A stretch of DNA of 64,000 nucleotides, taken from NCBI RefSeq assembly GCF_005849285.1, contig NZ_CP040517.1, forward strand, positions 2,982,501-3,046,500, in the 5' to 3' direction. Below the pieces are notes generated by a model. It did not search any database, had not been told where the DNA came from, and saw only the letters and a list, made by a program, of their open reading frames with translations. Position numbers and translations under genes: made by a program. This DNA is from Luteithermobacter gelatinilyticus. Lineage in GTDB: Bacteria > Pseudomonadota > Alphaproteobacteria > Sphingomonadales > Emcibacteraceae. Positions 1 to 64,000 of this stretch are shown in pieces. Position 1 is the stretch's first letter; the number at the start of each line of letters is the position of its first letter.

Positions 1-1462
1 TGTCCAGATCGGGGGCAAAATAGCGGTCCTGATCATAAAACGCCACCTCTTCCCGGATGATCTGGTGAAACTTCTGGAGCGCGGGCGAGGTTTTCAGCGG
101 ATGCAGCAGATCAATGCCCTGCACCGCCGCCAGAAGCTCGATGCCCACTACCGTTGCCGCATTGCGGGCCATGTCATGAAGCCGGCGCGCACCAAAGGTG
201 GCCATGCTTACATGATCTTCCTGATTGGCGGAGGTGGGCAGGCTGTCCACGCTGGAGGGATGGCTCAGGGTCTTGTTTTCCGACACCAGCGCCGCTGCGG
301 TCACCTGGGCGATCATGAACCCGGAATTGAGCCCGCTGTCCTGCACCAAAAAGGCAGGCAGGCCGCTCATTTTGGGATCCACCAGAATGGCAAGCCGGCG
401 TTCCGACAGCGCGGCAATCTCGGATATGGCCATGGCGAGAATATCGGCGGCGAAGGCCACCGGTTCGGCATGAAAATTGCCCCCGGAGATCACGTCCCCC
501 TGTTCGGGGAAGATCAGCGGGTTGTCGGTCACCGCATCCGCTTCGCACAGCAGGGTCGCCGCGGCCTGACGGATCAGGTCCAGCGCCGCCCCCATCACCT
601 GCGGCTGGCAACGCAGGGAATAGGGATCCTGCACTTTCTTGCAATTTTGGTGCGAGGCGAGAATCCCACTGCCCTCCAGCAATACCGGATAAAGCGGCGC
701 CACGTCGATCTGCCCCGGCTGACGGCGCGCGGCATGGATGCGCCCGTCAAAGGGCGCGATGCTGCCCTTCAGCGCATCAATGCTCATGGCCCCCGCCACC
801 ACCGCTGCGGCAAACACATCCTCAATCATAAACAAAGCCTTAAGCGCCAGGGCCGTTGAGACTTGTGTGCCGTTGAGCAGCGCCAGGCCCTCCTTGGCCG
901 CGAGGTTCAGGGGTTTCAAACCGGTCTTGTCCAGCGCTACCGGCGCCGGGAGTTTTTCGCCCTCAAGATAAATATGACCATATCCCATCAGCGCCGCCGT
1001 GAGATGCGCCAGCGGCGCCAGGTCCCCCGACGCGCCGACGGACCCTTTTTCCGGAATGGCGGCGACCAGGCCGGCATTGTTAAAGTCTATCAGAGCGCGC
1101 ACCACCTCCGGTCGCACGCCGGACAGACCCTGCGACAGGCTGGAAATCTTCAAGGCGATAATCAGCCGCACCACCTCTTCCGGCAGGTCCTTCCCCACAC
1201 CGCAACTGTGGGACAGCACCAGATTTCTCTGCAACTCTTCCAACTGGTCTTTGGGGATTCCTGTATGGGCCAGAAGGCCGAAACCGGTATTGATGCCATA
1301 GGCGGTTTTGTCTTCTGCGATGATTTTTTCCACCACCGCGCGGGATTTTTCGATCCGTTGCCAAGCCCCGTCCTCAAGTTTAAGATGATGGGTTTCCTGA
1401 GAAAGACGGCGTAGATCCGCCAGGGTGAGATCTCCGGGGCGCAGGATAAATTCTGAGGTCAT
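1..1462 (-). CDS. hutH: histidine ammonia-lyase (partial, runs off left edge)
   Basis: Catalyses non-oxidative deamination of L-histidine to urocanate, the first step of histidine degradation, in the cytoplasm. The frame opens at the ATG at 1460-1462 ([13 protein letters not shown]) and stays open to base 1, so about 487 residues are present and the C-terminal end lies outside the window. The Ala-Ser-Gly triad that forms the MIO electrophile is present in [14 protein letters not shown], as is the lyase stretch GLALLNGTQ. The start lies 4 bases after the hutU stop, so the two are almost certainly co-transcribed as hutF-hutC-hutU-hutH. Visible sequence, motif and operon context all agree; the only gap is the missing C-terminus. 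Confidence 0.96.
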
Positions 1463-1466
1463 GATG

Positions 1467-3140
1467 TCATTCCCCCTCATTTAACATCGGCAGATTCAGA
1501 TGATGTTCACGGGCACACTCACGGGCAATGTCATAGCCCGCATCCGCATGACGCATCACACCGGTGGCCGGATCATTCCACAACACCCGCGCAATGCGTC
1601 GGGCCGCCGCCTCGGTGCCGTCGCACAGCACCACCATGCCCGCATGCTGTGAAAAGCCCATGCCGACACCGCCACCGTGATGCAGGCTGACCCAGGTAGC
1701 TCCGCTCGCCGTATTCAACAGCGCATTGAGCAGCGGCCAGTCGGACACTGCATCCGAACCGTCCTTCATGGCTTCGGTTTCCCGGTTGGGGCTCGCCACC
1801 GAGCCACTGTCCAGATGGTCGCGGCCAATCACCACCGGCGCCTTCAGTTCTCCGGACCTCACCATGTCGTTAAAGGCCAGACCCAGCCGGTGCCGCTCGC
1901 CAAGCCCGACCCAGCAGATCCGCGCCGGCAGCCCCTGGAACTGGATGCGTTCCCGGGCCATGTCCAGCCAGTTATGCAGGTGTTTGTGGTCCGGCAGCAG
2001 TTCCTTGACCATCTGGTCAGTTTTGTAAATATCCTCCGGATCGCCGCTCAGGGCCGCCCAGCGGAACGGCCCGATGCCCCGGCAGAACAGCGGCCGCACG
2101 TAGGCCGGCACAAATCCCGGAAAGGCAAAAGCGTCCGTCACCCCTTCCTCAAACGCCATCTGGCGGATGTTGTTGCCATAATCAAAAGTGGGCACGCCCA
2201 TTTTATGGTAGGCCAGCATGGCTTCCACATGCCGGGCCATGGACCGGCGCGCCGCCGCCGCCGTACCCTTGGGATCTCGCGCGCGGCGCTGGTCCCATTC
2301 CTCTACACTCCAGCCAATGGGAAGGTATCCATTAACCGGGTCATGGGCCGAGGTCTGATCGGTCACCGCATCCGGGCGGATGCCGCGTTCCACCATTTCG
2401 GGCATGATCTCGGCCGCATTGCCCAAAAGTCCGACAGAAACGGCGTCGCCCCGCTCGGTGGCCTCCCTGATGAGTTGCATGGCCTCGTCGAGGCTGTCGG
2501 CCCGGCGGTCCAGATAGCCGGTGCGCAGCCGGAAGTCGATGCGGTCAGAGCGGCATTCGATAGCCAATATGCTGGCGCCCGCCATGGTGGCGGCCAAAGG
2601 CTGCGCCCCGCCCATGCCGCCAAGCCCGGCGGTCAGGATCCATTTCCCCTTGAGATCTCCGCCATAGGACTGCCGGCCCATTTCCACAAAGGTCTCATAG
2701 GTGCCCTGCACGATCCCTTGGGAGCCGATATAGATCCAGCTTCCCGCCGTCATCTGGCCATACATCATCAAGCCCTTGCGATCCAGGTCGTTAAAATGAT
2801 CCCAGGTGGCCCAGTGCGGCACCAGATTGCTGTTGGCGATCAGCACCCGCGGGGCATTTTCATGGGTGCGGAAGATGCCCACCGGCTTGCCGGATTGCAC
2901 CAGCAGGGTTTCATCCTCTTCCAGATTTTTCAGGCTGTCCACAATACGGTCAAAACACTCCCAGTTCCGGGCCGCCTTGCCAATACCGCCATAAACCACC
3001 AGGTCCTCCGGATGTTCGGCCACATCCGGGTCCAGATTATTCATCAGCATGCGCAGTGGCGCCTCCGCCGCCCAGTGTTTTGCGTTGAGTTCTGGGCCGG
3101 TTGGAGCCTTGATCACTCTCGTATTCTGTTGCGTCATCAT
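1467..3140 (-). CDS. hutU: urocanate hydratase
   Basis: Converts urocanate to 4-imidazolone-5-propionate, the second step of histidine degradation, using tightly bound NAD+ as the electrophile. The protein is 557 aa, normal for the family, and carries the family signatures [35 protein letters not shown] (NAD+-binding glycine-rich loop) and the C-terminal [16 protein letters not shown] second Met follows the first (MMTQQN), so the start could be one codon later. It lies between hutC and hutH. A HutC-type operator sits immediately upstream of the start (3147-3160), so this gene probably has its own regulated promoter. Confidence 0.97.
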
Positions 3141-3146
3141 TCTATA

Positions 3147-3160
3147 CCTGTCTATACAAG
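3147..3160. promoter_or_regulatory. HutC operator candidate upstream of hutU
   Basis: On the minus strand this reads CTTGTATAGACAGG, ending 6 bases before the hutU start codon. It matches the site between hutF and hutI (5398-5411, CTTGTATAGACAAG) at 13 of 14 positions. HutC-family GntR repressors bind TGTATATACA-like palindromes and respond to urocanate, and hutC is the adjacent gene. The site assignment is seen by comparison; binding is inferred. Confidence 0.7.
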
Positions 3161-3244
3161 ATTAATTAAAAATATTGATTTATCGTCCCCCGTTTCGTGA
3201 TCCAGTTCATAAAAACCTCACCACAAAACCTGGGAGCAGAGCAC

Positions 3245-3967
3245 TTAAGGGGTAAATTTTCCCGATAACTCGTAACGGTTGCCGGGATGATACAGACTCG
3301 CAATGGTCGCCACCTGATCATGGGACCACGTCCGCCGTTCAATCAGCAGGCACGGCTCATCCGCGTCCATGCAAAGCTGGGCGCGTATCTCCGCCGAGGG
3401 CTGTACAGCCCGCACCACATGTTCCGCCTGCAACAGCGGAGCTTCGGTGATCAGATATTCATAAGGCGTGATACGGGTAAAATCTTGCTCAAGATAGCCA
3501 GGAACCACCGTTGCATTGACAAACCGGTCTTCCAGCTGGATGGGTTGCCCCTGTTCTTCGTGAAGAATCAGGGAATGAAACACCTCTGTGCCGACCTCCA
3601 GCCCCATGGCCTGCGCCGTATGGGGGTCGGCCTGGGTTTTTTCAAGCGCCAGGACCTGGGCAGAATAGTGATGTCCCCGGTTGCGGACCTCATCGGCGAT
3701 ATTGTGAATTTCCAGAGGGTGGCTGCGGGCCTTGAGATCGGCCACAAAGGTGCCAACCCCGGCCAGACGTTCAAGGTATCCTTCGTCGGTGAGCTCCCGC
3801 AAGGCCCGGTTGGTGGTCATGCGCGAAACGCCGAACTGCTTCACCAGGTCATTTTCGGACGGCACCCGCATGCCTGGCGCCCAGTCCCCCGCCCGGATGC
3901 GCTCCAGAATATGATTCTTGATTTTCCTATATAACGGAGCGGCAGCCACCGCGCTTCTGTTGCTCAT
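3245..3967 (-). CDS. hutC: histidine utilization repressor, GntR family
   Basis: Transcriptional repressor of the hut genes, expected to release DNA on binding urocanate. The 240-aa protein has an N-terminal winged helix (about residues 12-80: LYRKIKNHILERIRAGDWAP, then PSENDLVKQFGVSRMTTNRALRELTDEGYLERLAGVGTFV), the GntR hallmark. A UTRA ligand-binding domain follows (about 95-235, with LEDRFVNATVVPGYLEQDF and the C-terminal IERRTWSHDQVATIASLYHPGNRYEL). It lies between hutF and hutU in the same direction. Two matching palindromes upstream of hutU and between hutF and hutI are the obvious targets, so it likely regulates its own operon as well. Confidence 0.93.
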   Translation of the reverse strand: MSNRSAVAAAPLYRKIKNHILERIRAGDWAPGMRVPSENDLVKQFGVSRMTTNRALRELTDEGYLERLAGVGTFVADLKARSHPLEIHNIADEVRNRGHHYSAQVLALEKTQADPHTAQAMGLEVGTEVFHSLILHEEQGQPIQLEDRFVNATVVPGYLEQDFTRITPYEYLITEAPLLQAEHVVRAVQPSAEIRAQLCMDADEPCLLIERRTWSHDQVATIASLYHPGNRYELSGKFTP

Positions 3968-4007
3968 GCTGTTTTCTCGTCCTTTGGTTGACTTTTATCC
4001 GGACTCT

Positions 4008-5378
4008 TTATCCGGACTTTGGCGCCGCCAGAAGTTTTTCCATGGTCGCCCGGAAATTCCGGACAATATCGTCTTCCACTTTGTGGCGGCCATCGCGGAT
4101 GATCCACTGTCCGCGCACCATAACATCCTTAATGACCGGCGTCGTCCCGTTAAAGACAAAACTGTCGATCAAGGCCTCATCGGGACATCCCGCAAAAGCG
4201 GGGGCTTCCGGATCAAGAATCATCAGATCGGCCCGCTGACCCACGGCAAGCGCGCCTGTCTTCAAACCGCTGGCCCGGGCACCGCCCATCAGCGCTGCCC
4301 GCAACAGCCGTTCCCCCGTATGAGGCGTCTGCACACTGGCGGCAAGATTGCGGTGACGATACCAGAGCCGCTGGCCATATTCCAGCCAGCGCAACTCTTC
4401 CCGAAGATCGCGGCTGACATGGCTGTCCGAACCAATGGCGATGCACCCGCCGTCCTCCAGATAATCGGCCAACGGGAACAACCCATCTCCCAGATTGGCT
4501 TCCGTCGTGGGGCACAGGCCCGCCACCGCGCCACTTTGCGCCAGCTTTTGCCGCTCACCACTGTCCAGGTGGGTCGCATGCACCAGGCACCAGCGTTCGT
4601 CCACTTCCACATGGCTCATCAGATAATCCACCGGACGCTGGCCGCACCATAGCCGGCAGTCCTCCACCTCCTTGACCTGTTCGGCGATATGAATGTGGCG
4701 AACCGCCTCGGGGGCGAAATTTTCCATCTCCCGCAGAGCGTCCAGGGGCACAGCGCGCAGGCTGTGAAATGCGAGGCCCAAGGACTGGTTATCGCCCAGT
4801 CGTGCTTTCAGACTGGCCCAGAGTGTTGCGTAAGCCTCAGGATCAAGCGCGAACCGCCTTTGTTCCGGCAGCAGGCCGCTGGCGCCAAACCCGCTGGTCA
4901 TATACATCACCGGCAGCAGCGTGAGCGCCAGCCCCACCTCCGCCGCCGCCCGCATTAACGACAGGGACAGCTCCGCCGGATCGTCATAAACCACACCCCC
5001 CGGCTGGTGATGCAGGTAATGAAATTCGCAAACCCCGCCATATCCGCCTTTGGCCAGTTCAAGATAAAGCCCGCGGGCCAGATGATACAGGTCTTCCGGA
5101 TTGATTCGGCCGGCAAAATGATACATTAACTGCCGCCAAGTCCAGAAGCTGTCCTGTGTGGACGCCCGGTATTCCGCAAGCCCCGCCATGGCCCGCTGGA
5201 ACGCATGGGAATGACAATTGATCACCGTCGGCAAGGCATATCCCCTGATTCGCCGACCGCGGGAATTTTCCACGCTGGCCTGTATCTTGGTAATATGGCC
5301 ACGCGCATCCAGTTCCAGCAGGACATTGTCCCGCCAGCCTTCTTCCAAATAGGCTTTTTGCAGTATAATCTGCGTCAT
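4008..5378 (-). CDS. hutF: formimidoylglutamate deiminase
   Basis: Hydrolyses N-formimidoyl-L-glutamate to N-formyl-L-glutamate and ammonia, which marks the five-step HutF/HutG branch of histidine degradation rather than the HutE or HutG formiminohydrolase route. The 456-aa protein is an amidohydrolase-superfamily enzyme. It has the metal-binding NCHSHAFQRAMAG (residues about 56-68), FHSLRAVP, HIHIAEQ and VHATHLD, and the distal Asp region IGSDSHVSRDL. It is the first gene of the minus-strand hut operon and is divergent from hutI across a 91-bp region with a HutC operator. No hutG is visible; it may lie left of the window. A 12-bp direct repeat (3994-4018) overlaps its stop codon. Confidence 0.94.
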   Translation of the reverse strand: MTQIILQKAYLEEGWRDNVLLELDARGHITKIQASVENSRGRRIRGYALPTVINCHSHAFQRAMAGLAEYRASTQDSFWTWRQLMYHFAGRINPEDLYHLARGLYLELAKGGYGGVCEFHYLHHQPGGVVYDDPAELSLSLMRAAAEVGLALTLLPVMYMTSGFGASGLLPEQRRFALDPEAYATLWASLKARLGDNQSLGLAFHSLRAVPLDALREMENFAPEAVRHIHIAEQVKEVEDCRLWCGQRPVDYLMSHVEVDERWCLVHATHLDSGERQKLAQSGAVAGLCPTTEANLGDGLFPLADYLEDGGCIAIGSDSHVSRDLREELRWLEYGQRLWYRHRNLAASVQTPHTGERLLRAALMGGARASGLKTGALAVGQRADLMILDPEAPAFAGCPDEALIDSFVFNGTTPVIKDVMVRGQWIIRDGRHKVEDDIVRNFRATMEKLLAAPKSG

Positions 5379-5397
5379 CGCTCACCAGTTATCATAA

Positions 5398-5411
5398 CTT
5401 GTATAGACAAG
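5398..5411. promoter_or_regulatory. HutC operator candidate between hutF and hutI
   Basis: The sequence CTTGTATAGACAAG is a near-perfect palindrome (CTTGT/ACAAG arms) placed 20 bases before the hutF start and about 60 before hutI, so one bound repressor could control both divergent promoters. The same motif precedes hutU. Similarity between the two sites is seen directly; repressor identity follows from the neighbouring hutC. Confidence 0.75.
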
Positions 5412-5469
5412 TTAAGTCTAGATCACTTATAGTCAAAGTCAATACAGAAAAATGAAAAAGGATTCTATC

Positions 5470-6705
5470 ATGCCGGACGATACCACATCCAATATGATCT
5501 GGGAAAATGCCACGCTTCTGACGCTCTGTGATAATGGCGCCCCTTACGGACGGATTGATGATGGGGCACTGGTCATCCAGGATGGCCTCATCGCCTGGGC
5601 AGGACCCCGCGCCGAGCTGCCGTCGCCGTTTTCAGGCCTTGCGCGGCGGGATTGTGGCGGGCGATACATAACCCCAGGCCTGATCGACTGTCACACCCAT
5701 CTGGTCTATGGCGGCGCACGCATTGATGAATTTGAACAACGCCTGGCCGGGGTTCGTTATGAAGACATCGCCCACGCGGGAGGCGGCATCCTGTCCACCG
5801 TTCGGGCCACTCGCGAAACACCGGAAGACCAGCTATATAAGACCGCCGCAACGCGCCTTAAGCAGATGATCCGGCATGGCGTAACCACAATCGAGATCAA
5901 GTCTGGATACGGGCTTGATACGGAAAGCGAGATGAAAATTCTGAGGGTGGCCCGGCGACTGGGACAGGACTTGCCGGTAGATGCAAGCGTCACCTTTCTG
6001 GGGGCCCATGCTCTGCCGCCGGAATATAAAGATAACCGTCAGGGATATATTGACCTGATTTGCGACGAAATGCTGTCCCGCATCGCCGAGGACAAACTGG
6101 CCGATGCCGTGGACGGATATTGTGAGAAAGTGGGCTTCAGCGCCGCTGAAATGGACCAGGTCTTTCAGGCGGCCACCCGCCTTGGCCTGAAGGTCAAACT
6201 TCACGCGGAGCAGTTGTCCAATTGTCATGGGGCAATTCTCGCCGCCCGCCACAAGGCGCTGTCCGCCGATCATCTGGAATATCTGGACGAGGCCGGTGTC
6301 GACGCGTTGGCCAGCGCCGGCATGGTGGCCGTACTTTTGCCGGGGGCCTATTATTTCCTGAAAGAAACCCAGAAGCCGCCCGTGGGCCTGTTGCGGCGCT
6401 ACAATGTGCCCATGGCCATCGCCACGGATCACAATCCGGGCACATCCCCGGCTCTGTCGCTGCCTTTGATGATGAATATGGCCTGCATCCTGTGGGGACT
6501 GACCCCGGAAGAAGCCCTCACCGGCGTTACCCATCATGCCGCGCGCGCCCTGGGAATGGCGGATCGGGGCCGCCTCGATCCCGGCCAGAAGGCGGATTTT
6601 GTCCTGTGGGACATCGGCCATCCCGCGGAACTCGCCTATCAGATCGGCGGCAATGCCTGCGCCGGCGTCATCAAGGCAGGTCGGGAACTGGACCTTGGGG
6701 ATTAG
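5470..6705 (+). CDS. hutI: imidazolonepropionase
   Basis: Hydrolyses 4-imidazolone-5-propionate to N-formimidoyl-L-glutamate, the third step of histidine degradation. The protein is 411 aa from the chosen start and carries the amidohydrolase metal site CHTHLVYGG, the substrate loop YEDIAHAGGGILSTVRATRE, the KLHAEQLSN and SADHLEY metal ligands and the late Asp in IATDHNPGTSP. The ATG at 5470 is preferred because AAAAAGGA lies 7-8 bases upstream; an in-frame ATG at 5452 has no ribosome binding site and would add MKKDSI. It is divergent from hutF and convergent with the following synthetase gene. Confidence 0.96.
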   Translation: MPDDTTSNMIWENATLLTLCDNGAPYGRIDDGALVIQDGLIAWAGPRAELPSPFSGLARRDCGGRYITPGLIDCHTHLVYGGARIDEFEQRLAGVRYEDIAHAGGGILSTVRATRETPEDQLYKTAATRLKQMIRHGVTTIEIKSGYGLDTESEMKILRVARRLGQDLPVDASVTFLGAHALPPEYKDNRQGYIDLICDEMLSRIAEDKLADAVDGYCEKVGFSAAEMDQVFQAATRLGLKVKLHAEQLSNCHGAILAARHKALSADHLEYLDEAGVDALASAGMVAVLLPGAYYFLKETQKPPVGLLRRYNVPMAIATDHNPGTSPALSLPLMMNMACILWGLTPEEALTGVTHHAARALGMADRGRLDPGQKADFVLWDIGHPAELAYQIGGNACAGVIKAGRELDLGD

Positions 6706-6719
6706 GTCTCTTTCGCGGT

Positions 6720-8111
6720 TCAGAAAATCGCAAGATAACTGTCATATTCCAGGCTGGTTACCGTACGGCCAAGACGGGCCAGTTCCTGTTCCTTGGTCAG
6801 CAGATACCAGGTGACAAAATCCTCCCCGAAATAATCCCGCACCAGGGAAGACCCCCCAAACCGCTCAAAAGCCCGCACCCAGGTGTCGGGCAGGATCATG
6901 GCGCTGCCGTCATGATCCTTTGTGGCATAGGCGTTGCCGTCCACCGGCGGGGCGGCCTTGAGTTTCCGGCTCAGCCCGTGATGCACCCCGGCCAGAATCG
7001 CCGCCAGCACCAGATAGGGATTGGCATCCGCCCCGGCCAGGCGGTGCTCGATGCGCCGCGAGGCGGGAGCGCCGGAAGGAATACGCAGCGCCGTGGTGCG
7101 GTTGTCATAGCCCCAGTCCGGCGTGATGGGCGCATGGGCGCCCGGCTGGAACCGGCGGTAACTGTTGATATTGGGTGCAAAAACGGCCATGAAGTCGGCC
7201 ATGCTGGCCGCAAGTCCCGCCACCGCATGACGCAGCGCCGGACTGCCGTCTTCCCCACCATTATCAAAAATATTGCACCCGTCCTGATCCAGCAAGCTGA
7301 TATGGACATGGAATCCGTTACCGGAAAGTTCCATAAAGGGTTTGGCCATAAAAGACGCCAGCAGATCGTGACGGCGCGCCATAGTCTTGATCGCCCGTTT
7401 CATCATAATCGCCTGATCCGCCGCCCGCCGCACATCCGGCTGATGATGAAGATTGATCTCAAACTGGCCGGGTGAGGCTTCCTTGACAATCGTATCCACC
7501 GGCAGGCCCTGCCCTTCACAGGCGATTCTCATGTCATTCAGGACATCGGTATAGTGGGACAATACGTCAATCCCATAGGTTTGGGCCCCGATCAGACCCG
7601 AGGGGGTCTGCGGCCCGGCATGGGCAGATGACGGGACCGCGGAACTCCCCGGCGTTCTGTCCAGAAGATAAAATTCCAGTTCCGCCGCCACCACAGGCGT
7701 AAGCCCTAGTGCCGCCAGACGTTCCAGTTGCCGCTGGAGCACCCCTTGCGGGTCATAAGGCAGAACAGCGCCTCTAGTATCATGCATTGTGGTGAGCACC
7801 TGCGCCGCCGGGGTCTGCGACCAGGGCACGCGAACCAAACTGCCGGCCACGGGATGGCAGTATCCGTCCGGATCCCCCTTGGCAAACACCAGTTTATCAA
7901 TGTCATTGCCCCAAACATCCAGCGCCAGCGTAGTCTGCGGCAGTTTCACCTGCCCGGCGCAGAGTTTCGCCAGTCCTGCTGGCGTGATCCATTTGCCGCG
8001 TAGAATGCCGTTCATGTCTGGCTGCAACACTTCGATCACTTCGAGGTCTTTGTGGGTCTCAAGAAAGGTTTCCGCGTCCTGGCTGGTCAGATATCGTGGA
8101 GTAGTGTTCAT
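6720..8111 (-). CDS. glutamine synthetase family protein (gamma-glutamyl amine ligase-like)
   Basis: ATP-dependent ligase of the glutamine synthetase fold. Likely reaction: glutamate plus an amine to a gamma-glutamyl amide, as in PuuA-type gamma-glutamylpolyamine synthetases. The 463-aa protein has the beta-grasp N-domain (about 20-120, with QPDMNGILRGKWITP) and the catalytic domain with AELEFYLLDRTPG (metal-binding Glu), EASPGQFEINL, NGFHVHISLLDQDG and the ATP-site NRTTALRIP followed by RRIEHRLAGADANPYL. It lacks the Tyr-adenylylation context of GlnA-I. It converges with hutI and stands next to the hut operon, which might hint at an amine derived from amino acid breakdown, but the substrate cannot be read from sequence. 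The family call is firm; the specific substrate is not. Confidence 0.85.
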   Translation of the reverse strand: MNTTPRYLTSQDAETFLETHKDLEVIEVLQPDMNGILRGKWITPAGLAKLCAGQVKLPQTTLALDVWGNDIDKLVFAKGDPDGYCHPVAGSLVRVPWSQTPAAQVLTTMHDTRGAVLPYDPQGVLQRQLERLAALGLTPVVAAELEFYLLDRTPGSSAVPSSAHAGPQTPSGLIGAQTYGIDVLSHYTDVLNDMRIACEGQGLPVDTIVKEASPGQFEINLHHQPDVRRAADQAIMMKRAIKTMARRHDLLASFMAKPFMELSGNGFHVHISLLDQDGCNIFDNGGEDGSPALRHAVAGLAASMADFMAVFAPNINSYRRFQPGAHAPITPDWGYDNRTTALRIPSGAPASRRIEHRLAGADANPYLVLAAILAGVHHGLSRKLKAAPPVDGNAYATKDHDGSAMILPDTWVRAFERFGGSSLVRDYFGEDFVTWYLLTKEQELARLGRTVTSLEYDSYLAIF

Positions 8112-8292
8112 GGGCGTTCCTGTGTTTTGTCATCCGGTGCTCTCTCTTGATTAAGCATATTTTTCAGCTTTTTGCAATTTGTGATCACATTTTTATGTTT
8201 TTTCTGATGCCGTCGAGCGGGCAGAGCTTAGGGATTTTCTTGTAAAGGCATGCCCTGACAGGGCTCCCGCCGGTGCATCAAAAAAACCCGAC

Positions 8293-8344
8293 ACAGAAAA
8301 TTCATCAAAAAAGAGCCGCTTCTGTCTTTTTTTTCTGGAGTCAA
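8293..8344 (+). terminator. weak terminator or attenuator-like hairpin in the mgtE leader
   Basis: ACAGAA (8293-8298) can pair with TTCTGT (8330-8335), followed after one C by eight Ts. The stem is only six pairs with a loop of about 31 bases, so it is weak, but its place 60 bases before mgtE would suit conditional termination in a leader. The rest of the 291-bp gap (8112-8402) shows no M-box riboswitch features that I can recognise. Confidence 0.25.
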
Positions 8345-8402
8345 CTATGGTAAAGGCAAACTCATTTTAAAAAAATCCCGTCAAACCAAGGAGCAGGAGC
8401 TG

Positions 8403-9776
8403 ATGGAGTCCCACCCCGCCGATACCATAATCCAGGACCGCCCGTGGGAAAGGCTGAATGAGCTGGTAGAGGCCGGAGACATTGACGCCATTGCCGGCTT
8501 CCTGTCAAACCAGCCGCCCAGCGAGGCCGTGCGCGCCTTTCTTCACCTGGATGCTGACACACGCCAGCAACTGATGACTGTCCTGCCGGCGGAGGTGGCG
8601 GCGGATCTGTTGGAAGAACTGCCCGACGAAACGCTGGTCAATGTCATGGACAGCCTGTCAGCAGACGTGGCCGCGCCGATTGTGGAAGAGCTTTATTCCG
8701 ATGAACAGGCCGACCTGCTGGGGGAAATGGACAAGGAAAAGGCTGAAGCCATCCTTGCGGAAATGGATCCCGAGGCTGCCGAAGACGCCCGCCGTCTGGT
8801 GACTTATGATCCAGAAACCGCCGGCGGGTTGATGATGTCGGAGGTGTTCTGTTTTCCCCACACCGCCACGGTGGCCGATGTGTTGAAACGACTCACCTCC
8901 GAAGATGAGGATTTTGAAAGATACCGGGGGCAGCACCCTTATGTGGTGGATGAAGACGGCCGGCTGGTCGGTGTGGTCTCCCTGCGCAACCTTTTGCTGT
9001 CGCGCAAATCTGTCCGGCTGGAAAATATCATGACCCCACCTTTGGCGCTGAAGGCGGAGGCGCCTATCGACGAGGTGGAGGATTATTTTGACGCCCATTC
9101 TTTTCTTGGGGCGCCGGTGGTGGATGAGCAAGGCCGTCTGCTGGGGGTGATTTCCCGCGATGCCTTCAGTTACGCCATTCGCGAGCGCGCCGACGCCACC
9201 AGCCGGAAGATGCAGGGGGTTCTGGATGACGAACTGCGGACCATGCCGACCCTGACCCGCGCCCGGCGGCGCCTGTCCTGGCTCAGCATCAATATTGTGC
9301 TGAACGTGATCGCCGCCAGCGTCATCGCGCTGAATCAGGAGACGCTGGCCTCGGTCATCGCGCTGGCCGTATTCCTGCCGATTGTATCGGATATGAGCGG
9401 ATGTTCCGGCAACCAAGCGGTGGCCGTCAGTCTGCGGGAACTGGCGCTTGGCGTGGTCAAGCCGCTGGACCTGATGAAGGTATTGTATAAGGAAGCCGTC
9501 GTGGGGTTGATCAACGGAGCGGTGCTGGGCTTCCTGATTGCGGCTGTGGCCTGGGGCTGGAAAGGCAATCCCTGGCTCGGTCTTGTCGTGGGGCTGGCGC
9601 TGGGATTGAACACGATCATTGCCGTCTCTATTGGCGGCACAGTGCCGCTAATTTTGAAAAAATACGGGGCCGACCCGGCCGTGGCCTCCGGCCCGATTCT
9701 GACCACGGTAACAGATATGGTCGGGTTTTTCCTGGTGCTGAGTCTGGCCAGCCTGGCCATGCCCCTGCTGGTCTGA
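8403..9776 (+). CDS. mgtE: magnesium transporter MgtE
   Basis: Mg2+-selective channel/transporter of the inner membrane, gated by cytoplasmic Mg2+. The 457-aa protein has the complete MgtE order. First is an acidic helical N-domain (about 25-130, with repeated DLLEELPDETLVNVMDSL and EMDKEKAEAILAEMDPEAAEDARRL-type turns). Next is a CBS pair (about 135-260, including MTPPLALKAEAPIDEVEDYF). The C-terminal membrane domain (about 290-457) has five hydrophobic segments and the pore-region signature FLPIVSDMSGCSGNQA. AAGGAG lies 8 bases or so before the ATG. The asparaginase gene follows after 25 bases and may be co-transcribed. Confidence 0.95.
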   Translation: MESHPADTIIQDRPWERLNELVEAGDIDAIAGFLSNQPPSEAVRAFLHLDADTRQQLMTVLPAEVAADLLEELPDETLVNVMDSLSADVAAPIVEELYSDEQADLLGEMDKEKAEAILAEMDPEAAEDARRLVTYDPETAGGLMMSEVFCFPHTATVADVLKRLTSEDEDFERYRGQHPYVVDEDGRLVGVVSLRNLLLSRKSVRLENIMTPPLALKAEAPIDEVEDYFDAHSFLGAPVVDEQGRLLGVISRDAFSYAIRERADATSRKMQGVLDDELRTMPTLTRARRRLSWLSINIVLNVIAASVIALNQETLASVIALAVFLPIVSDMSGCSGNQAVAVSLRELALGVVKPLDLMKVLYKEAVVGLINGAVLGFLIAAVAWGWKGNPWLGLVVGLALGLNTIIAVSIGGTVPLILKKYGADPAVASGPILTTVTDMVGFFLVLSLASLAMPLLV

Positions 9777-9801
9777 CGGTTGTATGAGAAAGGTCACCAA
9801 T

Positions 9802-10791
9802 ATGACAAAAATTGCCTATATTTCGCTTGGCGGCACCATCGGGATGATGGGGGAGGATGGCAAGAATGTAAAACCCTGTCTCGGTGCGCGGGAACTGCTT
9901 GAGGCGCTTAATCTGGACAATGAAAGATTTTCCGTTGAAAGCCATGACCTGATGAATGTGGCCAGCGCCCATCTGGGCTTTGCAGACCTTCTGCGGGTGA
10001 CCGAACTGCTGTACCGTCTGAGAGCCGGGGGCATCCGGGCTGCCGTGATCAGTCAGGGATCGGATTCGCTGGAGGAAACAGCCCTGTTTCTGGATCTGTT
10101 CTGTCCGCCGGACATGACCGTGGTAATGACCTGCGCCATGCTCAACCCGGCGCTTGGTTTCAGCGATGGCCCGGAAAACCTGCGTAACGCCCTGCGTCTC
10201 GCCCATTATCTTAAAGGCCGGGACAGGGGCTGTTTTGTGGTATTTACAGACCAGATCTTCACCCCCCTTGGCCTGCGCAAGGTGGCGGCCACGGGCCTTA
10301 ACGCCTTTCTGTCCACGCCGGACCCGGCCTTGGGGCGTTTTGTAGAAGGGCGAATTCATTACCGCCCGGCGTCGCGGCGGCCGGCGCCGCTCTCGCTTCC
10401 TCCGGCCACAGCCGAAGCCCCGAAAGTGGGGCTGTTGCGGTATGGCCTGGATATGGACCCGGCGCTGCTGAGGGCGATAACCGCCACCGGGCTTCATGGC
10501 CTGGTGGTGGAAGGCATGGGTGGTGGTCACGTCGCGCCGGCCATGGCTGACGTGTTGGAGGAGACGGTGCGCACCATGCCGGTTGTGCTGGCCTCACGCA
10601 CCTGTTTCGGGCCTGCGCTGCGCCAGACTTACGGCTATGCGGGCGGGGAAATTGATCTCCAGAACCGAGGCCTGATCAATGGTGGTTTTCTGGATGGTCT
10701 GAAAGCACGCATCCTGCTTACCGCACTGTTATGGAGCCGGCACAGCCCCCAACAGATCCGCAAGTATTTTGAAAAGCTGGAGCTGGCCTGA
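9802..10791 (+). CDS. L-asparaginase family protein
   Basis: Amidohydrolase expected to split asparagine to aspartate and ammonia. The protein is 329 aa from the chosen start. The first active-site block is AYISLGGTIGMMG, with the nucleophilic Thr in GGTIG. The second block reads SQGSDSLEETALFLDLF, where the usual TDT.EET is GSDSLEET, so Ser replaces the canonical first Thr while the Asp is kept. Later family features are VVEGMGGGHVAP and SRTCFGPALRQTYGYAGGE. The ATG at 9802 has AAAGGT 8 bases upstream; the in-frame ATG at 9784 lacks a ribosome binding site. No signal peptide is visible, so it is probably cytoplasmic. Substrate specificity (asparagine, glutamine or another amide) is not decided by sequence alone. 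Confidence 0.87.
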   Translation: MTKIAYISLGGTIGMMGEDGKNVKPCLGARELLEALNLDNERFSVESHDLMNVASAHLGFADLLRVTELLYRLRAGGIRAAVISQGSDSLEETALFLDLFCPPDMTVVMTCAMLNPALGFSDGPENLRNALRLAHYLKGRDRGCFVVFTDQIFTPLGLRKVAATGLNAFLSTPDPALGRFVEGRIHYRPASRRPAPLSLPPATAEAPKVGLLRYGLDMDPALLRAITATGLHGLVVEGMGGGHVAPAMADVLEETVRTMPVVLASRTCFGPALRQTYGYAGGEIDLQNRGLINGGFLDGLKARILLTALLWSRHSPQQIRKYFEKLELA

Positions 10792-10866
10792 ACTTCGCGG
10801 CTGGTGCCGGCATGCCGGTCCTGAAGTCATAAGTTTGCCATAATGGCATGGCACACTCCCTCATAA

Positions 10867-11185
<319 letters not shown>

Positions 11186-11187
<2 letters not shown>

Positions 11188-11221
11188 AGTGAATTGAATC
11201 GATCTCATCACGATTCACTCT
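11186..11221. repeat. 36-bp palindromic REP-like element, copy A
   Basis: AGAGTGAAT (11186-11194) and ATTCACTCT (11213-11221) form a perfect 9-bp stem around an 18-base loop. The first two bases belong to the TAG stop codon of the preceding small protein. Same length and same arms as the copy at 21968-22003. Confidence 0.75.
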
Positions 11222-11346
11222 GGCCTTCACTCTGCCCTGCGTCTTTTTCCTTACCGGCGGGGCATGCTTGATCGTCTGACACCGCAAAGGGGCGATGGAG
11301 GCGAATTGGGGGCGCGGGCTAAAAACCGCTTCACTGCACCGAACCA

Positions 11347-11387
11347 TATTTCACATTTCGCGTATTTCACATTTCACGTATTTCACA
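11347..11387. repeat. 16-bp tandem repeat, 2.6 copies
   Basis: TATTTCACATTTCGCG is followed by a copy with one change (CACG at the end) and then a partial third unit. It lies in the 293-bp gap before the MarR gene (11188-11480), where otherwise only the palindrome at 11186-11221 is recognisable. Confidence 0.75.
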
Positions 11388-11480
11388 GGGCAGGATTGCT
11401 GACAATGTCTCACGCACCGGGTATAAAGAATCCACGCCGGATTATTTTTCAGATCTTTTTATGGGGATGGCCTGACCAAT

Positions 11481-11948
11481 ATGACCGACAAAGACATTAT
11501 CATTCCGCTGCCCGAAAACAACGAATCCGTTCTGGAGGGGTTCATCCCCTATGTCATGTATCGCATCACCAACCGCCTGAATATGGATCTGCAGAACGAC
11601 CTGCGCCCATTGAAAATCAATGTGTCGCGCTGGCGGGTTCTGGCGGCGCTGAATGCCCGGGACGGCCGGAGCATGGGCGAATTATGCCACTATACCATGA
11701 TGGAACAATCCTCCATCAGCCGGGTTGTGGACAAAATGGTGGAAGAAGGTCTTGTGGTGCGACGCGTTCAGGAACAGGACAACCGCTATATTCTGGTCTA
11801 CCTGACCCCAAAGGGGCGGGAAACATTCCATCTCGTTTATCCCAAAGCCTATACCCGCCAGGATGAGGCGCTGAAGGGGTTCTCAGAAGAGGAAAGACAG
11901 CAGCTTCTGGCCTATCTCAGGCGTATTGAGGAAAATATCAATATTTAG
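11481..11948 (+). CDS. MarR family transcriptional regulator
   Basis: Winged-helix DNA-binding regulator, 155 aa. N-terminal helix with IPYVMYRITNRLNMDLQNDL; the recognition region is WRVLAALNARDGRSMGELCHYTMMEQSSISRVVDKMVEEGLVVRRVQEQDNRYILVYLTPKGRE (about 52-115), which contains the typical beta-wing DNRY...LTPKG. A C-terminal dimerisation helix ends in EENINI. Its stop codon overlaps REP-like copy B. It converges with the dipeptidase gene. The target and ligand cannot be told; MarR proteins often control neighbouring genes. Confidence 0.9.
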   Translation: MTDKDIIIPLPENNESVLEGFIPYVMYRITNRLNMDLQNDLRPLKINVSRWRVLAALNARDGRSMGELCHYTMMEQSSISRVVDKMVEEGLVVRRVQEQDNRYILVYLTPKGRETFHLVYPKAYTRQDEALKGFSEEERQQLLAYLRRIEENINI

Positions 11949-11980
11949 AGTGAATTGTGAAGAGGTTGACCCATTCTGCC
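11947..11980. repeat. REP-like element, copy B (single arm)
   Basis: 34 bp beginning AGAGTGAATTGTGAAGAGG, matching the left end of the 281-bp element at 37254 at 33 of 34 positions. No return arm is present here. It fills the space between the MarR stop (TAG, 11946-11948) and the convergent dipeptidase stop (11981). Confidence 0.75.
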
Positions 11981-13306
11981 TTACTGGCCTTGTTCAATAC
12001 GTGCGGCATAATCCTCGGCCGCTTTCAGAACCCTGAGCAGGTTGCCGCCCCAGATTTTGGCGATGTCTTCGGCGCTGTAGCCACGCCGAACCAGCTCGGC
12101 CGTCACAGTGGCGGTCTCGGCCGCCGTTCGCCAGCCCTCAATGCCGCCACCGCCGTCAAAGTCCGAGGCAATACCCACATGATCAATACCGATCAGCTTG
12201 ACCACATGATCAATATGGTCCACCAGATCCCCGACCGTCGCCGGCGGCCAGGTCGGCGCCACCTCTTGCGCAAGCCGGCGCTGATAAGTCTCATATAAAG
12301 CCTGCGGCGCCCACCGCTCCATCAGAAATTCCGTAAATCCCAGTTCCCGGCGAATCCGGTCCACCGCCTGATGATAAGCTTGCGGTCTGTGTTTCAGGAA
12401 CGCGTCCACGGCGGTGATCTGAATGACACCGCCATTTTCCTTCAGGGCCAGAAGCTGCTCATCATCCATGTTGCGGGGATGATCCACCAGTGCGCGCACC
12501 CCCGAATGCGACGCAATCACCGGCACCCGGGAATGTCTTGTCGCCTGCAACATGGTTTTTTTGGAGACATGGGACACATCCACCAGCATACCTAGCCGGT
12601 TCATTTCCTCAACCACCTTGCGGCCAAAGGCGCTGAGCCCGCCATATTCTTCCGGCGCATCGCCAAATTTTTCCGCCGGCTGGGCGCTGTCACCAATATC
12701 GTTATGGCCGTTATGGGTCAGGGTCATATACCGCGCGCCAAGGTCATAATAACGTTGCACAAAGCCCAGATCCCGGCCGATCACGAAACCGTTCTCAATG
12801 CCGATCAGGGCCACTTTCCTGCCCGATGCCGCAATGCGGCGCACCTCGGCCGCCGTCCGTGCCAGACCGATCCGGTCCGGATATTGCGCCACCATGCGAT
12901 GAATGGCGTCAAACTTGTTCAGCGCTGCTTTTCTGGCATGGTCATAGCCCCAGTCATTGCGTGGTCCCTGCCCCACATAGACAATAAAAAATGCCGCATC
13001 GAGCCCGCCCTGATCCATTTTATCAAGATCCACCTGCTGACGTGGGCTGTGGGCGGCGTCCACCATGGGGGTGGCGAAATTGTCGGGAATGTCCACATGG
13101 CTGTCCAGGGTTAACACCTCCCGATGGAGTTCCATCACCTTTTGTCCGGTTTCAAGAGCCCATCCCGGCTCCCTTGCCCCGCTGCCAAGATACAGCCCCG
13201 CACTGATCCCCACACCCAAACCTGCCATAATCAGTCGTTTTACATATACGCTCATCATCTTTTCCACTGCTGATTTACCCGTTTGCGTTTGCGTGGACAC
13301 AGCCAT
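11981..13306 (-). CDS. membrane dipeptidase (renal dipeptidase family, M19)
   Basis: Zinc metallopeptidase expected to hydrolyse dipeptides, possibly including D-amino-acid dipeptides, in the periplasm. The protein is 441 aa from the chosen start. A hydrophobic anchor or uncleaved signal lies near residues 22-42 (LIMAGLGVGISAGLYLG). M19 features follow: DSHVDIPDNFATP (HxD metal ligands), IGIENGFVIG (bridging Glu), LTHNGHNDIGDSA, LVDVSHVSKKTM and PVIASHSGVRAL, and the late HVGIASDFDGGGGIEGW. The ATG at 13306 has GGGGAGG just upstream, which a start at 13327 lacks. Substrate is unknown. Confidence 0.92.
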   Translation of the reverse strand: MAVSTQTQTGKSAVEKMMSVYVKRLIMAGLGVGISAGLYLGSGAREPGWALETGQKVMELHREVLTLDSHVDIPDNFATPMVDAAHSPRQQVDLDKMDQGGLDAAFFIVYVGQGPRNDWGYDHARKAALNKFDAIHRMVAQYPDRIGLARTAAEVRRIAASGRKVALIGIENGFVIGRDLGFVQRYYDLGARYMTLTHNGHNDIGDSAQPAEKFGDAPEEYGGLSAFGRKVVEEMNRLGMLVDVSHVSKKTMLQATRHSRVPVIASHSGVRALVDHPRNMDDEQLLALKENGGVIQITAVDAFLKHRPQAYHQAVDRIRRELGFTEFLMERWAPQALYETYQRRLAQEVAPTWPPATVGDLVDHIDHVVKLIGIDHVGIASDFDGGGGIEGWRTAAETATVTAELVRRGYSAEDIAKIWGGNLLRVLKAAEDYAARIEQGQ

Positions 13307-13560
13307 AGCCTCCCCACCATACGTCAAGAGACCTAAGAATGCCCGACTGGCGAGTCATAGTCGATAGCTATTTTTCAAGGACCTACCCAAGGCGCCCCGA
13401 TGCCGGTGCCGCTTTAAGGGGACGGGCAAAACAGAAAGTGAAAAAAGGTGGTGACCCGGGTTTGGGGGATTGGCAGCAGGCTCGGGACAGACCCAGGTCA
13501 CCGGAGGGGGGAGGACAAAAACCGTAAAGTGAGATCAGAAACGATCGGACCGCAAAAGGA

Positions 13561-14037
13561 TCAGGCGTTTTTCAGGTGGTTATACCGGCCACCATAATAC
13601 AGTAGCGGCTCGCCTTCTCCCTGACGCAGCAGATCCACTTTCGCCAGATAGATATAATGGTCGCCGGCTTCGATAATATTCTGCACCGTGCCGCCGATAT
13701 GGCACAAACAGCCTTCAATAAAGGGAAACCCGTCCTCCCGGTCAAAGGTAATTTCCGGTTCAGGGCCCGGTGCGCCAGCAAAACTGTTGGAAATATCCGT
13801 CTGATGGTCGGAAAGGATATTGATCCCGATCCTCGCCCCGGTAAACAACAGTCCATGCAGACGGGTGCGTTTGTCCAAACAGACCAGCACCAGTGGCGGC
13901 GCCAGAGATACGGACGTAAAGGAATTGGCCGTCATTCCGTGGATTTCCCCCTCCACCTCGGTGGTGATCACCGTGACGCCGGTGGCGAACTTTCCGAAAG
14001 CGGCGCGTAATTCCTTGGGATCAAACTGTGTAGTCAT
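13561..14037 (-). CDS. flavin reductase family protein
   Basis: NAD(P)H:flavin oxidoreductase of the small split-barrel type that usually supplies reduced flavin to a separate monooxygenase. The 158-aa protein shows the family pattern LRAAFGKFATGVTVITTEVEGEIHGMTANSFTSVSLAPPLVLVCLDK near the N-terminus (flavin-binding S/T-rich loop) and a conserved late block GGTVQNIIEAGDHYIYLAKVD with GEPLLYYGGRY. It is 46 bases downstream of the oxidoreductase at 14083-15657. A styrene/indole monooxygenase-like flavoprotein lies at 20618-21838 without its own adjacent reductase, so this is a natural candidate partner. That pairing is inferred. Confidence 0.88.
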   Translation of the reverse strand: MTTQFDPKELRAAFGKFATGVTVITTEVEGEIHGMTANSFTSVSLAPPLVLVCLDKRTRLHGLLFTGARIGINILSDHQTDISNSFAGAPGPEPEITFDREDGFPFIEGCLCHIGGTVQNIIEAGDHYIYLAKVDLLRQGEGEPLLYYGGRYNHLKNA

Positions 14038-14082
14038 ATGCTTTCGCCCTTTTCCTGAAAATACGATCTGACAAATACTGGC

Positions 14083-15657
14083 TTACAAATATTGGGATAC
14101 AATATATCCCGATGTGCCGGCCAGCCCCGGCCCCGGATGGGTAGACGCCCCAATCTGATACAGATTGGCCACCGGTGTCCTGTGATTCGGGGTCGATTTC
14201 AAAGGTCGCCACATCATGAACTGATCAATGCTGCAAGCACCGGAATAGGGGTCTCCCTGCACCAGATTAATGTTCTGCTGTTCCAAATCCCGTGGGGAGA
14301 GCACCGTGCGGTGCAGGATCTTTTCTTTCAGATTCGGGACATGCACGGCAATCCGGTCGATAATACGATCGGCATAGGCTTCTTTCAGTTCGGCCGTCCA
14401 CTGGCCGCCCTCAGGCACCGCGATCCGGCCGGCCGCGTCGCCCTTTACCTTGTAGGGCAGTTCCTGCAATTGCAGCCAGAGGATCGCCTTACCCGCCGGA
14501 GCGCGCGAAGGATCCAGCGCCGTCGGCTGCCCCACGACCACCGTGGCCGTTTCCGGCAGCAGGCCGCGCCGGGCTTCATTTACCGCTTTTGATACCCCGT
14601 CCAGACCTGGCGTGAGGTGAATCATCGCCACATCGTTCAAGGCGCTGTCCTGCCATTCAGGCGGCGCATCCAGCGCCAGATGGATCTGCATGCAGCCAGC
14701 GCCATACTGATAATCGCGGCTTTGCTGCTGGATAGCGTCGGGCACGGCGGCTTCTTTAAGCAGGCTCCCGTAGAGCTGGGTCGGGGTTACATTGCCGATG
14801 ACCGCTTTGCGGGCCGAGTAAATGTCCCCGTCTGCGGTTTTGACCCCGACGGCCCGGCCGTCCCGGATCAGGACCTGGTCCACATGCCGGCGGGTCTGCA
14901 ATATCCCGCCATGTTTTTCAATCAGCCGGACAAAAGCCGACACCAGGTTTTTGCTGCCGCCTTTGACAATGGGCATGCTGGCCTGTTCCAGACTGAACGC
15001 AATCAGCTTGCCCATCAGACCCGACAGCGTATCTTCCGGCCCGAGCCCCGTGTGCAAAATCCAGGGGGCAAAACAGGCCTTCACTTCGTCGCTGTCAAAA
15101 TTTTTGTCCAGCCATTTCCGGCAGCTTTCCATGGACAGGCCGGCAAAATCCCAGAGGCTCTGAAAGCCCCGTTTCCATAAACTCCGCACCATAAGCTTCA
15201 GGGTTGGGAAGGTTCTGACATCGGCTCCCAGAAGACCGAAAATCAATTCGGCATTCTGTTCGATATCCGCCATGGCCCGCTCATAGGCCCGCACCTCCCC
15301 CTCCCCGAATCGTTGCAACGCATCAAGATTTTCTGCGCGGGAATTTCTCAGAATGAAATTGCGGCCGTCCGGCAATACCACACCGGTGGGTTTAGAGGTA
15401 CTGACATATTCCAGACCCAGCGCATGCAGTTCCTCTCCCAGTTCAGCATAGGCCGGCGAGGTGACAAACAGCGGATGCCACCCGGAAAAAACATCATGAT
15501 GAAAGCCCGGCAGCGTGATTTCATCCGTTTTGATACACCCGCCAACATAATCGTTCCGCTCCAGAATACAGACCTTATGTCCTTTGCGGGACAGAAGTGC
15601 TCCCGCCACAAGCGAGTTGATTCCGCTACCAATGATCACGACATCAAATTCTGACAT
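14083..15657 (-). CDS. FAD-dependent phytoene-desaturase-like oxidoreductase
   Basis: A 524-aa flavoprotein of the phytoene dehydrogenase/PYROXD2-like group. N-terminal dinucleotide-binding motif VVIIGSGINSLVAGALLSRKGHKVCILE (GxGxxxxxxG, residues about 5-32), followed by YVGGC. Mid-protein PIVKGGSKNLVSAFVRLIEKHGG resembles the substrate-domain entry of carotenoid desaturases. The C-terminus has NLYQIGASTHPGPGLAGTSGYI, the FAD-closing motif of the family. No other carotenoid genes are in the window, so a carotenoid role is not supported. It probably forms an operon with the flavin reductase. The substrate is unknown. Confidence 0.85.
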   Translation of the reverse strand: MSEFDVVIIGSGINSLVAGALLSRKGHKVCILERNDYVGGCIKTDEITLPGFHHDVFSGWHPLFVTSPAYAELGEELHALGLEYVSTSKPTGVVLPDGRNFILRNSRAENLDALQRFGEGEVRAYERAMADIEQNAELIFGLLGADVRTFPTLKLMVRSLWKRGFQSLWDFAGLSMESCRKWLDKNFDSDEVKACFAPWILHTGLGPEDTLSGLMGKLIAFSLEQASMPIVKGGSKNLVSAFVRLIEKHGGILQTRRHVDQVLIRDGRAVGVKTADGDIYSARKAVIGNVTPTQLYGSLLKEAAVPDAIQQQSRDYQYGAGCMQIHLALDAPPEWQDSALNDVAMIHLTPGLDGVSKAVNEARRGLLPETATVVVGQPTALDPSRAPAGKAILWLQLQELPYKVKGDAAGRIAVPEGGQWTAELKEAYADRIIDRIAVHVPNLKEKILHRTVLSPRDLEQQNINLVQGDPYSGACSIDQFMMWRPLKSTPNHRTPVANLYQIGASTHPGPGLAGTSGYIVSQYL

Positions 15658-16018
15658 GCGCCTGGGTCCCTGTATTTTATAGTGTCATTTATCGTTGTGT
15701 ATGTTTTATCTGTTTTCTGTTGTGCAAACCTGACACCCGCAGGCCGTGTCTGCACCACGCCCAAACGTTAGGAAAAACCGCCTCTTCCTGCTATGCACTT
15801 TCTGCACGGCCTGTGACATTTCTGCAAAAACCCGCCCCTTGGCCTCTCTCATCCGGGCCGCGTCTTTGACAGAGATCAATGAAGTTGTGATTTTTTTAAA
15901 ACGTCGCAGTTTTTTGATAGCGGCTGCAGGATATGCATAGCCTATTTATTTCAGATGTAAAATAGTTGTTGCCAGGATAAAAAAATCAAAACGCGAAAAA
16001 TATAAGTTGGAGGCAACA
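15658..16018. other. 361-bp divergent intergenic region
   Basis: Lies between the minus-strand oxidoreductase and the plus-strand TonB receptor, so it must hold two divergent promoters. It is GC-rich to about 15870 and AT-rich after that. A short palindromic stretch with GGCT and AGCC arms occurs at about 15921-15942. The sequence GGAGG at 16009-16013 is the ribosome binding site that fixes the receptor start at 16019. I see no gene or riboswitch here. Confidence 0.5.
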
Positions 16019-18418
16019 ATGCGAAGTGTGATTCCGCGTATTCAGAAAAGTATTCTCAAATCTTCCCTTCTGTATGGGACCATGCTGTCCCTGAGTGGCG
16101 GCTTTCTTATAAGCGTCCCGGCCGCCAGCGCAGATGAAGCCGCAGACAACAATGACCGTACAGCATGGTTGCTGGAAGAGATCACCGTCACCGCCCGTAA
16201 ACGCGAAGAGGGCCTGCAGTCCACGCCGATTGCCATTTCCGCCTTCACCGGCGAAGGGCTGGAATATCGCGGCGTCACCGACGTGGGCGAGATTGCGGCC
16301 TTCACCCCCAACCTGTCTTTCCAGAACAACCCGAGCTTCGGCGGGGCCAGCAATTCGGCCGCCATCTATATCCGCGGTGTGGGCCAGAAAGAATTCCTGC
16401 CAACCACGGAACCCGGCGTGGGGCTGTATGTGGACGGAGTGTATATTGCCCGATCCGTGGGTGGCATTCTGGATCTGGTGGATGTGGAGCGCATTGAGGT
16501 GCTCAAAGGCCCGCAGGGCACGCTGTTCGGTCGCAACACCATCGGGGGCGCCATTAGCATCACCACCAAAAAACCCCATGAAGAGTTTGCCGGCAAATTA
16601 TCCGCCACCTATGGCACGGACAACCGTTTTGATCTCAAAGCCTCCGTCAATCTGCCGCTGGCCGATAATTTCTACAGCAACTTTGCCGTCGCGTCGCTGA
16701 CCCAGGACGGATATGTGACACGGGACGACGGCATCGACCTGGGTGATGACGATACGCTTACCGGCCGCGCCAGTTTCCTGCTGACCCCGAGCGAGGATCT
16801 GGAAATCCAGCTTTCTGTGGAAGGCACTCGAGACCGGGAAAACGGTCCGGCGCTGACCCTGATCGGCATCAATTATGCGGGCCCCATTGACCCTGAAACA
16901 CCGCCCATGGCCACCATCCATAATGTGGGCGCCAATATCGCAGCGGGTGGTGCGCCCATGCCCTGCGCGCTGCCCGGGGCGACACTCAATCTGGCGGTGC
17001 CGGGCTGTTATGATGATCGTTATGTGTTTGACGGCGAGCAAAGAACCGCTGGCACAGCGCCGGCCTTTTCCCGCAGTGACTTCTGGGCGGCCAATCTGAA
17101 TATCACCTGGGACATCAATGAGACACTAACCTTTAAATCCATCACCGCCTACCGCAATCTGGACAGCACCTTTGCCCGCGACGGTGACCATTCCCCCCAC
17201 CGTATTTCCCAGTTCCTGGATTTTCTGGATCAGGAACAGTTCACCCAGGAATTCCAGCTTCTGGGCACCTCTCTGGAAGGCCGCCTGAACTGGATTCTGG
17301 GCGCCTATTATTTCACGGAGGATGGCAACAACGTCAACGAACTGGATTTCACCGTGTCCCGGTTCCGCAGCGGCGGACTCTATGACAATGAAAATATCGC
17401 CGCCTTTGCCCAAGCCACGTATGACGTCACAGACCAGTTCCACGTCACCGCCGGCTTGCGGTATACGGATGAAACCAAGAAATTCACCCCGGACCAGATC
17501 ATTCATCAGAACTATTTTGCCGGCACCGGTGATCCGCTCCTCGACGCACCTTTCCTGCAAGCGGGACAGCGGATTCTGCCCAATTTGGAAAAAGAGCTCA
17601 GCTTTGATGAACTGGATCCGTATCTGAACCTGTCCTATGACGTCAATGATGACCTGATGGTCTATGTGAGCTATTCCGAAGGCTTTAAATCCGGCGGCTT
17701 CTCCCAGCGGGTATTCCCGCCGATCGTGCCGCCCTTCACCGCCCCCCCGGGCACCCCGGATATCGAGCTGATTCCCACCTTCGATCCAGAATTCGCCACC
17801 GTGTATGAGCTGGGCTTCAAATATGCCGGCCTCGACAACCGCCTGCGGCTCAATGGCGCGGTCTTCTATACCGATTATACGGACATGCAGGTGCAGGTCT
17901 TCACCAGCGTCGCCCCGATCACTAAAAATGCCGGGGCCGCCACCATCAAAGGCTTTGAACTGGAAACCCAGTTTATTCCGGCTGAGGGCTGGTTTGTCGA
18001 GGCGGGTCTGGGATATCTAGACGCGGGTTATGACGAGATTGATTTCGCCACCACCTTTGTGGACAAGAACAATCGGCTTGACCGGGTATCCGACTGGACT
18101 TTGAGCGCTGCCGTCTCCAAGGAAATTTATCTGGATGGTAACGGGTCGTTGACCCCGCGCGTTGACTGGTCCTATCGGTCCGAATTCGATAATGACGCCT
18201 TCAACACCCCTGAAATCCGTCAGGAAGGATATCATCTTGTGAACGCCAATATCACCTGGCGCAATGAAATGGAAACCATTGCCTTGGTGGGGGGAGTGAA
18301 GAACCTGAGCAACGAAAAATACCTGATCACCGGCATTATCGGCGACGCCTTCCAGTCCTTTGAAGGTCTGTTCGACCGGGGTCGTGAATGGTATGTGACA
18401 GCCCGGTTCTCCTTCTAA
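16019..18418 (+). CDS. TonB-dependent receptor
   Basis: Outer-membrane active transporter, 799 aa. Signal peptide about residues 1-38 (basic start, SLLYGTMLSLSGGFLI core, then AASA). A short linker leads to the TonB-box-like EEITVTARKREEG. The plug domain (about 55-175) shows IAISAFTGEGLEYRGV, YIRGVGQKEF, GVGLYVDGVYIARS and VERIEVLKGPQGTLFGRNTIGGAI. The beta-barrel fills the rest and ends in the Phe-terminated strand WYVTARFSF. Start chosen at ATG 16019, 5 bases after GGAGG. Followed by a hairpin terminator and then an AraC regulator. Receptors of this type take up siderophores, vitamins or aromatic/lignin-type compounds; the ligand cannot be read, though the surrounding genes suggest an aromatic compound. 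Confidence 0.95.
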   Translation: MRSVIPRIQKSILKSSLLYGTMLSLSGGFLISVPAASADEAADNNDRTAWLLEEITVTARKREEGLQSTPIAISAFTGEGLEYRGVTDVGEIAAFTPNLSFQNNPSFGGASNSAAIYIRGVGQKEFLPTTEPGVGLYVDGVYIARSVGGILDLVDVERIEVLKGPQGTLFGRNTIGGAISITTKKPHEEFAGKLSATYGTDNRFDLKASVNLPLADNFYSNFAVASLTQDGYVTRDDGIDLGDDDTLTGRASFLLTPSEDLEIQLSVEGTRDRENGPALTLIGINYAGPIDPETPPMATIHNVGANIAAGGAPMPCALPGATLNLAVPGCYDDRYVFDGEQRTAGTAPAFSRSDFWAANLNITWDINETLTFKSITAYRNLDSTFARDGDHSPHRISQFLDFLDQEQFTQEFQLLGTSLEGRLNWILGAYYFTEDGNNVNELDFTVSRFRSGGLYDNENIAAFAQATYDVTDQFHVTAGLRYTDETKKFTPDQIIHQNYFAGTGDPLLDAPFLQAGQRILPNLEKELSFDELDPYLNLSYDVNDDLMVYVSYSEGFKSGGFSQRVFPPIVPPFTAPPGTPDIELIPTFDPEFATVYELGFKYAGLDNRLRLNGAVFYTDYTDMQVQVFTSVAPITKNAGAATIKGFELETQFIPAEGWFVEAGLGYLDAGYDEIDFATTFVDKNNRLDRVSDWTLSAAVSKEIYLDGNGSLTPRVDWSYRSEFDNDAFNTPEIRQEGYHLVNANITWRNEMETIALVGGVKNLSNEKYLITGIIGDAFQSFEGLFDRGREWYVTARFSF

Positions 18419-18432
18419 ATGCATAAATTATG

Positions 18433-18464
18433 CGGCAGGGTCCTGTAAGAGGCCCTGCCGTTGT
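18433..18464 (+). terminator. hairpin terminator after the TonB receptor
   Basis: CGGCAGGG (18433-18440) pairs perfectly with CCCTGCCG (18453-18460). The following TTGT is a poor U tract, so termination may be partial. Confidence 0.5.
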
Positions 18465-18534
18465 CACTACCGCGCCTCTTTGGCCACAAACACTTTGACG
18501 GGATCAAACACAGAGTCGCCGCGAGGAAAAAAAT

Positions 18535-19566
18535 ATGTTAGGCTGCCATTCAATAATGGATCATGGGGGGAAAACAGGGACGCAAACCATGACCAAACCG
18601 CTAGACAGGTTCAGCCTTTTCCATACCCACGATGCTGACGAGGCCCGCGAGCTTGTCAGCCGGGTTTATTGTGACCATCGCCTTACGCCCAAGGGCCGGA
18701 CTGACGTCAATGCGCTTCACAATCATGCCCGCCTGTCCGGTGTATCCGTCAATTATATGGAATATGGCTCCGACATTTATGTGGAGCCCGGCTATCTCAA
18801 GGATTTTTATCTGTTTCAGCTTCCCCTTGAAGGAGCCGCTGAAATCGAAACCGGCGGCAAGATGTTTCAGTCCACCCGACACACCCCGTCCGTCATCAAC
18901 CCCACCGAATATACCCGCATGTGCTGGAGCGCCGACTGTCGCAAGCTGCTGCTTCAAGTCAAACCGGCCGCCATTACCGAACGCCTGTCCCGAATTCTCA
19001 TGCGGCCGGTGGAAAAACCACTCCTGTTCGACAGCCAAGTTCAGGATAATAACCGCCACGCACAAAGCTGGTGGCGACATATTGCGCATCTGATTCAGGA
19101 TCTGGACAACGGGCTGGATCCCTGGCGGTCCCGGTTCCTGCTGGAAGACCTGGAACGGAATATTCTTACCGGAATCCTGTATTCCTTCAGCCACAATTAC
19201 AGCGAAACCCTGATGGCCCAGGAAAGCTGCGCCGTGCCCCGGCATGTGAAACTGGCTGAAGACTATATCATGGAACATTTGCAAGAAAATATTTCCATTG
19301 ACGATCTGGTCAATGTGGCCGGTGTCAGCGAACGTTCCCTGTTTGACGGTTTCAAGAATTTCCGGGGCACTACGCCTATGAAATATATTCTCAAACTGCG
19401 GCTGGCGCGGGTGAGAGAAGACCTGCTTCGCGGTAGCGAAGACAGCAATGTCACCCGTATCGCCACCAAATGGGGGTTTTCCCAGCTGGGCCGTTTTGCC
19501 GTCAATTACCGTAAGGTTTACGGGGAAACCCCGTCCGAAACCCTGCGTCGTCGCACCCAGGTTTAA
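18535..19566 (+). CDS. AraC family transcriptional regulator
   Basis: A 343-aa regulator. N-terminal ligand/dimerisation domain of the AraC_binding_2 type (about 25-200, with FHTHDADEARELVSRVYCDHRL and PLEGAAEIETGG). C-terminal double helix-turn-helix domain (about 235-340): VKLAEDYIMEHLQENISIDDLVNVAGVSERSLFDGFKNFRGTTPMKYILKLRLARVREDLL and then RIATKWGFSQLGRFAVNYRKVYGETPSETLRRR. AGGA lies upstream of the ATG at 18535; an internal ATG at 18592 (MTKPLDRFSLF) is also possible and would give a more usual N-terminus. It stands between the TonB receptor and the SDR/monooxygenase pair and is the best candidate activator for them. This is an inference from position. Confidence 0.9.
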   Translation: MLGCHSIMDHGGKTGTQTMTKPLDRFSLFHTHDADEARELVSRVYCDHRLTPKGRTDVNALHNHARLSGVSVNYMEYGSDIYVEPGYLKDFYLFQLPLEGAAEIETGGKMFQSTRHTPSVINPTEYTRMCWSADCRKLLLQVKPAAITERLSRILMRPVEKPLLFDSQVQDNNRHAQSWWRHIAHLIQDLDNGLDPWRSRFLLEDLERNILTGILYSFSHNYSETLMAQESCAVPRHVKLAEDYIMEHLQENISIDDLVNVAGVSERSLFDGFKNFRGTTPMKYILKLRLARVREDLLRGSEDSNVTRIATKWGFSQLGRFAVNYRKVYGETPSETLRRRTQV

Positions 19567-19807
19567 CCTCCCCCCCTCCTTTTTTGGGAGTAACAGAACG
19601 GCGCCTAATTTCTCCGGACAGGATTCAGTTTCGGGACATCTTTTTTAGGGCACCTTTCGCCATTTTCTCCTCACCACGCCTGTCTTCGCGGCAGTTTCCG
19701 GACAGCAGCCGCAGTCCCTGCATAGCGTTTTGCCACCGTTTTTTGTTCAATGGTCACCTAAGAAAATTTTAGGAAGAATCGAGGCATAGAAGTTTAAGGG
19801 GACCACG

Positions 19808-20593
19808 ATGAAAGGTTTAGAAGGAAAAGCTGCCATCCTGACCGGCAGCGCCACCAGCATTGGAGCCGTTGTGGCGGAATCATTCGTCAAAGCCGGCGTT
19901 TCAGTCATCATTGCCGATATCGCCGAAGAGCCGGGCCAGGCGCTGGCCGACCGGCTGGGAGATAAGGCCATATTTGTCAAGACTGACGTCACTTCGGATA
20001 CGGATCTAGACAACTGCATCAATAACGCCCTGGACAATTTCGGGCGGCTGGATTTTGTCATCAATATCGCCTGCACCTATCTGGATAACGGCATGGATTC
20101 CACCCGTGAAGAGTTCCTTCAGGCCGTCAATGTCAATGTCGCCGGCGGTTTCATGCTGGTTCAGAAGGCCCGCCCGCATCTGAAAAAAACCAAAGGCTGT
20201 GTGGTGAATTTCGGCAGTATCAGCGCCAAACGCGCCCAACCGGGCCGCCTGCTCTATTCCATGACCAAAGGCGCCATTCATCAGATCACCCGGAACGAAG
20301 CCCTGCTGCTGGCTGAAGACGGGATACGGGTGAATACCGTTTCGCCGGGCTGGATCTGGTGCGGAATCATGGATCAAGTCACCGGCGGGGACCGGGCCAA
20401 AACCGACAAGGTTGCCGCGCCTTTCCACATCAACCGCCGGGTGGGCGATCCCGAGGAAGTCGCGGATACGGTTCTGTTTTTGTGTTCCGATCACGCCAGT
20501 TTCATTAATGGCGCCGATATTCCCGTTGATGGGGGGTATACCGCCATTGGTCCGGAACAACAGGAAGATGCGCTTGCCAAACTTGCCAACTAA
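19808..20593 (+). CDS. SDR family NAD(P)-dependent oxidoreductase
   Basis: Short-chain dehydrogenase/reductase, 261 aa. Cofactor loop TGSATSIGAVVAES (TGxxxxIG) at residues 12-20. The acidic residue after beta-2 (IIADIAEE) suggests NAD(H). Catalytic Ser in VNFGSISAKRA and YxxxK in LLYSMTKGAIHQ. The usual NNAG block is replaced by NIACTY, a deviation in the structural motif. C-terminal block FINGADIPVDGGYTAIGP is typical. 24 bases separate it from the monooxygenase-like gene, so they form one operon ending at the strong terminator at 21890. A dehydrogenase acting on the product of the monooxygenase is plausible but not shown. Confidence 0.9.
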   Translation: MKGLEGKAAILTGSATSIGAVVAESFVKAGVSVIIADIAEEPGQALADRLGDKAIFVKTDVTSDTDLDNCINNALDNFGRLDFVINIACTYLDNGMDSTREEFLQAVNVNVAGGFMLVQKARPHLKKTKGCVVNFGSISAKRAQPGRLLYSMTKGAIHQITRNEALLLAEDGIRVNTVSPGWIWCGIMDQVTGGDRAKTDKVAAPFHINRRVGDPEEVADTVLFLCSDHASFINGADIPVDGGYTAIGPEQQEDALAKLAN

Positions 20594-20617
20594 AACCAAA
20601 AAATTCGGAGACTTCAC

Positions 20618-21838
20618 ATGAGAAAAATCACCATCATCGGCGCCGGCCAGTCCGGACTGCTGCTGGGCTGCGCCCTGCTGAAAAAAGGTTATGACGTTAC
20701 CATCGTATCCAACCGCACCGGCGAAGAGCTGAAAAACGGCCGGGTACTGTCCAGCCAGTGCATGTTCAACCGCGCCCTTGAAATTGAGCGGGAATTTGGC
20801 CTCGATTTCTGGGAAGATACCTGTCCGCCGGTGGAGGGCATCGGCGTGACCATCCCCGATGGCGAAGGGGGCAAGGCCGTGGAATGGGCCGCGCGCCTCG
20901 ACGCCCCGGCCATGTCCGTGGACCAACGGGTAAAAATGCCGGTCTGGATGGATGAATTCGAGCGCCTCGGCGGCAAACTGATCATTCAGGAAGCCGGCAT
21001 TGAAGAGTTGGAAAACTACACTGCGGAAAGCGACCTCACCCTCGTTGCCTCCGGCAAAGGAGAAATCGGCAAACTGTTTGAACGGGATGCCGAAAAAAGC
21101 GCCTTTGACAAGCCGCAGCGGGCTTTGGCGCTCACCTATGTGAAAAACTTAACGCCGCGCGAGCCGTTCTCCGCCGTCTGTTTTAACCTGATCCCCGGCG
21201 TGGGCGAATATTTTGTGTTCCCCGCGCTGACCACTACCGGCCCCTGCGAGATCATGGTGTTTGAAGGCATTCCCGGCGGCCCCATGGATTGCTGGGGTGA
21301 CGTCAAAACCCCCGAAGAGCATCTGGCCATGAGCAAGGCTATTCTCGACAAGTTCCTGCCCTGGGAAGCTGAACGCTGCACCGATATCGAATTGACGGAC
21401 GACAACGGTGTTCTGGCCGGGCGTTTCCCGCCCACCATCCGCAAGCCTGTGGGCACCTTGCCGTCCGGCAATCAGGTGTTCGGCCTTGGTGATGCGGTCT
21501 GCCTGAATGATCCCATCACCGGACAGGGGTCCAACAATGCCACCAAATGCGCCAAAATCTATTATGAGCAAATCATCAATCGCGAAGACCAGCCCTTTGA
21601 CGCAGAATGGATGAACCGAACCTTTGACAGATTCTGGGGATATGCCAAATTCGTTGTGGACTGGACCAACGCCCTGCTGCTGCCGCCGCCAGCGCATATC
21701 CAGCAACTGCTCGGTGCCGCCCAGCAGCACCCGGAAATCGCTAGCCGCATTGCCAACGGCTTTGATAATCCGGTGGATTTCTTTCCCTGGTTCATGCAAC
21801 CCCAGGCGGCTGAAGATTATCTCAAGAAAGTGGCCTGA
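20618..21838 (+). CDS. styrene/indole monooxygenase-like flavoprotein (StyA family)
   Basis: A 406-aa FAD-dependent oxygenase component resembling StyA, which epoxidises styrene or indole with reduced FAD supplied by a separate reductase. It has the N-terminal FAD motif ITIIGAGQSGLLLGCALLKKGYDVTIV (GxGxxG, residues 8-13). StyA-like features follow: the NGRVLSSQCMFNRALEIE region, AVCFNLIPGVGEYFVFPAL, and the FAD-binding GD motif in VFGLGDAVCLNDPITGQGSNNATKCA. Family length (about 410-415) fits. There is no NAD(P)H-binding site of the single-component hydroxylases, so a partner reductase is expected; the flavin reductase at 13561-14037 is the nearest one. Substrate specificity is not certain. 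Confidence 0.82.
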   Translation: MRKITIIGAGQSGLLLGCALLKKGYDVTIVSNRTGEELKNGRVLSSQCMFNRALEIEREFGLDFWEDTCPPVEGIGVTIPDGEGGKAVEWAARLDAPAMSVDQRVKMPVWMDEFERLGGKLIIQEAGIEELENYTAESDLTLVASGKGEIGKLFERDAEKSAFDKPQRALALTYVKNLTPREPFSAVCFNLIPGVGEYFVFPALTTTGPCEIMVFEGIPGGPMDCWGDVKTPEEHLAMSKAILDKFLPWEAERCTDIELTDDNGVLAGRFPPTIRKPVGTLPSGNQVFGLGDAVCLNDPITGQGSNNATKCAKIYYEQIINREDQPFDAEWMNRTFDRFWGYAKFVVDWTNALLLPPPAHIQQLLGAAQQHPEIASRIANGFDNPVDFFPWFMQPQAAEDYLKKVA

Positions 21839-21889
21839 TTGGTCTTTTCTGTTTCTTCTTTTCTATTTCTTCTCTGCCCAGACTGTTTG

Positions 21890-21917
21890 CCCCTCCCTAA
21901 ACCGGGAGGGGTTTTTT
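21890..21917 (+). terminator. rho-independent terminator
   Basis: CCCCTCCC (21890-21897), loop TAAACC, GGGAGGGG (21904-21911), then six Ts. Perfect 8-bp GC stem with a U tract; ends the SDR-monooxygenase operon. Confidence 0.95.
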
Positions 21918-21967
21918 ACATAACAAGAACCGACCTGTTCAAAACGGAAAGATTTTAGCGGATCGCT

Positions 21968-22003
21968 AGAGTGAATTGAGCTAACCTATTCACAATTCAC
22001 TCT
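21968..22003. repeat. 36-bp palindromic REP-like element, copy C
   Basis: AGAGTGAATTG (21968-21978) and CAATTCACTCT (21993-22003) make a perfect 11-bp stem. The element supplies the TGA stop (21997-21999) of the minus-strand cytochrome gene. Read on the minus strand its first 22 bases match the left end of the 281-bp element at 37254 except at the last position. Confidence 0.8.
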
Positions 22004-22431
22004 AGTTCATGCATCAGACGCGCCCGCATTTCGGCAGCATCATTCACCAGCGGAATGCGCCGCAAACGCCTCACTTCTTCTGCCGTATAGGGGGCGAAAT
22101 CCTCGGGCAGATGATCCGGATCATAAACCTCTAACATCCAATTGACCAACGCCGCAATTTCGTCATCCTTCAGCGCCGCAAAGGCCACGCCCGGCACTCG
22201 GATCAGATAGTCCCGGCCGCCTTCCACCAACAGGAACTTGGCCACCTCCCCCTTCATGGACGGTACTTCCCCAGGCACCCCCGATGCATCGGCCCTGTGA
22301 CAGCCTTGACAGTTCAGAATCCAGTTAATTTCCGGCGTGGCATTTTCCGCCCGCGCCGCGTCGGACGCCAAAATCCCGATACTCAGGAAACCCATTCCCA
22401 CAGCAATATATGTCAGACAGCGTGTTTTCAT
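21997..22431 (-). CDS. small c-type cytochrome
   Basis: Periplasmic monohaem cytochrome c, 144 aa, with a signal peptide ending at about AARA (residue 28). Haem attachment site CQGCH at residues about 41-45. The sixth ligand is not obvious; SMKG and MLEVYD are the Met-containing stretches. It carries a conserved C-terminal tract FAPYTAEEVRRLRRIPLVNDA shared in pattern with the upstream cytochrome (WTPFTPQEVKTILDKKPRLRA). It is the last gene of the amine dehydrogenase operon, one base after its partner cytochrome, and likely takes electrons from the TTQ enzyme. Its last codons and stop lie inside a REP-like palindrome. Confidence 0.85.
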   Translation of the reverse strand: MKTRCLTYIAVGMGFLSIGILASDAARAENATPEINWILNCQGCHRADASGVPGEVPSMKGEVAKFLLVEGGRDYLIRVPGVAFAALKDDEIAALVNWMLEVYDPDHLPEDFAPYTAEEVRRLRRIPLVNDAAEMRARLMHELE

Positions 22432-22432
22432 G

Positions 22433-22906
22433 TCAGTCCTTTTCCCGCAGGGCCTCAGGCCGGCGTTTCATGACCTCGTGGGCCCGAAGACGGGGTTTTT
22501 TGTCCAGAATGGTCTTTACCTCCTGTGGCGTGAACGGTGTCCAGTCGGGACTGTTTTTCAGGCCGTTCAGCTCTTCCATAACATAGTTCAGCACACTGGC
22601 AATGCCATCCGCCTTCAGTGCCGGCCCCTGCGCCGGCATCATACCGCGATAGGCGATTCCGCCTACCGTCATGGAACCCGCAAGCCCGGCCTGCACCACC
22701 CACACCAGATAATCCCGACCCGCGTCACTTTGCGCCAGGGGCCCGAGACGCTCGTGAATCGGCGGATACGCCCCCGGCACCCCTGCCCCGGAAGACAGAT
22801 GACAGGCGGCACAGCGTTTATAGAGTTTTTCGCCATCCTCATCCTTTGCTGATGCCACACTCAAAGACAACAGGACGGTCAGCACACCCAAATATATCCG
22901 CCGCAT
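22433..22906 (-). CDS. small c-type cytochrome, likely electron acceptor for the amine dehydrogenase
   Basis: Periplasmic monohaem cytochrome c, 157 aa, with signal peptide to about residue 20 (SVASA). Haem site CAACH at residues 32-36; probable Met ligand in YRGMMPAQGPAL. It lies one base after aauA and one base before a second small cytochrome, so both belong to the operon. Known aromatic amine dehydrogenase clusters include a small cytochrome c gene downstream of aauA, which supports a direct electron-transfer role. The presence of two tandem cytochromes is noteworthy. Confidence 0.88.
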   Translation of the reverse strand: MRRIYLGVLTVLLSLSVASAKDEDGEKLYKRCAACHLSSGAGVPGAYPPIHERLGPLAQSDAGRDYLVWVVQAGLAGSMTVGGIAYRGMMPAQGPALKADGIASVLNYVMEELNGLKNSPDWTPFTPQEVKTILDKKPRLRAHEVMKRRPEALREKD

Positions 22907-22907
22907 G

Positions 22908-23465
22908 TCATTGCTCCAATGCCAGACCGATGATCACGGCTGTGGAACAGGTATAAACCGTGCTGGAGGTGCCCAGGCACCAGTTGGTGTCGTTGTTGTC
23001 CTGCGCACGCACCATGGGCCGGTCGCCTTCATTGCGGTTGCACAGGCAGCGAGAGCAGCTTGTCTTGCCGCAACAATCGTTATAGGAAATGATGTAATTC
23101 TTGCCGTCCGCCGGATTCTGGCAGGTGCCGATCCAGGTGATCGGGCTCATTTCCGTGCCCGGTGGACAGGCATTCTGACTACCCCCACAGCAACTGCATA
23201 AAAATCCATCAATGGCGCAATATCGCCAGTAATCGCAACTCGCAGGATCGCCGGGATCTTCGGGATGTCCCGTGCTTTGCGGGGCCACCCCGGGATAACC
23301 GTTTCCGCCCGGCCCGCCCGAAGCCGACGCCCGGGCCACCGGTAGCACCGGAAAGGCGCCTGCCCCCACCAGCGCTGTGCCAAGACCGGCAAGAAACCCG
23401 CGTCGGGAACTGGTCTGCGCCACCCGGCGGCTCAGTTTTTCCGTTAGTTTATCCAGCAGTCGCAT
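22908..23465 (-). CDS. aauA: aromatic (aralkyl) amine dehydrogenase light chain, TTQ-bearing
   Basis: Small catalytic subunit that carries the tryptophan tryptophylquinone cofactor and oxidises amines such as phenylethylamine, tyramine or tryptamine to aldehydes in the periplasm. The 185-aa precursor has a long twin-arginine leader (SSRRGFLAGLGTALVG). Mature features match the family. The two Trp that form TTQ are W111 (SPITWIGTC) and W162 (TNWCLG), exactly 51 residues apart as in Paracoccus MauA W57/W108. The two essential Asp equivalents are D86 (AIDG) and D130 (YNDCCG). Fourteen Cys are present, including the extra pair (C93, C137) that distinguishes the aromatic amine enzyme from methylamine dehydrogenase. 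TTQ maturation genes mauE and mauD are just upstream. Confidence 0.95.
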   Translation of the reverse strand: MRLLDKLTEKLSRRVAQTSSRRGFLAGLGTALVGAGAFPVLPVARASASGGPGGNGYPGVAPQSTGHPEDPGDPASCDYWRYCAIDGFLCSCCGGSQNACPPGTEMSPITWIGTCQNPADGKNYIISYNDCCGKTSCSRCLCNRNEGDRPMVRAQDNNDTNWCLGTSSTVYTCSTAVIIGLALEQ

Positions 23466-23484
23466 AATATTATCCTCTCTGATC

Positions 23485-24099
23485 TTATGCCGGTTTCCGT
23501 CGGTTCAGATAATCCTGTATGGAATGCACCCCCTGATGTTTGGCTGTCAGCAGGCTGTCCAGATGTTCCCGGCTGTTCACCAGTCCCATGGCCGCAATCC
23601 GCCCTGTCTCATCAATCAGCACCCCATAAGGCAGTTTGGACACGCCATACTGCCGCCCCAGATGTTCCGAATTTATATAAACAAAATCCGCAAGCCCCTG
23701 ATCCCGGATAAATTCCCGATGCGCTCCGGCCGCGCCATCGCTGGCCAGCACCACATCCAGCCAGTCCCGTTCCGCCGTCCGCAGGGAGCGGAGCGCCGGC
23801 AGCAGGCTTTTGCAGACCGGACAGTCGGGCGAGAGAAAAAACAGCAGCTGGCTGCGCCCATCGCTCCGGCCTTTGTCCCGCGCACCGCCAATATCTACCC
23901 TCTGCCCCGTTAGATCTGGCAAGGTGATAGCGGGAGCCATCTGCCCGGCCTTGAGCGTTTCGTTCATGGACAGGGCGCCGGCCGGGGCAATCCGTTCGTA
24001 TAGCACTCCAATCTGCCGAGTGAGCGCAAAACAGAGCACCCCCAGCGCAATCACGGCAATCCAGAGAAATATTTGCGAGATGATCAGCACATCAACCAT
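23485..24099 (-). CDS. mauD: methylamine utilization protein MauD-like (thioredoxin fold)
   Basis: Membrane-anchored thioredoxin-like protein needed for correct disulfide formation and stability of the TTQ light chain. The 204-aa protein has an N-terminal anchor (about 3-27, IISQIFLWIAVIALGVLCFAL). A thioredoxin-like domain follows with FFLSPDCPVCKSLLPAL (CPVC redox pair) and the cis-Pro-like GVSKLPYGVLIDETG. It overlaps the mauE stop by 8 bases, so the two are translationally coupled, and it lies 19 bases before aauA. The function is established for the mau/aau families; here it is assigned by similarity and position. Confidence 0.92.
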   Translation of the reverse strand: MVDVLIISQIFLWIAVIALGVLCFALTRQIGVLYERIAPAGALSMNETLKAGQMAPAITLPDLTGQRVDIGGARDKGRSDGRSQLLFFLSPDCPVCKSLLPALRSLRTAERDWLDVVLASDGAAGAHREFIRDQGLADFVYINSEHLGRQYGVSKLPYGVLIDETGRIAAMGLVNSREHLDSLLTAKHQGVHSIQDYLNRRKPA

Positions 24100-24643
24100 G
24101 GGAATGTTCCTTTTTCAGCATATGGGTCAGATAATAGGCGCGATTGGCGAGCAGCCCTTCAACCGCCAGATAAACCAGGCCAAAAAACAGCACCCCGGCC
24201 AGAATATTGAGATAGTCCAACGCCATGAGCGAACGGGACGCCGCCGTGAAGACCGGCCCGAGGGCCAGCACACTCAAACACAGATTTCGCGGCAGCATCC
24301 ACAGGCTGAGCCGAACCGGCCGTGCCCCGAAAGAACAGCCACAATCGATGGCCTTCCGACCGCGCCACAGGGCAATCCCGATCATGCCGCCATACGCCAT
24401 AAACAGTCCCGATGCACCAAGAGCGGCATAAGGCGCGATCCCCGGCAGGACAAGGCCAAGCCCCAGCACCGCCTCGACGAACGGCACAAGAACCGTCGCC
24501 AGCGGCAGCAGCGGGCCGGGCACCAGGTCATAGCCAGCAAGCACCTTTTTAAAATCAGTCAGGCGGTGCAGTTTGTGAAACGCCGCCAGAAGCAAAAGCA
24601 CAGCGACAAACAGACTGCCGGTCTTGATGAGTGCAGGATCCAT
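24092..24643 (-). CDS. mauE: methylamine utilization protein MauE-like (DoxX-type membrane protein)
   Basis: Integral membrane protein that works with MauD in maturation of the disulfide-rich TTQ light chain. The protein is 183 aa from the chosen start with four predicted membrane segments (SLFVAVLLLLAAFHKL, LATVLVPFVEAVLGLGLVLPG, GASGLFMAYGGMIGIALW, YLNILAGVLFFGLVYLAVEG) and the MauE motif AIDCGCSFG with a Cys pair near residue 100. The start at 24643 is chosen because GGGAGG precedes it; a longer upstream frame would run back into aauB and has no membrane-protein character. Ten bases separate it from the aauB stop. Confidence 0.9.
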   Translation of the reverse strand: MDPALIKTGSLFVAVLLLLAAFHKLHRLTDFKKVLAGYDLVPGPLLPLATVLVPFVEAVLGLGLVLPGIAPYAALGASGLFMAYGGMIGIALWRGRKAIDCGCSFGARPVRLSLWMLPRNLCLSVLALGPVFTAASRSLMALDYLNILAGVLFFGLVYLAVEGLLANRAYYLTHMLKKEHSHG

Positions 24644-24653
24644 TTTTTCCTCC

Positions 24654-25808
24654 CTATTCCGCCGCATGAAGCACGATCGGCATTTCCGCAAAACGGCCAC
24701 CGATATTGCGGATAAACTCGCCACTTTCTGCCCTGTACACATCCAGCGACATATCCGCATTGGTCACGGCAAGATATGGCTCATCGCCTCGCGTGGCCTC
24801 GATGGAAATCCCCCAATTTTTCAGCACATGGCGCGAAAGGCGGGTTTTTTTCTGCACGTCATAAACCCAGACCTCCCCACCGCCGTCTTTGTGGCTGCCT
24901 TCCCGGCCGCCTTCCTGCATCAGTACATAAAGCCGTCCCTGATCATCAGCGGTGACTACCTGCCAGCCCGCAGGCCGCCAGTGCCCGCCCCGCTCTTCTT
25001 CGGGCACCAGAGACCAGCGTTTCAGGAGTCGGGCCGCCGTTCCCCGCAAATCCACCGGCACCACATCCCCCTTGAAGGTGGGAAAATAAGCCACGCCGTC
25101 CACCTCAGCCATTTTCATGAACAGGGGATTGTTGCTGATATCGTTGAATGTTTCGGTGGTAGCCTGATCGGCAATCTTTCCGTCCCTGTCCAGTACAAAG
25201 CTCATCATGGTGCCATTGCCGCACAGGGTGGAAAATCCGCTTTCGCCCGTGGGATACATGAGGCTACAGCCGGGAATAGCAATGTCATTGATGATTTTCC
25301 GGTTTTTGATGTCAATCACTGTAACGGAGGCCGCCGGGGTAAAATTGAACACCATCAGGAAACGCCCGTCGCGGGTCTGCTGCAGGGTTGCTTTTTGTGT
25401 GACCACATGGCCCCTCTGGTTGCCGGGCAGGAGAATTTCATCAACAGGGGCCAGATTTTCCCTGTCATATATGGTCACCACATCGGTGCGCTCTCCCCTG
25501 GTCCCCCGGGAATAGAAGGTTTCGGCCACATACAGCTCGCGGCCGTTTCGCGATTGCAGGAAAGAGGCGAACTGACTGGCACCCAGAGACCCCTTATACT
25601 GACGGCTGTCGGCGGCGACATCCAGCAGAACCACCTTGCCGTCCACCAGACTGAAAAAATTAGCGTCATGGGCAAACAGCCAGCTTGACGGGTATTGCGC
25701 TGGCAGGGTCATCACATTCGGGGTCGGTTCAATTTCCAGCTCCGTCCACCCCGCCTGGGGCCAGAGCAGAGCCGCCCCCATGAGTCCCAAAAGTGTTTTT
25801 TTCGTCAT
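24654..25808 (-). CDS. aauB: aromatic (aralkyl) amine dehydrogenase heavy chain
   Basis: Large beta-propeller subunit of the periplasmic alpha2-beta2 amine dehydrogenase. The 384-aa precursor has a signal peptide (MTKKTLLGLMGAALLWPQAG). The mature part is built of repeated beta-sheet blades, with motifs such as ELYVAETFYSRGTRGERTDVVTIYD, GNQRGHVVTQKATLQQTRDGRFLMVFNFTPAASVTVID, IPGCSLMYPTGESGFSTLCGNGTM and GGGEVWVYDVQKKTRLSR, all typical of amine dehydrogenase heavy chains. It is first in the aauB-mauE-mauD-aauA-cyt-cyt operon and 59 bases downstream of a TonB receptor in the same direction. Substrate class (aromatic over methylamine) is inferred mainly from the light chain. Confidence 0.94.
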   Translation of the reverse strand: MTKKTLLGLMGAALLWPQAGWTELEIEPTPNVMTLPAQYPSSWLFAHDANFFSLVDGKVVLLDVAADSRQYKGSLGASQFASFLQSRNGRELYVAETFYSRGTRGERTDVVTIYDRENLAPVDEILLPGNQRGHVVTQKATLQQTRDGRFLMVFNFTPAASVTVIDIKNRKIINDIAIPGCSLMYPTGESGFSTLCGNGTMMSFVLDRDGKIADQATTETFNDISNNPLFMKMAEVDGVAYFPTFKGDVVPVDLRGTAARLLKRWSLVPEEERGGHWRPAGWQVVTADDQGRLYVLMQEGGREGSHKDGGGEVWVYDVQKKTRLSRHVLKNWGISIEATRGDEPYLAVTNADMSLDVYRAESGEFIRNIGGRFAEMPIVLHAAE

Positions 25809-25867
25809 GGATCATTCCCTGTGTCAGAGGAGTGCCGGGCCTTGTTTAAGGAAAAGCCCGGCGTTTA

Positions 25868-28255
25868 TCAGAAGTTGAACGTCAGATTGGCGCCCCAGGT
25901 GCGCGGCATGCCGTAATATTGTTCCACCAACCCGAACAGGCCGCCATTTTCCACCGTGCCCGACAAATCAAAGGTCTGCACCAGATATTCTTCGTCAGTG
26001 ATGTTTCTGACAAACACCCTGAGGGACCAGTTCTCACTGTCCCCGTAATAGGTGACGGACGCATTGCCGACAAAATAACCGTCTTCGGTGAGCGCCTCGG
26101 TTTCCAGAAGCCCGAAACTGTGTTCGCTGCGATACTGCCCGTCCACCTGCACCGCCAGACTGCCGGCGGACAGCGGCACTTCATAGCGCACCAGACCATT
26201 CAGGTTCCATTTCGGGGTCTGCACCGGCCGCACCGTTTCCCCAGGGCGCAGCGCCGCAAAGGTCCCCGCCGGGGTTTCCACATCACTGCTGATGCCCGGC
26301 ACCTCGGTCACATCCGCGTCGATATAGGCAATGCCGAATTGCAGATCCAGGCCATCGGCCGGCGCCATTTGCAGTTCCAGCTCGAATCCCTTGTTTTCGG
26401 ACTGGGCATTCAGGGTAAAGGTATCAAGCCCGATGATGGAAAAGGCCTGATAATCGTTATAGTCGTAATAATAGGCGGCCCCGTTGAGACGCGCCCTACC
26501 TTCGGCAAAATCCCATTTGAACCCGACCTCGAACGCATCCAGCGTTTCGGGTTCATATTTCATGAAGGCATCAGTGACAAAAATATCCGTTGGTAGCAGC
26601 GGCGCGTTATACCCGCCGGACTTCACCCCCCGGTTCCAGCTCGCATACATCAAAAGGTCTTCATTGGGCATATAGTTGATCTGGGCGCGGGCCGACCAGT
26701 TTTTGTCATGCCGCTCATCCTCATAAGGGGTTACCGCATCGACAATTTCCACCGCATTGGGGTCCAGGCCGCTGGTGGAGGTGTCCGGGAACTGCACCAG
26801 AATATCCCGGTAAAAATGCGATTTCTTTTCGTCAATATAACGGAACCCGGCAATCAGGCTCAATTCATCAGTGAGGTTATATTCCACCTGCCCGAACAGC
26901 GACCAGGTGTCAATTTCCGTGGTATAGGGATTGCGGATGCCGTTAAAACCGAGCTCATCCACCGGCCCGAACACCGCCTCGAACAGGCCCGGCGTGATGC
27001 CGCCGTTGCTGTCATTAATATCAAGGCTCATATAATAGAACCCCGTCACCCATTTCAGGGTTTCCGTCTCGCCCGCAAGACGCAATTCCTCGGAAAACTG
27101 TTCTGCGTCGGTGGTCAGGAAAAAGTTGAAATAATTGACCGGCGAGGCGTCGGAATCCTCGATATAGTCCCGGGTCACGGATTGGTAATCGGTGATGCTG
27201 GTCAGGGTTGCAAATTCCATGTCCCAGTTCAGCGTGCCGGTAAAACCATAGGTTTCCAGATCGTTCTTCCCTGTCCGATCATAATCCCCGGCAAACACGT
27301 CGCCGTCATTATCGAGATAGTTATCCAGATTGGTGATCGGCACGGTCGGTGTCAGATTCCCGTCCGGGAACGCGGCCGAAACATTTTCGAAAAAGCCGGT
27401 GCGGATATCCTGCTTACCGATGCGGGCGTTGAGCAGAAAATCCACCGTCTCGGACGGTTCAAACAATAATTGCAGGCGCCCGGCATATTCATTGGCATTG
27501 TTCAGTTTCTGATCCGGTTTCAGACGGTTGGTCACATAACCGTCCCCCTGGTGGGTGGCCACGGACACCCGCGCGGACAGCTTGTCGGAAATCGGCATGC
27601 CCACCGCGCCCTGGAATTTGATCCGCTCGAAACTGCCGTAGGAAATACTGCCATAGCCGTTGAATTCCTGCGACGGTTTGACCGTCACATACTGCACCAA
27701 ACCGCCGGTGGCATTGCGCCCGAACAGGGTGCCCTGCGGTCCGCGCAGCACCTCCACCCGGTCAATGTCAAACAGCATAAAACCGGCGCCGGACATCTGG
27801 CTGATATAGACCTCGTCCACATAGATGGCGACCGGGCTTTCCACATTGGTGGTGAAGTCATTGTTGGCCACCCCGCGAATGCCGATGGAATAATTGGCCT
27901 CGCCGTTGGGCTGTAGGGTGCTGACCCCAGCGGCCAGCGCCGTCACTTCCTGCGCATTGGTATAGCCCAGCGCTTGTAACTGACTGCCGGAAAAGGCCGT
28001 AATGGATATACCCACATCCTGGGCGGACTGTTCACGCTTCTGGGCGGTAATGACGATTTCGTCCATGAAAATGGACTCCCGGCCTTCTTTCTGCCTAGCC
28101 TCTTTCTGGGCCTCTTTCTGGGCGGCCTCCTCGGCCAGTACCGGCCCATGGCCCAATACCACAAGTGCAGTTGTTGCCGCCAAAGTGACGTCACGGGCGG
28201 CGTTGCAAATAACGCGACGGTTGGGATGTCTGGTGGCGGAATTGTGATACGACAT
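25868..28255 (-). CDS. TonB-dependent receptor
   Basis: Outer-membrane transporter, 795 aa. Signal-like region about residues 18-42 (ARDVTLAATTALVVLGHGPVLAEEA). Then a charged linker with the duplicated AQKEAQKEA (from a 12-bp DNA duplication, 28098-28121) and a TonB-box-like MDEIVITAQKREQS. The plug (about 70-190) has ISITAFSGSQLQALGYTNAQEV, IGIRGVANNDFTTN, PVAIYVDEVYISQM and DRVEVLRGPQGTLFGRNATGGLV. The barrel ends with TWGANLTFNF. AGGGAGAG precedes the start. It leads the amine dehydrogenase operon, which suggests uptake of an amine or a bound precursor. Three 15-bp tandem repeats (28264-28308) lie directly upstream. Confidence 0.95.
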   Translation of the reverse strand: MSYHNSATRHPNRRVICNAARDVTLAATTALVVLGHGPVLAEEAAQKEAQKEARQKEGRESIFMDEIVITAQKREQSAQDVGISITAFSGSQLQALGYTNAQEVTALAAGVSTLQPNGEANYSIGIRGVANNDFTTNVESPVAIYVDEVYISQMSGAGFMLFDIDRVEVLRGPQGTLFGRNATGGLVQYVTVKPSQEFNGYGSISYGSFERIKFQGAVGMPISDKLSARVSVATHQGDGYVTNRLKPDQKLNNANEYAGRLQLLFEPSETVDFLLNARIGKQDIRTGFFENVSAAFPDGNLTPTVPITNLDNYLDNDGDVFAGDYDRTGKNDLETYGFTGTLNWDMEFATLTSITDYQSVTRDYIEDSDASPVNYFNFFLTTDAEQFSEELRLAGETETLKWVTGFYYMSLDINDSNGGITPGLFEAVFGPVDELGFNGIRNPYTTEIDTWSLFGQVEYNLTDELSLIAGFRYIDEKKSHFYRDILVQFPDTSTSGLDPNAVEIVDAVTPYEDERHDKNWSARAQINYMPNEDLLMYASWNRGVKSGGYNAPLLPTDIFVTDAFMKYEPETLDAFEVGFKWDFAEGRARLNGAAYYYDYNDYQAFSIIGLDTFTLNAQSENKGFELELQMAPADGLDLQFGIAYIDADVTEVPGISSDVETPAGTFAALRPGETVRPVQTPKWNLNGLVRYEVPLSAGSLAVQVDGQYRSEHSFGLLETEALTEDGYFVGNASVTYYGDSENWSLRVFVRNITDEEYLVQTFDLSGTVENGGLFGLVEQYYGMPRTWGANLTFNF

Positions 28256-28263
28256 ATTTCTCT

Positions 28264-28308
28264 CCCTAAATCATGTGGCCCTAAATCATGTGGCCCTAAA
28301 TCATGTGG
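28264..28308. repeat. 15-bp perfect tandem repeat, 3 copies
   Basis: CCCTAAATCATGTGG repeated at 28264, 28279 and 28294. The copy nearest the receptor gene overlaps its ribosome binding site (on the minus strand TTTAGGGAGAG). Confidence 0.9.
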
Positions 28309-28509
28309 TTCGGCGTGAGATGTCCGAGATGGCCTCCCTCAAGGCATTTATAAGGCATTTATCTTTTCTTTATCCCGATCGGCCTGAGACGATCCTGAAA
28401 CAGACGATCCTGAAACGCTGTGGTCGGGACTTTGCTCACCCTAAAAGCATAACGATAAGCTTCCCCCGTCCACAAGCTAGACAAAGGGATCAGACGAGTC
28501 CGCCACCTG

Positions 28510-28521
28510 ATACTATAGTAT
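28510..28521. promoter_or_regulatory. perfect palindrome, operator candidate
   Basis: ATACTATAGTAT. The inner ten bases ACTATAGTAT recur at 35652-35661 in the acyl-CoA ligase/symporter intergenic region. A shared regulator is possible; nothing further supports it. Confidence 0.3.
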
Positions 28522-28711
28522 TATTTCCCGCTTCCCCGCCGTGGGAGTTCAGATAAATTCCAGATAAATCAAAGAGATGAGGGTCCTGTCGTCAGGGTCC
28601 GGCCGATATCCCCTGATCCCAATGTCTAATTTCCGGCCCCATCGGATCGTGAAATAATTCACCCAAGGTAAATCCCGGCCCGCCATTACGGTGACCATGA
28701 TAATCAAAGGC

Positions 28712-28776
28712 GGCCACAAACATAGGCCACAAACATAGGCCACAAACATAGGCCACAAACATAGGCCACAAACATA
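28712..28776. repeat. 13-bp perfect tandem repeat, 5 copies
   Basis: GGCCACAAACATA repeated five times with no mismatch, ending immediately before the ribosome binding site GGAAGGA of the aldehyde dehydrogenase (ATG at 28794). It lies in the 5' leader or promoter region, where copy number could change expression. Confidence 0.95.
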
Positions 28777-28793
28777 GGAAGGACGCAAAGACA

Positions 28794-30314
28794 ATGGATG
28801 CGGCAAGCGACAACAAATCGGCCTTGAAATCGGCCTTGGGCGACAAGGCCCGGCAATTTATATCCCGTCCCCGACAGATGCTGATTAATGGCCAGTGGGT
28901 GGAGGCCTTGTCCGGGAAGACGTTCCAGACCCTGGACCCGGCTACCGGGTCCGTAATCACCGAGATCAGCGAAGGGGATGCCGCAGATATCGACCGGGCG
29001 GTCAAAGCCGCCCGCGCGGCCTATGAAGATAGCCCCTGGGCAACCATGACCCCTTCGGCGCGGGAACGGCTTTTGCATCGGGTGGCGGATCTGATTGAGG
29101 AAAATGCCGACGAATTGGCGGAACTGGAAGCCCTCGACAACGGCAAGAACAAGGCCATTGCTCGCGCCGTGGATATTCAGGTGGCCATCGAAACCTTTCG
29201 CTATATGGCCGGCTGGCCCAGCAAGATCACCGGCGATGTGCTGCCCTTGAGTGTGCCCTTTGCCCCGGACCAAAAATTTTTTGGGTATACCCTACGTGAA
29301 CCCGTTGGCGTGGTGGGGCAGATCATCCCGTGGAATTTTCCACTGTTGATGTGCGCCTGGAAAATGGCGCCGGCGCTGGCCAGCGGCTGCACTATTGTGC
29401 TTAAACCGGCCGAAGAAACCCCGCTCACCGCGCTTAGGCTCGGCGAATTGATCTGCGAGGCGGGGTTCCCCGATGGGGTGGTAAACATCGTGCCCGGTTT
29501 CGGCCATACCGCCGGCGCGGCGCTGACAGCCCATGAGGAGGTGGACAAGATCGCCTTCACCGGCTCCACCGAAGTGGGCAAGATCATCGCCAAGGCGGCG
29601 GCGGACACGATGAAGAACGTCTCATTGGAGCTGGGCGGCAAGTCACCGGCCATCATCATGCCCGATGCAGATCTGGACGTCGCCATTCCCGGTGCTGCCA
29701 GCGCCATCTTTTTCAATCAGGGGCAGGTCTGTTGTGCCGGTTCGCGACTGTTTGTCCCCGACCAGCATTATGACCGGGTGCTGGAAGGTCTGGCGGACAA
29801 CGCTTCTACACTCCGTATCGGGCCGGGCCTTGATCCGGAAAACATGATCAATCCGCTGGTTTCCGAGACCCAGCTCAACCGGGTCATGAACTATATCGAC
29901 ATTGGCCGGCGCGAGGGCGCCAGCGTCATTGCCGGCGGCAGACGGCGTGGTGAGACGGGCTATTTTGTCGAACCCACTATTCTGGCAGACACCCATCGCG
30001 ACATGACCGTGGTGCGCGAGGAAATTTTCGGCCCCGTCCTGTGCGTCCAGCGTTACAACGATGTCAATGAGGTGATCCGGATGGCCAATGACACCATTTA
30101 TGGCCTCGGCGCCAGTCTGTGGACCCGGGACGTGGGCAACATCATCAATATTGTCCCCAAAATCAAGGCGGGAACAGTCTGGGTGAACTGTCACAATATT
30201 CTCGACGTGGCCATGCCGTTCGGCGGTTTCAAACAGTCTGGATATGGCCGCGAACTGGGCAAGGAGGTTCTGGAACTGTACACCCACACCAAATCCGTTT
30301 GCATCATGGCCTGA
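28794..30314 (+). CDS. aldehyde dehydrogenase, phenylacetaldehyde dehydrogenase-like
   Basis: NAD(P)+-dependent oxidation of an aldehyde to the acid, 506 aa, cytoplasmic. Catalytic residues are in place: N181 in PWNFPLL, E279 in SLELGGKSP, C313 in NQGQVCCAGSR, the Rossmann signature FTGSTEVGK (about 255-263) and the late EIFGPVLCV and PFGGFKQSGYGRELG. An N-terminal extension of about 20 residues precedes RQMLINGQWVEA. Divergent from the TonB receptor/amine dehydrogenase operon, whose aldehyde product it would naturally oxidise (phenylacetaldehyde, indoleacetaldehyde). Substrate is inferred from context; the ALDH family is certain. A strong terminator follows. Confidence 0.9.
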   Translation: MDAASDNKSALKSALGDKARQFISRPRQMLINGQWVEALSGKTFQTLDPATGSVITEISEGDAADIDRAVKAARAAYEDSPWATMTPSARERLLHRVADLIEENADELAELEALDNGKNKAIARAVDIQVAIETFRYMAGWPSKITGDVLPLSVPFAPDQKFFGYTLREPVGVVGQIIPWNFPLLMCAWKMAPALASGCTIVLKPAEETPLTALRLGELICEAGFPDGVVNIVPGFGHTAGAALTAHEEVDKIAFTGSTEVGKIIAKAAADTMKNVSLELGGKSPAIIMPDADLDVAIPGAASAIFFNQGQVCCAGSRLFVPDQHYDRVLEGLADNASTLRIGPGLDPENMINPLVSETQLNRVMNYIDIGRREGASVIAGGRRRGETGYFVEPTILADTHRDMTVVREEIFGPVLCVQRYNDVNEVIRMANDTIYGLGASLWTRDVGNIINIVPKIKAGTVWVNCHNILDVAMPFGGFKQSGYGRELGKEVLELYTHTKSVCIMA

Positions 30315-30364
30315 TCCACGACCGGCCTCAAAGGATCCCCGCAGGATCCTTTCCTGACAGGCTC

Positions 30365-30389
30365 GGCCCGTTCGGACCGGGCCTTTTTT
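30365..30389 (+). terminator. rho-independent terminator
   Basis: GGCCCG (30365-30370), 7-base loop, CGGGCC (30378-30383), then six Ts. Ends the aldehyde dehydrogenase transcript. Confidence 0.9.
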
Positions 30390-30448
30390 CTGGAATTTGG
30401 GTCTTTGCCTGCATTACAGTAAAGTGAAAGGCTCATGGGAGCATATGA

Positions 30449-31609
30449 ATGACAGAAGTCACAACCGCCTATTCCCTGGCGCGGGATGAAAAGACCGCCG
30501 TCCGGGAACTGTATAACGGGCTGTGTCAGGACGCGGATGCCCCGGCGCTGGTGATTTTTTTCTGTTCCCCGGCATTTGATACAAGCCGGCTGGAACAGGA
30601 ACTTAACCACTGTTTCGGTGATATTCCCCTGATCGGCTGCACCACCGCCGGAGAGATTACCCCGGATGGTTACCGCAAGGGATCCCTGACCGGGGCCGCC
30701 TTCAACAACGCCTATTTCACTTGCATGAGCCGCCGTTATGACAATATCAGCAGTTTCACCCTGCAGGACGGCATCCGGTTTGCCCGGAAACTGGTCCGGG
30801 ATTTCAAGACGATCAGCCCCGCTGTCAGCGGATCCAATAGCTTTGCTTTTATGCTGATAGACGGCCTAAGCGGCGCGGAGGAACGGGTCACTGCCGCAAT
30901 CGGCAGCGAACTCGGCGAAATCAACATGATCGGCGGCTCTACCGCCGATGACTGGAAACTGAAACAGACCCGGATTTTTCATGAAGGCCGGTTCCATACC
31001 GACAGCGCCGTCATCACCCTGTTTCATACCCGGCTGCCGTTCCGGGTGGCCTATACCCATCATTATGTGGCCGGCGACGCCCGGGCGGTGATCACCGAAG
31101 CGGACCCCATCACCCGCGAGGTTTCCGAGATTAACGGCCTGCCCGCCACCCAGGAATATGCCCGATTGTGTGGACTGGACGAAAAAGACCTTAACCTTTT
31201 GGTGGTCAGCAATCACCCCGTTCTGGTGCGGGTCGGCGGCAGTTATTTTTCCCGCGGTATCATTGGCATTCTGCCGGAAAAACGCAGCATCAAATTCGCT
31301 TGCGCCATCGACAAGGGTGTGGTCTGCAGTATTGCCCGACCGGATGACCCGCAAAACAACCTGATGGAACTGTTCCGGAAAATGGAAGCCGAGATCGGCC
31401 CACCGGCGCTGGTTCTGGGGTGTGATTGTGCGGCCCGGCAGATGACGTTTGAAGAACAGGGGATATTAGAGGAAATGTCGGAAATCTATGCCCGGGCCCG
31501 CACCGTCGGCTTTGCCTCTTTCGGTGAGCAATATAACACCGTGCATATGAACAATTCCTTTTCCTGTGTCGCCATCGGCCGGGACCGGCCTGAAACGCCG
31601 AACATATAA
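30449..31609 (+). CDS. FIST domain sensory protein (NosP-like)
   Basis: A 386-aa soluble protein with FIST_N (about 30-220: ALVIFFCSPAFDTSRLEQELNHCFGDIPLIGCTTAGEI, SNSFAFMLIDGLSGAEERV, IGGSTADDWKL) and FIST_C (about 225-365: VSEINGLPATQEYARLCG, GFASFGEQYNTVHMNNSF). In Pseudomonas and relatives, a FIST protein (NosP) binds haem and nitric oxide and controls the co-encoded hybrid kinase NahK; here a hybrid kinase follows after 32 bases and a LuxR response regulator after that. Haem binding is not provable from sequence. A 15-bp tandem duplication (31593-31622) spans the stop codon. Confidence 0.88.
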   Translation: MTEVTTAYSLARDEKTAVRELYNGLCQDADAPALVIFFCSPAFDTSRLEQELNHCFGDIPLIGCTTAGEITPDGYRKGSLTGAAFNNAYFTCMSRRYDNISSFTLQDGIRFARKLVRDFKTISPAVSGSNSFAFMLIDGLSGAEERVTAAIGSELGEINMIGGSTADDWKLKQTRIFHEGRFHTDSAVITLFHTRLPFRVAYTHHYVAGDARAVITEADPITREVSEINGLPATQEYARLCGLDEKDLNLLVVSNHPVLVRVGGSYFSRGIIGILPEKRSIKFACAIDKGVVCSIARPDDPQNNLMELFRKMEAEIGPPALVLGCDCAARQMTFEEQGILEEMSEIYARARTVGFASFGEQYNTVHMNNSFSCVAIGRDRPETPNI

Positions 31610-31641
31610 ACGCCGAACATATATAGGAGAACTTCGGGCCC

Positions 31642-33060
31642 ATGACTGAACGCCAAAGCCGCCTTACAGATGAGGAAATCAAACGGCTGGTTCTGGAAAA
31701 TGCCCGGCTCAATAAAACCGTTCAGGTTCTGATGGAGCGGGTGGAACAGGAGATGGACCAGCAGAAAGACAGTTTTTCCCTGTTCCAGACCGCCATCAAT
31801 CTGGAAAAAACCATTGAGCACCGAACCCGGGAATTAAAGGTACTGAATGCCCGGCTGATGGCGGAACTGGCGGAACGGGAAAAGGTGGAAGAAGCCCTGC
31901 GCATTGCCAAACAGCAGGCGGAAGAGGCCAATCAAAGCAAAACCAAATTCCTCGCCACCGCCAGCCACGATCTGCGCCAGCCCCTGAATGCGGCGCGTCT
32001 GTTTCTGGGTTCTTTGGAAAATGACAGCCTAGGAGACACCGAAACCGACATCCCCCGGCTGGAAACGGTGAAACGGATCGGTGCCGCCCTTGATGCTCTG
32101 GATGATCTGCTGAGTGTGTTGCTCAATATTTCCCAACTCGACGCCGGCGGCATCAAACCCAATTTCCATCATTTTCCGGTGCAGGATCTGCTGAACCGGA
32201 TTGTGCCGGAATATATCAAAACCGGCACGGATCGCGGACTGGAGGTGCGCATGGTGCCCAGCAGCGCCGTGGTCTACTCGGATGGGCGACTGCTGGAGAC
32301 CATTTTGCGGAATTTCCTGAGCAATGCCATCCGCTATACCAAAAAGGGCAAGGTACTGATCGGCTGCCGGCGCCATGCCGACGGGGTAACCTTGATGGTC
32401 TATGACAGCGGCATCGGTATCCGCGAAGACCAATTGGAAACCATTTTCGAAGAATTCCGACAGGTGCATGAAGACAGCAGCATCGGGACCCGCGGTATCG
32501 GCCTGGGACTGTCCATTGTAGACCGCATTGCCCGTCTGTTGGGCTTGTCCATCACGGTGGCCTCGGTTTACGGCAAGGGCTCCTGTTTTGGTGTCACTCT
32601 GCCGCTGGGCAAACCCCACCAGCTGCGCGAGACGTCCCCTGAACAGTCTTCCTCCGGGAAGATCCCGCAAACCAATCTCTGCGACCTGCTTGGAGAACGG
32701 GTGATTGTTGTGGTGGACAATGATCCGCAGGTGCTTGACGGGATGCGTGCCCTGTTACGCAACTGGACCTGCAAGGTGGTGGCCGAAACCACCGCCGAAC
32801 GGTGTCTGATCCCACTTATCGAACAGGATCTGATCCCCGGCCTGATCATTGCGGATTATCATTTGGGCCCCACCACTAACGGCCTTGACGCCCTGCGGGA
32901 AATCCGTGCGGAATTTGACCCTGCCCTGCCCGGCCTGATCATCACCAGCGACCGGAACCAGGAATTGCGGGACCGGCTGGAGAGTTTACAAATTCCGTTG
33001 TTATACAAACCGGTTAAACCGGCACGGCTGGCGGCGCTGATCAAACATGCCCTTTCATGA
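31642..33060 (+). CDS. hybrid sensor histidine kinase/response regulator (NahK/ErcS'-like)
   Basis: A 472-aa cytoplasmic kinase without membrane segments. Order: N-terminal coiled coil (about 10-100, heptad-rich), HisKA with phospho-acceptor H109 in ATASHDLRQPLNAARLF, HATPase (about 205-330) with NFLSNAIRYTKKGKV (N box), YDSGIGIREDQLETIFEEF (G1/F) and RGIGLGLSIVDRIARLLG (G2). A C-terminal receiver (about 350-470) has VVVDNDPQ, phospho-acceptor Asp in LIIADYHLG, and KPVKPARL. The SHDLRQPL variant is typical of the NahK/ErcS' group. It pairs with the FIST protein upstream and converges with a LuxR regulator gene 5 bases away. It probably receives its signal from the FIST protein. Confidence 0.93.
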   Translation: MTERQSRLTDEEIKRLVLENARLNKTVQVLMERVEQEMDQQKDSFSLFQTAINLEKTIEHRTRELKVLNARLMAELAEREKVEEALRIAKQQAEEANQSKTKFLATASHDLRQPLNAARLFLGSLENDSLGDTETDIPRLETVKRIGAALDALDDLLSVLLNISQLDAGGIKPNFHHFPVQDLLNRIVPEYIKTGTDRGLEVRMVPSSAVVYSDGRLLETILRNFLSNAIRYTKKGKVLIGCRRHADGVTLMVYDSGIGIREDQLETIFEEFRQVHEDSSIGTRGIGLGLSIVDRIARLLGLSITVASVYGKGSCFGVTLPLGKPHQLRETSPEQSSSGKIPQTNLCDLLGERVIVVVDNDPQVLDGMRALLRNWTCKVVAETTAERCLIPLIEQDLIPGLIIADYHLGPTTNGLDALREIRAEFDPALPGLIITSDRNQELRDRLESLQIPLLYKPVKPARLAALIKHALS

Positions 33061-33065
33061 GTGCG

Positions 33066-33743
33066 TCAGGATGGTGACTGATCAACAAGATTTTTGGCCG
33101 CAATCACCGCCTGTAAACGATTGCTGACGCCAAGCTTGCGTAAAATGGCGGAAACATGGGCCTTTACGGTAATTTCGGATATGCCCAGCTCATAAGCGAT
33201 GACCTTGTTGGGTTTGCCCTTGGCCAGAAGCTCCAGAACGGCCCGTTGCCGGGGCGTGAGGGCGGCGATACAAAGATCCGGCGGGGTCGTCTTTTCTCGC
33301 GAAGGAGGAGGCGCATCCGGAGCACGTTCCCCGCTCACCCCCAACGCCTGGGACGGGATATAGCTGTTGCCACTCATCACCAGTTGCAAGGCATGGCGCA
33401 TCACCTCTTGGGAGGAGGATTTGGGCAGATAGCCCATGGCCCCCCGTCCAAAGCTTTCCCGGACGGTTTCTTCGTGTTCACTGGACGAAACGATGATAAT
33501 AGGAGTCGACGGCGCCGTGTCACGCAGGGCCATCAAACAGGAAAACCCCTCGGCGCCCGGCAGCAGCAGATCCAGAAGAATCAAATCAAATCCCGATCCT
33601 TCTTCCACCGCGGCCAATGTTTCCCGGGCCGTACAGGTCTGGATACAGATCACCTCGTGCCCCATGACACTGCGGACAATATTGCTCAGCGCCTCACGAA
33701 ACAACGGGTGATCATCCGCAATCAATACCCTGCTTTGCGTCAA
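33066..33743 (-). CDS. LuxR family two-component response regulator
   Basis: A 225-aa regulator. Receiver domain residues 1-120 with acidic pocket D10-D11 (LIADDHPLF), phospho-acceptor D58 (LILLDLLLPGAEG) and IIIVSSSEH. C-terminal LuxR/NarL-type HTH (about 155-220): ALTPRQRAVLELLAKGKPNKVIAYELGISEITVKAHVSAILRKLGVSNRLQAV. It is encoded tail-to-tail with the hybrid kinase. Similar sets in Pseudomonas (NosP, NahK/ErcS', ErdR) control alcohol/aldehyde oxidation or biofilm, so it may regulate the neighbouring aldehyde dehydrogenase or amine dehydrogenase genes; this is an inference. Confidence 0.93.
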   Translation of the reverse strand: MTQSRVLIADDHPLFREALSNIVRSVMGHEVICIQTCTARETLAAVEEGSGFDLILLDLLLPGAEGFSCLMALRDTAPSTPIIIVSSSEHEETVRESFGRGAMGYLPKSSSQEVMRHALQLVMSGNSYIPSQALGVSGERAPDAPPPSREKTTPPDLCIAALTPRQRAVLELLAKGKPNKVIAYELGISEITVKAHVSAILRKLGVSNRLQAVIAAKNLVDQSPS

Positions 33744-33793
33744 ACGACGGCCTCCCTTACCGATTCATACGAGTCTGTAAAGCTTAGGCGAAT

Positions 33794-35425
33794 CTAGGCG
33801 CGCAAACAATCCTTGTAGCGTTCCCGTAGGGTGATTTTCTTGATCTTACCAGTGGCCGTGAGCGGCATTTCCTCTACAAAAAACACCTTGTCAGGCATCC
33901 ACCATTTGGCGATTTTGCCGTCCAGAAAAGCCAGGATTTCCTGTTCCGTCGGCGACGCGCCGGGCGCCGGCTTGATGATCAGCACCGGCCGTTCTTCCCA
34001 TTTGGGGTGATAGACCCCGACTACTCCGGCCTGCAGCACCTTCGGATGTCCCACGGCAAGGTTTTCAATATCAATGGAACTGATCCATTCGCCGCCCGAC
34101 TTGATCACATCCTTGGCCCGGTCGGTGATTTTGATATAACCATATCGGTCTAGCGTCACCACATCACCGGTCGGGAACCAGCCCTCCTTGTCCAGCACCC
34201 GGCCGCCTTCGCCCCGGTAATATTCCGCCACCACCCACGGCCCGCGCACCCAGAGATCACCATAGGTTTTCCCGTCGCGGGGCACCGGGTTGCCCTGCTC
34301 GTCCACAACCTTGACTTCCAGCCCGTATTGCACCCGGCCCTGTTTACTGAGTACGGCCTCGCGCGCCTCCGGCGGCAGGGCGTCCACCTCGGGGGTGGAC
34401 GAGGCGATGGTGCCCAACGGACTGGTTTCCGTCATGCCCCACAATTGCAGCACCCTGACTCCATAATCCTTCAAAAATTTGTCACTCATGGCCTTGGGCA
34501 CCGCGGATCCCCCGATCATGGTACGCTCAAGACTGTCAACTTTCTGACCCGTTTCCTCAAGATACTGAAACAACATGGTAAAGACCGTTGGCACGGCACA
34601 GGAAAAGGTCACGCCCTCGCATTCAATCAGGTCATGAATATGTTTACCGTCCATCTTCGGCCCCGGAAACACCAGCTTGGCTCCCAGCATAGCGGCAATA
34701 TAGGGCAAGCCCCAGGCATTGCCGTGATACATGGGCGCAATGGGCAGAATCACATCATATACGGACAGGCCAAAGGCGCTGTTCTGGGCCGCCGCCAAGG
34801 CATGAATGATGGTTGAGCGATGGGAATACATCACCCCTTTGGGATTGCCGGTCGTACCGGAAGTGTAACAAATGGACGAGGCGCTTTTTTCATCAAAAAC
34901 CGGCCACGTCATCTGCCCGTCTTCCGCCGCCAGAAGGTCCTCGTAACAATGGACATTCTTCAGCGTGGTCTGGGGCATGTGATCCCGGTCGGTGAGGATC
35001 ACATAGCCTTCCACATGTTTAAGGCGCGGCGCCAGTTTTTCCACCAGCGGCACAAAATCCACATCCAGAAACAGATACCGCCCGCCCGCATGGTTGATGA
35101 CATAAACAATCTGTTCATCAAACAGCCGCGGATTGGCCGTATGCAGGATGGCCCCGATACCGGACACGCCGTAAAACATTTCAAAATGGCGATAGGTGGA
35201 CCAGGCCAGCGTGGCAATCCGGTCGCCCGAGACAATGTTCAGCCGGCGCATCAGCGCCTGAGCAAGCTTCTTTGCCCGATGTTCCGCCTCACGATAGGTA
35301 TATCGGTGCAGCGGCCCTTCGACTGTGCGGGTGACAATTTCTGTGGATCCGTGATATTCCGCTGCATAACGGATCAAAGACGAAATCATCAGATCATTAT
35401 ACTGCATCAGTCCGGGCTGTGTCAT
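33794..35425 (-). CDS. acyl-CoA synthetase (AMP-forming), medium/long-chain or aryl type
   Basis: Adenylate-forming ligase, 543 aa. ATP-binding signature [21 protein letters not shown] (about 181-200), A5-like [10 protein letters not shown]7/A8 [35 protein letters not shown] and the C-terminal catalytic Lys in [15 protein letters not shown]. The length and the N-terminal [15 protein letters not shown] are usual for the fatty-acyl-CoA ligase group that includes methylthiopropionyl-CoA ligases. With an arylacetaldehyde dehydrogenase and indolepyruvate oxidoreductase nearby, aryl acetate activation is possible, but sequence alone only supports acyl-CoA ligase. Confidence 0.9.
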
Positions 35426-35840
35426 GGTTCTGCTCCCTGTTCCGGCGGCACAGACGTTATTGTTGTCTCCCCAAAAGTAAATTTTTCACCGCCATTTACC
35501 CCCTTTACTCTATCTGCCGCTGCATCGGGCGTCCATTGGACCAATGGCGTATGCCCCCCTCGAGCGAACTGTAATGCTTTAGTATCAGATACCTTCGACA
35601 CCTGGCGGGAAAGCCGGCTCAAAATCGGCTATTCCAAAAATCCTGTCATCCACTATAGTATGCCCTTCAAGGACAGGCATCGCGTGCAACAGGTGACCTG
35701 TTTGCCTAACCGAACGCATACAAAAGAAAAAAGAAGAATGACAATAAAACGGGTGGTGAAGGTTTTTGGCCTCCCGCCTTAAAAGGATCGACAACAGACA
35801 TCGAAGACTACACATTATAAAATTAAACAGGGAAAAACAT
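35426..35840. other. 415-bp divergent intergenic region
   Basis: Between the acyl-CoA ligase (minus) and the symporter (plus). It holds the palindromic ACTATAGTAT at 35652-35661, also found upstream of the aldehyde dehydrogenase, and the symporter ribosome binding site CAGGGA about 8 bases before 35841. No gene, tRNA or riboswitch recognised. Confidence 0.45.
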
Positions 35841-37211
35841 ATGCAGGTTTCTACGTCTCATGAAAAATGGTCCTCCCGCCTGACATTCATCATGGCGGCG
35901 GTGGGGTCTTCCGTCGGGCTTGGCAATGTCTGGAAATTCCCCTATGAAGCGGGGGTCAGCGGTGGCGGCGCCTTTGTGCTGATTTATATCGCCTGTATTC
36001 TGGTGGTGGGGCTGCCGATCCTGATTGCCGAACTCACCCTTGGCAAACAGGGCCAGATGAGCCCGCCCAACACTATGCGTACCCTAGCCCAGCGGGAAGG
36101 CCGATCGTCTCTCTGGCAGTCGGTCGGCTGGCTCGGCGTGCTGGCCGCCTTTATGATCCTCAGTTTCTACAGCGTAATTGGCGGCTGGGCCCTGGCCTAT
36201 GTGCCCAAATTCATCTCGGGCGACCTGATCACCACAAATCCCGATGTGGTCACAACGGAATTCAATACCTTGCTGGCCAGCCCGGTGCAGATGTTGGCCT
36301 GGCACGGGCTGTTTATGGTGCTGACCATTTTCGTGGTCGCACGCGGCATTCATGCGGGGATTGAAAAAGCCGTGGATATTCTGATGCCAGCATTGTTTTT
36401 TATCCTGCTGGCGCTGGTCATCTATGCCGCTATCGCTGGCGATTTTGGCCGGGCATGGTCGTTCCTGTTTGCCGCTGACTTTTCCAAAATCACCCCGGAT
36501 GTGGTGCTGAACGCACTGGGACAGGCCTTTTTCTCCATCAGTGTGGGGCTTGGCGCCATGATGACTTATGGCGCTTATCTGCCGAAAGACGTCAAAATCC
36601 CCCGGGCCGCCACCATTATCGTGTTTGCCGATACTATGGTGGCCCTGCTGGCGGGACTCGCGATTTTCCCTATTGTATTCGCCAACGGGCTTGATCCTGC
36701 CAGCGGGCCGGGCCTGGTGTTTGTGACATTGCCACTGGCCTTTGCAGGGGTGCCGTTGGGCGGATTTTTCGGCACCATGTTTTTTGTGCTGATCGTTTTT
36801 GCGGCCATCACCTCCTCCATCTCCCTGCTGGAACCGGTGGTGTCCTGGGCCGAGGAACACAAAGGTGTGAAACGATCCTTGTCAGCCATTGTGGCCGGTT
36901 TCCTGATCTGGCTGCTGGGTCTGTTGAGCGTATTTTCCTTTAACCTGTGGGGCGACGTACACCTTCTGGAAATGTTTGAACGGTTCGAAACGGCAACCCT
37001 GTTCGATCTGATGGATTTCACCACGTCCAATATCTTCCTGCCGCTAGGGGGCATGGCCATGGTGATCTTTGCCAGCTGGATTATGTCGCGCGAGACCACC
37101 GAAACGGATCTGGGCCTGTCCCCGGCCTTGTATAAAAGCTGGTTGTTCCTGGCCCGGTTTGTCGCCCCGATCGCGCTGTTGATGATCTTTGCCTATAACA
37201 TTTTCGGCTGA
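35841..37211 (+). CDS. neurotransmitter:sodium symporter family transporter
   Basis: Na+-coupled amino acid or amine uptake protein of the inner membrane, 456 aa, LeuT fold with about 11-12 membrane segments. The N-terminal signature SSRLTFIMAAVGSSVGLGNVWKFPYEAGVSGGGAFVLIY is the conserved TM1/TM2 block with the unwound GxxVGLGNxWRFPY-type substrate/Na+ site. Later family segments include FSISVGLGAMMTYGAYLP and AAITSSISLLEPVVSWAEE. Start set at 35841 by AGGGA; an upstream in-frame start (35766) has no binding site. Bacterial members carry tryptophan, tyrosine, leucine or similar, which fits the nearby indolepyruvate and aromatic amine genes. Confidence 0.93.
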   Translation: MQVSTSHEKWSSRLTFIMAAVGSSVGLGNVWKFPYEAGVSGGGAFVLIYIACILVVGLPILIAELTLGKQGQMSPPNTMRTLAQREGRSSLWQSVGWLGVLAAFMILSFYSVIGGWALAYVPKFISGDLITTNPDVVTTEFNTLLASPVQMLAWHGLFMVLTIFVVARGIHAGIEKAVDILMPALFFILLALVIYAAIAGDFGRAWSFLFAADFSKITPDVVLNALGQAFFSISVGLGAMMTYGAYLPKDVKIPRAATIIVFADTMVALLAGLAIFPIVFANGLDPASGPGLVFVTLPLAFAGVPLGGFFGTMFFVLIVFAAITSSISLLEPVVSWAEEHKGVKRSLSAIVAGFLIWLLGLLSVFSFNLWGDVHLLEMFERFETATLFDLMDFTTSNIFLPLGGMAMVIFASWIMSRETTETDLGLSPALYKSWLFLARFVAPIALLMIFAYNIFG

Positions 37212-37253
37212 GGAGTGTTGGGCTGAAGATTACTGCCTCGGCCCACAGACCCT

Positions 37254-37534
37254 AGAGTGAATTGTGAATAGGTTGACCCATTCTGCCGGTCAGGTCTGGT
37301 TCAGGAGCCAGGGGTTTGGCGCAGGCCATACTGACGGTACGGCCAAGCCAAACCCCGCCGGAACTGGACCAGATCGGCCCGGCCCTTCGGGGTGGCGGCT
37401 TGGGGCCGCTCACTTTGTCAGACTCCTGGGTCAGACGCCTGGCCCGATGCCCCGCATCGCCCGGCGCCGTCTTCCGCGTGAGGCGGGCCACAATCCGCCA
37501 ACAGAATTGAGCCAACCTCTTCACCATTCACTCT
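37254..37534. mobile_element. 281-bp element bounded by inverted REP-like ends (MITE- or BIME-like), copy D
   Basis: The left end starts AGAGTGAATTGTGAATAGG and the right end, on the minus strand, starts AGAGTGAATGGTGAAGAGG. The two ends are imperfect inverted repeats over about 30 bases. Both are flanked by TA (CCTAGAG and CTCTATC when the outer bases are counted). The roughly 210-bp interior is GC-rich and holds no convincing reading frame. It fills most of the 501-bp gap between the symporter and the protease gene. Either a non-autonomous transposable element or a pair of REP units around unique DNA. Confidence 0.55.
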
Positions 37535-37712
37535 ATCAGGTCATATCAGGCCTAATTCTTTCCGGCAGGATTTTCGGGTCCTGCCGGACTTGGCCTGCGG
37601 GCCGGTTCCTCCTGCTCTTCTCGCTCCGATTGTTAGTGAACTCCAGCCAGAAATGCTGTAACCATAATGCTGTAACCATAAAGAATGGGCTCCATTTGCG
37701 AAGGGGGACAAA

Positions 37713-38849
37713 ATGTTTACCAGGAAAATCGCGCTTTTCTCGTTACTTGGCTTCAAGGTCAACCTGGACATCAGCTGGCTGTTCCTGGCGGTTCTTGTGG
37801 TCTGGTCCCTGGCCACGGGATATTTCCCCTATCAGGTGCCGGGGCTCGACGCCTCCACCTATTGGAGTATGGCGATCATCGGCGCCGCAGGACTATTTTT
37901 TTCCATTGTGTTTCATGAATTTTCCCATTCCCTGGTGGCCCGTCATTACGGCCTGCCCATCAGCGGCATCACCCTGTTTATTTTCGGCGGGGTGGCGGAA
38001 ATGGAAGAAGAGCCGGAAAATCCGAAAGTGGAATTCCTGATGGCGGCGGCAGGGCCGCTGGCCAGTTTTTTTCTTGCCGCCCTGTTCTGGCTGACCGCAC
38101 GGTTTCTGGAAAGTCAGTCATTCGGCATCGGGGTTGCCGCGGTGGCCTCTTATCTGGCCCTGATCAACGCCATTGTGGCCGTATTCAATCTTATTCCTGG
38201 CTTTCCCCTGGACGGTGGGCGGATGCTGCGCGCCGTTCTGTGGTACTGGAAAGATGACCTGAGATGGGGCACCCGCATCGCCACCGGGGTGGGGGACGCC
38301 TTTGGCCTGGTGCTAATTATCCTGGGGGTAATCAGCATCTTTACCGGCAATTTCATCGGCGGGATGTGGTGGTTTCTGATTGGTCTGTTCCTGCGCGGGG
38401 CGGCCGCCGCCTCCTATAACCAGCTGCAGGTGCGCCGCCTCTTACAGGGCGAACCCATTGCCCGGTTCATGACCCGTAATGTGGTGGTCGCGCCGCCGCA
38501 TATCAGCCTGCATGAGCTGATCGAGGATTATATTTATGCCTATCATTACGACATGTTCCCCGTGGTGGAACAGGACCGGCTGATCGGTTATGTGACGGCA
38601 CGGGACCTGAAAGAAACCCCCCGGGAGCTTTGGGGGCACACCACAGTGCGCGCCATTTCCCGACCCCTTGATGACGGCACCACCATCGAGGCGCAGGAAG
38701 ACGCGCTCAAGGCTCTGGCCCAGATGCGCAAAACCGGCAACAGCCGGCTTCTGGTTACCGATCGCGGCCGACTTGTGGGCATTGTGGTGCTCAAGGATCT
38801 GCTCGAATTTCTTACCCTCAAAATCGACCTGGAAGGCCTGGACCGGTAA
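37713..38849 (+). CDS. site-2 protease family (M50) membrane protein with CBS domains
   Basis: Intramembrane zinc metalloprotease, 378 aa. Membrane region about 1-230 with the zinc motif FHEFSH (HExxH, about residues 70-74) and the third-ligand motif NLIPGFPLDGGRMLRAVLW near residue 160-175. A pair of CBS domains fills about 250-370 (PIARFMTRNVVVAPPHISLHELIEDYI, TIEAQEDALKALAQMRKTGNSRLLVTDRGRLVGIVVLKDLLEFL), which usually bind adenine nucleotides and gate activity. AAGGGGG precedes the ATG. A 14-bp tandem duplication lies at 37653-37680 upstream. Substrate unknown; such proteins cleave anti-sigma factors or membrane regulators. Confidence 0.92.
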   Translation: MFTRKIALFSLLGFKVNLDISWLFLAVLVVWSLATGYFPYQVPGLDASTYWSMAIIGAAGLFFSIVFHEFSHSLVARHYGLPISGITLFIFGGVAEMEEEPENPKVEFLMAAAGPLASFFLAALFWLTARFLESQSFGIGVAAVASYLALINAIVAVFNLIPGFPLDGGRMLRAVLWYWKDDLRWGTRIATGVGDAFGLVLIILGVISIFTGNFIGGMWWFLIGLFLRGAAAASYNQLQVRRLLQGEPIARFMTRNVVVAPPHISLHELIEDYIYAYHYDMFPVVEQDRLIGYVTARDLKETPRELWGHTTVRAISRPLDDGTTIEAQEDALKALAQMRKTGNSRLLVTDRGRLVGIVVLKDLLEFLTLKIDLEGLDR

Positions 38850-38885
38850 GGTCCCCTCCCAGAGAAAAGATCAGGACCACACCTT

Positions 38886-40427
38886 TCAGGCGGCGAAGGC
38901 CTTCAGGGCCCGGGCCAGTTCCACCCCCTTTTCATCGGCCATGGCTGCGGCCCTGAGATCGGCCAGGCGAGCCGCCGCCTGATCCGTTTTTCTCAGGGAG
39001 TCATACAGCGACATCAAGGTTTTGAAATTGCTTGCGCCCCGTTCATGAGTATCGCCATAGCCCTTGATCAGCCGCTGGCAACGGGTGATTTCCACGGCCA
39101 GTTCATAATCTTCGGGCAGGGTTTTTTCAATCAGCTCCAGCCAGTAGGTGATCATCTCATGTTCCTGCTGATACCGCAGGGTGGAGCGGCGAATGCGCCT
39201 CAGCGACGCCAGAAAATACATCAGCAGATAAACACTGACCTTGCCGGTATTCATGAATTTATCCCCAGTAAATCGGCGGATCAGACCCGACAGCAATTTG
39301 CTGTTGCCGATAAAACGGGCCAGCCCCGCCGGCATGGTGCCGAGGATTTCCTCAAGCCGGGGCTTCATGAATTCCACCATATAAACAATCTGCCCGTCGG
39401 CGGCACGCACTTCCCGACGATATTCTTCCACCCGTTCACGACGGATTTTCAGGTCCGCCACCCGGATCACATCGTCAAAGGCCATCCACAAGGCCAGATG
39501 GCGGGCCACATCGCGGCTGAGGCGATAATCGGCATCCTGATCCCGGGCAACAATATTTTCCAGTTTGTCCAGATAGTCCGCCACATAGTCCAGATCCTGG
39601 TAATCCAGAAGTTTTTTGGCGCCTTCATAAGCGGTCTCACGCACCCCTTGCGGCAGGGCGTTGATCCGGTCCAGAATCTTCTGCGCCTCAGGCGTGGTGG
39701 CGGCACCGGCAATCTGCGGGCCGTCCCCAGCGATGGGCTCTTGCGAACTTTCTTCGGTATCCACCCGCCGTTCCGCCGCCGCCTCGAAACCTGCGGCAAA
39801 GGCCCGCAGATTGGTCTCCACCATCTTGCCTTCGGCCCGAATGGCGTCCTCAAAGCTTTCGCGACTGAACGGCAGACGACCGCAGCCGGCAATGGCGCCA
39901 AACAGCACTGCACTAATCACCGCCCCCTTGTCCTGGGCCAGCCGGTCCATGTCGAAAGCCACCAGATCCCGCGACGCCTCGCGGGCCGCCTTCAACAGCA
40001 CCTGCTTATCGACAATGCCGTTGCCCATATCCATTTTTTCAAAAATGGAGTAAACCCGATGGGTGGATACGATCAGCGTGGTTTTGTCGGGAGTGACGAA
40101 CTGGCGCTGGATGGCCCGGCCCGCCTCCACCAGTTCGGAGGCCACCACAATGTCCACATCGCCGGCGAATGGCATCAGCGTCATGACCGGCGCCTTATCC
40201 ACCGTCTGATCGGCCTTGCGCGGCGCCATTTCCAGATAATAGATCGTCGCGCCGGTGCGCTGGGCCACGCCGGGCACGGAAGTGGACTGGGCGAAATAAC
40301 CGTTGGCTTCGGCCACCGCCACCAGCCAGTTGGTCAGCACGCCACCGCCCTGACCGCCAAGCGCGGAAATGGCGATGGTAATGGGACGGTTTGAACCCTC
40401 AGGATGAGAAGTGTTTTGTTCTGTCAT
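38886..40427 (-). CDS. iorB: indolepyruvate ferredoxin oxidoreductase, beta subunit
   Basis: Subunit of the thiamine-dependent enzyme that converts indolepyruvate (also phenylpyruvate-type 2-oxoacids) to the arylacetyl-CoA with reduction of ferredoxin. The 513-aa protein has the gamma-type POR domain at about 12-210 (IAISALGGQGGGVLTNWLVAVAEANGYFAQSTSVPGVAQRTGATIYYLEM, the CoA/FeS-facing block). A long helical C-terminal extension (about 240-510) is found in the alphaproteobacterial and betaproteobacterial long-form IorB; its function is not known. It lies 12 bases after iorA, so an operon iorA-iorB. Confidence 0.92.
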   Translation of the reverse strand: MTEQNTSHPEGSNRPITIAISALGGQGGGVLTNWLVAVAEANGYFAQSTSVPGVAQRTGATIYYLEMAPRKADQTVDKAPVMTLMPFAGDVDIVVASELVEAGRAIQRQFVTPDKTTLIVSTHRVYSIFEKMDMGNGIVDKQVLLKAAREASRDLVAFDMDRLAQDKGAVISAVLFGAIAGCGRLPFSRESFEDAIRAEGKMVETNLRAFAAGFEAAAERRVDTEESSQEPIAGDGPQIAGAATTPEAQKILDRINALPQGVRETAYEGAKKLLDYQDLDYVADYLDKLENIVARDQDADYRLSRDVARHLALWMAFDDVIRVADLKIRRERVEEYRREVRAADGQIVYMVEFMKPRLEEILGTMPAGLARFIGNSKLLSGLIRRFTGDKFMNTGKVSVYLLMYFLASLRRIRRSTLRYQQEHEMITYWLELIEKTLPEDYELAVEITRCQRLIKGYGDTHERGASNFKTLMSLYDSLRKTDQAAARLADLRAAAMADEKGVELARALKAFAA

Positions 40428-40439
40428 AATCGGGCCCCT

Positions 40440-42611
40440 TTACAAACTCACACGCGCCCGCTTGCGGGCATATCTGTTCTGGAAAAAGCCAATGATGCTC
40501 TGGCGCAGCCCGTACATAAAACGGTCCCAGAAAGTGGGGTTGAAAATCAGTTCCGCCCGCGAGAAGGATGGACACAGCACCGCCTCATGCGCCACCTCGC
40601 CACACACCCCGCAGCCCACGCAACTGTTATCCACATAGGCGACCGGATCCTCGCGCAGCGGGTCCGGATTGGGTTTGATGGTCAGTGACGGACAGCCCGA
40701 TAGCCGGATACAGGCATGATCCCCGGTACAGGTCTTGCTGTCCACATAGAAACGCTCCTTGACATAACGCCCGCCTCCCTTGATGGTTTTGGCCACCAGC
40801 GGTTTCTCCCGGCGTTGGCGGTTGAGCATACATTCGCCTTCGACCACGATGACCTTGGGGCCTTCATAGTCGGTGGACATGGCTTCATCCATCACCTCGC
40901 GCACCGCCGAGATATCATAGCTCTGCACCGTGCGGACCCATTTAACCCCTACGCCCTGCACGGCGTCCTGAATGCGGGCCTTTTTCTCATTTTCCTTGAT
41001 GGTGGCGCGGGAGGAGGGAATATACTGTCCCCCCGTAGCGGCGGCATAGCCGTTGTCGACAATGACAAAAACGTTGTCGCTTTTGTTATAGACGGCGCTG
41101 GCAATGCCCGAGGTCAGACCGTTGTGCCAGAACCCGCCATCCCCCATCACGGCAATGGCCCGTTTGTCGCCTTCGCTTCTTAAGCGTTTGTCGCTGAAAG
41201 CCGCGGAGCTGGCCCCGCCCAGGCCATATCCCAGAATGGTGTTGCCGATGTTGAAAGGGGGCAGGGTGCCAAAGGAGTTACACCCGATATCCGCGGACAC
41301 CTGCATTTCGCCATATTTCTTTTCCAGCATTTTCATGGCGGAAAAAAACGGCCGTTCCGGACAACCGGTACACAATCCCGGCGGACGCGGTGTCACGTTT
41401 TTGTCCAGTTCCTCACGGTTGATGGGGCTTTTGGCCAGTGCCTCCAGGGAAACCTTACTGTTATCCTGGCGGATCAGGTCGGGATGCCATTTTTCCAGGA
41501 ACCGGCGCAGGCCTTCCTTGACCACATCACCCGTATATTCGCCGGCCATCGGTAGAACATCCTTGCCATGAATCCGGGTTTTCAGCTCCGCTTCGTTGAA
41601 AATCTTGTTCAGGGCCTGCTGGATATAGTCGGGCTGCCCTTGCTCCACCAGAAGCACAGCCTTTTTCTCCCGGCTGAATTCAATCAGCTCGTCATCCACC
41701 AGCGGATAGGTCACATTCATCACATAAAGCGGAATATGGCTGGTGCCGTCCTCATCCGCCAGCCCCAGAAGCTGAAGCGACCGGATGACCACATTATACA
41801 TGCCGCCTTCCAGAATGATGCCCAGATCCTTTGTCGCATCGCCGTCAAAAAATTCGTTCAGCTTGTTGTCCTTGATGAATTGGACGGCGGCGGGCCAGCG
41901 TTTTTCCACCTTTTCCTTTTCCTGCTGGAATGTAAAGGGCGGCAGGATGATCTTTTCCTTGATCCGGGTGGGATGAGCGAGAGCATCCCGCACCCGGAAA
42001 GCCGGCGCCACATTGTCCTTGGCTTCGAACTGGCCATAAACGTGGCAGGCGCGAATCCTGAGCTGGAGGAAAACCGGTGTGTTGCTGGCCTCGGACAGTT
42101 CAAAACCCTTTTCCACCATGTTCACGATCATCGGCAGATTGGGCCGGGGATCCAGAAGCCACATCTGTGATTTCATGGCGAAGGCATGGCTGCGTTCCTG
42201 CATGATGCTGGCGCCTTCGCCGTAATCTTCACCAATGATGATGAGCGTGCCACCGATCACGCCGGCAGAGGCCAGATTGCTGAGCGCGTCGGAGGCCACA
42301 TTGGTGCCGACCGTGGATTTCCAGGTCACGGCGCCGCGCAGGGGATAGTTCTGGGACGCGGATAACATCGCCGCGGCACTGGCTTCGCTGCCATTGGCCT
42401 CAAAATGCACATCCAGTTCATCCAGAACATCCCGGGCATCCGCCAGCACATCCATAAGATGGGAGACCGGAGCGCCCTGATACCCGCCCACATAGGCGAC
42501 TCCGGACTGCAACAGCGCCTTGGTCACCGCAAGAATGCCTTCCCCGTGGAAGACTTCTCCGGCGCCCAAGCGCAATTTTCCTATTTCCTTAGTAAAGGAG
42601 CGTTCAGCCAT
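40440..42611 (-). CDS. iorA: indolepyruvate ferredoxin oxidoreductase, alpha subunit
   Basis: Catalytic subunit, 723 aa, cytoplasmic. N-terminal pyrimidine-binding domain (about 12-190: LGAGEVFHGEGILAVTKALLQSGVAYVGGYQGAPVSHLMD). TPP-pyrophosphate domain (about 400-600) with CTGCPERPFFSAMK, DIGCNSFGTLPPFN and the GDG...N metal motif VMGDGGFWHNGLTSGIASAVYNKSDNVFVIVDNGY. C-terminal ferredoxin-like domain with two cluster motifs: TCTGDHACIRLSGCP and CVGCGVCGEVAHEAVLCP. Together with iorB it would channel transaminated tryptophan or phenylalanine to arylacetyl-CoA. A cyclase-like gene lies 147 bases upstream in the same direction. Confidence 0.94.
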   Translation of the reverse strand: MAERSFTKEIGKLRLGAGEVFHGEGILAVTKALLQSGVAYVGGYQGAPVSHLMDVLADARDVLDELDVHFEANGSEASAAAMLSASQNYPLRGAVTWKSTVGTNVASDALSNLASAGVIGGTLIIIGEDYGEGASIMQERSHAFAMKSQMWLLDPRPNLPMIVNMVEKGFELSEASNTPVFLQLRIRACHVYGQFEAKDNVAPAFRVRDALAHPTRIKEKIILPPFTFQQEKEKVEKRWPAAVQFIKDNKLNEFFDGDATKDLGIILEGGMYNVVIRSLQLLGLADEDGTSHIPLYVMNVTYPLVDDELIEFSREKKAVLLVEQGQPDYIQQALNKIFNEAELKTRIHGKDVLPMAGEYTGDVVKEGLRRFLEKWHPDLIRQDNSKVSLEALAKSPINREELDKNVTPRPPGLCTGCPERPFFSAMKMLEKKYGEMQVSADIGCNSFGTLPPFNIGNTILGYGLGGASSAAFSDKRLRSEGDKRAIAVMGDGGFWHNGLTSGIASAVYNKSDNVFVIVDNGYAAATGGQYIPSSRATIKENEKKARIQDAVQGVGVKWVRTVQSYDISAVREVMDEAMSTDYEGPKVIVVEGECMLNRQRREKPLVAKTIKGGGRYVKERFYVDSKTCTGDHACIRLSGCPSLTIKPNPDPLREDPVAYVDNSCVGCGVCGEVAHEAVLCPSFSRAELIFNPTFWDRFMYGLRQSIIGFFQNRYARKRARVSL

Positions 42612-42758
42612 GTCTGTCTCGTGTCTTTTTTACTGGTTGAGGTTCGGCTTATCCTGGTCGGGGCCGCCGCCCGTCGTGGCCCCCGGAACAATGCCCCCTG
42701 CGCCGCGGCAGGGGCCACTTGTCCGATGGCAACCGGGGGTCGGAGTCCGGGCCGTCCG

Positions 42759-43544
42759 TCAGGCCGCCGGCGCCAGCGCCAGTACCCGAAGCGGGCTGCC
42801 CGAGCCGTTTTCAATTTTCAACGGCGGGGTAATGATCACCGCCCCTTTGGGCGGCAACTGATCCAGGTTACACAGCGACGCCAGGCCCATTTTATTGGCC
42901 CCATGCATCAATGTGTGGCAGGGGAAGGCCGGGTCCAGGCTATGGGCAATGCCGGCATCGGTGCCCACCGTCTCCACGCCAAATCCCAAAACATCCCGCT
43001 CTTCGATCAAAAACTTAATCACTTCGGCGGAAGGCCCTGGGCTATGGGCGCCATCTTCCTTGATATTGAGGAACTCATCCGGATCCGTGCGCTTGCTCCA
43101 GTCGGTCCGCATCAGGACCCAGCTTCCGGCTTCGATTTTGCCATGTTCCTCTTCCCATTCCTTGACCTTTTCCACGGTCAGCAGATAATCATGATCCTCG
43201 GCGCTTTCCTTGCTGACATCAATCACATTGGCGGGCGCAATCAGCTTTTGCGGGGGGATGGTGTCCGTGCAGCCATCCGCATAATCCTGCCCCGTCACCC
43301 AGTGGCCCGGCGCATCAAAATGGGTGCCCGTATGTTCACCACAGGAAATAACGTTCCAGTACCAGGCCGGCCCGTCATCATCAAACCGTGAAATCAACTC
43401 TTTCTTGAAACCGGGAGACTGACGGAACGGATCGGGCAGGGCAATCACCGGCGTTTTTTCACTGAGCGTCTGGGTCAGGTCCACGACCCGGATGCTGCCG
43501 TTGGCAAGTTCTTCGGCAAAGGCTGTTAATGTTGATGCAGTCAT
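42759..43544 (-). CDS. cyclase family protein (kynurenine formamidase-like)
   Basis: A 261-aa metal-dependent hydrolase of the cyclase/KynB family. The metal signature HTGTHFDAPGHW (HxGTHxDxPxH) is present at about residues 72-83, preceded by WNVISCGE. The N-terminus VVDLTQTLSEKTPVIALPDPF and later GSWVLMRTDWSKR, with GVETVGTDAGIAHS, are normal for the family. KynB enzymes hydrolyse N-formylkynurenine in tryptophan degradation but are about 210 aa; this protein is longer and related to the broader cyclase group, so the substrate is open. Next to iorAB, an aromatic amino acid role is plausible. AGGGGA precedes the ATG. Confidence 0.85.
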   Translation of the reverse strand: MTASTLTAFAEELANGSIRVVDLTQTLSEKTPVIALPDPFRQSPGFKKELISRFDDDGPAWYWNVISCGEHTGTHFDAPGHWVTGQDYADGCTDTIPPQKLIAPANVIDVSKESAEDHDYLLTVEKVKEWEEEHGKIEAGSWVLMRTDWSKRTDPDEFLNIKEDGAHSPGPSAEVIKFLIEERDVLGFGVETVGTDAGIAHSLDPAFPCHTLMHGANKMGLASLCNLDQLPPKGAVIITPPLKIENGSGSPLRVLALAPAA

Positions 43545-44050
43545 TATACTTCCCCTGTCTGTGTATTTTAGAGTGTCTATGTCGTTTAACGTTCTGGGTC
43601 GTTTAACGTTCTGGTTTCAAGATGCTTCGGGCCCGAACGCCCCCCGCCTGCTCTGCGGCTTGCGGCCGCTATTGGGTTACGGAGGCCAGCTGCCCGTCAC
43701 CGCCGATCCTATCACGCCGAATGCGTTCGGGTCACGGCCAAAGCGCCTGAGCACAACCTTTTTATATTGCGCTGTGGTGTCACTTTCGGAAGGCATCATA
43801 ACGCAAATATTTTAGACTTAAAATAATTAATTTCATTTTTCATATTTTTTTCCTGAACAATCGCCGGCGGCGATATGAAGTTGTCTGAAATAAATTTTTG
43901 ATTCAGAATAAATTTACTCTTTTCTGATAAGGATTTTAGGAGTAGAAGTTGTCTTGTAGAGCGTCCCCAAAAGCCCGGAGTTGTTCCCGCATATGTTTGG
44001 GAGCCGGCAACCGAAATCGGGGCGTTCACGAACAGAAAGCGGCAGATTTG
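43545..44050. other. 506-bp divergent intergenic region
   Basis: Contains a 17-bp perfect tandem duplication (43581-43614, unit GTCGTTTAACGTTCTGG), then a GC-rich stretch, then an AT-rich tract (about 43795-43945) suited to a promoter. A TTG with AGGAG upstream at 43949 could extend the following PAS protein by 34 residues, but that extension is Cys/Arg-rich and unlike the family. No RNA gene recognised. Confidence 0.45.
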
Positions 44051-45439
44051 ATGGAGAGGCAGGGACTCATGGACCCGTCAGCCCATACTGGTCGGGAAAG
44101 ACGCATCACCTTTCAGCTGTATCATTATTGGCAGGAGCTGGCCGGGGAGCGGGATATGCCGTCACTCAGGGAACTCTCCCCGGAAGACATCCAGCCTTAC
44201 AAGGATCAGATGATCCTGATTGATCTTAGGGACAGATCTTCGGAACCAACTTTGCAGGTGATTGGTCAGGCCCTGAAGCAGGATCTGGACGAGGATCTGA
44301 CCCTTAAACCCCTCAGCGAAATTCCTCGCCGGACTATTCTCAGCCGACTGACCGACCATTATCTGGAAGTCTTCGCCAACCGGGCCCCCATTTCCTTCGA
44401 CGCGGAATTTACGACCCGGGACAAGGAAAAAGCCCTGTATCGGGGAATATTGCTGCCGTTCAGCGATGATGGCGAAAACATTAACTTCATTCTCGGGGCC
44501 ATCCGCTGGATTGTGGAAGAAGAACTCGAAGAGCCGGAAGGGCCGGCCCATCCGCCGCTTCGCCACGAGCCGGCCCCGGCGGAAGATGATATGGTTTTCG
44601 AGGAAGATGACCCGCTGCCGGCCCCGGCGGAAACCGACGAAGATCACAAGACACAAGCTTCCGAAACGGAAGCCCCCTTACCGCCAGCCGAAAACGTTCC
44701 CGCGCCGCCGCCTCCCGCGGAGGACCGCGAACCGGACAACCGCCCCTTACCAAATAAACACAGCCTGCCAGATAAACACAGCCTGCCAGATAAACACAGC
44801 CTGCAAGAACAACTGGCCCACTGCCGGGCCCTGGCCCGAGGCAAGGACGCCACCGACAGCCGTTCGCGCCGGGCCCTGTACCGCACGCTGGCGGCCATTC
44901 TGGATTTTCACCTCACCGCCCAACGTCACCCCGAAGCCTATCAGGCGTTGTTGCGGGAAGCCGGACTCAAAGTTCAAAAACGCGCCCCGTTTACGCCAAC
45001 GCTGAAACTTTGTTTTGGCCGAGAATTTGACAAGACCCGGCTGACCGAATATGCCGCGGCGCTCAGTCATGCGCTGAAAAAAGGGCATACGGGCAAGAGC
45101 CTGCCAGACTTTCTTGAAAGCTTCCAGGGCGGCATTAAAGGCTGTGTGAAAGCCGAACGGGAAAGCCGTCGGCCGGGGAGCGTGCAACGCATGAATAATT
45201 CACTTGAAGAAGTCAAGAAAAGGGTTAATAACATGCCCGTTCTGTCCCGTTTTGAACTGACGGCGCCGCACCTTCCGGAAGGGCCGCCAGGAAGCACGGA
45301 AGAGGCAGAAAACGGGCAGGAACAAAAACTGTGTTTGATATTGGGTAGACGGAAAGGCTCTGTCGTTGAGGTCGTGAAACTGCTGGATGAGGATGAGTCG
45401 CTTTTGGCGCCGGTCCTCAAAAAAGCCATAAAGCCATAA
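44051..45439 (+). CDS. PAS domain protein with unknown C-terminal region
   Basis: A 462-aa protein. Residues about 12-155 match the alphaproteobacterial PAS_5-type domain (RRITFQLYHYWQELAGERDMPSLRELSPEDIQPYKDQMILIDLRD, then LPFSDDGENINFILGAIRW). Residues about 160-250 are acidic and proline-rich, probably disordered, and include a perfect triple hexapeptide from an 18-bp DNA repeat (44750-44803; KHSLPD). The C-terminal about 200 residues are helical and I do not recognise them. Start chosen at the ATG 44051; 44069 (MDPSAH) and a TTG at 43949 are alternatives. It precedes gdhB by 104 bases. Role unknown; PAS_5 proteins often link to stress or cell-cycle signalling. Confidence 0.75.
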   Translation: MERQGLMDPSAHTGRERRITFQLYHYWQELAGERDMPSLRELSPEDIQPYKDQMILIDLRDRSSEPTLQVIGQALKQDLDEDLTLKPLSEIPRRTILSRLTDHYLEVFANRAPISFDAEFTTRDKEKALYRGILLPFSDDGENINFILGAIRWIVEEELEEPEGPAHPPLRHEPAPAEDDMVFEEDDPLPAPAETDEDHKTQASETEAPLPPAENVPAPPPPAEDREPDNRPLPNKHSLPDKHSLPDKHSLQEQLAHCRALARGKDATDSRSRRALYRTLAAILDFHLTAQRHPEAYQALLREAGLKVQKRAPFTPTLKLCFGREFDKTRLTEYAAALSHALKKGHTGKSLPDFLESFQGGIKGCVKAERESRRPGSVQRMNNSLEEVKKRVNNMPVLSRFELTAPHLPEGPPGSTEEAENGQEQKLCLILGRRKGSVVEVVKLLDEDESLLAPVLKKAIKP

Positions 45440-45543
45440 CAGACCAAAACCAGGCGTTTCCAGAACAGGATTGAGAAGCTTGTCTTGCCGGCATTCACCA
45501 GCAGGACCCGCAGATCAATCCGAAAGGATCAAGAGGACAAACC

Positions 45544-48500
45544 GTGAATTACTGGGCACAAAAAGATATCCGCATCGACTCAGTTGTGGAGTTTGCCGCG
45601 GAAAAACTGAAAACCGCCAAACAGGACGGCTTTCTCGATTTTATCCGCGACCTGTATAAAAACGTCTCACCGGATGACCTGGTGGACCGGCCGGTGGACG
45701 AATTGTACGGCATCGCCCTGTCTTTGTGGAAATTCAGCGATCAGCGCGACAAAAACACAACCAAACTTCGGGTGTTCAACACCACCCTCGAAGAACATGG
45801 CTGGCAGTCCTCTCATACCGTGATCCAGATCATCAATGAAGACATGCCGTTCCTGCTGGATTCCATCACCTTTAACCTGCTGGAACAGGGGTGTGACGTT
45901 CATATGCTGCTCCATCCCATTGTCAGCCGCCACCGGGACAGCAAAGGCCGCATGGTCCCTTCCGGCGGGGAAGCAGTGCGGGAATCGGTCATGCATATCG
46001 AGGTCACCGCCATGACCGACCCAAAACAGCTGAAGGCGCTGGAAGGCAAGCTCTTGCAGGTGATGAATTTTGTCCGCGCCGCCATCGAAGACTGGCACCC
46101 CATGCTGGACAAAATGAAGGCGCTGATCAAATCCATGGACCATGCGCCCAAGGAACTGCCGCGCAGCGAAGTGAAAGAAGCGCAGAATTTTATGCGCTGG
46201 CTCATGAATGACAATTTCACCTTTCTCGGATACCGGGAATATGTCCATGAGGGGACAGGTGACAAAAAAGCTTCCGGCAAAAAGTCTCCCGACAAAAAAG
46301 TGGTGGAAGAGGCGGTTGACAGCCGAGGATACGGCATTTTACGGGACCCGAATGTGCATGTGCTGAGGGGGCCGAAAGGGTTGGTGGCCATCAACCCGGA
46401 AATCGAATATTTCATGAAACAGCCGGATGTGATGATGGTCACCAAGGCCAATGTGAAATCCATGGTGCACCGGGTGGTGCATCTGGATTATATCGGTTTC
46501 AAGAAATACGACACCACGGGCAACGTCATCTGTGAAGCCCGTTTTGTAGGCCTGTTTACCTCCGATTCCTATAGCGAGCGAGCCCGTTCGGTGCCCTATC
46601 TCAGCCGCAAGGTCAACAATATCCTGATCCGTTCAGGGTTCCCCCCGGGCAGCCACAATGCCCGTTCCCTAGTGCATATTCTGGAAACCCTGCCACGGGA
46701 CGAGTTGTTCCAGATCGACGAGGATCAGCTTCTGGAAACCTCCATGGGCATTCTGCATCTGCAGGTTCGCCCCAAATGCGCCGCCTTTATCCGCAAGGAC
46801 CGTTTTGAACGGTATGTCTCTGCGTTGGTCTTCGTGCCCCGTGACATTTACGATTCCACCCTGCGCAGCAAGATCGAACGCATTCTCTGTGACGCCTATA
46901 ACGGGGAGCTGTCTTCCCGCTATGCCCAACTCAGCAATGAAAGAATCGCCCGCTGGCATTTTATCATCCGCACCAAACCCGGCCAGGTCCCCAATCCGGA
47001 TCCGGCAGATATCAACAAACGCATCCAGGAAGTGGCGCAGCGCTGGAACGATTATCTGCACGAAGTGCTGACCGACCGTCTTGGTGAAGAGGCCGGCAAC
47101 AATCTTTACAATAAATACAACCGGGCCTTCACCCCCGCCTACAAGGAATATTTCGATCCCCGTTTTGCGGTCACCGACATCGAAAAACTGGAACGTCTGC
47201 CCGAATGCAATAATATCGCCTTTAACCTGTACCGGCTGGCCGAGGATCCGGATCATACCCTGCGTCTGAAAATCTATACCAGCCAGCAAACCATTGCGCT
47301 CAGCGACTGTCTGCCCATGCTGGAAAATATGGGCCTCAGGGTGATCGAGGAAGTGGCCTTTGACCTGATTACCCATCCTCTCGGCGAAGAGGTCCGCTAT
47401 GTCATTCACGATTTCCATCTTGAAGACACTGCCCGGCTGTGGACCGATCTTTCCGAGATCAAAACCCGGCTGGAAACCACGCTGCGAATGGTCTGGCTGG
47501 AAAATGTGGACAATGACGGCTTTAACAAGCTGGTGCTCAGGGCCGGGCTGGATTATCGGCAGGTGCTGGTTCTGCGAATCTACAGCAAATATCTCAGACA
47601 ACTTTCCTTGTCCTACAGCGAAGTTTACATGCAGGACACGCTAACCCAGCATCATGAGATCGCTTATTGTCTGGCCCAACTTTTTGAGGTCAGCTTTAAC
47701 CCGGATCTGCCGGAAGATTTTGACCGGGAAAAAGAACGCGAAGCATTGGAAGGACGGGTGCGGGAGCTTCTCGAAAATGTGGATAGCCTGGACCAGGACC
47801 GCATGCTCAGAAGTTATCTCAATGTGATTACTGCCACATTGCGCACCAATTTCTATCAGTATCAGGACAACGGTAGTCCGAAACCCTATGTGTCCCTCAA
47901 AATCAAGAGCAGCGCCGTGCGCGAGGCGCCGAAACCCAAGCCCTACGCGGAAATCTTTGTGTATTCACCGCGTCTGGAAGGGGTGCATCTCAGAGCCGGG
48001 CCGGTGGCCCGGGGAGGCTTGCGCTGGTCCGACCGCCGGGAAGACTACCGCACGGAAATTCTCGGCCTGGTCAAGGCCCAGCAAGTGAAAAACACCGTGA
48101 TTGTGCCGGTTGGCGCCAAGGGCGGATTTGTGCCCAAGAAACTGCCCGCCGACGGCAGCCGGGAAGACATCCTGGAAGAAGGCATCGCCTGTTACAAAAC
48201 CTTTATTTCCGGGCTTCTGGACATTACCGACAATCTCAAGGACGCAGATGTGCTACCGCCGGCGCGGGTGGTGCGACGGGACGGCGATGATCCATATCTG
48301 GTGGTAGCGGCCGACAAAGGCACGGCCACCTTCTCCGACATCGCCAACAGCCTGGCCCAGCAGTATGATTTCTGGCTGGATGATGCTTTTGCTTCCGGCG
48401 GATCGCAAGGGTATGACCACAAGAAAATGGGCATCACCGCCCGTGGCGCCTGGGTGTCCGTACAGCGTCATTTCCGCGAACGCGGCATCAATGTGCAGAA

Positions 48501-50397
48501 AGACAACATCACCGTCGCCGGCATCGGCGACATGTCCGGGGATGTGTTCGGTAACGGCATGTTGTGTTCCCGGGCCATCAAGCTGGTGGCCGCATTTGAC
48601 CATCGGGATATTTTCATTGACCCTGATCCCGATCCGGAAAAAAGTTACGCGGAACGCAAACGGCTGTTCGATCTGCCTCGCTCCAGCTGGCAGGATTATG
48701 ACCGCAAGCTGATTTCAAAAGGCGGAGGCATTTTCAGCCGTAAGGCCAAGTCCATCACGCTCACTCCGGAAATTTGCCGGCTTCTGGACATTCCGCTGTC
48801 AGAAAAAACCCTGACTCCCAACGAACTGATCCGCAGCATTCTGAAATCCCAGGTCGATCTGTTGTGGTTCGGGGGCATCGGCACCTATGTGAAAGCCTCA
48901 TACGAAAGCCATGGCCAGGTCGGCGACCGCGCCAATGATGCGGTACGCGTCAATGGCAACGAACTGAACTGCAAGGTCATTGGCGAAGGTGGCAATCTGG
49001 GCTGCACCCAGCGCGGACGGATCGAATTCGCCCTGAATGGCGGCATGATCAACACCGACGCGGTGGACAACTCCGCCGGGGTTGACTGTTCCGACAACGA
49101 GGTCAACATCAAGATTCTGCTCAACAGCCTGGTCTCAGACGGGCAGCTGACCCGCAAACAGCGCGACAAGCTGTTGGAAGACATGACCGATGATGTGGCC
49201 GCCCTGGTGCTCCGTGACAATTACCTGCAGACCCAGACCATCAGCATCGCCCGCGCCAGCAGCGTGCGGGAACTGGACAGTTTTGTGCGCTTCATGAACG
49301 ATCTGGAAAAATCCGCCAATCTGGACCGGGAACTGGAATTTCTGCCAGGAGACGAGGAATTGTCCGAACGGGCGGAAAAGGAACAGGGGCTGACCCGGCC
49401 GGAACTGGCGGTACTGGTGGCTTATGCCAAAATGGCGTTGTATGATGAATTGCTGAAAAGCGATTTTCTGGAAGATCCTTATCTGGAAAAATATCTGATC
49501 AGCTCCTTCCCGGAACGCCTGGGCCAGACCTATGCGGACGCCATCCGCAAACACCGGCTGCGGCGGGAAATCATTGCCAAGGTGCTGTGTAACGACATTG
49601 TCAACCGCGGCGGGATCCAGGCCATCAAGGAAGAAACCGGGGCTTCGGCCGCGGAAATCGCCCGGGCCAGCATCATTACCCGTGAGGTGTTCGATCTGGA
49701 CAACCTGTGGCAGAAGATCGAAAGTCTGGACTATGTCGTGCCGGCCACCATTCAGATCCTGCTGTTACTGGACGTGGAAGAATTTGCCCGCCGGCAGACC
49801 ATATGGTTCCTGAACAACACCGATCCCAAGAAACCGCTCCAGGAAGTCATCGACCAGTATCGCCCGGGCATCATCAAGCTGTTTGATATGCCCATCGTGG
49901 TCAATTCTTCCCATGAAGAAAGCCTGAGAGCCAAAATCGCCATGTATTGCGAACAAAGCGTGAGCGAGGATCTGGCCACCCATATTTCCAATCTGGAAAT
50001 GAAACTGGCCGCCTGTGACATTGTACAGGTCGCCCGGGATTTGAACCGGGATGTGGTTGATGTGGCCCGGGCCTATTTCATGATGGGAGATGAAATGGGC
50101 ATCGACTGGATCCGCGATCAGGCGGAAATGGTAGAGGCGGCCGACCATTGGGACCGGCTGGCGGTCAGCGCGGTGATCAGCGACCTTCTGGATCAGCAGA
50201 AACTGCTCACCCGCCACGCCATCCAGACCTATGAAAACGGCGCAGCCATTGATTCCGTCAAGGCGTGGCTAAAGAATTCCGAGGCCGCCCGGGCCCGGAT
50301 CAACAAACTGATCAAGGAATTCCAGTCCACCGGCCAGATCAACGTGACCAAGCTGGGCTTTGCCGCCCGACAGCTGCGCAACGTGGTCGCCGGCTGA
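45544..50397 (+). CDS. gdhB: NAD-specific glutamate dehydrogenase, large type
   Basis: Oxidative deamination of L-glutamate to 2-oxoglutarate and ammonia with NAD+. At 1617 aa it belongs to the L_GDH-180 class, with a long regulatory N-region (about 1-720, ACT-like parts such as [36 protein letters not shown]). The catalytic core (about 800-1270) contains [50 protein letters not shown] and [20 protein letters not shown], with [17 protein letters not shown] (dinucleotide-binding). A helical C-domain completes it. The start is a GTG with GAGGA 8 bases upstream. It would process glutamate made by the hut pathway and other amino acid catabolism. A perfect hairpin terminator follows. Confidence 0.97.
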   Translation: [1617 protein letters not shown]

Positions 50398-50434
50398 CCG
50401 GACTTCCTGTTCGCACCTTGCGACGATGACCAAA

Positions 50435-50470
50435 CCAGCCCCCAGAAGACTCTATCGGGGGCTGGTTGAT
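50435..50470 (+). terminator. hairpin terminator after gdhB
   Basis: CCAGCCCCC (50435-50443) pairs perfectly with GGGGGCTGG (50457-50465), followed by TTGAT. Nine-bp stem with a 13-base loop and a short, imperfect U tract. Confidence 0.8.
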
Positions 50471-50484
50471 ATTTGGGTTAATAC

Positions 50485-50689
50485 TCAGGGCTGCAAGTCG
50501 CGCAGTTTACGCCAGCGCTGATATTGCGCGGCCTTTTTCGGGGCCGGGTCCTCAATCCCGCGCAGCCAGAAATTGAACCAATCCAGGTTCCGCCGATACA
50601 CCAGATATTTGTGGGTAGGTTGCCATTTGACATGATATTCATCGGGATAGATGATCATCTCCACCGGCGTCCGGGTGTTGCGGCATAGC
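50485..50689 (-). pseudogene. 3' remnant of an S9-family peptidase (lasso-peptide isopeptidase-like)
   Basis: About 67 C-terminal residues remain of a prolyl-oligopeptidase-fold enzyme. The frame contains VEMIIYPDEYHVKWQPTHKY, whose His in DEYH corresponds to the catalytic-triad His of S9 peptidases, followed by RRNLDWFNFWLRG, a typical S9 C-terminal end. The HVKWQP context resembles isopeptidases that open lasso peptides, but this is from memory of the family. The coding sequence stops being homologous exactly at 50689/50690, where the first CRISPR repeat begins. The nucleophile Ser and Asp regions are absent everywhere else in the window, so the gene is dead. Confidence 0.65.
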
Positions 50690-52243
50690 GTCATAGCTTC
50701 CCTTTTCACACCGATAGGCTATGATCTTCTGGGCATGTACCCCATGTATCTGTTGGTCATAGCTTCCCTTTTCACACCGATAGGCTATGATGCATATGTC
50801 ACGTTTAAAACAGGGTCTGTCGTCATAGCTTCCCTTTTCACACCGATAGGCTATGATCAGATGTTTGGAAACGGGCCGCATGACCCGGTCATAGCTTCCC
50901 TTTTCACACCGATAGGCTATGATAGCAGGATCATCAACCCCGTCATGATTAAGGTCATAGCTTCCCTTTTCACACCGATAGGCTATGATGCACAAATCTA
51001 ACATCCGCACTATCGAGCAGTCATAGCTTCCCTTTTCACACCGATAGGCTATGATAATTGTCCTTCGTTCTGTTGAGCGCTGAGGGTCATAGCTTCCCTT
51101 TTCACACCGATAGGCTATGATCAACTGGCCTGTCGCCTACTCGTAGGGGACGTCATAGCTTCCCTTTTCACACCGATAGGCTATGATCATGTTGAGGTTG
51201 AGCGGATGTTGCAGCGGTCATAGCTTCCCTTTTCACACCGATAGGCTATGATGATATCCCCTGTGGACGATTGGCATCATTGGTCATAGCTTCCCTTTTC
51301 ACACCGATAGGCTATGATCTTGAATTTTGCGCCATGCTCAATAATCATGTCATAGCTTCCCTTTTCACACCGATAGGCTATGATCCTAATTATTATCTAT
51401 CTTATACCTATCTTGTCATAGCTTCCCTTTTCACACCGATAGGCTATGATATAATCGTGAACCGGGCCATGTGGGTATCGGTCATAGCTTCCCTTTTCAC
51501 ACCGATAGGCTATGATATCAGCCGCGAGACGCTTAATCCCCTCTGCGTCATAGCTTCCCTTTTCACACCGATAGGCTATGATCGATCGTAAACCTGGAAG
51601 GTGAGGCTAAGAGTCATAGCTTCCCTTTTCACACCGATAGGCTATGATAATCCCCTGTATCGGGGATTTCTCGGGCATGTCATAGCTTCCCTTTTCACAC
51701 CGATAGGCTATGATAAGTACGCCTCGCAGTCGATAGAGAAACCGGTCATAGCTTCCCTTTTCACACCGATAGGCTATGATCGATTAGTCCTGCGATAAGC
51801 CATTTCATATGTCATAGCTTCCCTTTTCACACCGATAGGCTATGATTTCGTCGCCATGTGCCACCTCCAGCTCTTTGTCATAGCTTCCCTTTTCACACCG
51901 ATAGGCTATGATCAGCAAAGGGCACACCCTGTACTATCATAAGTCATAGCTTCCCTTTTCACACCGATAGGCTATGATTATTCCGGAGGTCATGAGGGTG
52001 AGCGGACTGTCATAGCTTCCCTTTTCACACCGATAGGCTATGATAGTTTACCCGCTAAGAAATCGGCGCAGATTGTCATAGCTTCCCTTTTCACACCGAT
52101 AGGCTATGATAAACAAGTTCGTCGAGTTCGGACAGGGGTTCGTCATAGCTTCCCTTTTCACACCGATAGGCTATGATAATTTACCCGCCAGAAAATCGGC
52201 ACAAATAGTCATAGCTTCCCTTTTCACACCGATAGGCTATGAT
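50690..52243 (+). CRISPR. type II-C CRISPR array, 24 repeats and 23 spacers
   Basis: The repeat is 36 bp, begins GTCATAGCTTCCC and ends GATAGGCTATGAT, and all 24 copies read as identical, including both ends. Spacers are 30 bp except spacer 8 (29 bp, 51188-51216) and spacer 22 (31 bp, 52111-52141). The plus strand is the crRNA sense: the repeat start resembles the GTTGTAGC start of Neisseria II-C repeats and is complementary to the tracrRNA at 56761-56860. The repeat ends in TATGAT, a good -10 hexamer, so each repeat may carry its own promoter as described for Neisseria. No degenerate terminal repeat is seen. The left end abuts a truncated peptidase gene; the right end faces cas2. Confidence 0.98.
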
Positions 52244-52276
52244 AGGTCAGAGATAAGTGACTGATATAGCAGGAAA

Positions 52277-52322
52277 AACAGCGAACAGCTCAGAGTAAAA
52301 GGAGCTGTTCGCTGTTGTTTTT
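52277..52322. terminator. bidirectional terminator between CRISPR array and cas2
   Basis: A perfect 15-bp inverted repeat (52277-52291 with 52302-52316, core CAGCGAACAGCTC) around a 10-base loop. On the plus side it is followed by GTTTTT; on the minus side by TTTTTCC. It overlaps the last codons of cas2 and can stop both crRNA transcription and the cas operon. Confidence 0.9.
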
Positions 52323-52631
52323 CGGGTGGGTCTCGTCAAATTCCGGGGCATTTGAAAGCAAAATCCTGATATTTTTATACTGCCGGTCGGTGATCTGCAT
52401 GGCGCGGATGCTGCCTTTGGGCGGCAATTCCAGCTCCAGCCGTTTCATATGTTTTTCAACACGTTCCAAACCATTGCAAATTCTAGCATAAATTGAATAT
52501 TGAAGCATCATATATCCGTCCCGAATCAGAAACTTTCTGAACCGTGTCGCATGGCGCCGTTCCTTTTTTGTAGTGGTCGGCAAGTCAAACATAACGAAAA
52601 TCCACATATATTTATCTCCCGTCCGACTCAT
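52290..52631 (-). CDS. cas2: CRISPR-associated endonuclease Cas2
   Basis: Small ferredoxin-fold protein of the spacer-integration complex, forming the dimer between two Cas1 dimers. The 113-aa protein begins MSRTGDKYMWIFVMFDLPTTTKKERRHATRFRKFLIRDGYMMLQYSIYARIC, with the conserved Asp at the end of beta-1 (FVMFDLP) and the Type II-style SIYAR segment. It follows cas1 by 6 bases and is last in the cas9-cas1-cas2 operon. The 3' end of the gene also encodes one arm of the bidirectional terminator. Confidence 0.96.
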   Translation of the reverse strand: MSRTGDKYMWIFVMFDLPTTTKKERRHATRFRKFLIRDGYMMLQYSIYARICNGLERVEKHMKRLELELPPKGSIRAMQITDRQYKNIRILLSNAPEFDETHPKNNSEQLLLL

Positions 52632-52637
52632 GAGGAT

Positions 52638-53531
52638 CTACACCGCAAACAAAGGCAGATGGAGCAACCGGCTGTCTTTTTCCCGCAGCGCCCGGACCAG
52701 ACTGCTGGCGACCCGATCCGCCGCATTGGTCAGGGTCTGCACCTCCCCGTCGATCAACACCTGTCGGGTGGGCAAGGCGGCAAGGGTCTGACGATCTTGC
52801 CGACTGAGCTCACGCCCCGCGGGCGGCATATCCCCCACAAGCCGGATCACCTCCCGATCCACAAAGGGCCGGAACGGCTCCAACAGATCATCGGCCAGAT
52901 TATAGGCATTCAGGTTGCTGTCATGATGCAGGCCAAAACAGGGCAGCAGGCCATAACTTACCAGAGACCGCGCCACTGCGGCCCGCACCACCATATATCC
53001 ATAATTCAGCACCGCATTGGCAAAATCCGCCGCTCCGCGGACAAATCCCGGCGGCATAAGCCGCTTCCAATAATCCCGCGCCGCCTGCGCCTCGCGATTT
53101 TTGGTATCCCCACTGTCGACCCGCCGCGCCATCTGCCGCAACGCCGTCCCCGTGTCCTGTCCCGTAAGCATAAGACAATCGGCCTGATTACCGATCTTGG
53201 CCTGCACAATCCGTTGCCAGCAACGCTTGCGGAACGGCCGGCTCCAGTCCCGCTGCAAGGCGGCAATTTCACTCAACCGGGAATGAGGAAGGAACGGTAA
53301 GAGCAGCCCGTTGGGCATATGACGGCCGTCACAGGTGATCACCGCCACATTGTGGTCCTGAAGCGCCGCCAGCAAAGACGTGGTCACCGTGGCCTGCGCC
53401 GTTTCCAGGATCAGCACCGTGATATCCTCGACAGGAATGGTGACGACGCCGTCGTTCCGCTCGCAACGAAGCTGGGCATTTTTCAACGAAAGAGAACAGC
53501 GGTTCTGGATCAACACCGTCCGCCATGACAT
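52638..53531 (-). CDS. cas1: CRISPR-associated endonuclease/integrase Cas1
   Basis: Integrase that inserts new spacers at the array. The protein is 297 aa from MSWRTVLIQ, the usual start of type II Cas1; the in-frame ATG at 53543 would add MGVV. N-terminal beta domain with LSLKNAQLRCERNDGVVTIPVEDITVLILET. The catalytic helical domain has the metal-binding Glu in TKNREAQAARDYW, the His in GLHHDSNLNAYNLADDLLEPFRPFVDREV and the Asp/Glu in NLADDLLEPFR. GGGGG lies 5 bases before the chosen ATG. It lies 76 bases after cas9 in the same direction. Confidence 0.96.
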   Translation of the reverse strand: MSWRTVLIQNRCSLSLKNAQLRCERNDGVVTIPVEDITVLILETAQATVTTSLLAALQDHNVAVITCDGRHMPNGLLLPFLPHSRLSEIAALQRDWSRPFRKRCWQRIVQAKIGNQADCLMLTGQDTGTALRQMARRVDSGDTKNREAQAARDYWKRLMPPGFVRGAADFANAVLNYGYMVVRAAVARSLVSYGLLPCFGLHHDSNLNAYNLADDLLEPFRPFVDREVIRLVGDMPPAGRELSRQDRQTLAALPTRQVLIDGEVQTLTNAADRVASSLVRALREKDSRLLHLPLFAV

Positions 53532-53607
53532 AACAACCCCCATACTTTCTCTTATGATTGAGGGTGTTATGATACATGCAACCGGTTAAGGCGGAGTTAA
53601 AGGCGTT

Positions 53608-56600
53608 CTATGAAGTTTTCCAACGCTGACCAAATACGTCCACATAATATTTCTCAAACGACTTCATACGTTGTACGCCAGGTCTTAATTCTTTTCCGGA
53701 ATTATCATGTATGCGCAGTCTAATTTGCCCTGTAGCACGGTCCGTGTTAATATAATATCCCTCAATCCGTTCCTCTTTGTGATTTTCCAGAACCACATAG
53801 TCGTTCTTAAAAAGATCGAATTTGAACCGATAACTCTCATCAACTTGCCGCCAGTCCTCTTCGATTTTACCTTGCACAATCAGCCGGTCAGGCTCCCGAC
53901 CCGTCATGACATCTTTCACATACACCGGGCAAAGATAAAATTTACCGTCTTTTTCATAAACCTTCACATAGGCCATATCACCGTTGCTGGCGATGCCTTC
54001 ACGCACCTTAAAGCCGGACTTATCGGAAGTCACAAGCCGCACGGCGCGGATCAGCGGCCCCTGTCCCCCACCCTTTTTCGGCATATAAACCGGTTCAGCA
54101 AAAGCTTTTTTGGCATCCCCACCATGGGCGTCCAACCGATCTTTCAAAAGATAATAAAGGGTGGCATTGCGGCCATGGGCCACCCCGTTCTCATCCACCT
54201 CCGCATCGACAATGTTTTTCAGATCTGCGAGTTTCAAATCCCCCAAGCGGACGCGTTTAACAACATAAGGTCGCCCTTGCGCGTCATACCGCAGGCTTTT
54301 GATGGTATCTTCATGAATGGCACCGGTTACTTTGCGATCGGGGGCCCGGCTGACAAAGATCTTGTCCACCACCTCCAACGCGTCTTCACGAAACGTTGGC
54401 CAGGGTTTGGGCGGATAAAAACCTGGATCATCCGGGTGATTGGGCCGGTGGCGTTTGTCCCACAGGGTCATCTGCTGCACATGGCCTTGAGTCGCAGCGG
54501 CAACAATAATGGCATCCAGGCCGTGATGGCGGTCATTTTCGTCCCGGTCCTTCAGACCCAGCCCCCAGGCATGGCGCAGGTGAGACGTAAGCGCCCCGTT
54601 GCGAGTTTGCACAAACAAGGGATGCCCGCTGTCATCCGTGCGGTCATAGCGCGGCGCCAAATGGCGTTCCATATGCGATACCAGAAGCCTTGCCACATAG
54701 CTATTATCCCGCAAGTGACGGCTTTTCCATTCATTTTGCTTTTCCAGATCAAAATCCCGCATCAACAACCTTCGGGCTTTTTGGTCATTGCCCAGCCGCT
54801 TGGCGAAATCCTCAAGCCCGGCCAAATCGCGCCCGATCCGGCTAAAATATTCCACCGGGGTTTCGTTGCCCTTATGCTGGTTTTCATCAGCGTAACATAA
54901 CACCTTGTTAAACCAGCTGTTATCAAAAGAACGGCTATAGGGCAAAATATGATCTACCTGTGTTGCCATAGGATCCTTCAGGGTTTCAGGCGGGATATAT
55001 TCCCCACTATAGGCGCAGATACCGTTTTGTTCTTTCCAGAGTTTGTATTTGGCGAAATCCTCTCCACTGGGTTCACGACCGAAGATTTCTTCGGCATGTT
55101 GGCGCAACTCTTCGTTATAGGCGCGCCTTTTCTGAATTTCCCGTTCCCGGTCCTTGCGGTCCTTGAAATTCCTACCCAATTCCCGCGACAGTTCGACATG
55201 AAACCGGTCGGGCATGCCATGTTCTCGGATCAGCGCGTTAATCACTTTGCGGGTCTGGCTCAGGGCCCTGAGCACCACAGGGTTGCGCACTTCCGTGCCA
55301 TATTCGGCAAGAAAAGGCGGCAACTGGTCCTTGTCGCCAAAATAGCGCGGGCTGTGATCGTATCCTGCCGCCTCACAGGCTTCGGAATAGACCAGCCCCT
55401 GTTCCAGATAAGGCAGAATGTTATAGATCGCCTTGAAAGACAGCGCTGCCGTGCCTGCCAGATTGAGCGGCATTACGGCCTGAAGCTGTTCCTCGGTGAG
55501 CGGCAGGTCCCGCGCCAAGTCCCGGATATCCCGGATATCCTCGTAAAAGGCCAGAATTTCCGTCAACCTATCGAGATGAGCCGGCTCAGCAGCAAAATTC
55601 TTCCAATCCCCTTCGGACATATACGGGGCCAGGGCCTTTTTGATTTTATGATAGCCTTCCATCTTGATCAGGGTGGCCTTTTCGGCCGTTTTGACCACAC
55701 TTGCCCAGTCCTGGTCTTCCTCCTTGGTTTTGCGGTAGCTGGCCAGATTGAATGTATACTCCGTCGGCAGGCCCAGTTCCTTCCGGGCCCGGGCAAAAGT
55801 GACGTTGGCTTGGCGGTGCGCCAAACTGATCAGCGCCCGTTTCTGATCCAGTGTCAGCGGCGTTCCCCGGCCGCTCTTGAGCAGGCGCAAGCTGTTCAGC
55901 CGTTCCCAGCAGGTTCTCAGCTCATTACTGTAGGCCCGCACCGGCGCCCGTTTTTCACCCGGCTCAAATTCACACACCCCCACCAAGTCAATGCTGGATT
56001 GAAGTGGGCGTTGACGAAAAGCTGTTTCCTTGAAGGCGTCCCGGAGCGCCTCAGTGGCCAACGGCTGACCAAAAGCCTGCTGCCGGGCAATCAGAATATC
56101 CACTTCCTGACGCAGCAGATTGCGGATCACGGTATGCTCATAGCTATCTGGTCTGTTGCGCTTTTTTTCAAGCCCCGCCAAATAGGCGCCAATGGTTTCC
56201 GCCCCTGCCGCCTTCATGTTTTCCTGCAGCTTGGCCGCGGCGCTCAGCATCACGCCCCCTTCGCTTTTTTCATCCACGTCGGATTTACGGATGGATTGAA
56301 AACCCCGGCGCTGATTGATATGCATTAAGACTTGGGCCAGTTCCCGCGAAGACAGTTTACGCTCAAGGCCCAGTTTGCGTAATTGCCAGACATCAGGCTC
56401 GGTGATTTTTCCCGTTTTTTGACCTTTCACCGGCAGAGCCACATCCGCTTCGGAAAAGCCATGATCAAGCAACAACTTGCGCACGGCGATACGGCGGCGG
56501 CGGCGGCGGTCAAGCCGGCGGCGCGCCAGCCGTTTTTCCCGGCGCGGCAAAGCAAGGGACGAGCCATCTTTGCCATGTTCCGCCGCATCGAAAATCCGCG

Positions 56601-56691
56601 CACCGCTGGCAAGAATTTCGTTTTTTCTCAAATCAATATAAGCATAGCCGACAGAAGCAATGCCGGTATCCACGCCGATGATTTTTGTCAT
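53608..56691 (-). CDS. cas9: type II-C CRISPR-associated endonuclease Cas9
   Basis: RNA-guided double-strand DNA endonuclease, about 1027 aa, compact like other II-C proteins. RuvC-I: IIGVDTGIASVGYAYID with the catalytic Asp. Arg-rich bridge helix at about 55-72 (RREKRLARRRLDRRRRRR). RuvC-II: FHVELSRELGRNFKDRK with Glu, about residue 502. HNH: TQVDHILPYSRSFDNSWFNKVLCYADENQHKGN with catalytic His near 583. RuvC-III: HHGLDAIIVAAAT near 725. A C-terminal PAM-interacting region of about 250 residues follows. All nuclease residues look intact. The start at 56691 (MTKIIG) is preferred because AGGGGGG lies 6 bases upstream; 56697 would add MH. There is no cas4 or csn2, consistent with II-C. Confidence 0.97.
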   Translation of the reverse strand: MTKIIGVDTGIASVGYAYIDLRKNEILASGARIFDAAEHGKDGSSLALPRREKRLARRRLDRRRRRRIAVRKLLLDHGFSEADVALPVKGQKTGKITEPDVWQLRKLGLERKLSSRELAQVLMHINQRRGFQSIRKSDVDEKSEGGVMLSAAAKLQENMKAAGAETIGAYLAGLEKKRNRPDSYEHTVIRNLLRQEVDILIARQQAFGQPLATEALRDAFKETAFRQRPLQSSIDLVGVCEFEPGEKRAPVRAYSNELRTCWERLNSLRLLKSGRGTPLTLDQKRALISLAHRQANVTFARARKELGLPTEYTFNLASYRKTKEEDQDWASVVKTAEKATLIKMEGYHKIKKALAPYMSEGDWKNFAAEPAHLDRLTEILAFYEDIRDIRDLARDLPLTEEQLQAVMPLNLAGTAALSFKAIYNILPYLEQGLVYSEACEAAGYDHSPRYFGDKDQLPPFLAEYGTEVRNPVVLRALSQTRKVINALIREHGMPDRFHVELSRELGRNFKDRKDREREIQKRRAYNEELRQHAEEIFGREPSGEDFAKYKLWKEQNGICAYSGEYIPPETLKDPMATQVDHILPYSRSFDNSWFNKVLCYADENQHKGNETPVEYFSRIGRDLAGLEDFAKRLGNDQKARRLLMRDFDLEKQNEWKSRHLRDNSYVARLLVSHMERHLAPRYDRTDDSGHPLFVQTRNGALTSHLRHAWGLGLKDRDENDRHHGLDAIIVAAATQGHVQQMTLWDKRHRPNHPDDPGFYPPKPWPTFREDALEVVDKIFVSRAPDRKVTGAIHEDTIKSLRYDAQGRPYVVKRVRLGDLKLADLKNIVDAEVDENGVAHGRNATLYYLLKDRLDAHGGDAKKAFAEPVYMPKKGGGQGPLIRAVRLVTSDKSGFKVREGIASNGDMAYVKVYEKDGKFYLCPVYVKDVMTGREPDRLIVQGKIEEDWRQVDESYRFKFDLFKNDYVVLENHKEERIEGYYINTDRATGQIRLRIHDNSGKELRPGVQRMKSFEKYYVDVFGQRWKTS

Positions 56692-56727
56692 ATGCATCCC
56701 CCCTGGAAAGCGTTTTTTTGCTTGATC

Positions 56728-56756
56728 TTGCGGTCAAGTAGTGCAACTATTATACA
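56728..56756 (+). promoter_or_regulatory. candidate tracrRNA promoter
   Basis: TTGCGG (56728-56733), 17-base spacer, TATACA (56751-56756). A partly overlapping TATTAT (56748-56753) is an alternative -10. It would start transcription at about 56762, at the first base of the anti-repeat. Confidence 0.45.
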
Positions 56757-56760
56757 CACA

Positions 56761-56860
56761 ACTATCGGTGTGAAAAGCGTTGTTGTGATAAGGATTTTAA
56801 ATCCGTGGAGCTCTATCCCCGCGTCGCAAGGCGTCGGGGATATCTTCTTAGGGCCCTCTG
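56761..56860 (+). ncRNA. predicted tracrRNA
   Basis: CTATCGGTGTGAAAAG (56762-56777) is the exact complement of repeat positions 13-28. After an internal loop, GTTGTGAT (about 56782-56789) can pair with the repeat start GTCATAGC using Watson-Crick and G-U pairs. AAGG follows, then a small hairpin GGATT/AATCC (about 56791-56803). The 3' hairpin starts ATCCCC (about 56815) and closes with GGGGAT (to about 56841), with a GCAA tetraloop and one bulged T, followed by the T-rich ATCTTCTTA. This layout equals Neisseria-type II-C tracrRNA. It is divergent from cas9, 64 bases upstream of its start. Confidence 0.88.
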
Positions 56861-56900
56861 ATAACATCCCCACCCCACCCCCCCGCGGGAAGAGCAAAGG

Positions 56901-57278
56901 TCAGAGGACCACCACATTGCCGCCCTCAAGCGTGACCGCCACAGACCGCAGGGACCGACCGGCACAGGGGGCAGCAACACATTTTCCAGTCTCCACCTCA
57001 AACAGAGCGCCATGAAAATTGCACAGGAAATACCGCCCGGATTTTTCGGTAAAGACCCCTTCCTTGAGATTGAGCGGCGCATACATGTGCGGACAGGCAT
57101 TTTCATAGGCGAAAACCTGCGCACCGCGCCGCTGCACAAACATATAAAACGGCGCCTTGGCATCCCCAAAGGTAAACTCCCGCGCCCGGCCGTCTTCAAT
57201 ATCCCTAAGCCGGCACAGCACCGTGCCCTTGGGCGGCGCCCCGGCAATCTCCTTCAGATAAATATCAAACTCGGCCAT
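56901..57278 (-). CDS. Rieske [2Fe-2S] domain protein
   Basis: A 125-aa soluble ferredoxin-like Rieske protein. The cluster ligands are in ENACPHMYAPLN (CxH) and FLCNFHGALFEVETGKCVAAPC (CxxH). The C-terminus RSLRSVAVTLEGGNVVVL closes the beta fold. No membrane anchor or oxygenase domain is attached, so it is either a free electron carrier or a partner of a distant oxygenase. It is 17 bases downstream of the YciI gene in a minus-strand run with gpsA and tsaD. Function beyond electron transfer is unknown. Confidence 0.87.
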   Translation of the reverse strand: MAEFDIYLKEIAGAPPKGTVLCRLRDIEDGRAREFTFGDAKAPFYMFVQRRGAQVFAYENACPHMYAPLNLKEGVFTEKSGRYFLCNFHGALFEVETGKCVAAPCAGRSLRSVAVTLEGGNVVVL

Positions 57279-57295
57279 GTTTTTCCCTATGGACC

Positions 57296-57583
57296 CTATT
57301 TGGGCAACCAGTCCCCCGCAGCCGGCATGAAAGGCACAATCTCCACCCGCTCGAACAGGCCGGCCTGGCGATAAGGGTCATTTTCCACAAAACGCTCCGC
57401 CGCCGCCCGGTCTGCCGCCTCAATGATCAGCAGGCTGCCCCGGGGCTCCTGTTGCTCATCCAACTGAGGCCCAGCCAGCCGCACCGCTCCGCTCTCGGCC
57501 ACATAGGCCAGATGCGCCGGACGGGTGGTTTTCCTCACTTCCAGGTTTCCGGGTTTGTCATAGGCCAGGATCATAAAATACAT
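57296..57583 (-). CDS. YciI family protein
   Basis: A small ferredoxin-like-fold protein, 95 aa from MYFMILAYDKPGNLEVRKTTRPAHLAYV. Conserved family features include the His of RPAHLAYV and the Asp in FVENDPYRQAGLFERVEIVPF. The start at 57583 is chosen because AGGGAAA precedes it; the in-frame ATG at 57601 would add six residues. The family is found next to gpsA/tsaD in many alphaproteobacteria. The biochemical role is not established. Confidence 0.88.
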   Translation of the reverse strand: MYFMILAYDKPGNLEVRKTTRPAHLAYVAESGAVRLAGPQLDEQQEPRGSLLIIEAADRAAAERFVENDPYRQAGLFERVEIVPFMPAAGDWLPK

Positions 57584-57630
57584 GGTGTTTCCCTGTTTCA
57601 TCTGTGGCGCCCTGCCGTAAGCACAAGCGG

Positions 57631-58656
57631 TTACAGCATTTCTTCGGTGGTGATCGGCCGGCTCAGCAGATCGTCAATCACTTCATCCACCCCGCGGCCG
57701 CCATGCAGCAAGCCATAAACCGCCCGGGCGATGGGCATGTCGATATTTTCCTCTTCGGCAACCTTGTACAGGATTTCCGAGGTATGATAGCCTTCGGCCA
57801 CGGTGCGCCGGTCCTTCATAATATCTGCTACACTCTGGCCTTGCCCCAGCGCTAGCCCCAAGGACATGTTCCGGGACTGGGGCGAGGAACAGGTCAGAAT
57901 CAGATCACCTAGTCCCGACAGCCCCATCATGGTTTCCGGATCCGCACCGCGTTTTTCCCCAAAGCGGATCATTTCCGCCAGGCTGCGGGTGATCAGGGCC
58001 GCCCGGGCATTCTCCCCGAGTTTCTTGCCCGCCACCACCCCACAGGCAATGGCAAAAACATTTTTGACCGCCCCGCCGATTTCCGCCCCCACAACATCCC
58101 GCGACAGATACGGCCGGAAAGTGGGCTGACGAATGGCCTGTGCCAGATCACCGGCCAGTTTCTGGTATTTGGAGGCAATGGTCACCGCCGCCGGCAAGCC
58201 GTCGGCCACCTCCCGGGCAAAACTCGGCCCTGAAAGCACCGCAAGCGGGTTCTTTGGCATCACCTCCGCCATCACATCACTCATCAGCTTGCCGCTGGAC
58301 TGTTCAATGCCTTTGGCACACAGCACAACGGGCACACTTTCCGGCACATGATCCTTCAGGGCCGCCGCCGTAGGCCGCACAAATTGTGCCGGCGCAACCA
58401 TCAGCAGGGCATCCGGACGATCCGTCTTATCGGCAATCTCCGCAAAACGCCTCACCGCACGAACCCGTTCCGGGATCTTTACTCCCGGCAGAAACAGATG
58501 ATTTTCCCGCGCTTCGTTAATTGACGTCACGACGTCTTGTTCCCGGGCCCACAGCCGAACCTCCCGGCCAGCCCGGGCCAGGGAAATGGCCAGGGCCGTA
58601 CCCCAGGCACCGCCCCCGATCACAACAAATTTCTGCATTCTGATCTCTTCTGTCAT
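57631..58656 (-). CDS. gpsA: glycerol-3-phosphate dehydrogenase [NAD(P)+]
   Basis: Reduces dihydroxyacetone phosphate to sn-glycerol-3-phosphate for phospholipid synthesis. The 341-aa protein has the N-terminal Rossmann motif FVVIGGGAWGTALAISLARAGREVRLWARE, the catalytic Lys region VVLCAKGIEQ, AVLSGPSFAREVADGLPAAVTIAS, and the C-domain KNVFAIACGVVAGKKLGENARAALITRSLAEM with GLSGLGDLILTCSSPQSRNMSLG. A start at 58638 (MQKFVVIG) is equally possible and would give the more usual N-terminus. It lies 58 bases after tsaD in a minus-strand run with the YciI gene. Confidence 0.95.
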   Translation of the reverse strand: MTEEIRMQKFVVIGGGAWGTALAISLARAGREVRLWAREQDVVTSINEARENHLFLPGVKIPERVRAVRRFAEIADKTDRPDALLMVAPAQFVRPTAAALKDHVPESVPVVLCAKGIEQSSGKLMSDVMAEVMPKNPLAVLSGPSFAREVADGLPAAVTIASKYQKLAGDLAQAIRQPTFRPYLSRDVVGAEIGGAVKNVFAIACGVVAGKKLGENARAALITRSLAEMIRFGEKRGADPETMMGLSGLGDLILTCSSPQSRNMSLGLALGQGQSVADIMKDRRTVAEGYHTSEILYKVAEEENIDMPIARAVYGLLHGGRGVDEVIDDLLSRPITTEEML

Positions 58657-58707
58657 TATACCCTCTGCTGTTACGCCCCGAGACCTTATCCGGGTTAATT
58701 ATACGCT

Positions 58708-58716
58708 ATTCACTCT
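58708..58716. repeat. REP-like half element, copy E
   Basis: ATTCACTCT, i.e. AGAGTGAAT on the minus strand, overlapping the TAG stop of tsaD (58715-58717) in the same phase as copies A and B. Only one nine-base arm is present, so chance similarity cannot be excluded. Confidence 0.4.
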
Positions 58717-59824
58717 ATGCCTTCACCCCAGCGCCGGCAGCCCGCGGGGCCGTCGGATCCAGCGGCCAGCGGGCCCGGGCCCCCAGCGACAAATCATCCC
58801 GCAGCCCCCGCCGCAATCGCTCCACCCCCGCCCAGGCAATCATCGCGGCATTATCGGTACACAATGCCGGGGGCGGGGCCACCATGCCCACCCCGCGGCC
58901 GCGACAGAGACGGGCAAGTCCCTCTTTCAAATGGCTGTTGGCCGCCACCCCGCCCGCCACGACCAGACAACGCGGCCCGTCATGGGATCCCGCCGAGCAT
59001 TGCTCAAGATAAATCTCAAGGGCGTGATCCACCCGGTCCAGCACTGCTTCGGTCAATGCCTGCTGGAAACTGGCCGCCAAATCATGAACATCCTGTCGGG
59101 TTAACCGGTTCCCCAGTTTTTCCAGTTCGCGCCGTACGGCAGTCTTCAATCCGGAGAAGGAAAAATCACAGCCCGGCGCGCCTTTAAGGGGGCGAGGCAG
59201 ACGAAAACGGTGCCCATCGCCGCTTTTCGCGGCGGCCTCGACGGCCGGCCCGCCCGGATATCCCAGATTGAGAATTTTTGCCGTCTTGTCAAAGGCTTCC
59301 CCCGCCGCATCATCCAGCGTGGTGCCCAACCGCCGGTAGTCGCCCACCTCCCGCACCAGAAGAAGCTGGCAATGGCCGCCGGATACCAGCAGCAACAAAA
59401 ACGGAAACGCCACCTCCTCGCACAGCCGCACGGACAGGGCGTGGCCTTCCAAATGGTTGATGCCCAGAAACGGCAGCCTGTGCGCGGCGGCAATGGCCTT
59501 GCCGGTCATCAGCCCCACCATGACCCCACCGATCAGGCCGGGGCCGGCGGTGGCCGCTACCGCATCCAGATCCCTGAAACCACATTGGGCCTCGCTCAAA
59601 GCCTGACGGATGATGTCATTAAGGTGGTCAATGTGGCTGCGGGCGGCAATTTCCGGCACCACCCCGCCATAGGGGCGGTGTTCTTCCAGCTGGGAAAGAA
59701 CCACATTGGACAGAATTTCCCCCTCGCCGGAAACCACTGCCGCGGCGGTTTCATCACAACTGGTTTCCAGACCTAGAACCAGGGGCGGTTTGTCCGGTAT
59801 TTTTTCAGGATCAGCGGTTGTCAT
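58715..59824 (-). CDS. tsaD: tRNA N6-adenosine threonylcarbamoyltransferase
   Basis: Transfers the threonylcarbamoyl group to A37 of tRNAs that read ANN codons. The 369-aa protein has the ASKHA-fold signature [15 protein letters not shown] near the N-terminus, the metal-binding His pair in [19 protein letters not shown], the substrate loop [45 protein letters not shown] and the C-terminal [15 protein letters not shown]. Slightly longer than E. coli TsaD, as usual in alphaproteobacteria. It is divergent from hemC, a common alphaproteobacterial arrangement. Its stop codon overlaps a REP-like half site. Confidence 0.96.
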
Positions 59825-59934
59825 TCTCTGTACGGCTGTTAAAAAATAGACTGTGATGATGTCCTTGAAATGACTATATAAGGTTTATCGTTCAAAGCAG
59901 ACTCAAAAAAGCCTCTAACATCTGGAACCGCCAA

Positions 59935-60888
59935 GTGCAAGAAAAGCTTCGCATCGGGACCCGCGGCAGCAAACTCGCCCTCGCCCAGGCCCATGAAACA
60001 AAAAACCGCCTGCTCGCCGCACATCAGGATCTGAGCGCCGGGCAGATCGAGATCGTGGTGCTCTCGACCCGAGGAGATCGTATTCTCGACCGGCCGCTGG
60101 CGGAAATCGGCGGCAAGGGGCTGTTTACCGAAGAGATTGAGGCCGCATTGCTGGACGGCAGCATTGATCTTGCGGTGCACAGCCTGAAGGATATGCCAAC
60201 AGTGCTGCCGCCGGAACTGGACCTGGCCTGTTATCTGGAACGCGAGGATGTGCGCGATGCATTTATTTGCAAAAAAGCCGCCAGCCTACGGGAGCTGCCC
60301 CCCGGCGCGGTGGTGGGTACAGCTTCACTGCGCCGCGCCGCCCAGACCCTGGCCCTTAGACCTGACCTCAAAGTGATTCCCTTCCGCGGTAATGTGCAAA
60401 CCCGGCTCAACAAGCTGGAACAGGGGCAGGTGGACGCCACCTACCTGGCCATGGCGGGGCTCAATCGCCTTGGTCTGAAGGATGACCGCATCCATGCGCT
60501 GGAGACGGATCAGATGCTGCCCGCCGTTGCACAAGGGGCCATTTGTATCGAAATTGCCCGGCAGAATACGCGAATCCGCGACCTTCTGGCACCTTTGAAC
60601 CATCAGGACACGGAAGTATGTGTAAGCGCGGAGAGGGCCTTTCTCGCTGTACTGGACGGGTCCTGCCGCACCCCCATTGCTGGACTTGCTACAGTGAAGG
60701 ACGGCCAGCTTACGATCAGGGGTCGGCTGCTGAGCCCGGACGGGCGCGAGGATTTTAGCGGCCGTCTGAGCGGCCCTGCCGAAGAGGCCGAGCCCCTCGG
60801 CCGAACGTTGGGGGAACAGCTGAAACAAGAGGCGGGTCCTGAATTTTATGCCCGGCTCCTTAGCGCGACAAGTCAAGGACAGCCATGA
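59935..60888 (+). CDS. hemC: hydroxymethylbilane synthase (porphobilinogen deaminase)
   Basis: Polymerises four porphobilinogens into hydroxymethylbilane in heme synthesis. The 317-aa protein starts at a GTG (59935): MQEKLRIGTRGSKLALAQAHE. Family motifs: STRGDRILDRPLAEIGGKGLFTEEIE, DLAVHSLKDMPTVLPPEL, GTASLRRAAQTLALRPDL, FRGNVQTRLNKLEQGQVDATYLAMAGLNRLG and the dipyrromethane-binding Cys in LDGSCRTPIAGLA. No better ATG start is available and the ribosome binding site is weak. Its last four bases overlap the hemD start (ATGA), so translation is coupled. Confidence 0.97.
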   Translation: MQEKLRIGTRGSKLALAQAHETKNRLLAAHQDLSAGQIEIVVLSTRGDRILDRPLAEIGGKGLFTEEIEAALLDGSIDLAVHSLKDMPTVLPPELDLACYLEREDVRDAFICKKAASLRELPPGAVVGTASLRRAAQTLALRPDLKVIPFRGNVQTRLNKLEQGQVDATYLAMAGLNRLGLKDDRIHALETDQMLPAVAQGAICIEIARQNTRIRDLLAPLNHQDTEVCVSAERAFLAVLDGSCRTPIAGLATVKDGQLTIRGRLLSPDGREDFSGRLSGPAEEAEPLGRTLGEQLKQEAGPEFYARLLSATSQGQP

Positions 60889-61673
60889 ATTTTCTGCTCA
60901 CCCGGCCCCGCGAAGACAGCGAAAAACTTGCCACACAGCTGAAACAGCTTGGCCACACGGCCTATATCGACCCTCTTATCAACATTCGCTCTCTCCCCTT
61001 GGCAGCGCGTGAACATCCTGCCGACTATCAGGCCTTAGTTTTCACCAGCGCCAACGGCGTGCGCGCCTTCAGACGCCACTTTACCGAAACAAACATGCCT
61101 GTTGTTGCTGTCGGGGACGCCACCGCCCGCACCGCCGCCGCCGCCGGTTTTTCCCGCATCACCGCCTCGGGGGGCACCGTTGAGAAGTTGGCTGAGACGA
61201 TCAAACAACACTTAAACCCTGATGCCGGACCGCTGCTACATGTGGCGGGCACCATTGTCGCCGGCGACTTGAAGGCCCTGGTGGCGGAAGCCGGATTTCG
61301 GCTCGAACGGTGGTCGCTTTATCATGCCGAAGCCGCAACAAAGTTGGATCCCGCGACTTTACGGGCCCTGGAAGAACACCAGATTGACATCATCCCCTTG
61401 TATTCCCCCCGCACCGCCCGCATTTTTGCGCAACTGATCCGCCAAACCGGGCACGAGACAACTTTGCGGCATGTCAGCGCGCTTTGTCTTAGTCCTGCGG
61501 TACGGAATATGATACAGTCCCTGCACTGGCGCCGTTGTCTGGTGGCCCGGACTCCGACCCAGGACAGCCTGTTCGAAACCCTCAACATCCGGCTGCCCGA
61601 CATGGAAGACGGGTCCCATGAAACAACTCCTCCCGGGGGGAGGCAAGACAATAAGGAGGACACTTCGCCATGA
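60885..61673 (+). CDS. hemD: uroporphyrinogen-III synthase
   Basis: Cyclises hydroxymethylbilane with inversion of ring D. The 262-aa protein shows the low-conservation HemD pattern: N-terminal FLLTRPREDSEKLATQLKQLGH, YQALVFTSANGVRAF, VVAVGDATARTAAAAGF, a mid-protein HVAGTIVAGDLKALVAEAGFRLERWSLYHAEA and IIPLYSPRTARIFAQLI. Position between hemC and the Mic60-like gene, with 4-base overlaps at both ends, makes the call secure. The C-terminal about 15 residues are Gly/Thr-rich and lie outside the fold. Confidence 0.93.
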   Translation: MNFLLTRPREDSEKLATQLKQLGHTAYIDPLINIRSLPLAAREHPADYQALVFTSANGVRAFRRHFTETNMPVVAVGDATARTAAAAGFSRITASGGTVEKLAETIKQHLNPDAGPLLHVAGTIVAGDLKALVAEAGFRLERWSLYHAEAATKLDPATLRALEEHQIDIIPLYSPRTARIFAQLIRQTGHETTLRHVSALCLSPAVRNMIQSLHWRRCLVARTPTQDSLFETLNIRLPDMEDGSHETTPPGGRQDNKEDTSP

Positions 61674-63079
61674 CCGATCCTGATGACCTCAAACCGGAGG
61701 GTGACCCGGTACGGCCTCGCTTTGGCGCTCAACCTGACGACCAGAAAAGCGAGGGGAAGGAGAAGGAAAAGGAGACGGGCAAGGACACGGCGACCGCTGC
61801 AAAAAAAGGGGAAACCGCTCCTGTTGCGGCAAAAAGCCGTTCCCGCAAACCACGTCCCAACTGGGCCCTGAGGGGACTTTTGCTTCTTGTGCTGTTTCTG
61901 GCGGGGGCGGCAATGGCCATCTATTTCCTGCCGGATATCAGCGCCCGGCTGCCCGTGATAGATCGCTGGCTGGCCCGATCCGGCGGCGCTGGTACGGATC
62001 AGGGGCTTGCCGCTGAAGATATCCGGCAAAAACTTGCACAGCAGGATCAGCGTCTGGCCACCTTGCAAGACCAGTTCGGGAAACTTGAGTTGCGGCTGGA
62101 AGCACTGGAAGAAAAAAGTCAGGCAGGGCAACTTTCTTCCGTTTCAGATTCCACGCTCCAAAACGAGATTCCATTGGACAATATTCCGGTGGACAATATT
62201 CCGGTGGACGATATTCTGGCCCGTCTCGAAGCGCTGGAAAAGGCCGTCGAAACCCCGGCTCAAAGTGAAACGGATCTTTCCCAGTCGGCCCGCATCGATA
62301 TGCTGCTTAGTCGTATGAGTCAACTTGAAGCCTCTTTTGTGCCATTGAGCAAAGGGTTGATCGAAGCCCGCGACGCGGCAGAAGAACGCCAAAACCTGGC
62401 CCGGGAAACCAAGTCCCAGGCAGAATGGCTGGCGCAGCTGGAAGGCCGGCTTGATCGGCTGGAGCGGGCTGCCGCGCGGGAGGCCAGCGATACCTGGCTG
62501 GCGTTCCGCCTGTCGCGCCTGAAGGACCGGGTGCTCGCAGGTCAACCCTATCAGGAGACGCTGACACATTTTCAAGAGGCACTGGGCGAGGGTCCCCTCA
62601 CACAGCTCCCCGCCGTACAGGACGCCCTGGACCGGCTTCAGCGCCACGCTGGTGAGGGCGTGGCCCCCCTCGATGATCTGCGCCGCACATTTGACACCCT
62701 GGTCCCAACGGTTTTGCGGGCTGCAACCCATGTGGAAAACGGCAGCTGGTGGGATCGGTTGCTCAGCCGTCTTCGGGGTCTGATCACCGTTCGCGATCGC
62801 GCGCCAAAACAGGGGGGTGTGCATGAAACCCTGCTCAAAATCGAACAGGCCCTGGCGCAGAAAACCCCGGAACACATTCTTGACCTGATTCCTTCCTTGC
62901 CTGCCGAAGCAAAGCGCGCGCTCGAAAGCTGGGAAGATCGGCTGCGTGTCCGCCTTGAGGCCGAAGCGGCGCTTGCCAACCTGGAAAACATTATCGGGGA
63001 AAGCCTGTTCCAACCCGCGCCCGCCACGCCCAAGGCGCCCCGTTCTGCCGACCCTGCCGGGGAGGGCGTCCGCCAATGA
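61670..63079 (+). CDS. COG4223 family, alphaproteobacterial Mic60/mitofilin-like membrane protein
   Basis: A 469-aa inner-membrane protein. Residues 1-62 are charged and disordered; one membrane segment lies at about 64-84 (LRGLLLLVLFLAGAAMAIYFL). A long periplasmic coiled coil follows (about 110-285, with RLATLQDQFGKLELRLEALEEK and many heptads). The C-terminal mitofilin-like domain has ALGEGPLTQLPAVQDALDRL and VRDRAPKQGGVHETLLKIEQALA. In alphaproteobacteria the bacterial Mic60 homologue sits in the heme operon beside hemY, exactly as here; it shapes intracytoplasmic membranes in some species. A perfect 15-bp triple repeat (62168-62212) encodes tandem IPVDN units in the linker. Confidence 0.88.
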   Translation: MTDPDDLKPEGDPVRPRFGAQPDDQKSEGKEKEKETGKDTATAAKKGETAPVAAKSRSRKPRPNWALRGLLLLVLFLAGAAMAIYFLPDISARLPVIDRWLARSGGAGTDQGLAAEDIRQKLAQQDQRLATLQDQFGKLELRLEALEEKSQAGQLSSVSDSTLQNEIPLDNIPVDNIPVDDILARLEALEKAVETPAQSETDLSQSARIDMLLSRMSQLEASFVPLSKGLIEARDAAEERQNLARETKSQAEWLAQLEGRLDRLERAAAREASDTWLAFRLSRLKDRVLAGQPYQETLTHFQEALGEGPLTQLPAVQDALDRLQRHAGEGVAPLDDLRRTFDTLVPTVLRAATHVENGSWWDRLLSRLRGLITVRDRAPKQGGVHETLLKIEQALAQKTPEHILDLIPSLPAEAKRALESWEDRLRVRLEAEAALANLENIIGESLFQPAPATPKAPRSADPAGEGVRQ

Positions 63080-64000
63080 TTCGCCTGACATTTTATATAA
63101 TCCTTGCCATTCTCCTGGCGCTGGTAGCGGCGTGGGTGGTGGCGCATCCAGGTGACGTGCGGCTGGTCTGGCAGAGCTGGGAAATTCAGATGTCCTTTGC
63201 CACTTTTGCCGCCCTTGCCCTGCTCTACAGCCTGGCCCTGTGGGGCGTGGGGCGGGTGTGGCGCATGATCAGCAACCTCGCCCCCCTGAAATCCGCCGTC
63301 CGGCGGCGGCGTCAACGGGGAGAGGCGGAACTGGATAAAGGCTGGTCGGCACTGGCGCTGGATGATCGGGAAATGGCGCGCCGGCACGCCCGCCGGGCCC
63401 GCAACAGTCTAGGGGAACGCAATGATGTCCTGAGGCTGCTCAGCGCCTGCGAAAGTGACAAAAAACGCCAGGAAATCCTGAATATTCTGCGCCGTCGGGA
63501 GGAAACGGCGGCTTTTGCGCTGAAAGAGCTTCTGGATGATGCGCTCAAGGGGGGGGACTACGGGCTGGCGCTCAGCCTCGCCCGGGAGCTGAACGACCGT
63601 CAGCCCGGCGTTGCATCCGTCTTGCGCCGGATTGTGGACATTGAAATCCATTATGGCCATTGGCAGGCCGCTGAAAAAAGCCTGATCGCCGCCCATAAAA
63701 AATCAGCTTATAGCGAGGCGGAATTCAAACATCTCTCGGCGCTATTGCATTATGTTCAGGCCGTAGAAGCGGATGTGGCCGGCCAAAAGGATCTGGCCCT
63801 CACCGAAGCCCAGACGGCGCTTAAGAAGGACGCATCCTTCCTGCCCGCGGCCAGTCTTGCCGCCCGCCTTTTGCTGACCCGGAAAGAGACCGGCAAGGCC
63901 CGAAAAATTATAGAAAACACTTGGAAAATCCGGCCCCATCCGGAACTGGCCGAACTGTTTCTGGACCTCGCGCCCCAGGAAAGCCCCACAGAACGTTTCC
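63076..64000 (+). CDS. hemY: heme biosynthesis protein HemY, N-terminal part (runs off right edge)
   Basis: Inner-membrane protein with TPR-like repeats found in proteobacterial heme operons; its exact biochemical role is not settled (it is not the HemY protoporphyrinogen oxidase of Bacillus). About 308 residues are visible. Two membrane segments at about 4-24 (LTFYIILAILLALVAAWVV) and 38-60 (FATFAALALLYSLALWGVG) are followed by helical repeats from about 80 on, including a HemY_N-type block RRQRGEAELDKGWSALALDDREMARRHARRA. ATG overlaps the stop of the previous gene (ATGA). Confidence 0.92.
   Translation, partial: MIRLTFYIILAILLALVAAWVVAHPGDVRLVWQSWEIQMSFATFAALALLYSLALWGVGRVWRMISNLAPLKSAVRRRRQRGEAELDKGWSALALDDREMARRHARRARNSLGERNDVLRLLSACESDKKRQEILNILRRREETAAFALKELLDDALKGGDYGLALSLARELNDRQPGVASVLRRIVDIEIHYGHWQAAEKSLIAAHKKSAYSEAEFKHLSALLHYVQAVEADVAGQKDLALTEAQTALKKDASFLPAASLAARLLLTRKETGKARKIIENTWKIRPHPELAELFLDLAPQESPTERF

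Follow-up and report, generated by a model that had tools for sequence, protein, structure and literature searches.

A pair of related CRISPR spacers that probably samples one ParB-like coding site in two diverging phages

In a CRISPR array of Luteithermobacter gelatinilyticus (RefSeq assembly GCF_005849285.1, contig NZ_CP040517.1), two spacers look like versions of one another, which raises the question of whether they arose within the array or were taken from related invaders and, if the latter, from which gene and on which of its strands. We addressed this question computationally, starting from the 64,000-nucleotide stretch of DNA that holds the array (the window, to which coordinates refer unless another locus is named). 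The features concerned are:

50690-52243, + strand: CRISPR array of 24 identical 36-nt repeats and 23 spacers (29-31 nt)
52045-52074, + strand: spacer 21; its reverse complement reads (x)-ICADFLAGK-(Leu)
52111-52141, + strand: spacer 22 (31 nt), sitting between spacers 21 and 23 and unrelated to both
52178-52207, + strand: spacer 23, last in the array on its cas2 side; reverse complement (x)-ICADFLAGK-(Leu or Phe)
52290-52631, - strand: cas2 (PF09827; PADLOC Cas2_II)
52638-53543, - strand: cas1 (PF01867; PADLOC Cas1_II)
53608-56697, - strand: cas9, 1029 aa, with HNH_4 and RuvC_III
56762-56849, + strand: candidate tracrRNA, an anti-repeat (about 56762-56789) followed by hairpins

The system is type II-C CRISPR-Cas: cas9, cas1 and cas2 were recovered by Pfam and PADLOC, the HNH/RuvC Cas9 is compact, its best 11 PDB matches being Cas9s of 1055-1154 aa, and the candidate tracrRNA carries an anti-repeat. 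Neither csn2 nor cas4 was found among the scanned neighbour genes of cas9-cas1-cas2, which comprised glutamate dehydrogenase, an S9 peptidase fragment (below cut-off), Rieske, YCII, glycerol-3-phosphate dehydrogenase and TsaD. The candidate tracrRNA adjoins cas9, has no Rfam match, and is complementary through its anti-repeat to the 5' part of the repeat. In the fold of a joined repeat:tracrRNA model (-63.1 kcal/mol, z -9.86) the repeat:anti-repeat duplex is strong, so that the guides (crRNAs) are read from the + strand. At the array end distal to cas2, the C-terminal fragment of an S9 peptidase (50488-50685, - strand; PF00326, below cut-off) abuts the array, as if the gene had been cut off by the array or by a deletion.

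The preliminary description of this DNA had reported 23 matches over 30 positions between spacers 21 and 23, and this count was reproduced, with the two in register and without offset; they differ at spacer positions 2, 12, 14, 15, 24, 27 and 30. When all 23 spacers were compared with one another on both strands at offsets up to 12, scoring matches minus mismatches, the pair reached 16 and the runner-up 7, making it the sole related pair in the window array. Across 70 spacers of four arrays, two pairs stand out, one from a relative that is identical at 29/30 positions (score 28) and the pair 21/23, followed by a pair at 18/26 (score 10); this comparison omits a further array (L141, from genome G021), for which the expression used found no repeat. 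That two unrelated spacers came to resemble each other by chance is scarcely credible, given a score of 16 in register against a next-best 7 over all pairs and offsets, and given the synonymous pattern of their differences described below.

The pair had been read in frame 1 of the guide strand as SLPAKKSAQI and NLPARKSAQI, a translation that is accurate, and from there as diverged alleles of one coding protospacer in related phages, with a suggested likeness to the ATPase motif of GpA-type large terminases. This sense frame, [SN]LPA[KR]KSAQI on the crRNA strand, is open in both spacers, and five of the seven differences fall at third positions, at the cost of two amino-acid changes. Read in frame 1 of the reverse strand, both spacers encode ICADFLAGK with no amino-acid difference at all: the differences at 12, 14 and 15 become Phe TTC/TTT and Leu TTA/CTG, the base preceding the Ile codon is A in one spacer and T in the other (permitting Leu and excluding Met), and the codon after Lys starts CT or TT. 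To weigh the two frames we simulated drift by seven random substitutions (six transitions, one transversion), running 200,000 trials on each of the two spacers. At most two changes were retained in some stop-free frame in 24% and 29% of the trials in the two sets, whereas a stop-free frame with no changes arose in 0.11% and 0.09%. The sense reading is thus unremarkable and the antisense reading remarkable. Database evidence points the same way, as LPA[KR]KSAQI searched as degenerate DNA returned two unrelated IMG/VR loci, one (L001) lying antisense to a phrog_1770 Holliday-junction resolvase and the other on the strand opposite a Gln/Ala-rich open frame of 228 aa, neither of them a terminase. 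We therefore consider a terminase motif read in the sense frame extremely unlikely. The allele part of the original proposal stands and its sense frame does not, all full codons being synonymous in antisense; a protospacer in another frame was what the description had itself named as telling against it, and with the antisense frame favoured its claim on the frame fails, as far as can be told without the source phages.

Duplication of a spacer within the array, followed by drift, would also produce a related pair, and exact duplicates do exist in this genome, in a second array whose spacers 10, 12 and 13 are identical. A spacer in an array is not under codon constraint, and the all-synonymous pattern has a frequency of about 0.1% under drift; moreover, the unrelated spacer 22 sits between 21 and 23, and all 24 of 24 repeats are identical, yet the spacers differ at 7/30 positions. 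In-array duplication is accordingly a very unlikely origin. Judged on the codon pattern, spacers 21 and 23 very probably represent one coding site in two related phages, held constant at the protein level and coding on the strand opposite the crRNA.

The second array belongs to a further type II system of the same genome (L149, G000:C1:1060001-1080000, at 11099-17892 of that locus), with 36 repeats enclosing 35 spacers, the genes cas1 and cas2, and a 1044-aa Cas9 that is 30% identical to the window Cas9 over 916 aligned columns; this system, too, is probably II-C. Its identical spacers 10, 12 and 13 (L149 11729, 11861 and 11927) look as if they came from in-array duplication, in contrast to the diverged 21 and 23. 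Spacer 6 of the window (51056-51085) and spacer 14 of the second array (L149 11993-12021) match at 22/24 overlapping positions, which suggests that a single site in related invaders was sampled by both CRISPR systems of the genome. In the relative with the 29/30 pair (L144; genome G069, contig C45), which has a similar repeat, the spacers concerned are 3 and 8. Both pairs are synonymous in an antisense frame, which says little because they hold only two differences and one.

We then asked which proteins carry the antisense peptide. A codon-degenerate search of IMG/VR for ICADFLAG, the motif core present in the antisense peptide of both spacers, returned 15 loci, compared with one for the reversed peptide and two for the sense peptide, the pattern and controls being of like degeneracy (34.4-35.0 bits). 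E[LM] directly precedes the motif in 11/15 loci (LE[LM] in ten, VEL in L109), and the commonest family residue directly before Ile is Leu, which fits the A/T end base of the spacers. With the motif masked, eight of the 15 proteins fell into one blastp cluster (E<1e-3), L117 and L119 formed a second, and L103, L108, L110, L112 and L120 remained single; the main cluster amounts to about six distinct proteins, as L107 is a fragment with only 22 unmasked residues, identical to part of L115, and L114 and L116 are 94% identical. Ten of the 15 proteins, including all of the main cluster except L107 and L116, were scanned against Pfam and PHROGs. L109, L111, L114, L115 and L118 match PF02195 ParB_N (L109 and L114 below the Pfam cut-off) as well as ParB-like PHROGs, and L113 matches ParB-like PHROGs, so that all 6/6 scanned members of the main cluster match ParB-like models. 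The target gene is thus probably ParB-like, to go by this family, and read on the strand opposite to that first proposed.

The motif lies in a C-terminal tail, LE[LM]ICADFLAG, that no Pfam match covers in the ten proteins scanned. L112, L117 and L119 match phrog_17202 (unknown function), a family that also covers the tail of the ParB-like L115. At least two families of phage proteins that otherwise differ, ParB-like and phrog_17202, carry the tail, which may be a shared module not yet described. Of 40 candidate stretches obtained with a profile of the tail, 19 were related loci, many of them on the same contigs and overlapping with the first 15; the candidate pattern also fixed Glu/Cys, and the later site expression required E, C or A at that place. 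For a wider set of sites, L107-L120 and L122-L140 were scanned (33 loci) and 31 kept, L108 and L120 being dropped because the residues before their motif misfit the expression and L103 being left out; 18 distinct sites remained after collapsing. When 11 tail proteins, whose identity to the first ranges from 21 to 59%, were aligned, the longest invariant run lay in the tail (Glu, then ICADF), an invariance that is partly by construction because the search was baited with the motif. One member was modelled with AlphaFold (mean pLDDT 76.8, pTM 0.53; block means of 78-95 across the last two helices); the model has the motif in its last helix and matches structures of ParB and Noc, with a best E of 2e-6. 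A ribbon-helix-helix fold was considered for the tail and rejected: the two helices are modelled, but no strand of at least three residues stands just before them. The residue after ICADFLAG varies among family members and is never the Lys of the spacers, the sole IMG/VR locus with ICADFLAGK being an unrelated 68-aa frame (L103). The family site nearest to spacer 21 is identical to it at 23/30 positions, a score within reach of synonymous coding by itself.

Searches of IMG/VR with patterns covering both spacers found no exact protospacer for either, and no convincing match appeared in INPHARED, PLSDB, GTDB representatives, or 196 and 296 genomes of the order. We thus infer the source gene from the motif. 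The best single DNA match is that of spacer 23 to the P1-like ddrA, at 23/24 positions (E 0.01 among phages in INPHARED, 0.04 among plasmids in PLSDB), found in Cronobacter phage JK004 and four Salmonella plasmids and in the same antisense frame in JK004. Together with the resolvase of L001 (QIWADFLAGS), which is likewise matched in that frame, it could mean that the spacers sample the same antisense coding site in related phages, in a different gene with ADFLAG-like residues. Both candidates depart from the motif within ICADFLAG, the resolvase by W for C and ddrA (LVADFLADKF) by V for C and D for G. The resolvase was rejected on this difference at Cys and on a number of hits close to chance, about three matches being expected for the pattern that found L001 (a rough estimate from an assumed IMG/VR size). 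The ddrA gene was rejected as it encodes VADFLADKF and the match ends after 24 nt; its relatives in INPHARED comprise 22 records of phages named for enterobacteria or P1-like. ADFLAG-like peptides also occur in unrelated cellular genes. We regard such another gene as an unlikely target, and hold with a probability of roughly 0.75 that the array sampled the same site of one gene twice, from related phages that had silently diverged, the site being a C-terminal ICADFLAGK motif of a mostly ParB-like family.

Several other matches were set aside. A Klebsiella phage matches spacer 21 at 24/28 positions by BLAST, with the spacer strand coding there and in another frame. Seven pattern loci in GTDB representatives lie in cellular genes: named from reading the sequences and not by family search, four fall in D-2-hydroxyacid-dehydrogenase-like genes, one in a sulfatase-like gene and one in a membrane protein, while at the seventh another frame is the longest open one. 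Allowing up to two mismatches, 12/196 genomes of the order gave matches, one of them the source genome itself; the other 11 loci have no common target beyond one gene common to genomes G018 and G004. The tail profile (A3) found nothing in 296 genomes of the order, and the ICADFLAG pattern nothing in 385 genomes of the class, in which the tail profile gave two weak matches. BLAST of the whole array returned nothing convincing (best E 2 among phages, 5 among plasmids), and a merged pattern for spacers 1 and 18 had no match in IMG/VR. Open-licence PMC papers retrieved with the letters ICADFL were unrelated, judged by title.

If a ParB-like tail is the target, its codons would bear on the PAM. Aligned to Nme1Cas9, the PAM-interacting domain of the window Cas9 has Asp986 at His1024, Thr989 at Thr1027, Gln991 at Asn1029 and a Gln at Gln981. 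Passages of one study dealing with Nme1Cas9 orthologs attribute a strong preference for C at PAM +5 to those with Asp at the His1024 position (PMC9433092), and the window Cas9 is predicted from this residue to share it. On the guide strand, the 3' flank of the family sites is the complement of the codons before Ile and reads mostly A-N-Y-T-C-N-A. C stands at +5 in 12/15 ICADFLAG loci (exceptions L103, L112 and L120) and in 17/18 distinct sites of the wider set, because the conserved Glu codon, two codons before Ile, fixes it. The flanks, taken from the presumed target family, and the Cas9 Asp thus agree on C at +5. The same passages associate a glutamine with adenine on the target strand at PAM position 8 (PMC9433092); the family sites carry G, A or C at +8 of the guide-sense strand, despite the Gln of the window Cas9 at the Nme1 Q981 position.

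We propose that the type II-C system acquired both spacers at a single site within one gene, each from a different one of two related phages. Opposite the crRNA strand this site would encode ICADFLAGK. Phage proteins, most often ParB-like ones, conserve this motif close to or at their C-terminus, usually as LE[LM]ICADFLAG, and its Glu codon would fix a C five positions past the 3' end of the protospacer; as this is the predicted preference of the Cas9, related phages would keep a usable PAM. Three of the seven differences between the spacers (24, 27 and 30) fall in the last seven positions, on the PAM side. Cas9 tolerates mismatches least in the PAM-proximal part of the target, so that each guide is likely poor against the other phage. 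Silent divergence may in this way have weakened cutting by the older guide, after which a second spacer was taken from the phage variant, phage escape being the presumed driver. Passages of a further study report that II-C arrays gain spacers at the 3' end (PMC12638026), here the cas2 side, and the flank past the last repeat on that side is alike, by eye, in two relatives. On this basis spacers 23 and 21 would both be recent, with 23 the newest.

A broader form of this proposal, which we put forward as possible and somewhat doubtful, makes the site a re-sampling hotspot: the conserved Glu codon would fix the PAM, wobble in PAM-adjacent codons would evade old guides and the host would re-acquire at the same PAM. 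The array would then preserve a single silent step in an arms race, and phage lineages shared between both Cas9 systems of the genome would be sampled by them in parallel. More generally, even with no protospacer match, two diverged spacers can show which motif of unseen phages is targeted, on which strand it is coded and in which frame. From the pair 21/23 follow a target that can be tested, the tail at the C-terminus of phage ParB-like proteins, and a PAM that can be tested, C at +5.

How does this locus compare with known systems? With type II-C systems whose effector is Nme1Cas9-like, as treated in the passages cited (PMC9433092), it has in common cas9-cas1-cas2 with an array, a compact Cas9, a tracrRNA candidate beside cas9 and Asp at the His1024 position; it differs in that the PAM of the window Cas9 is a prediction. 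The likely targets share the N-terminal ParB domain of phage ParB-like partition proteins (PF02195; phrog_723, phrog_620) and add to it a short C-terminal tail ending in LE[LM]ICADFLAG. That two spacers can be taken up at a single site in related invaders is already known. In excerpts of work on type I-C systems of Legionella pneumophila, two spacer pairs in one strain target overlapping regions of the element LME-1, the older spacer mismatching the current target in PAM or seed and the newer one matching it, for which the authors suggest escape followed by primed acquisition (PMC5071653). By comparison with those excerpts, the Legionella pairs belong to type I-C and have their element in hand, whereas spacers 21 and 23 belong to type II-C, lie in exact register and have diverged only synonymously. 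The pair most likely reflects repeated acquisition from diverging phages, and is an unusually legible case of it.
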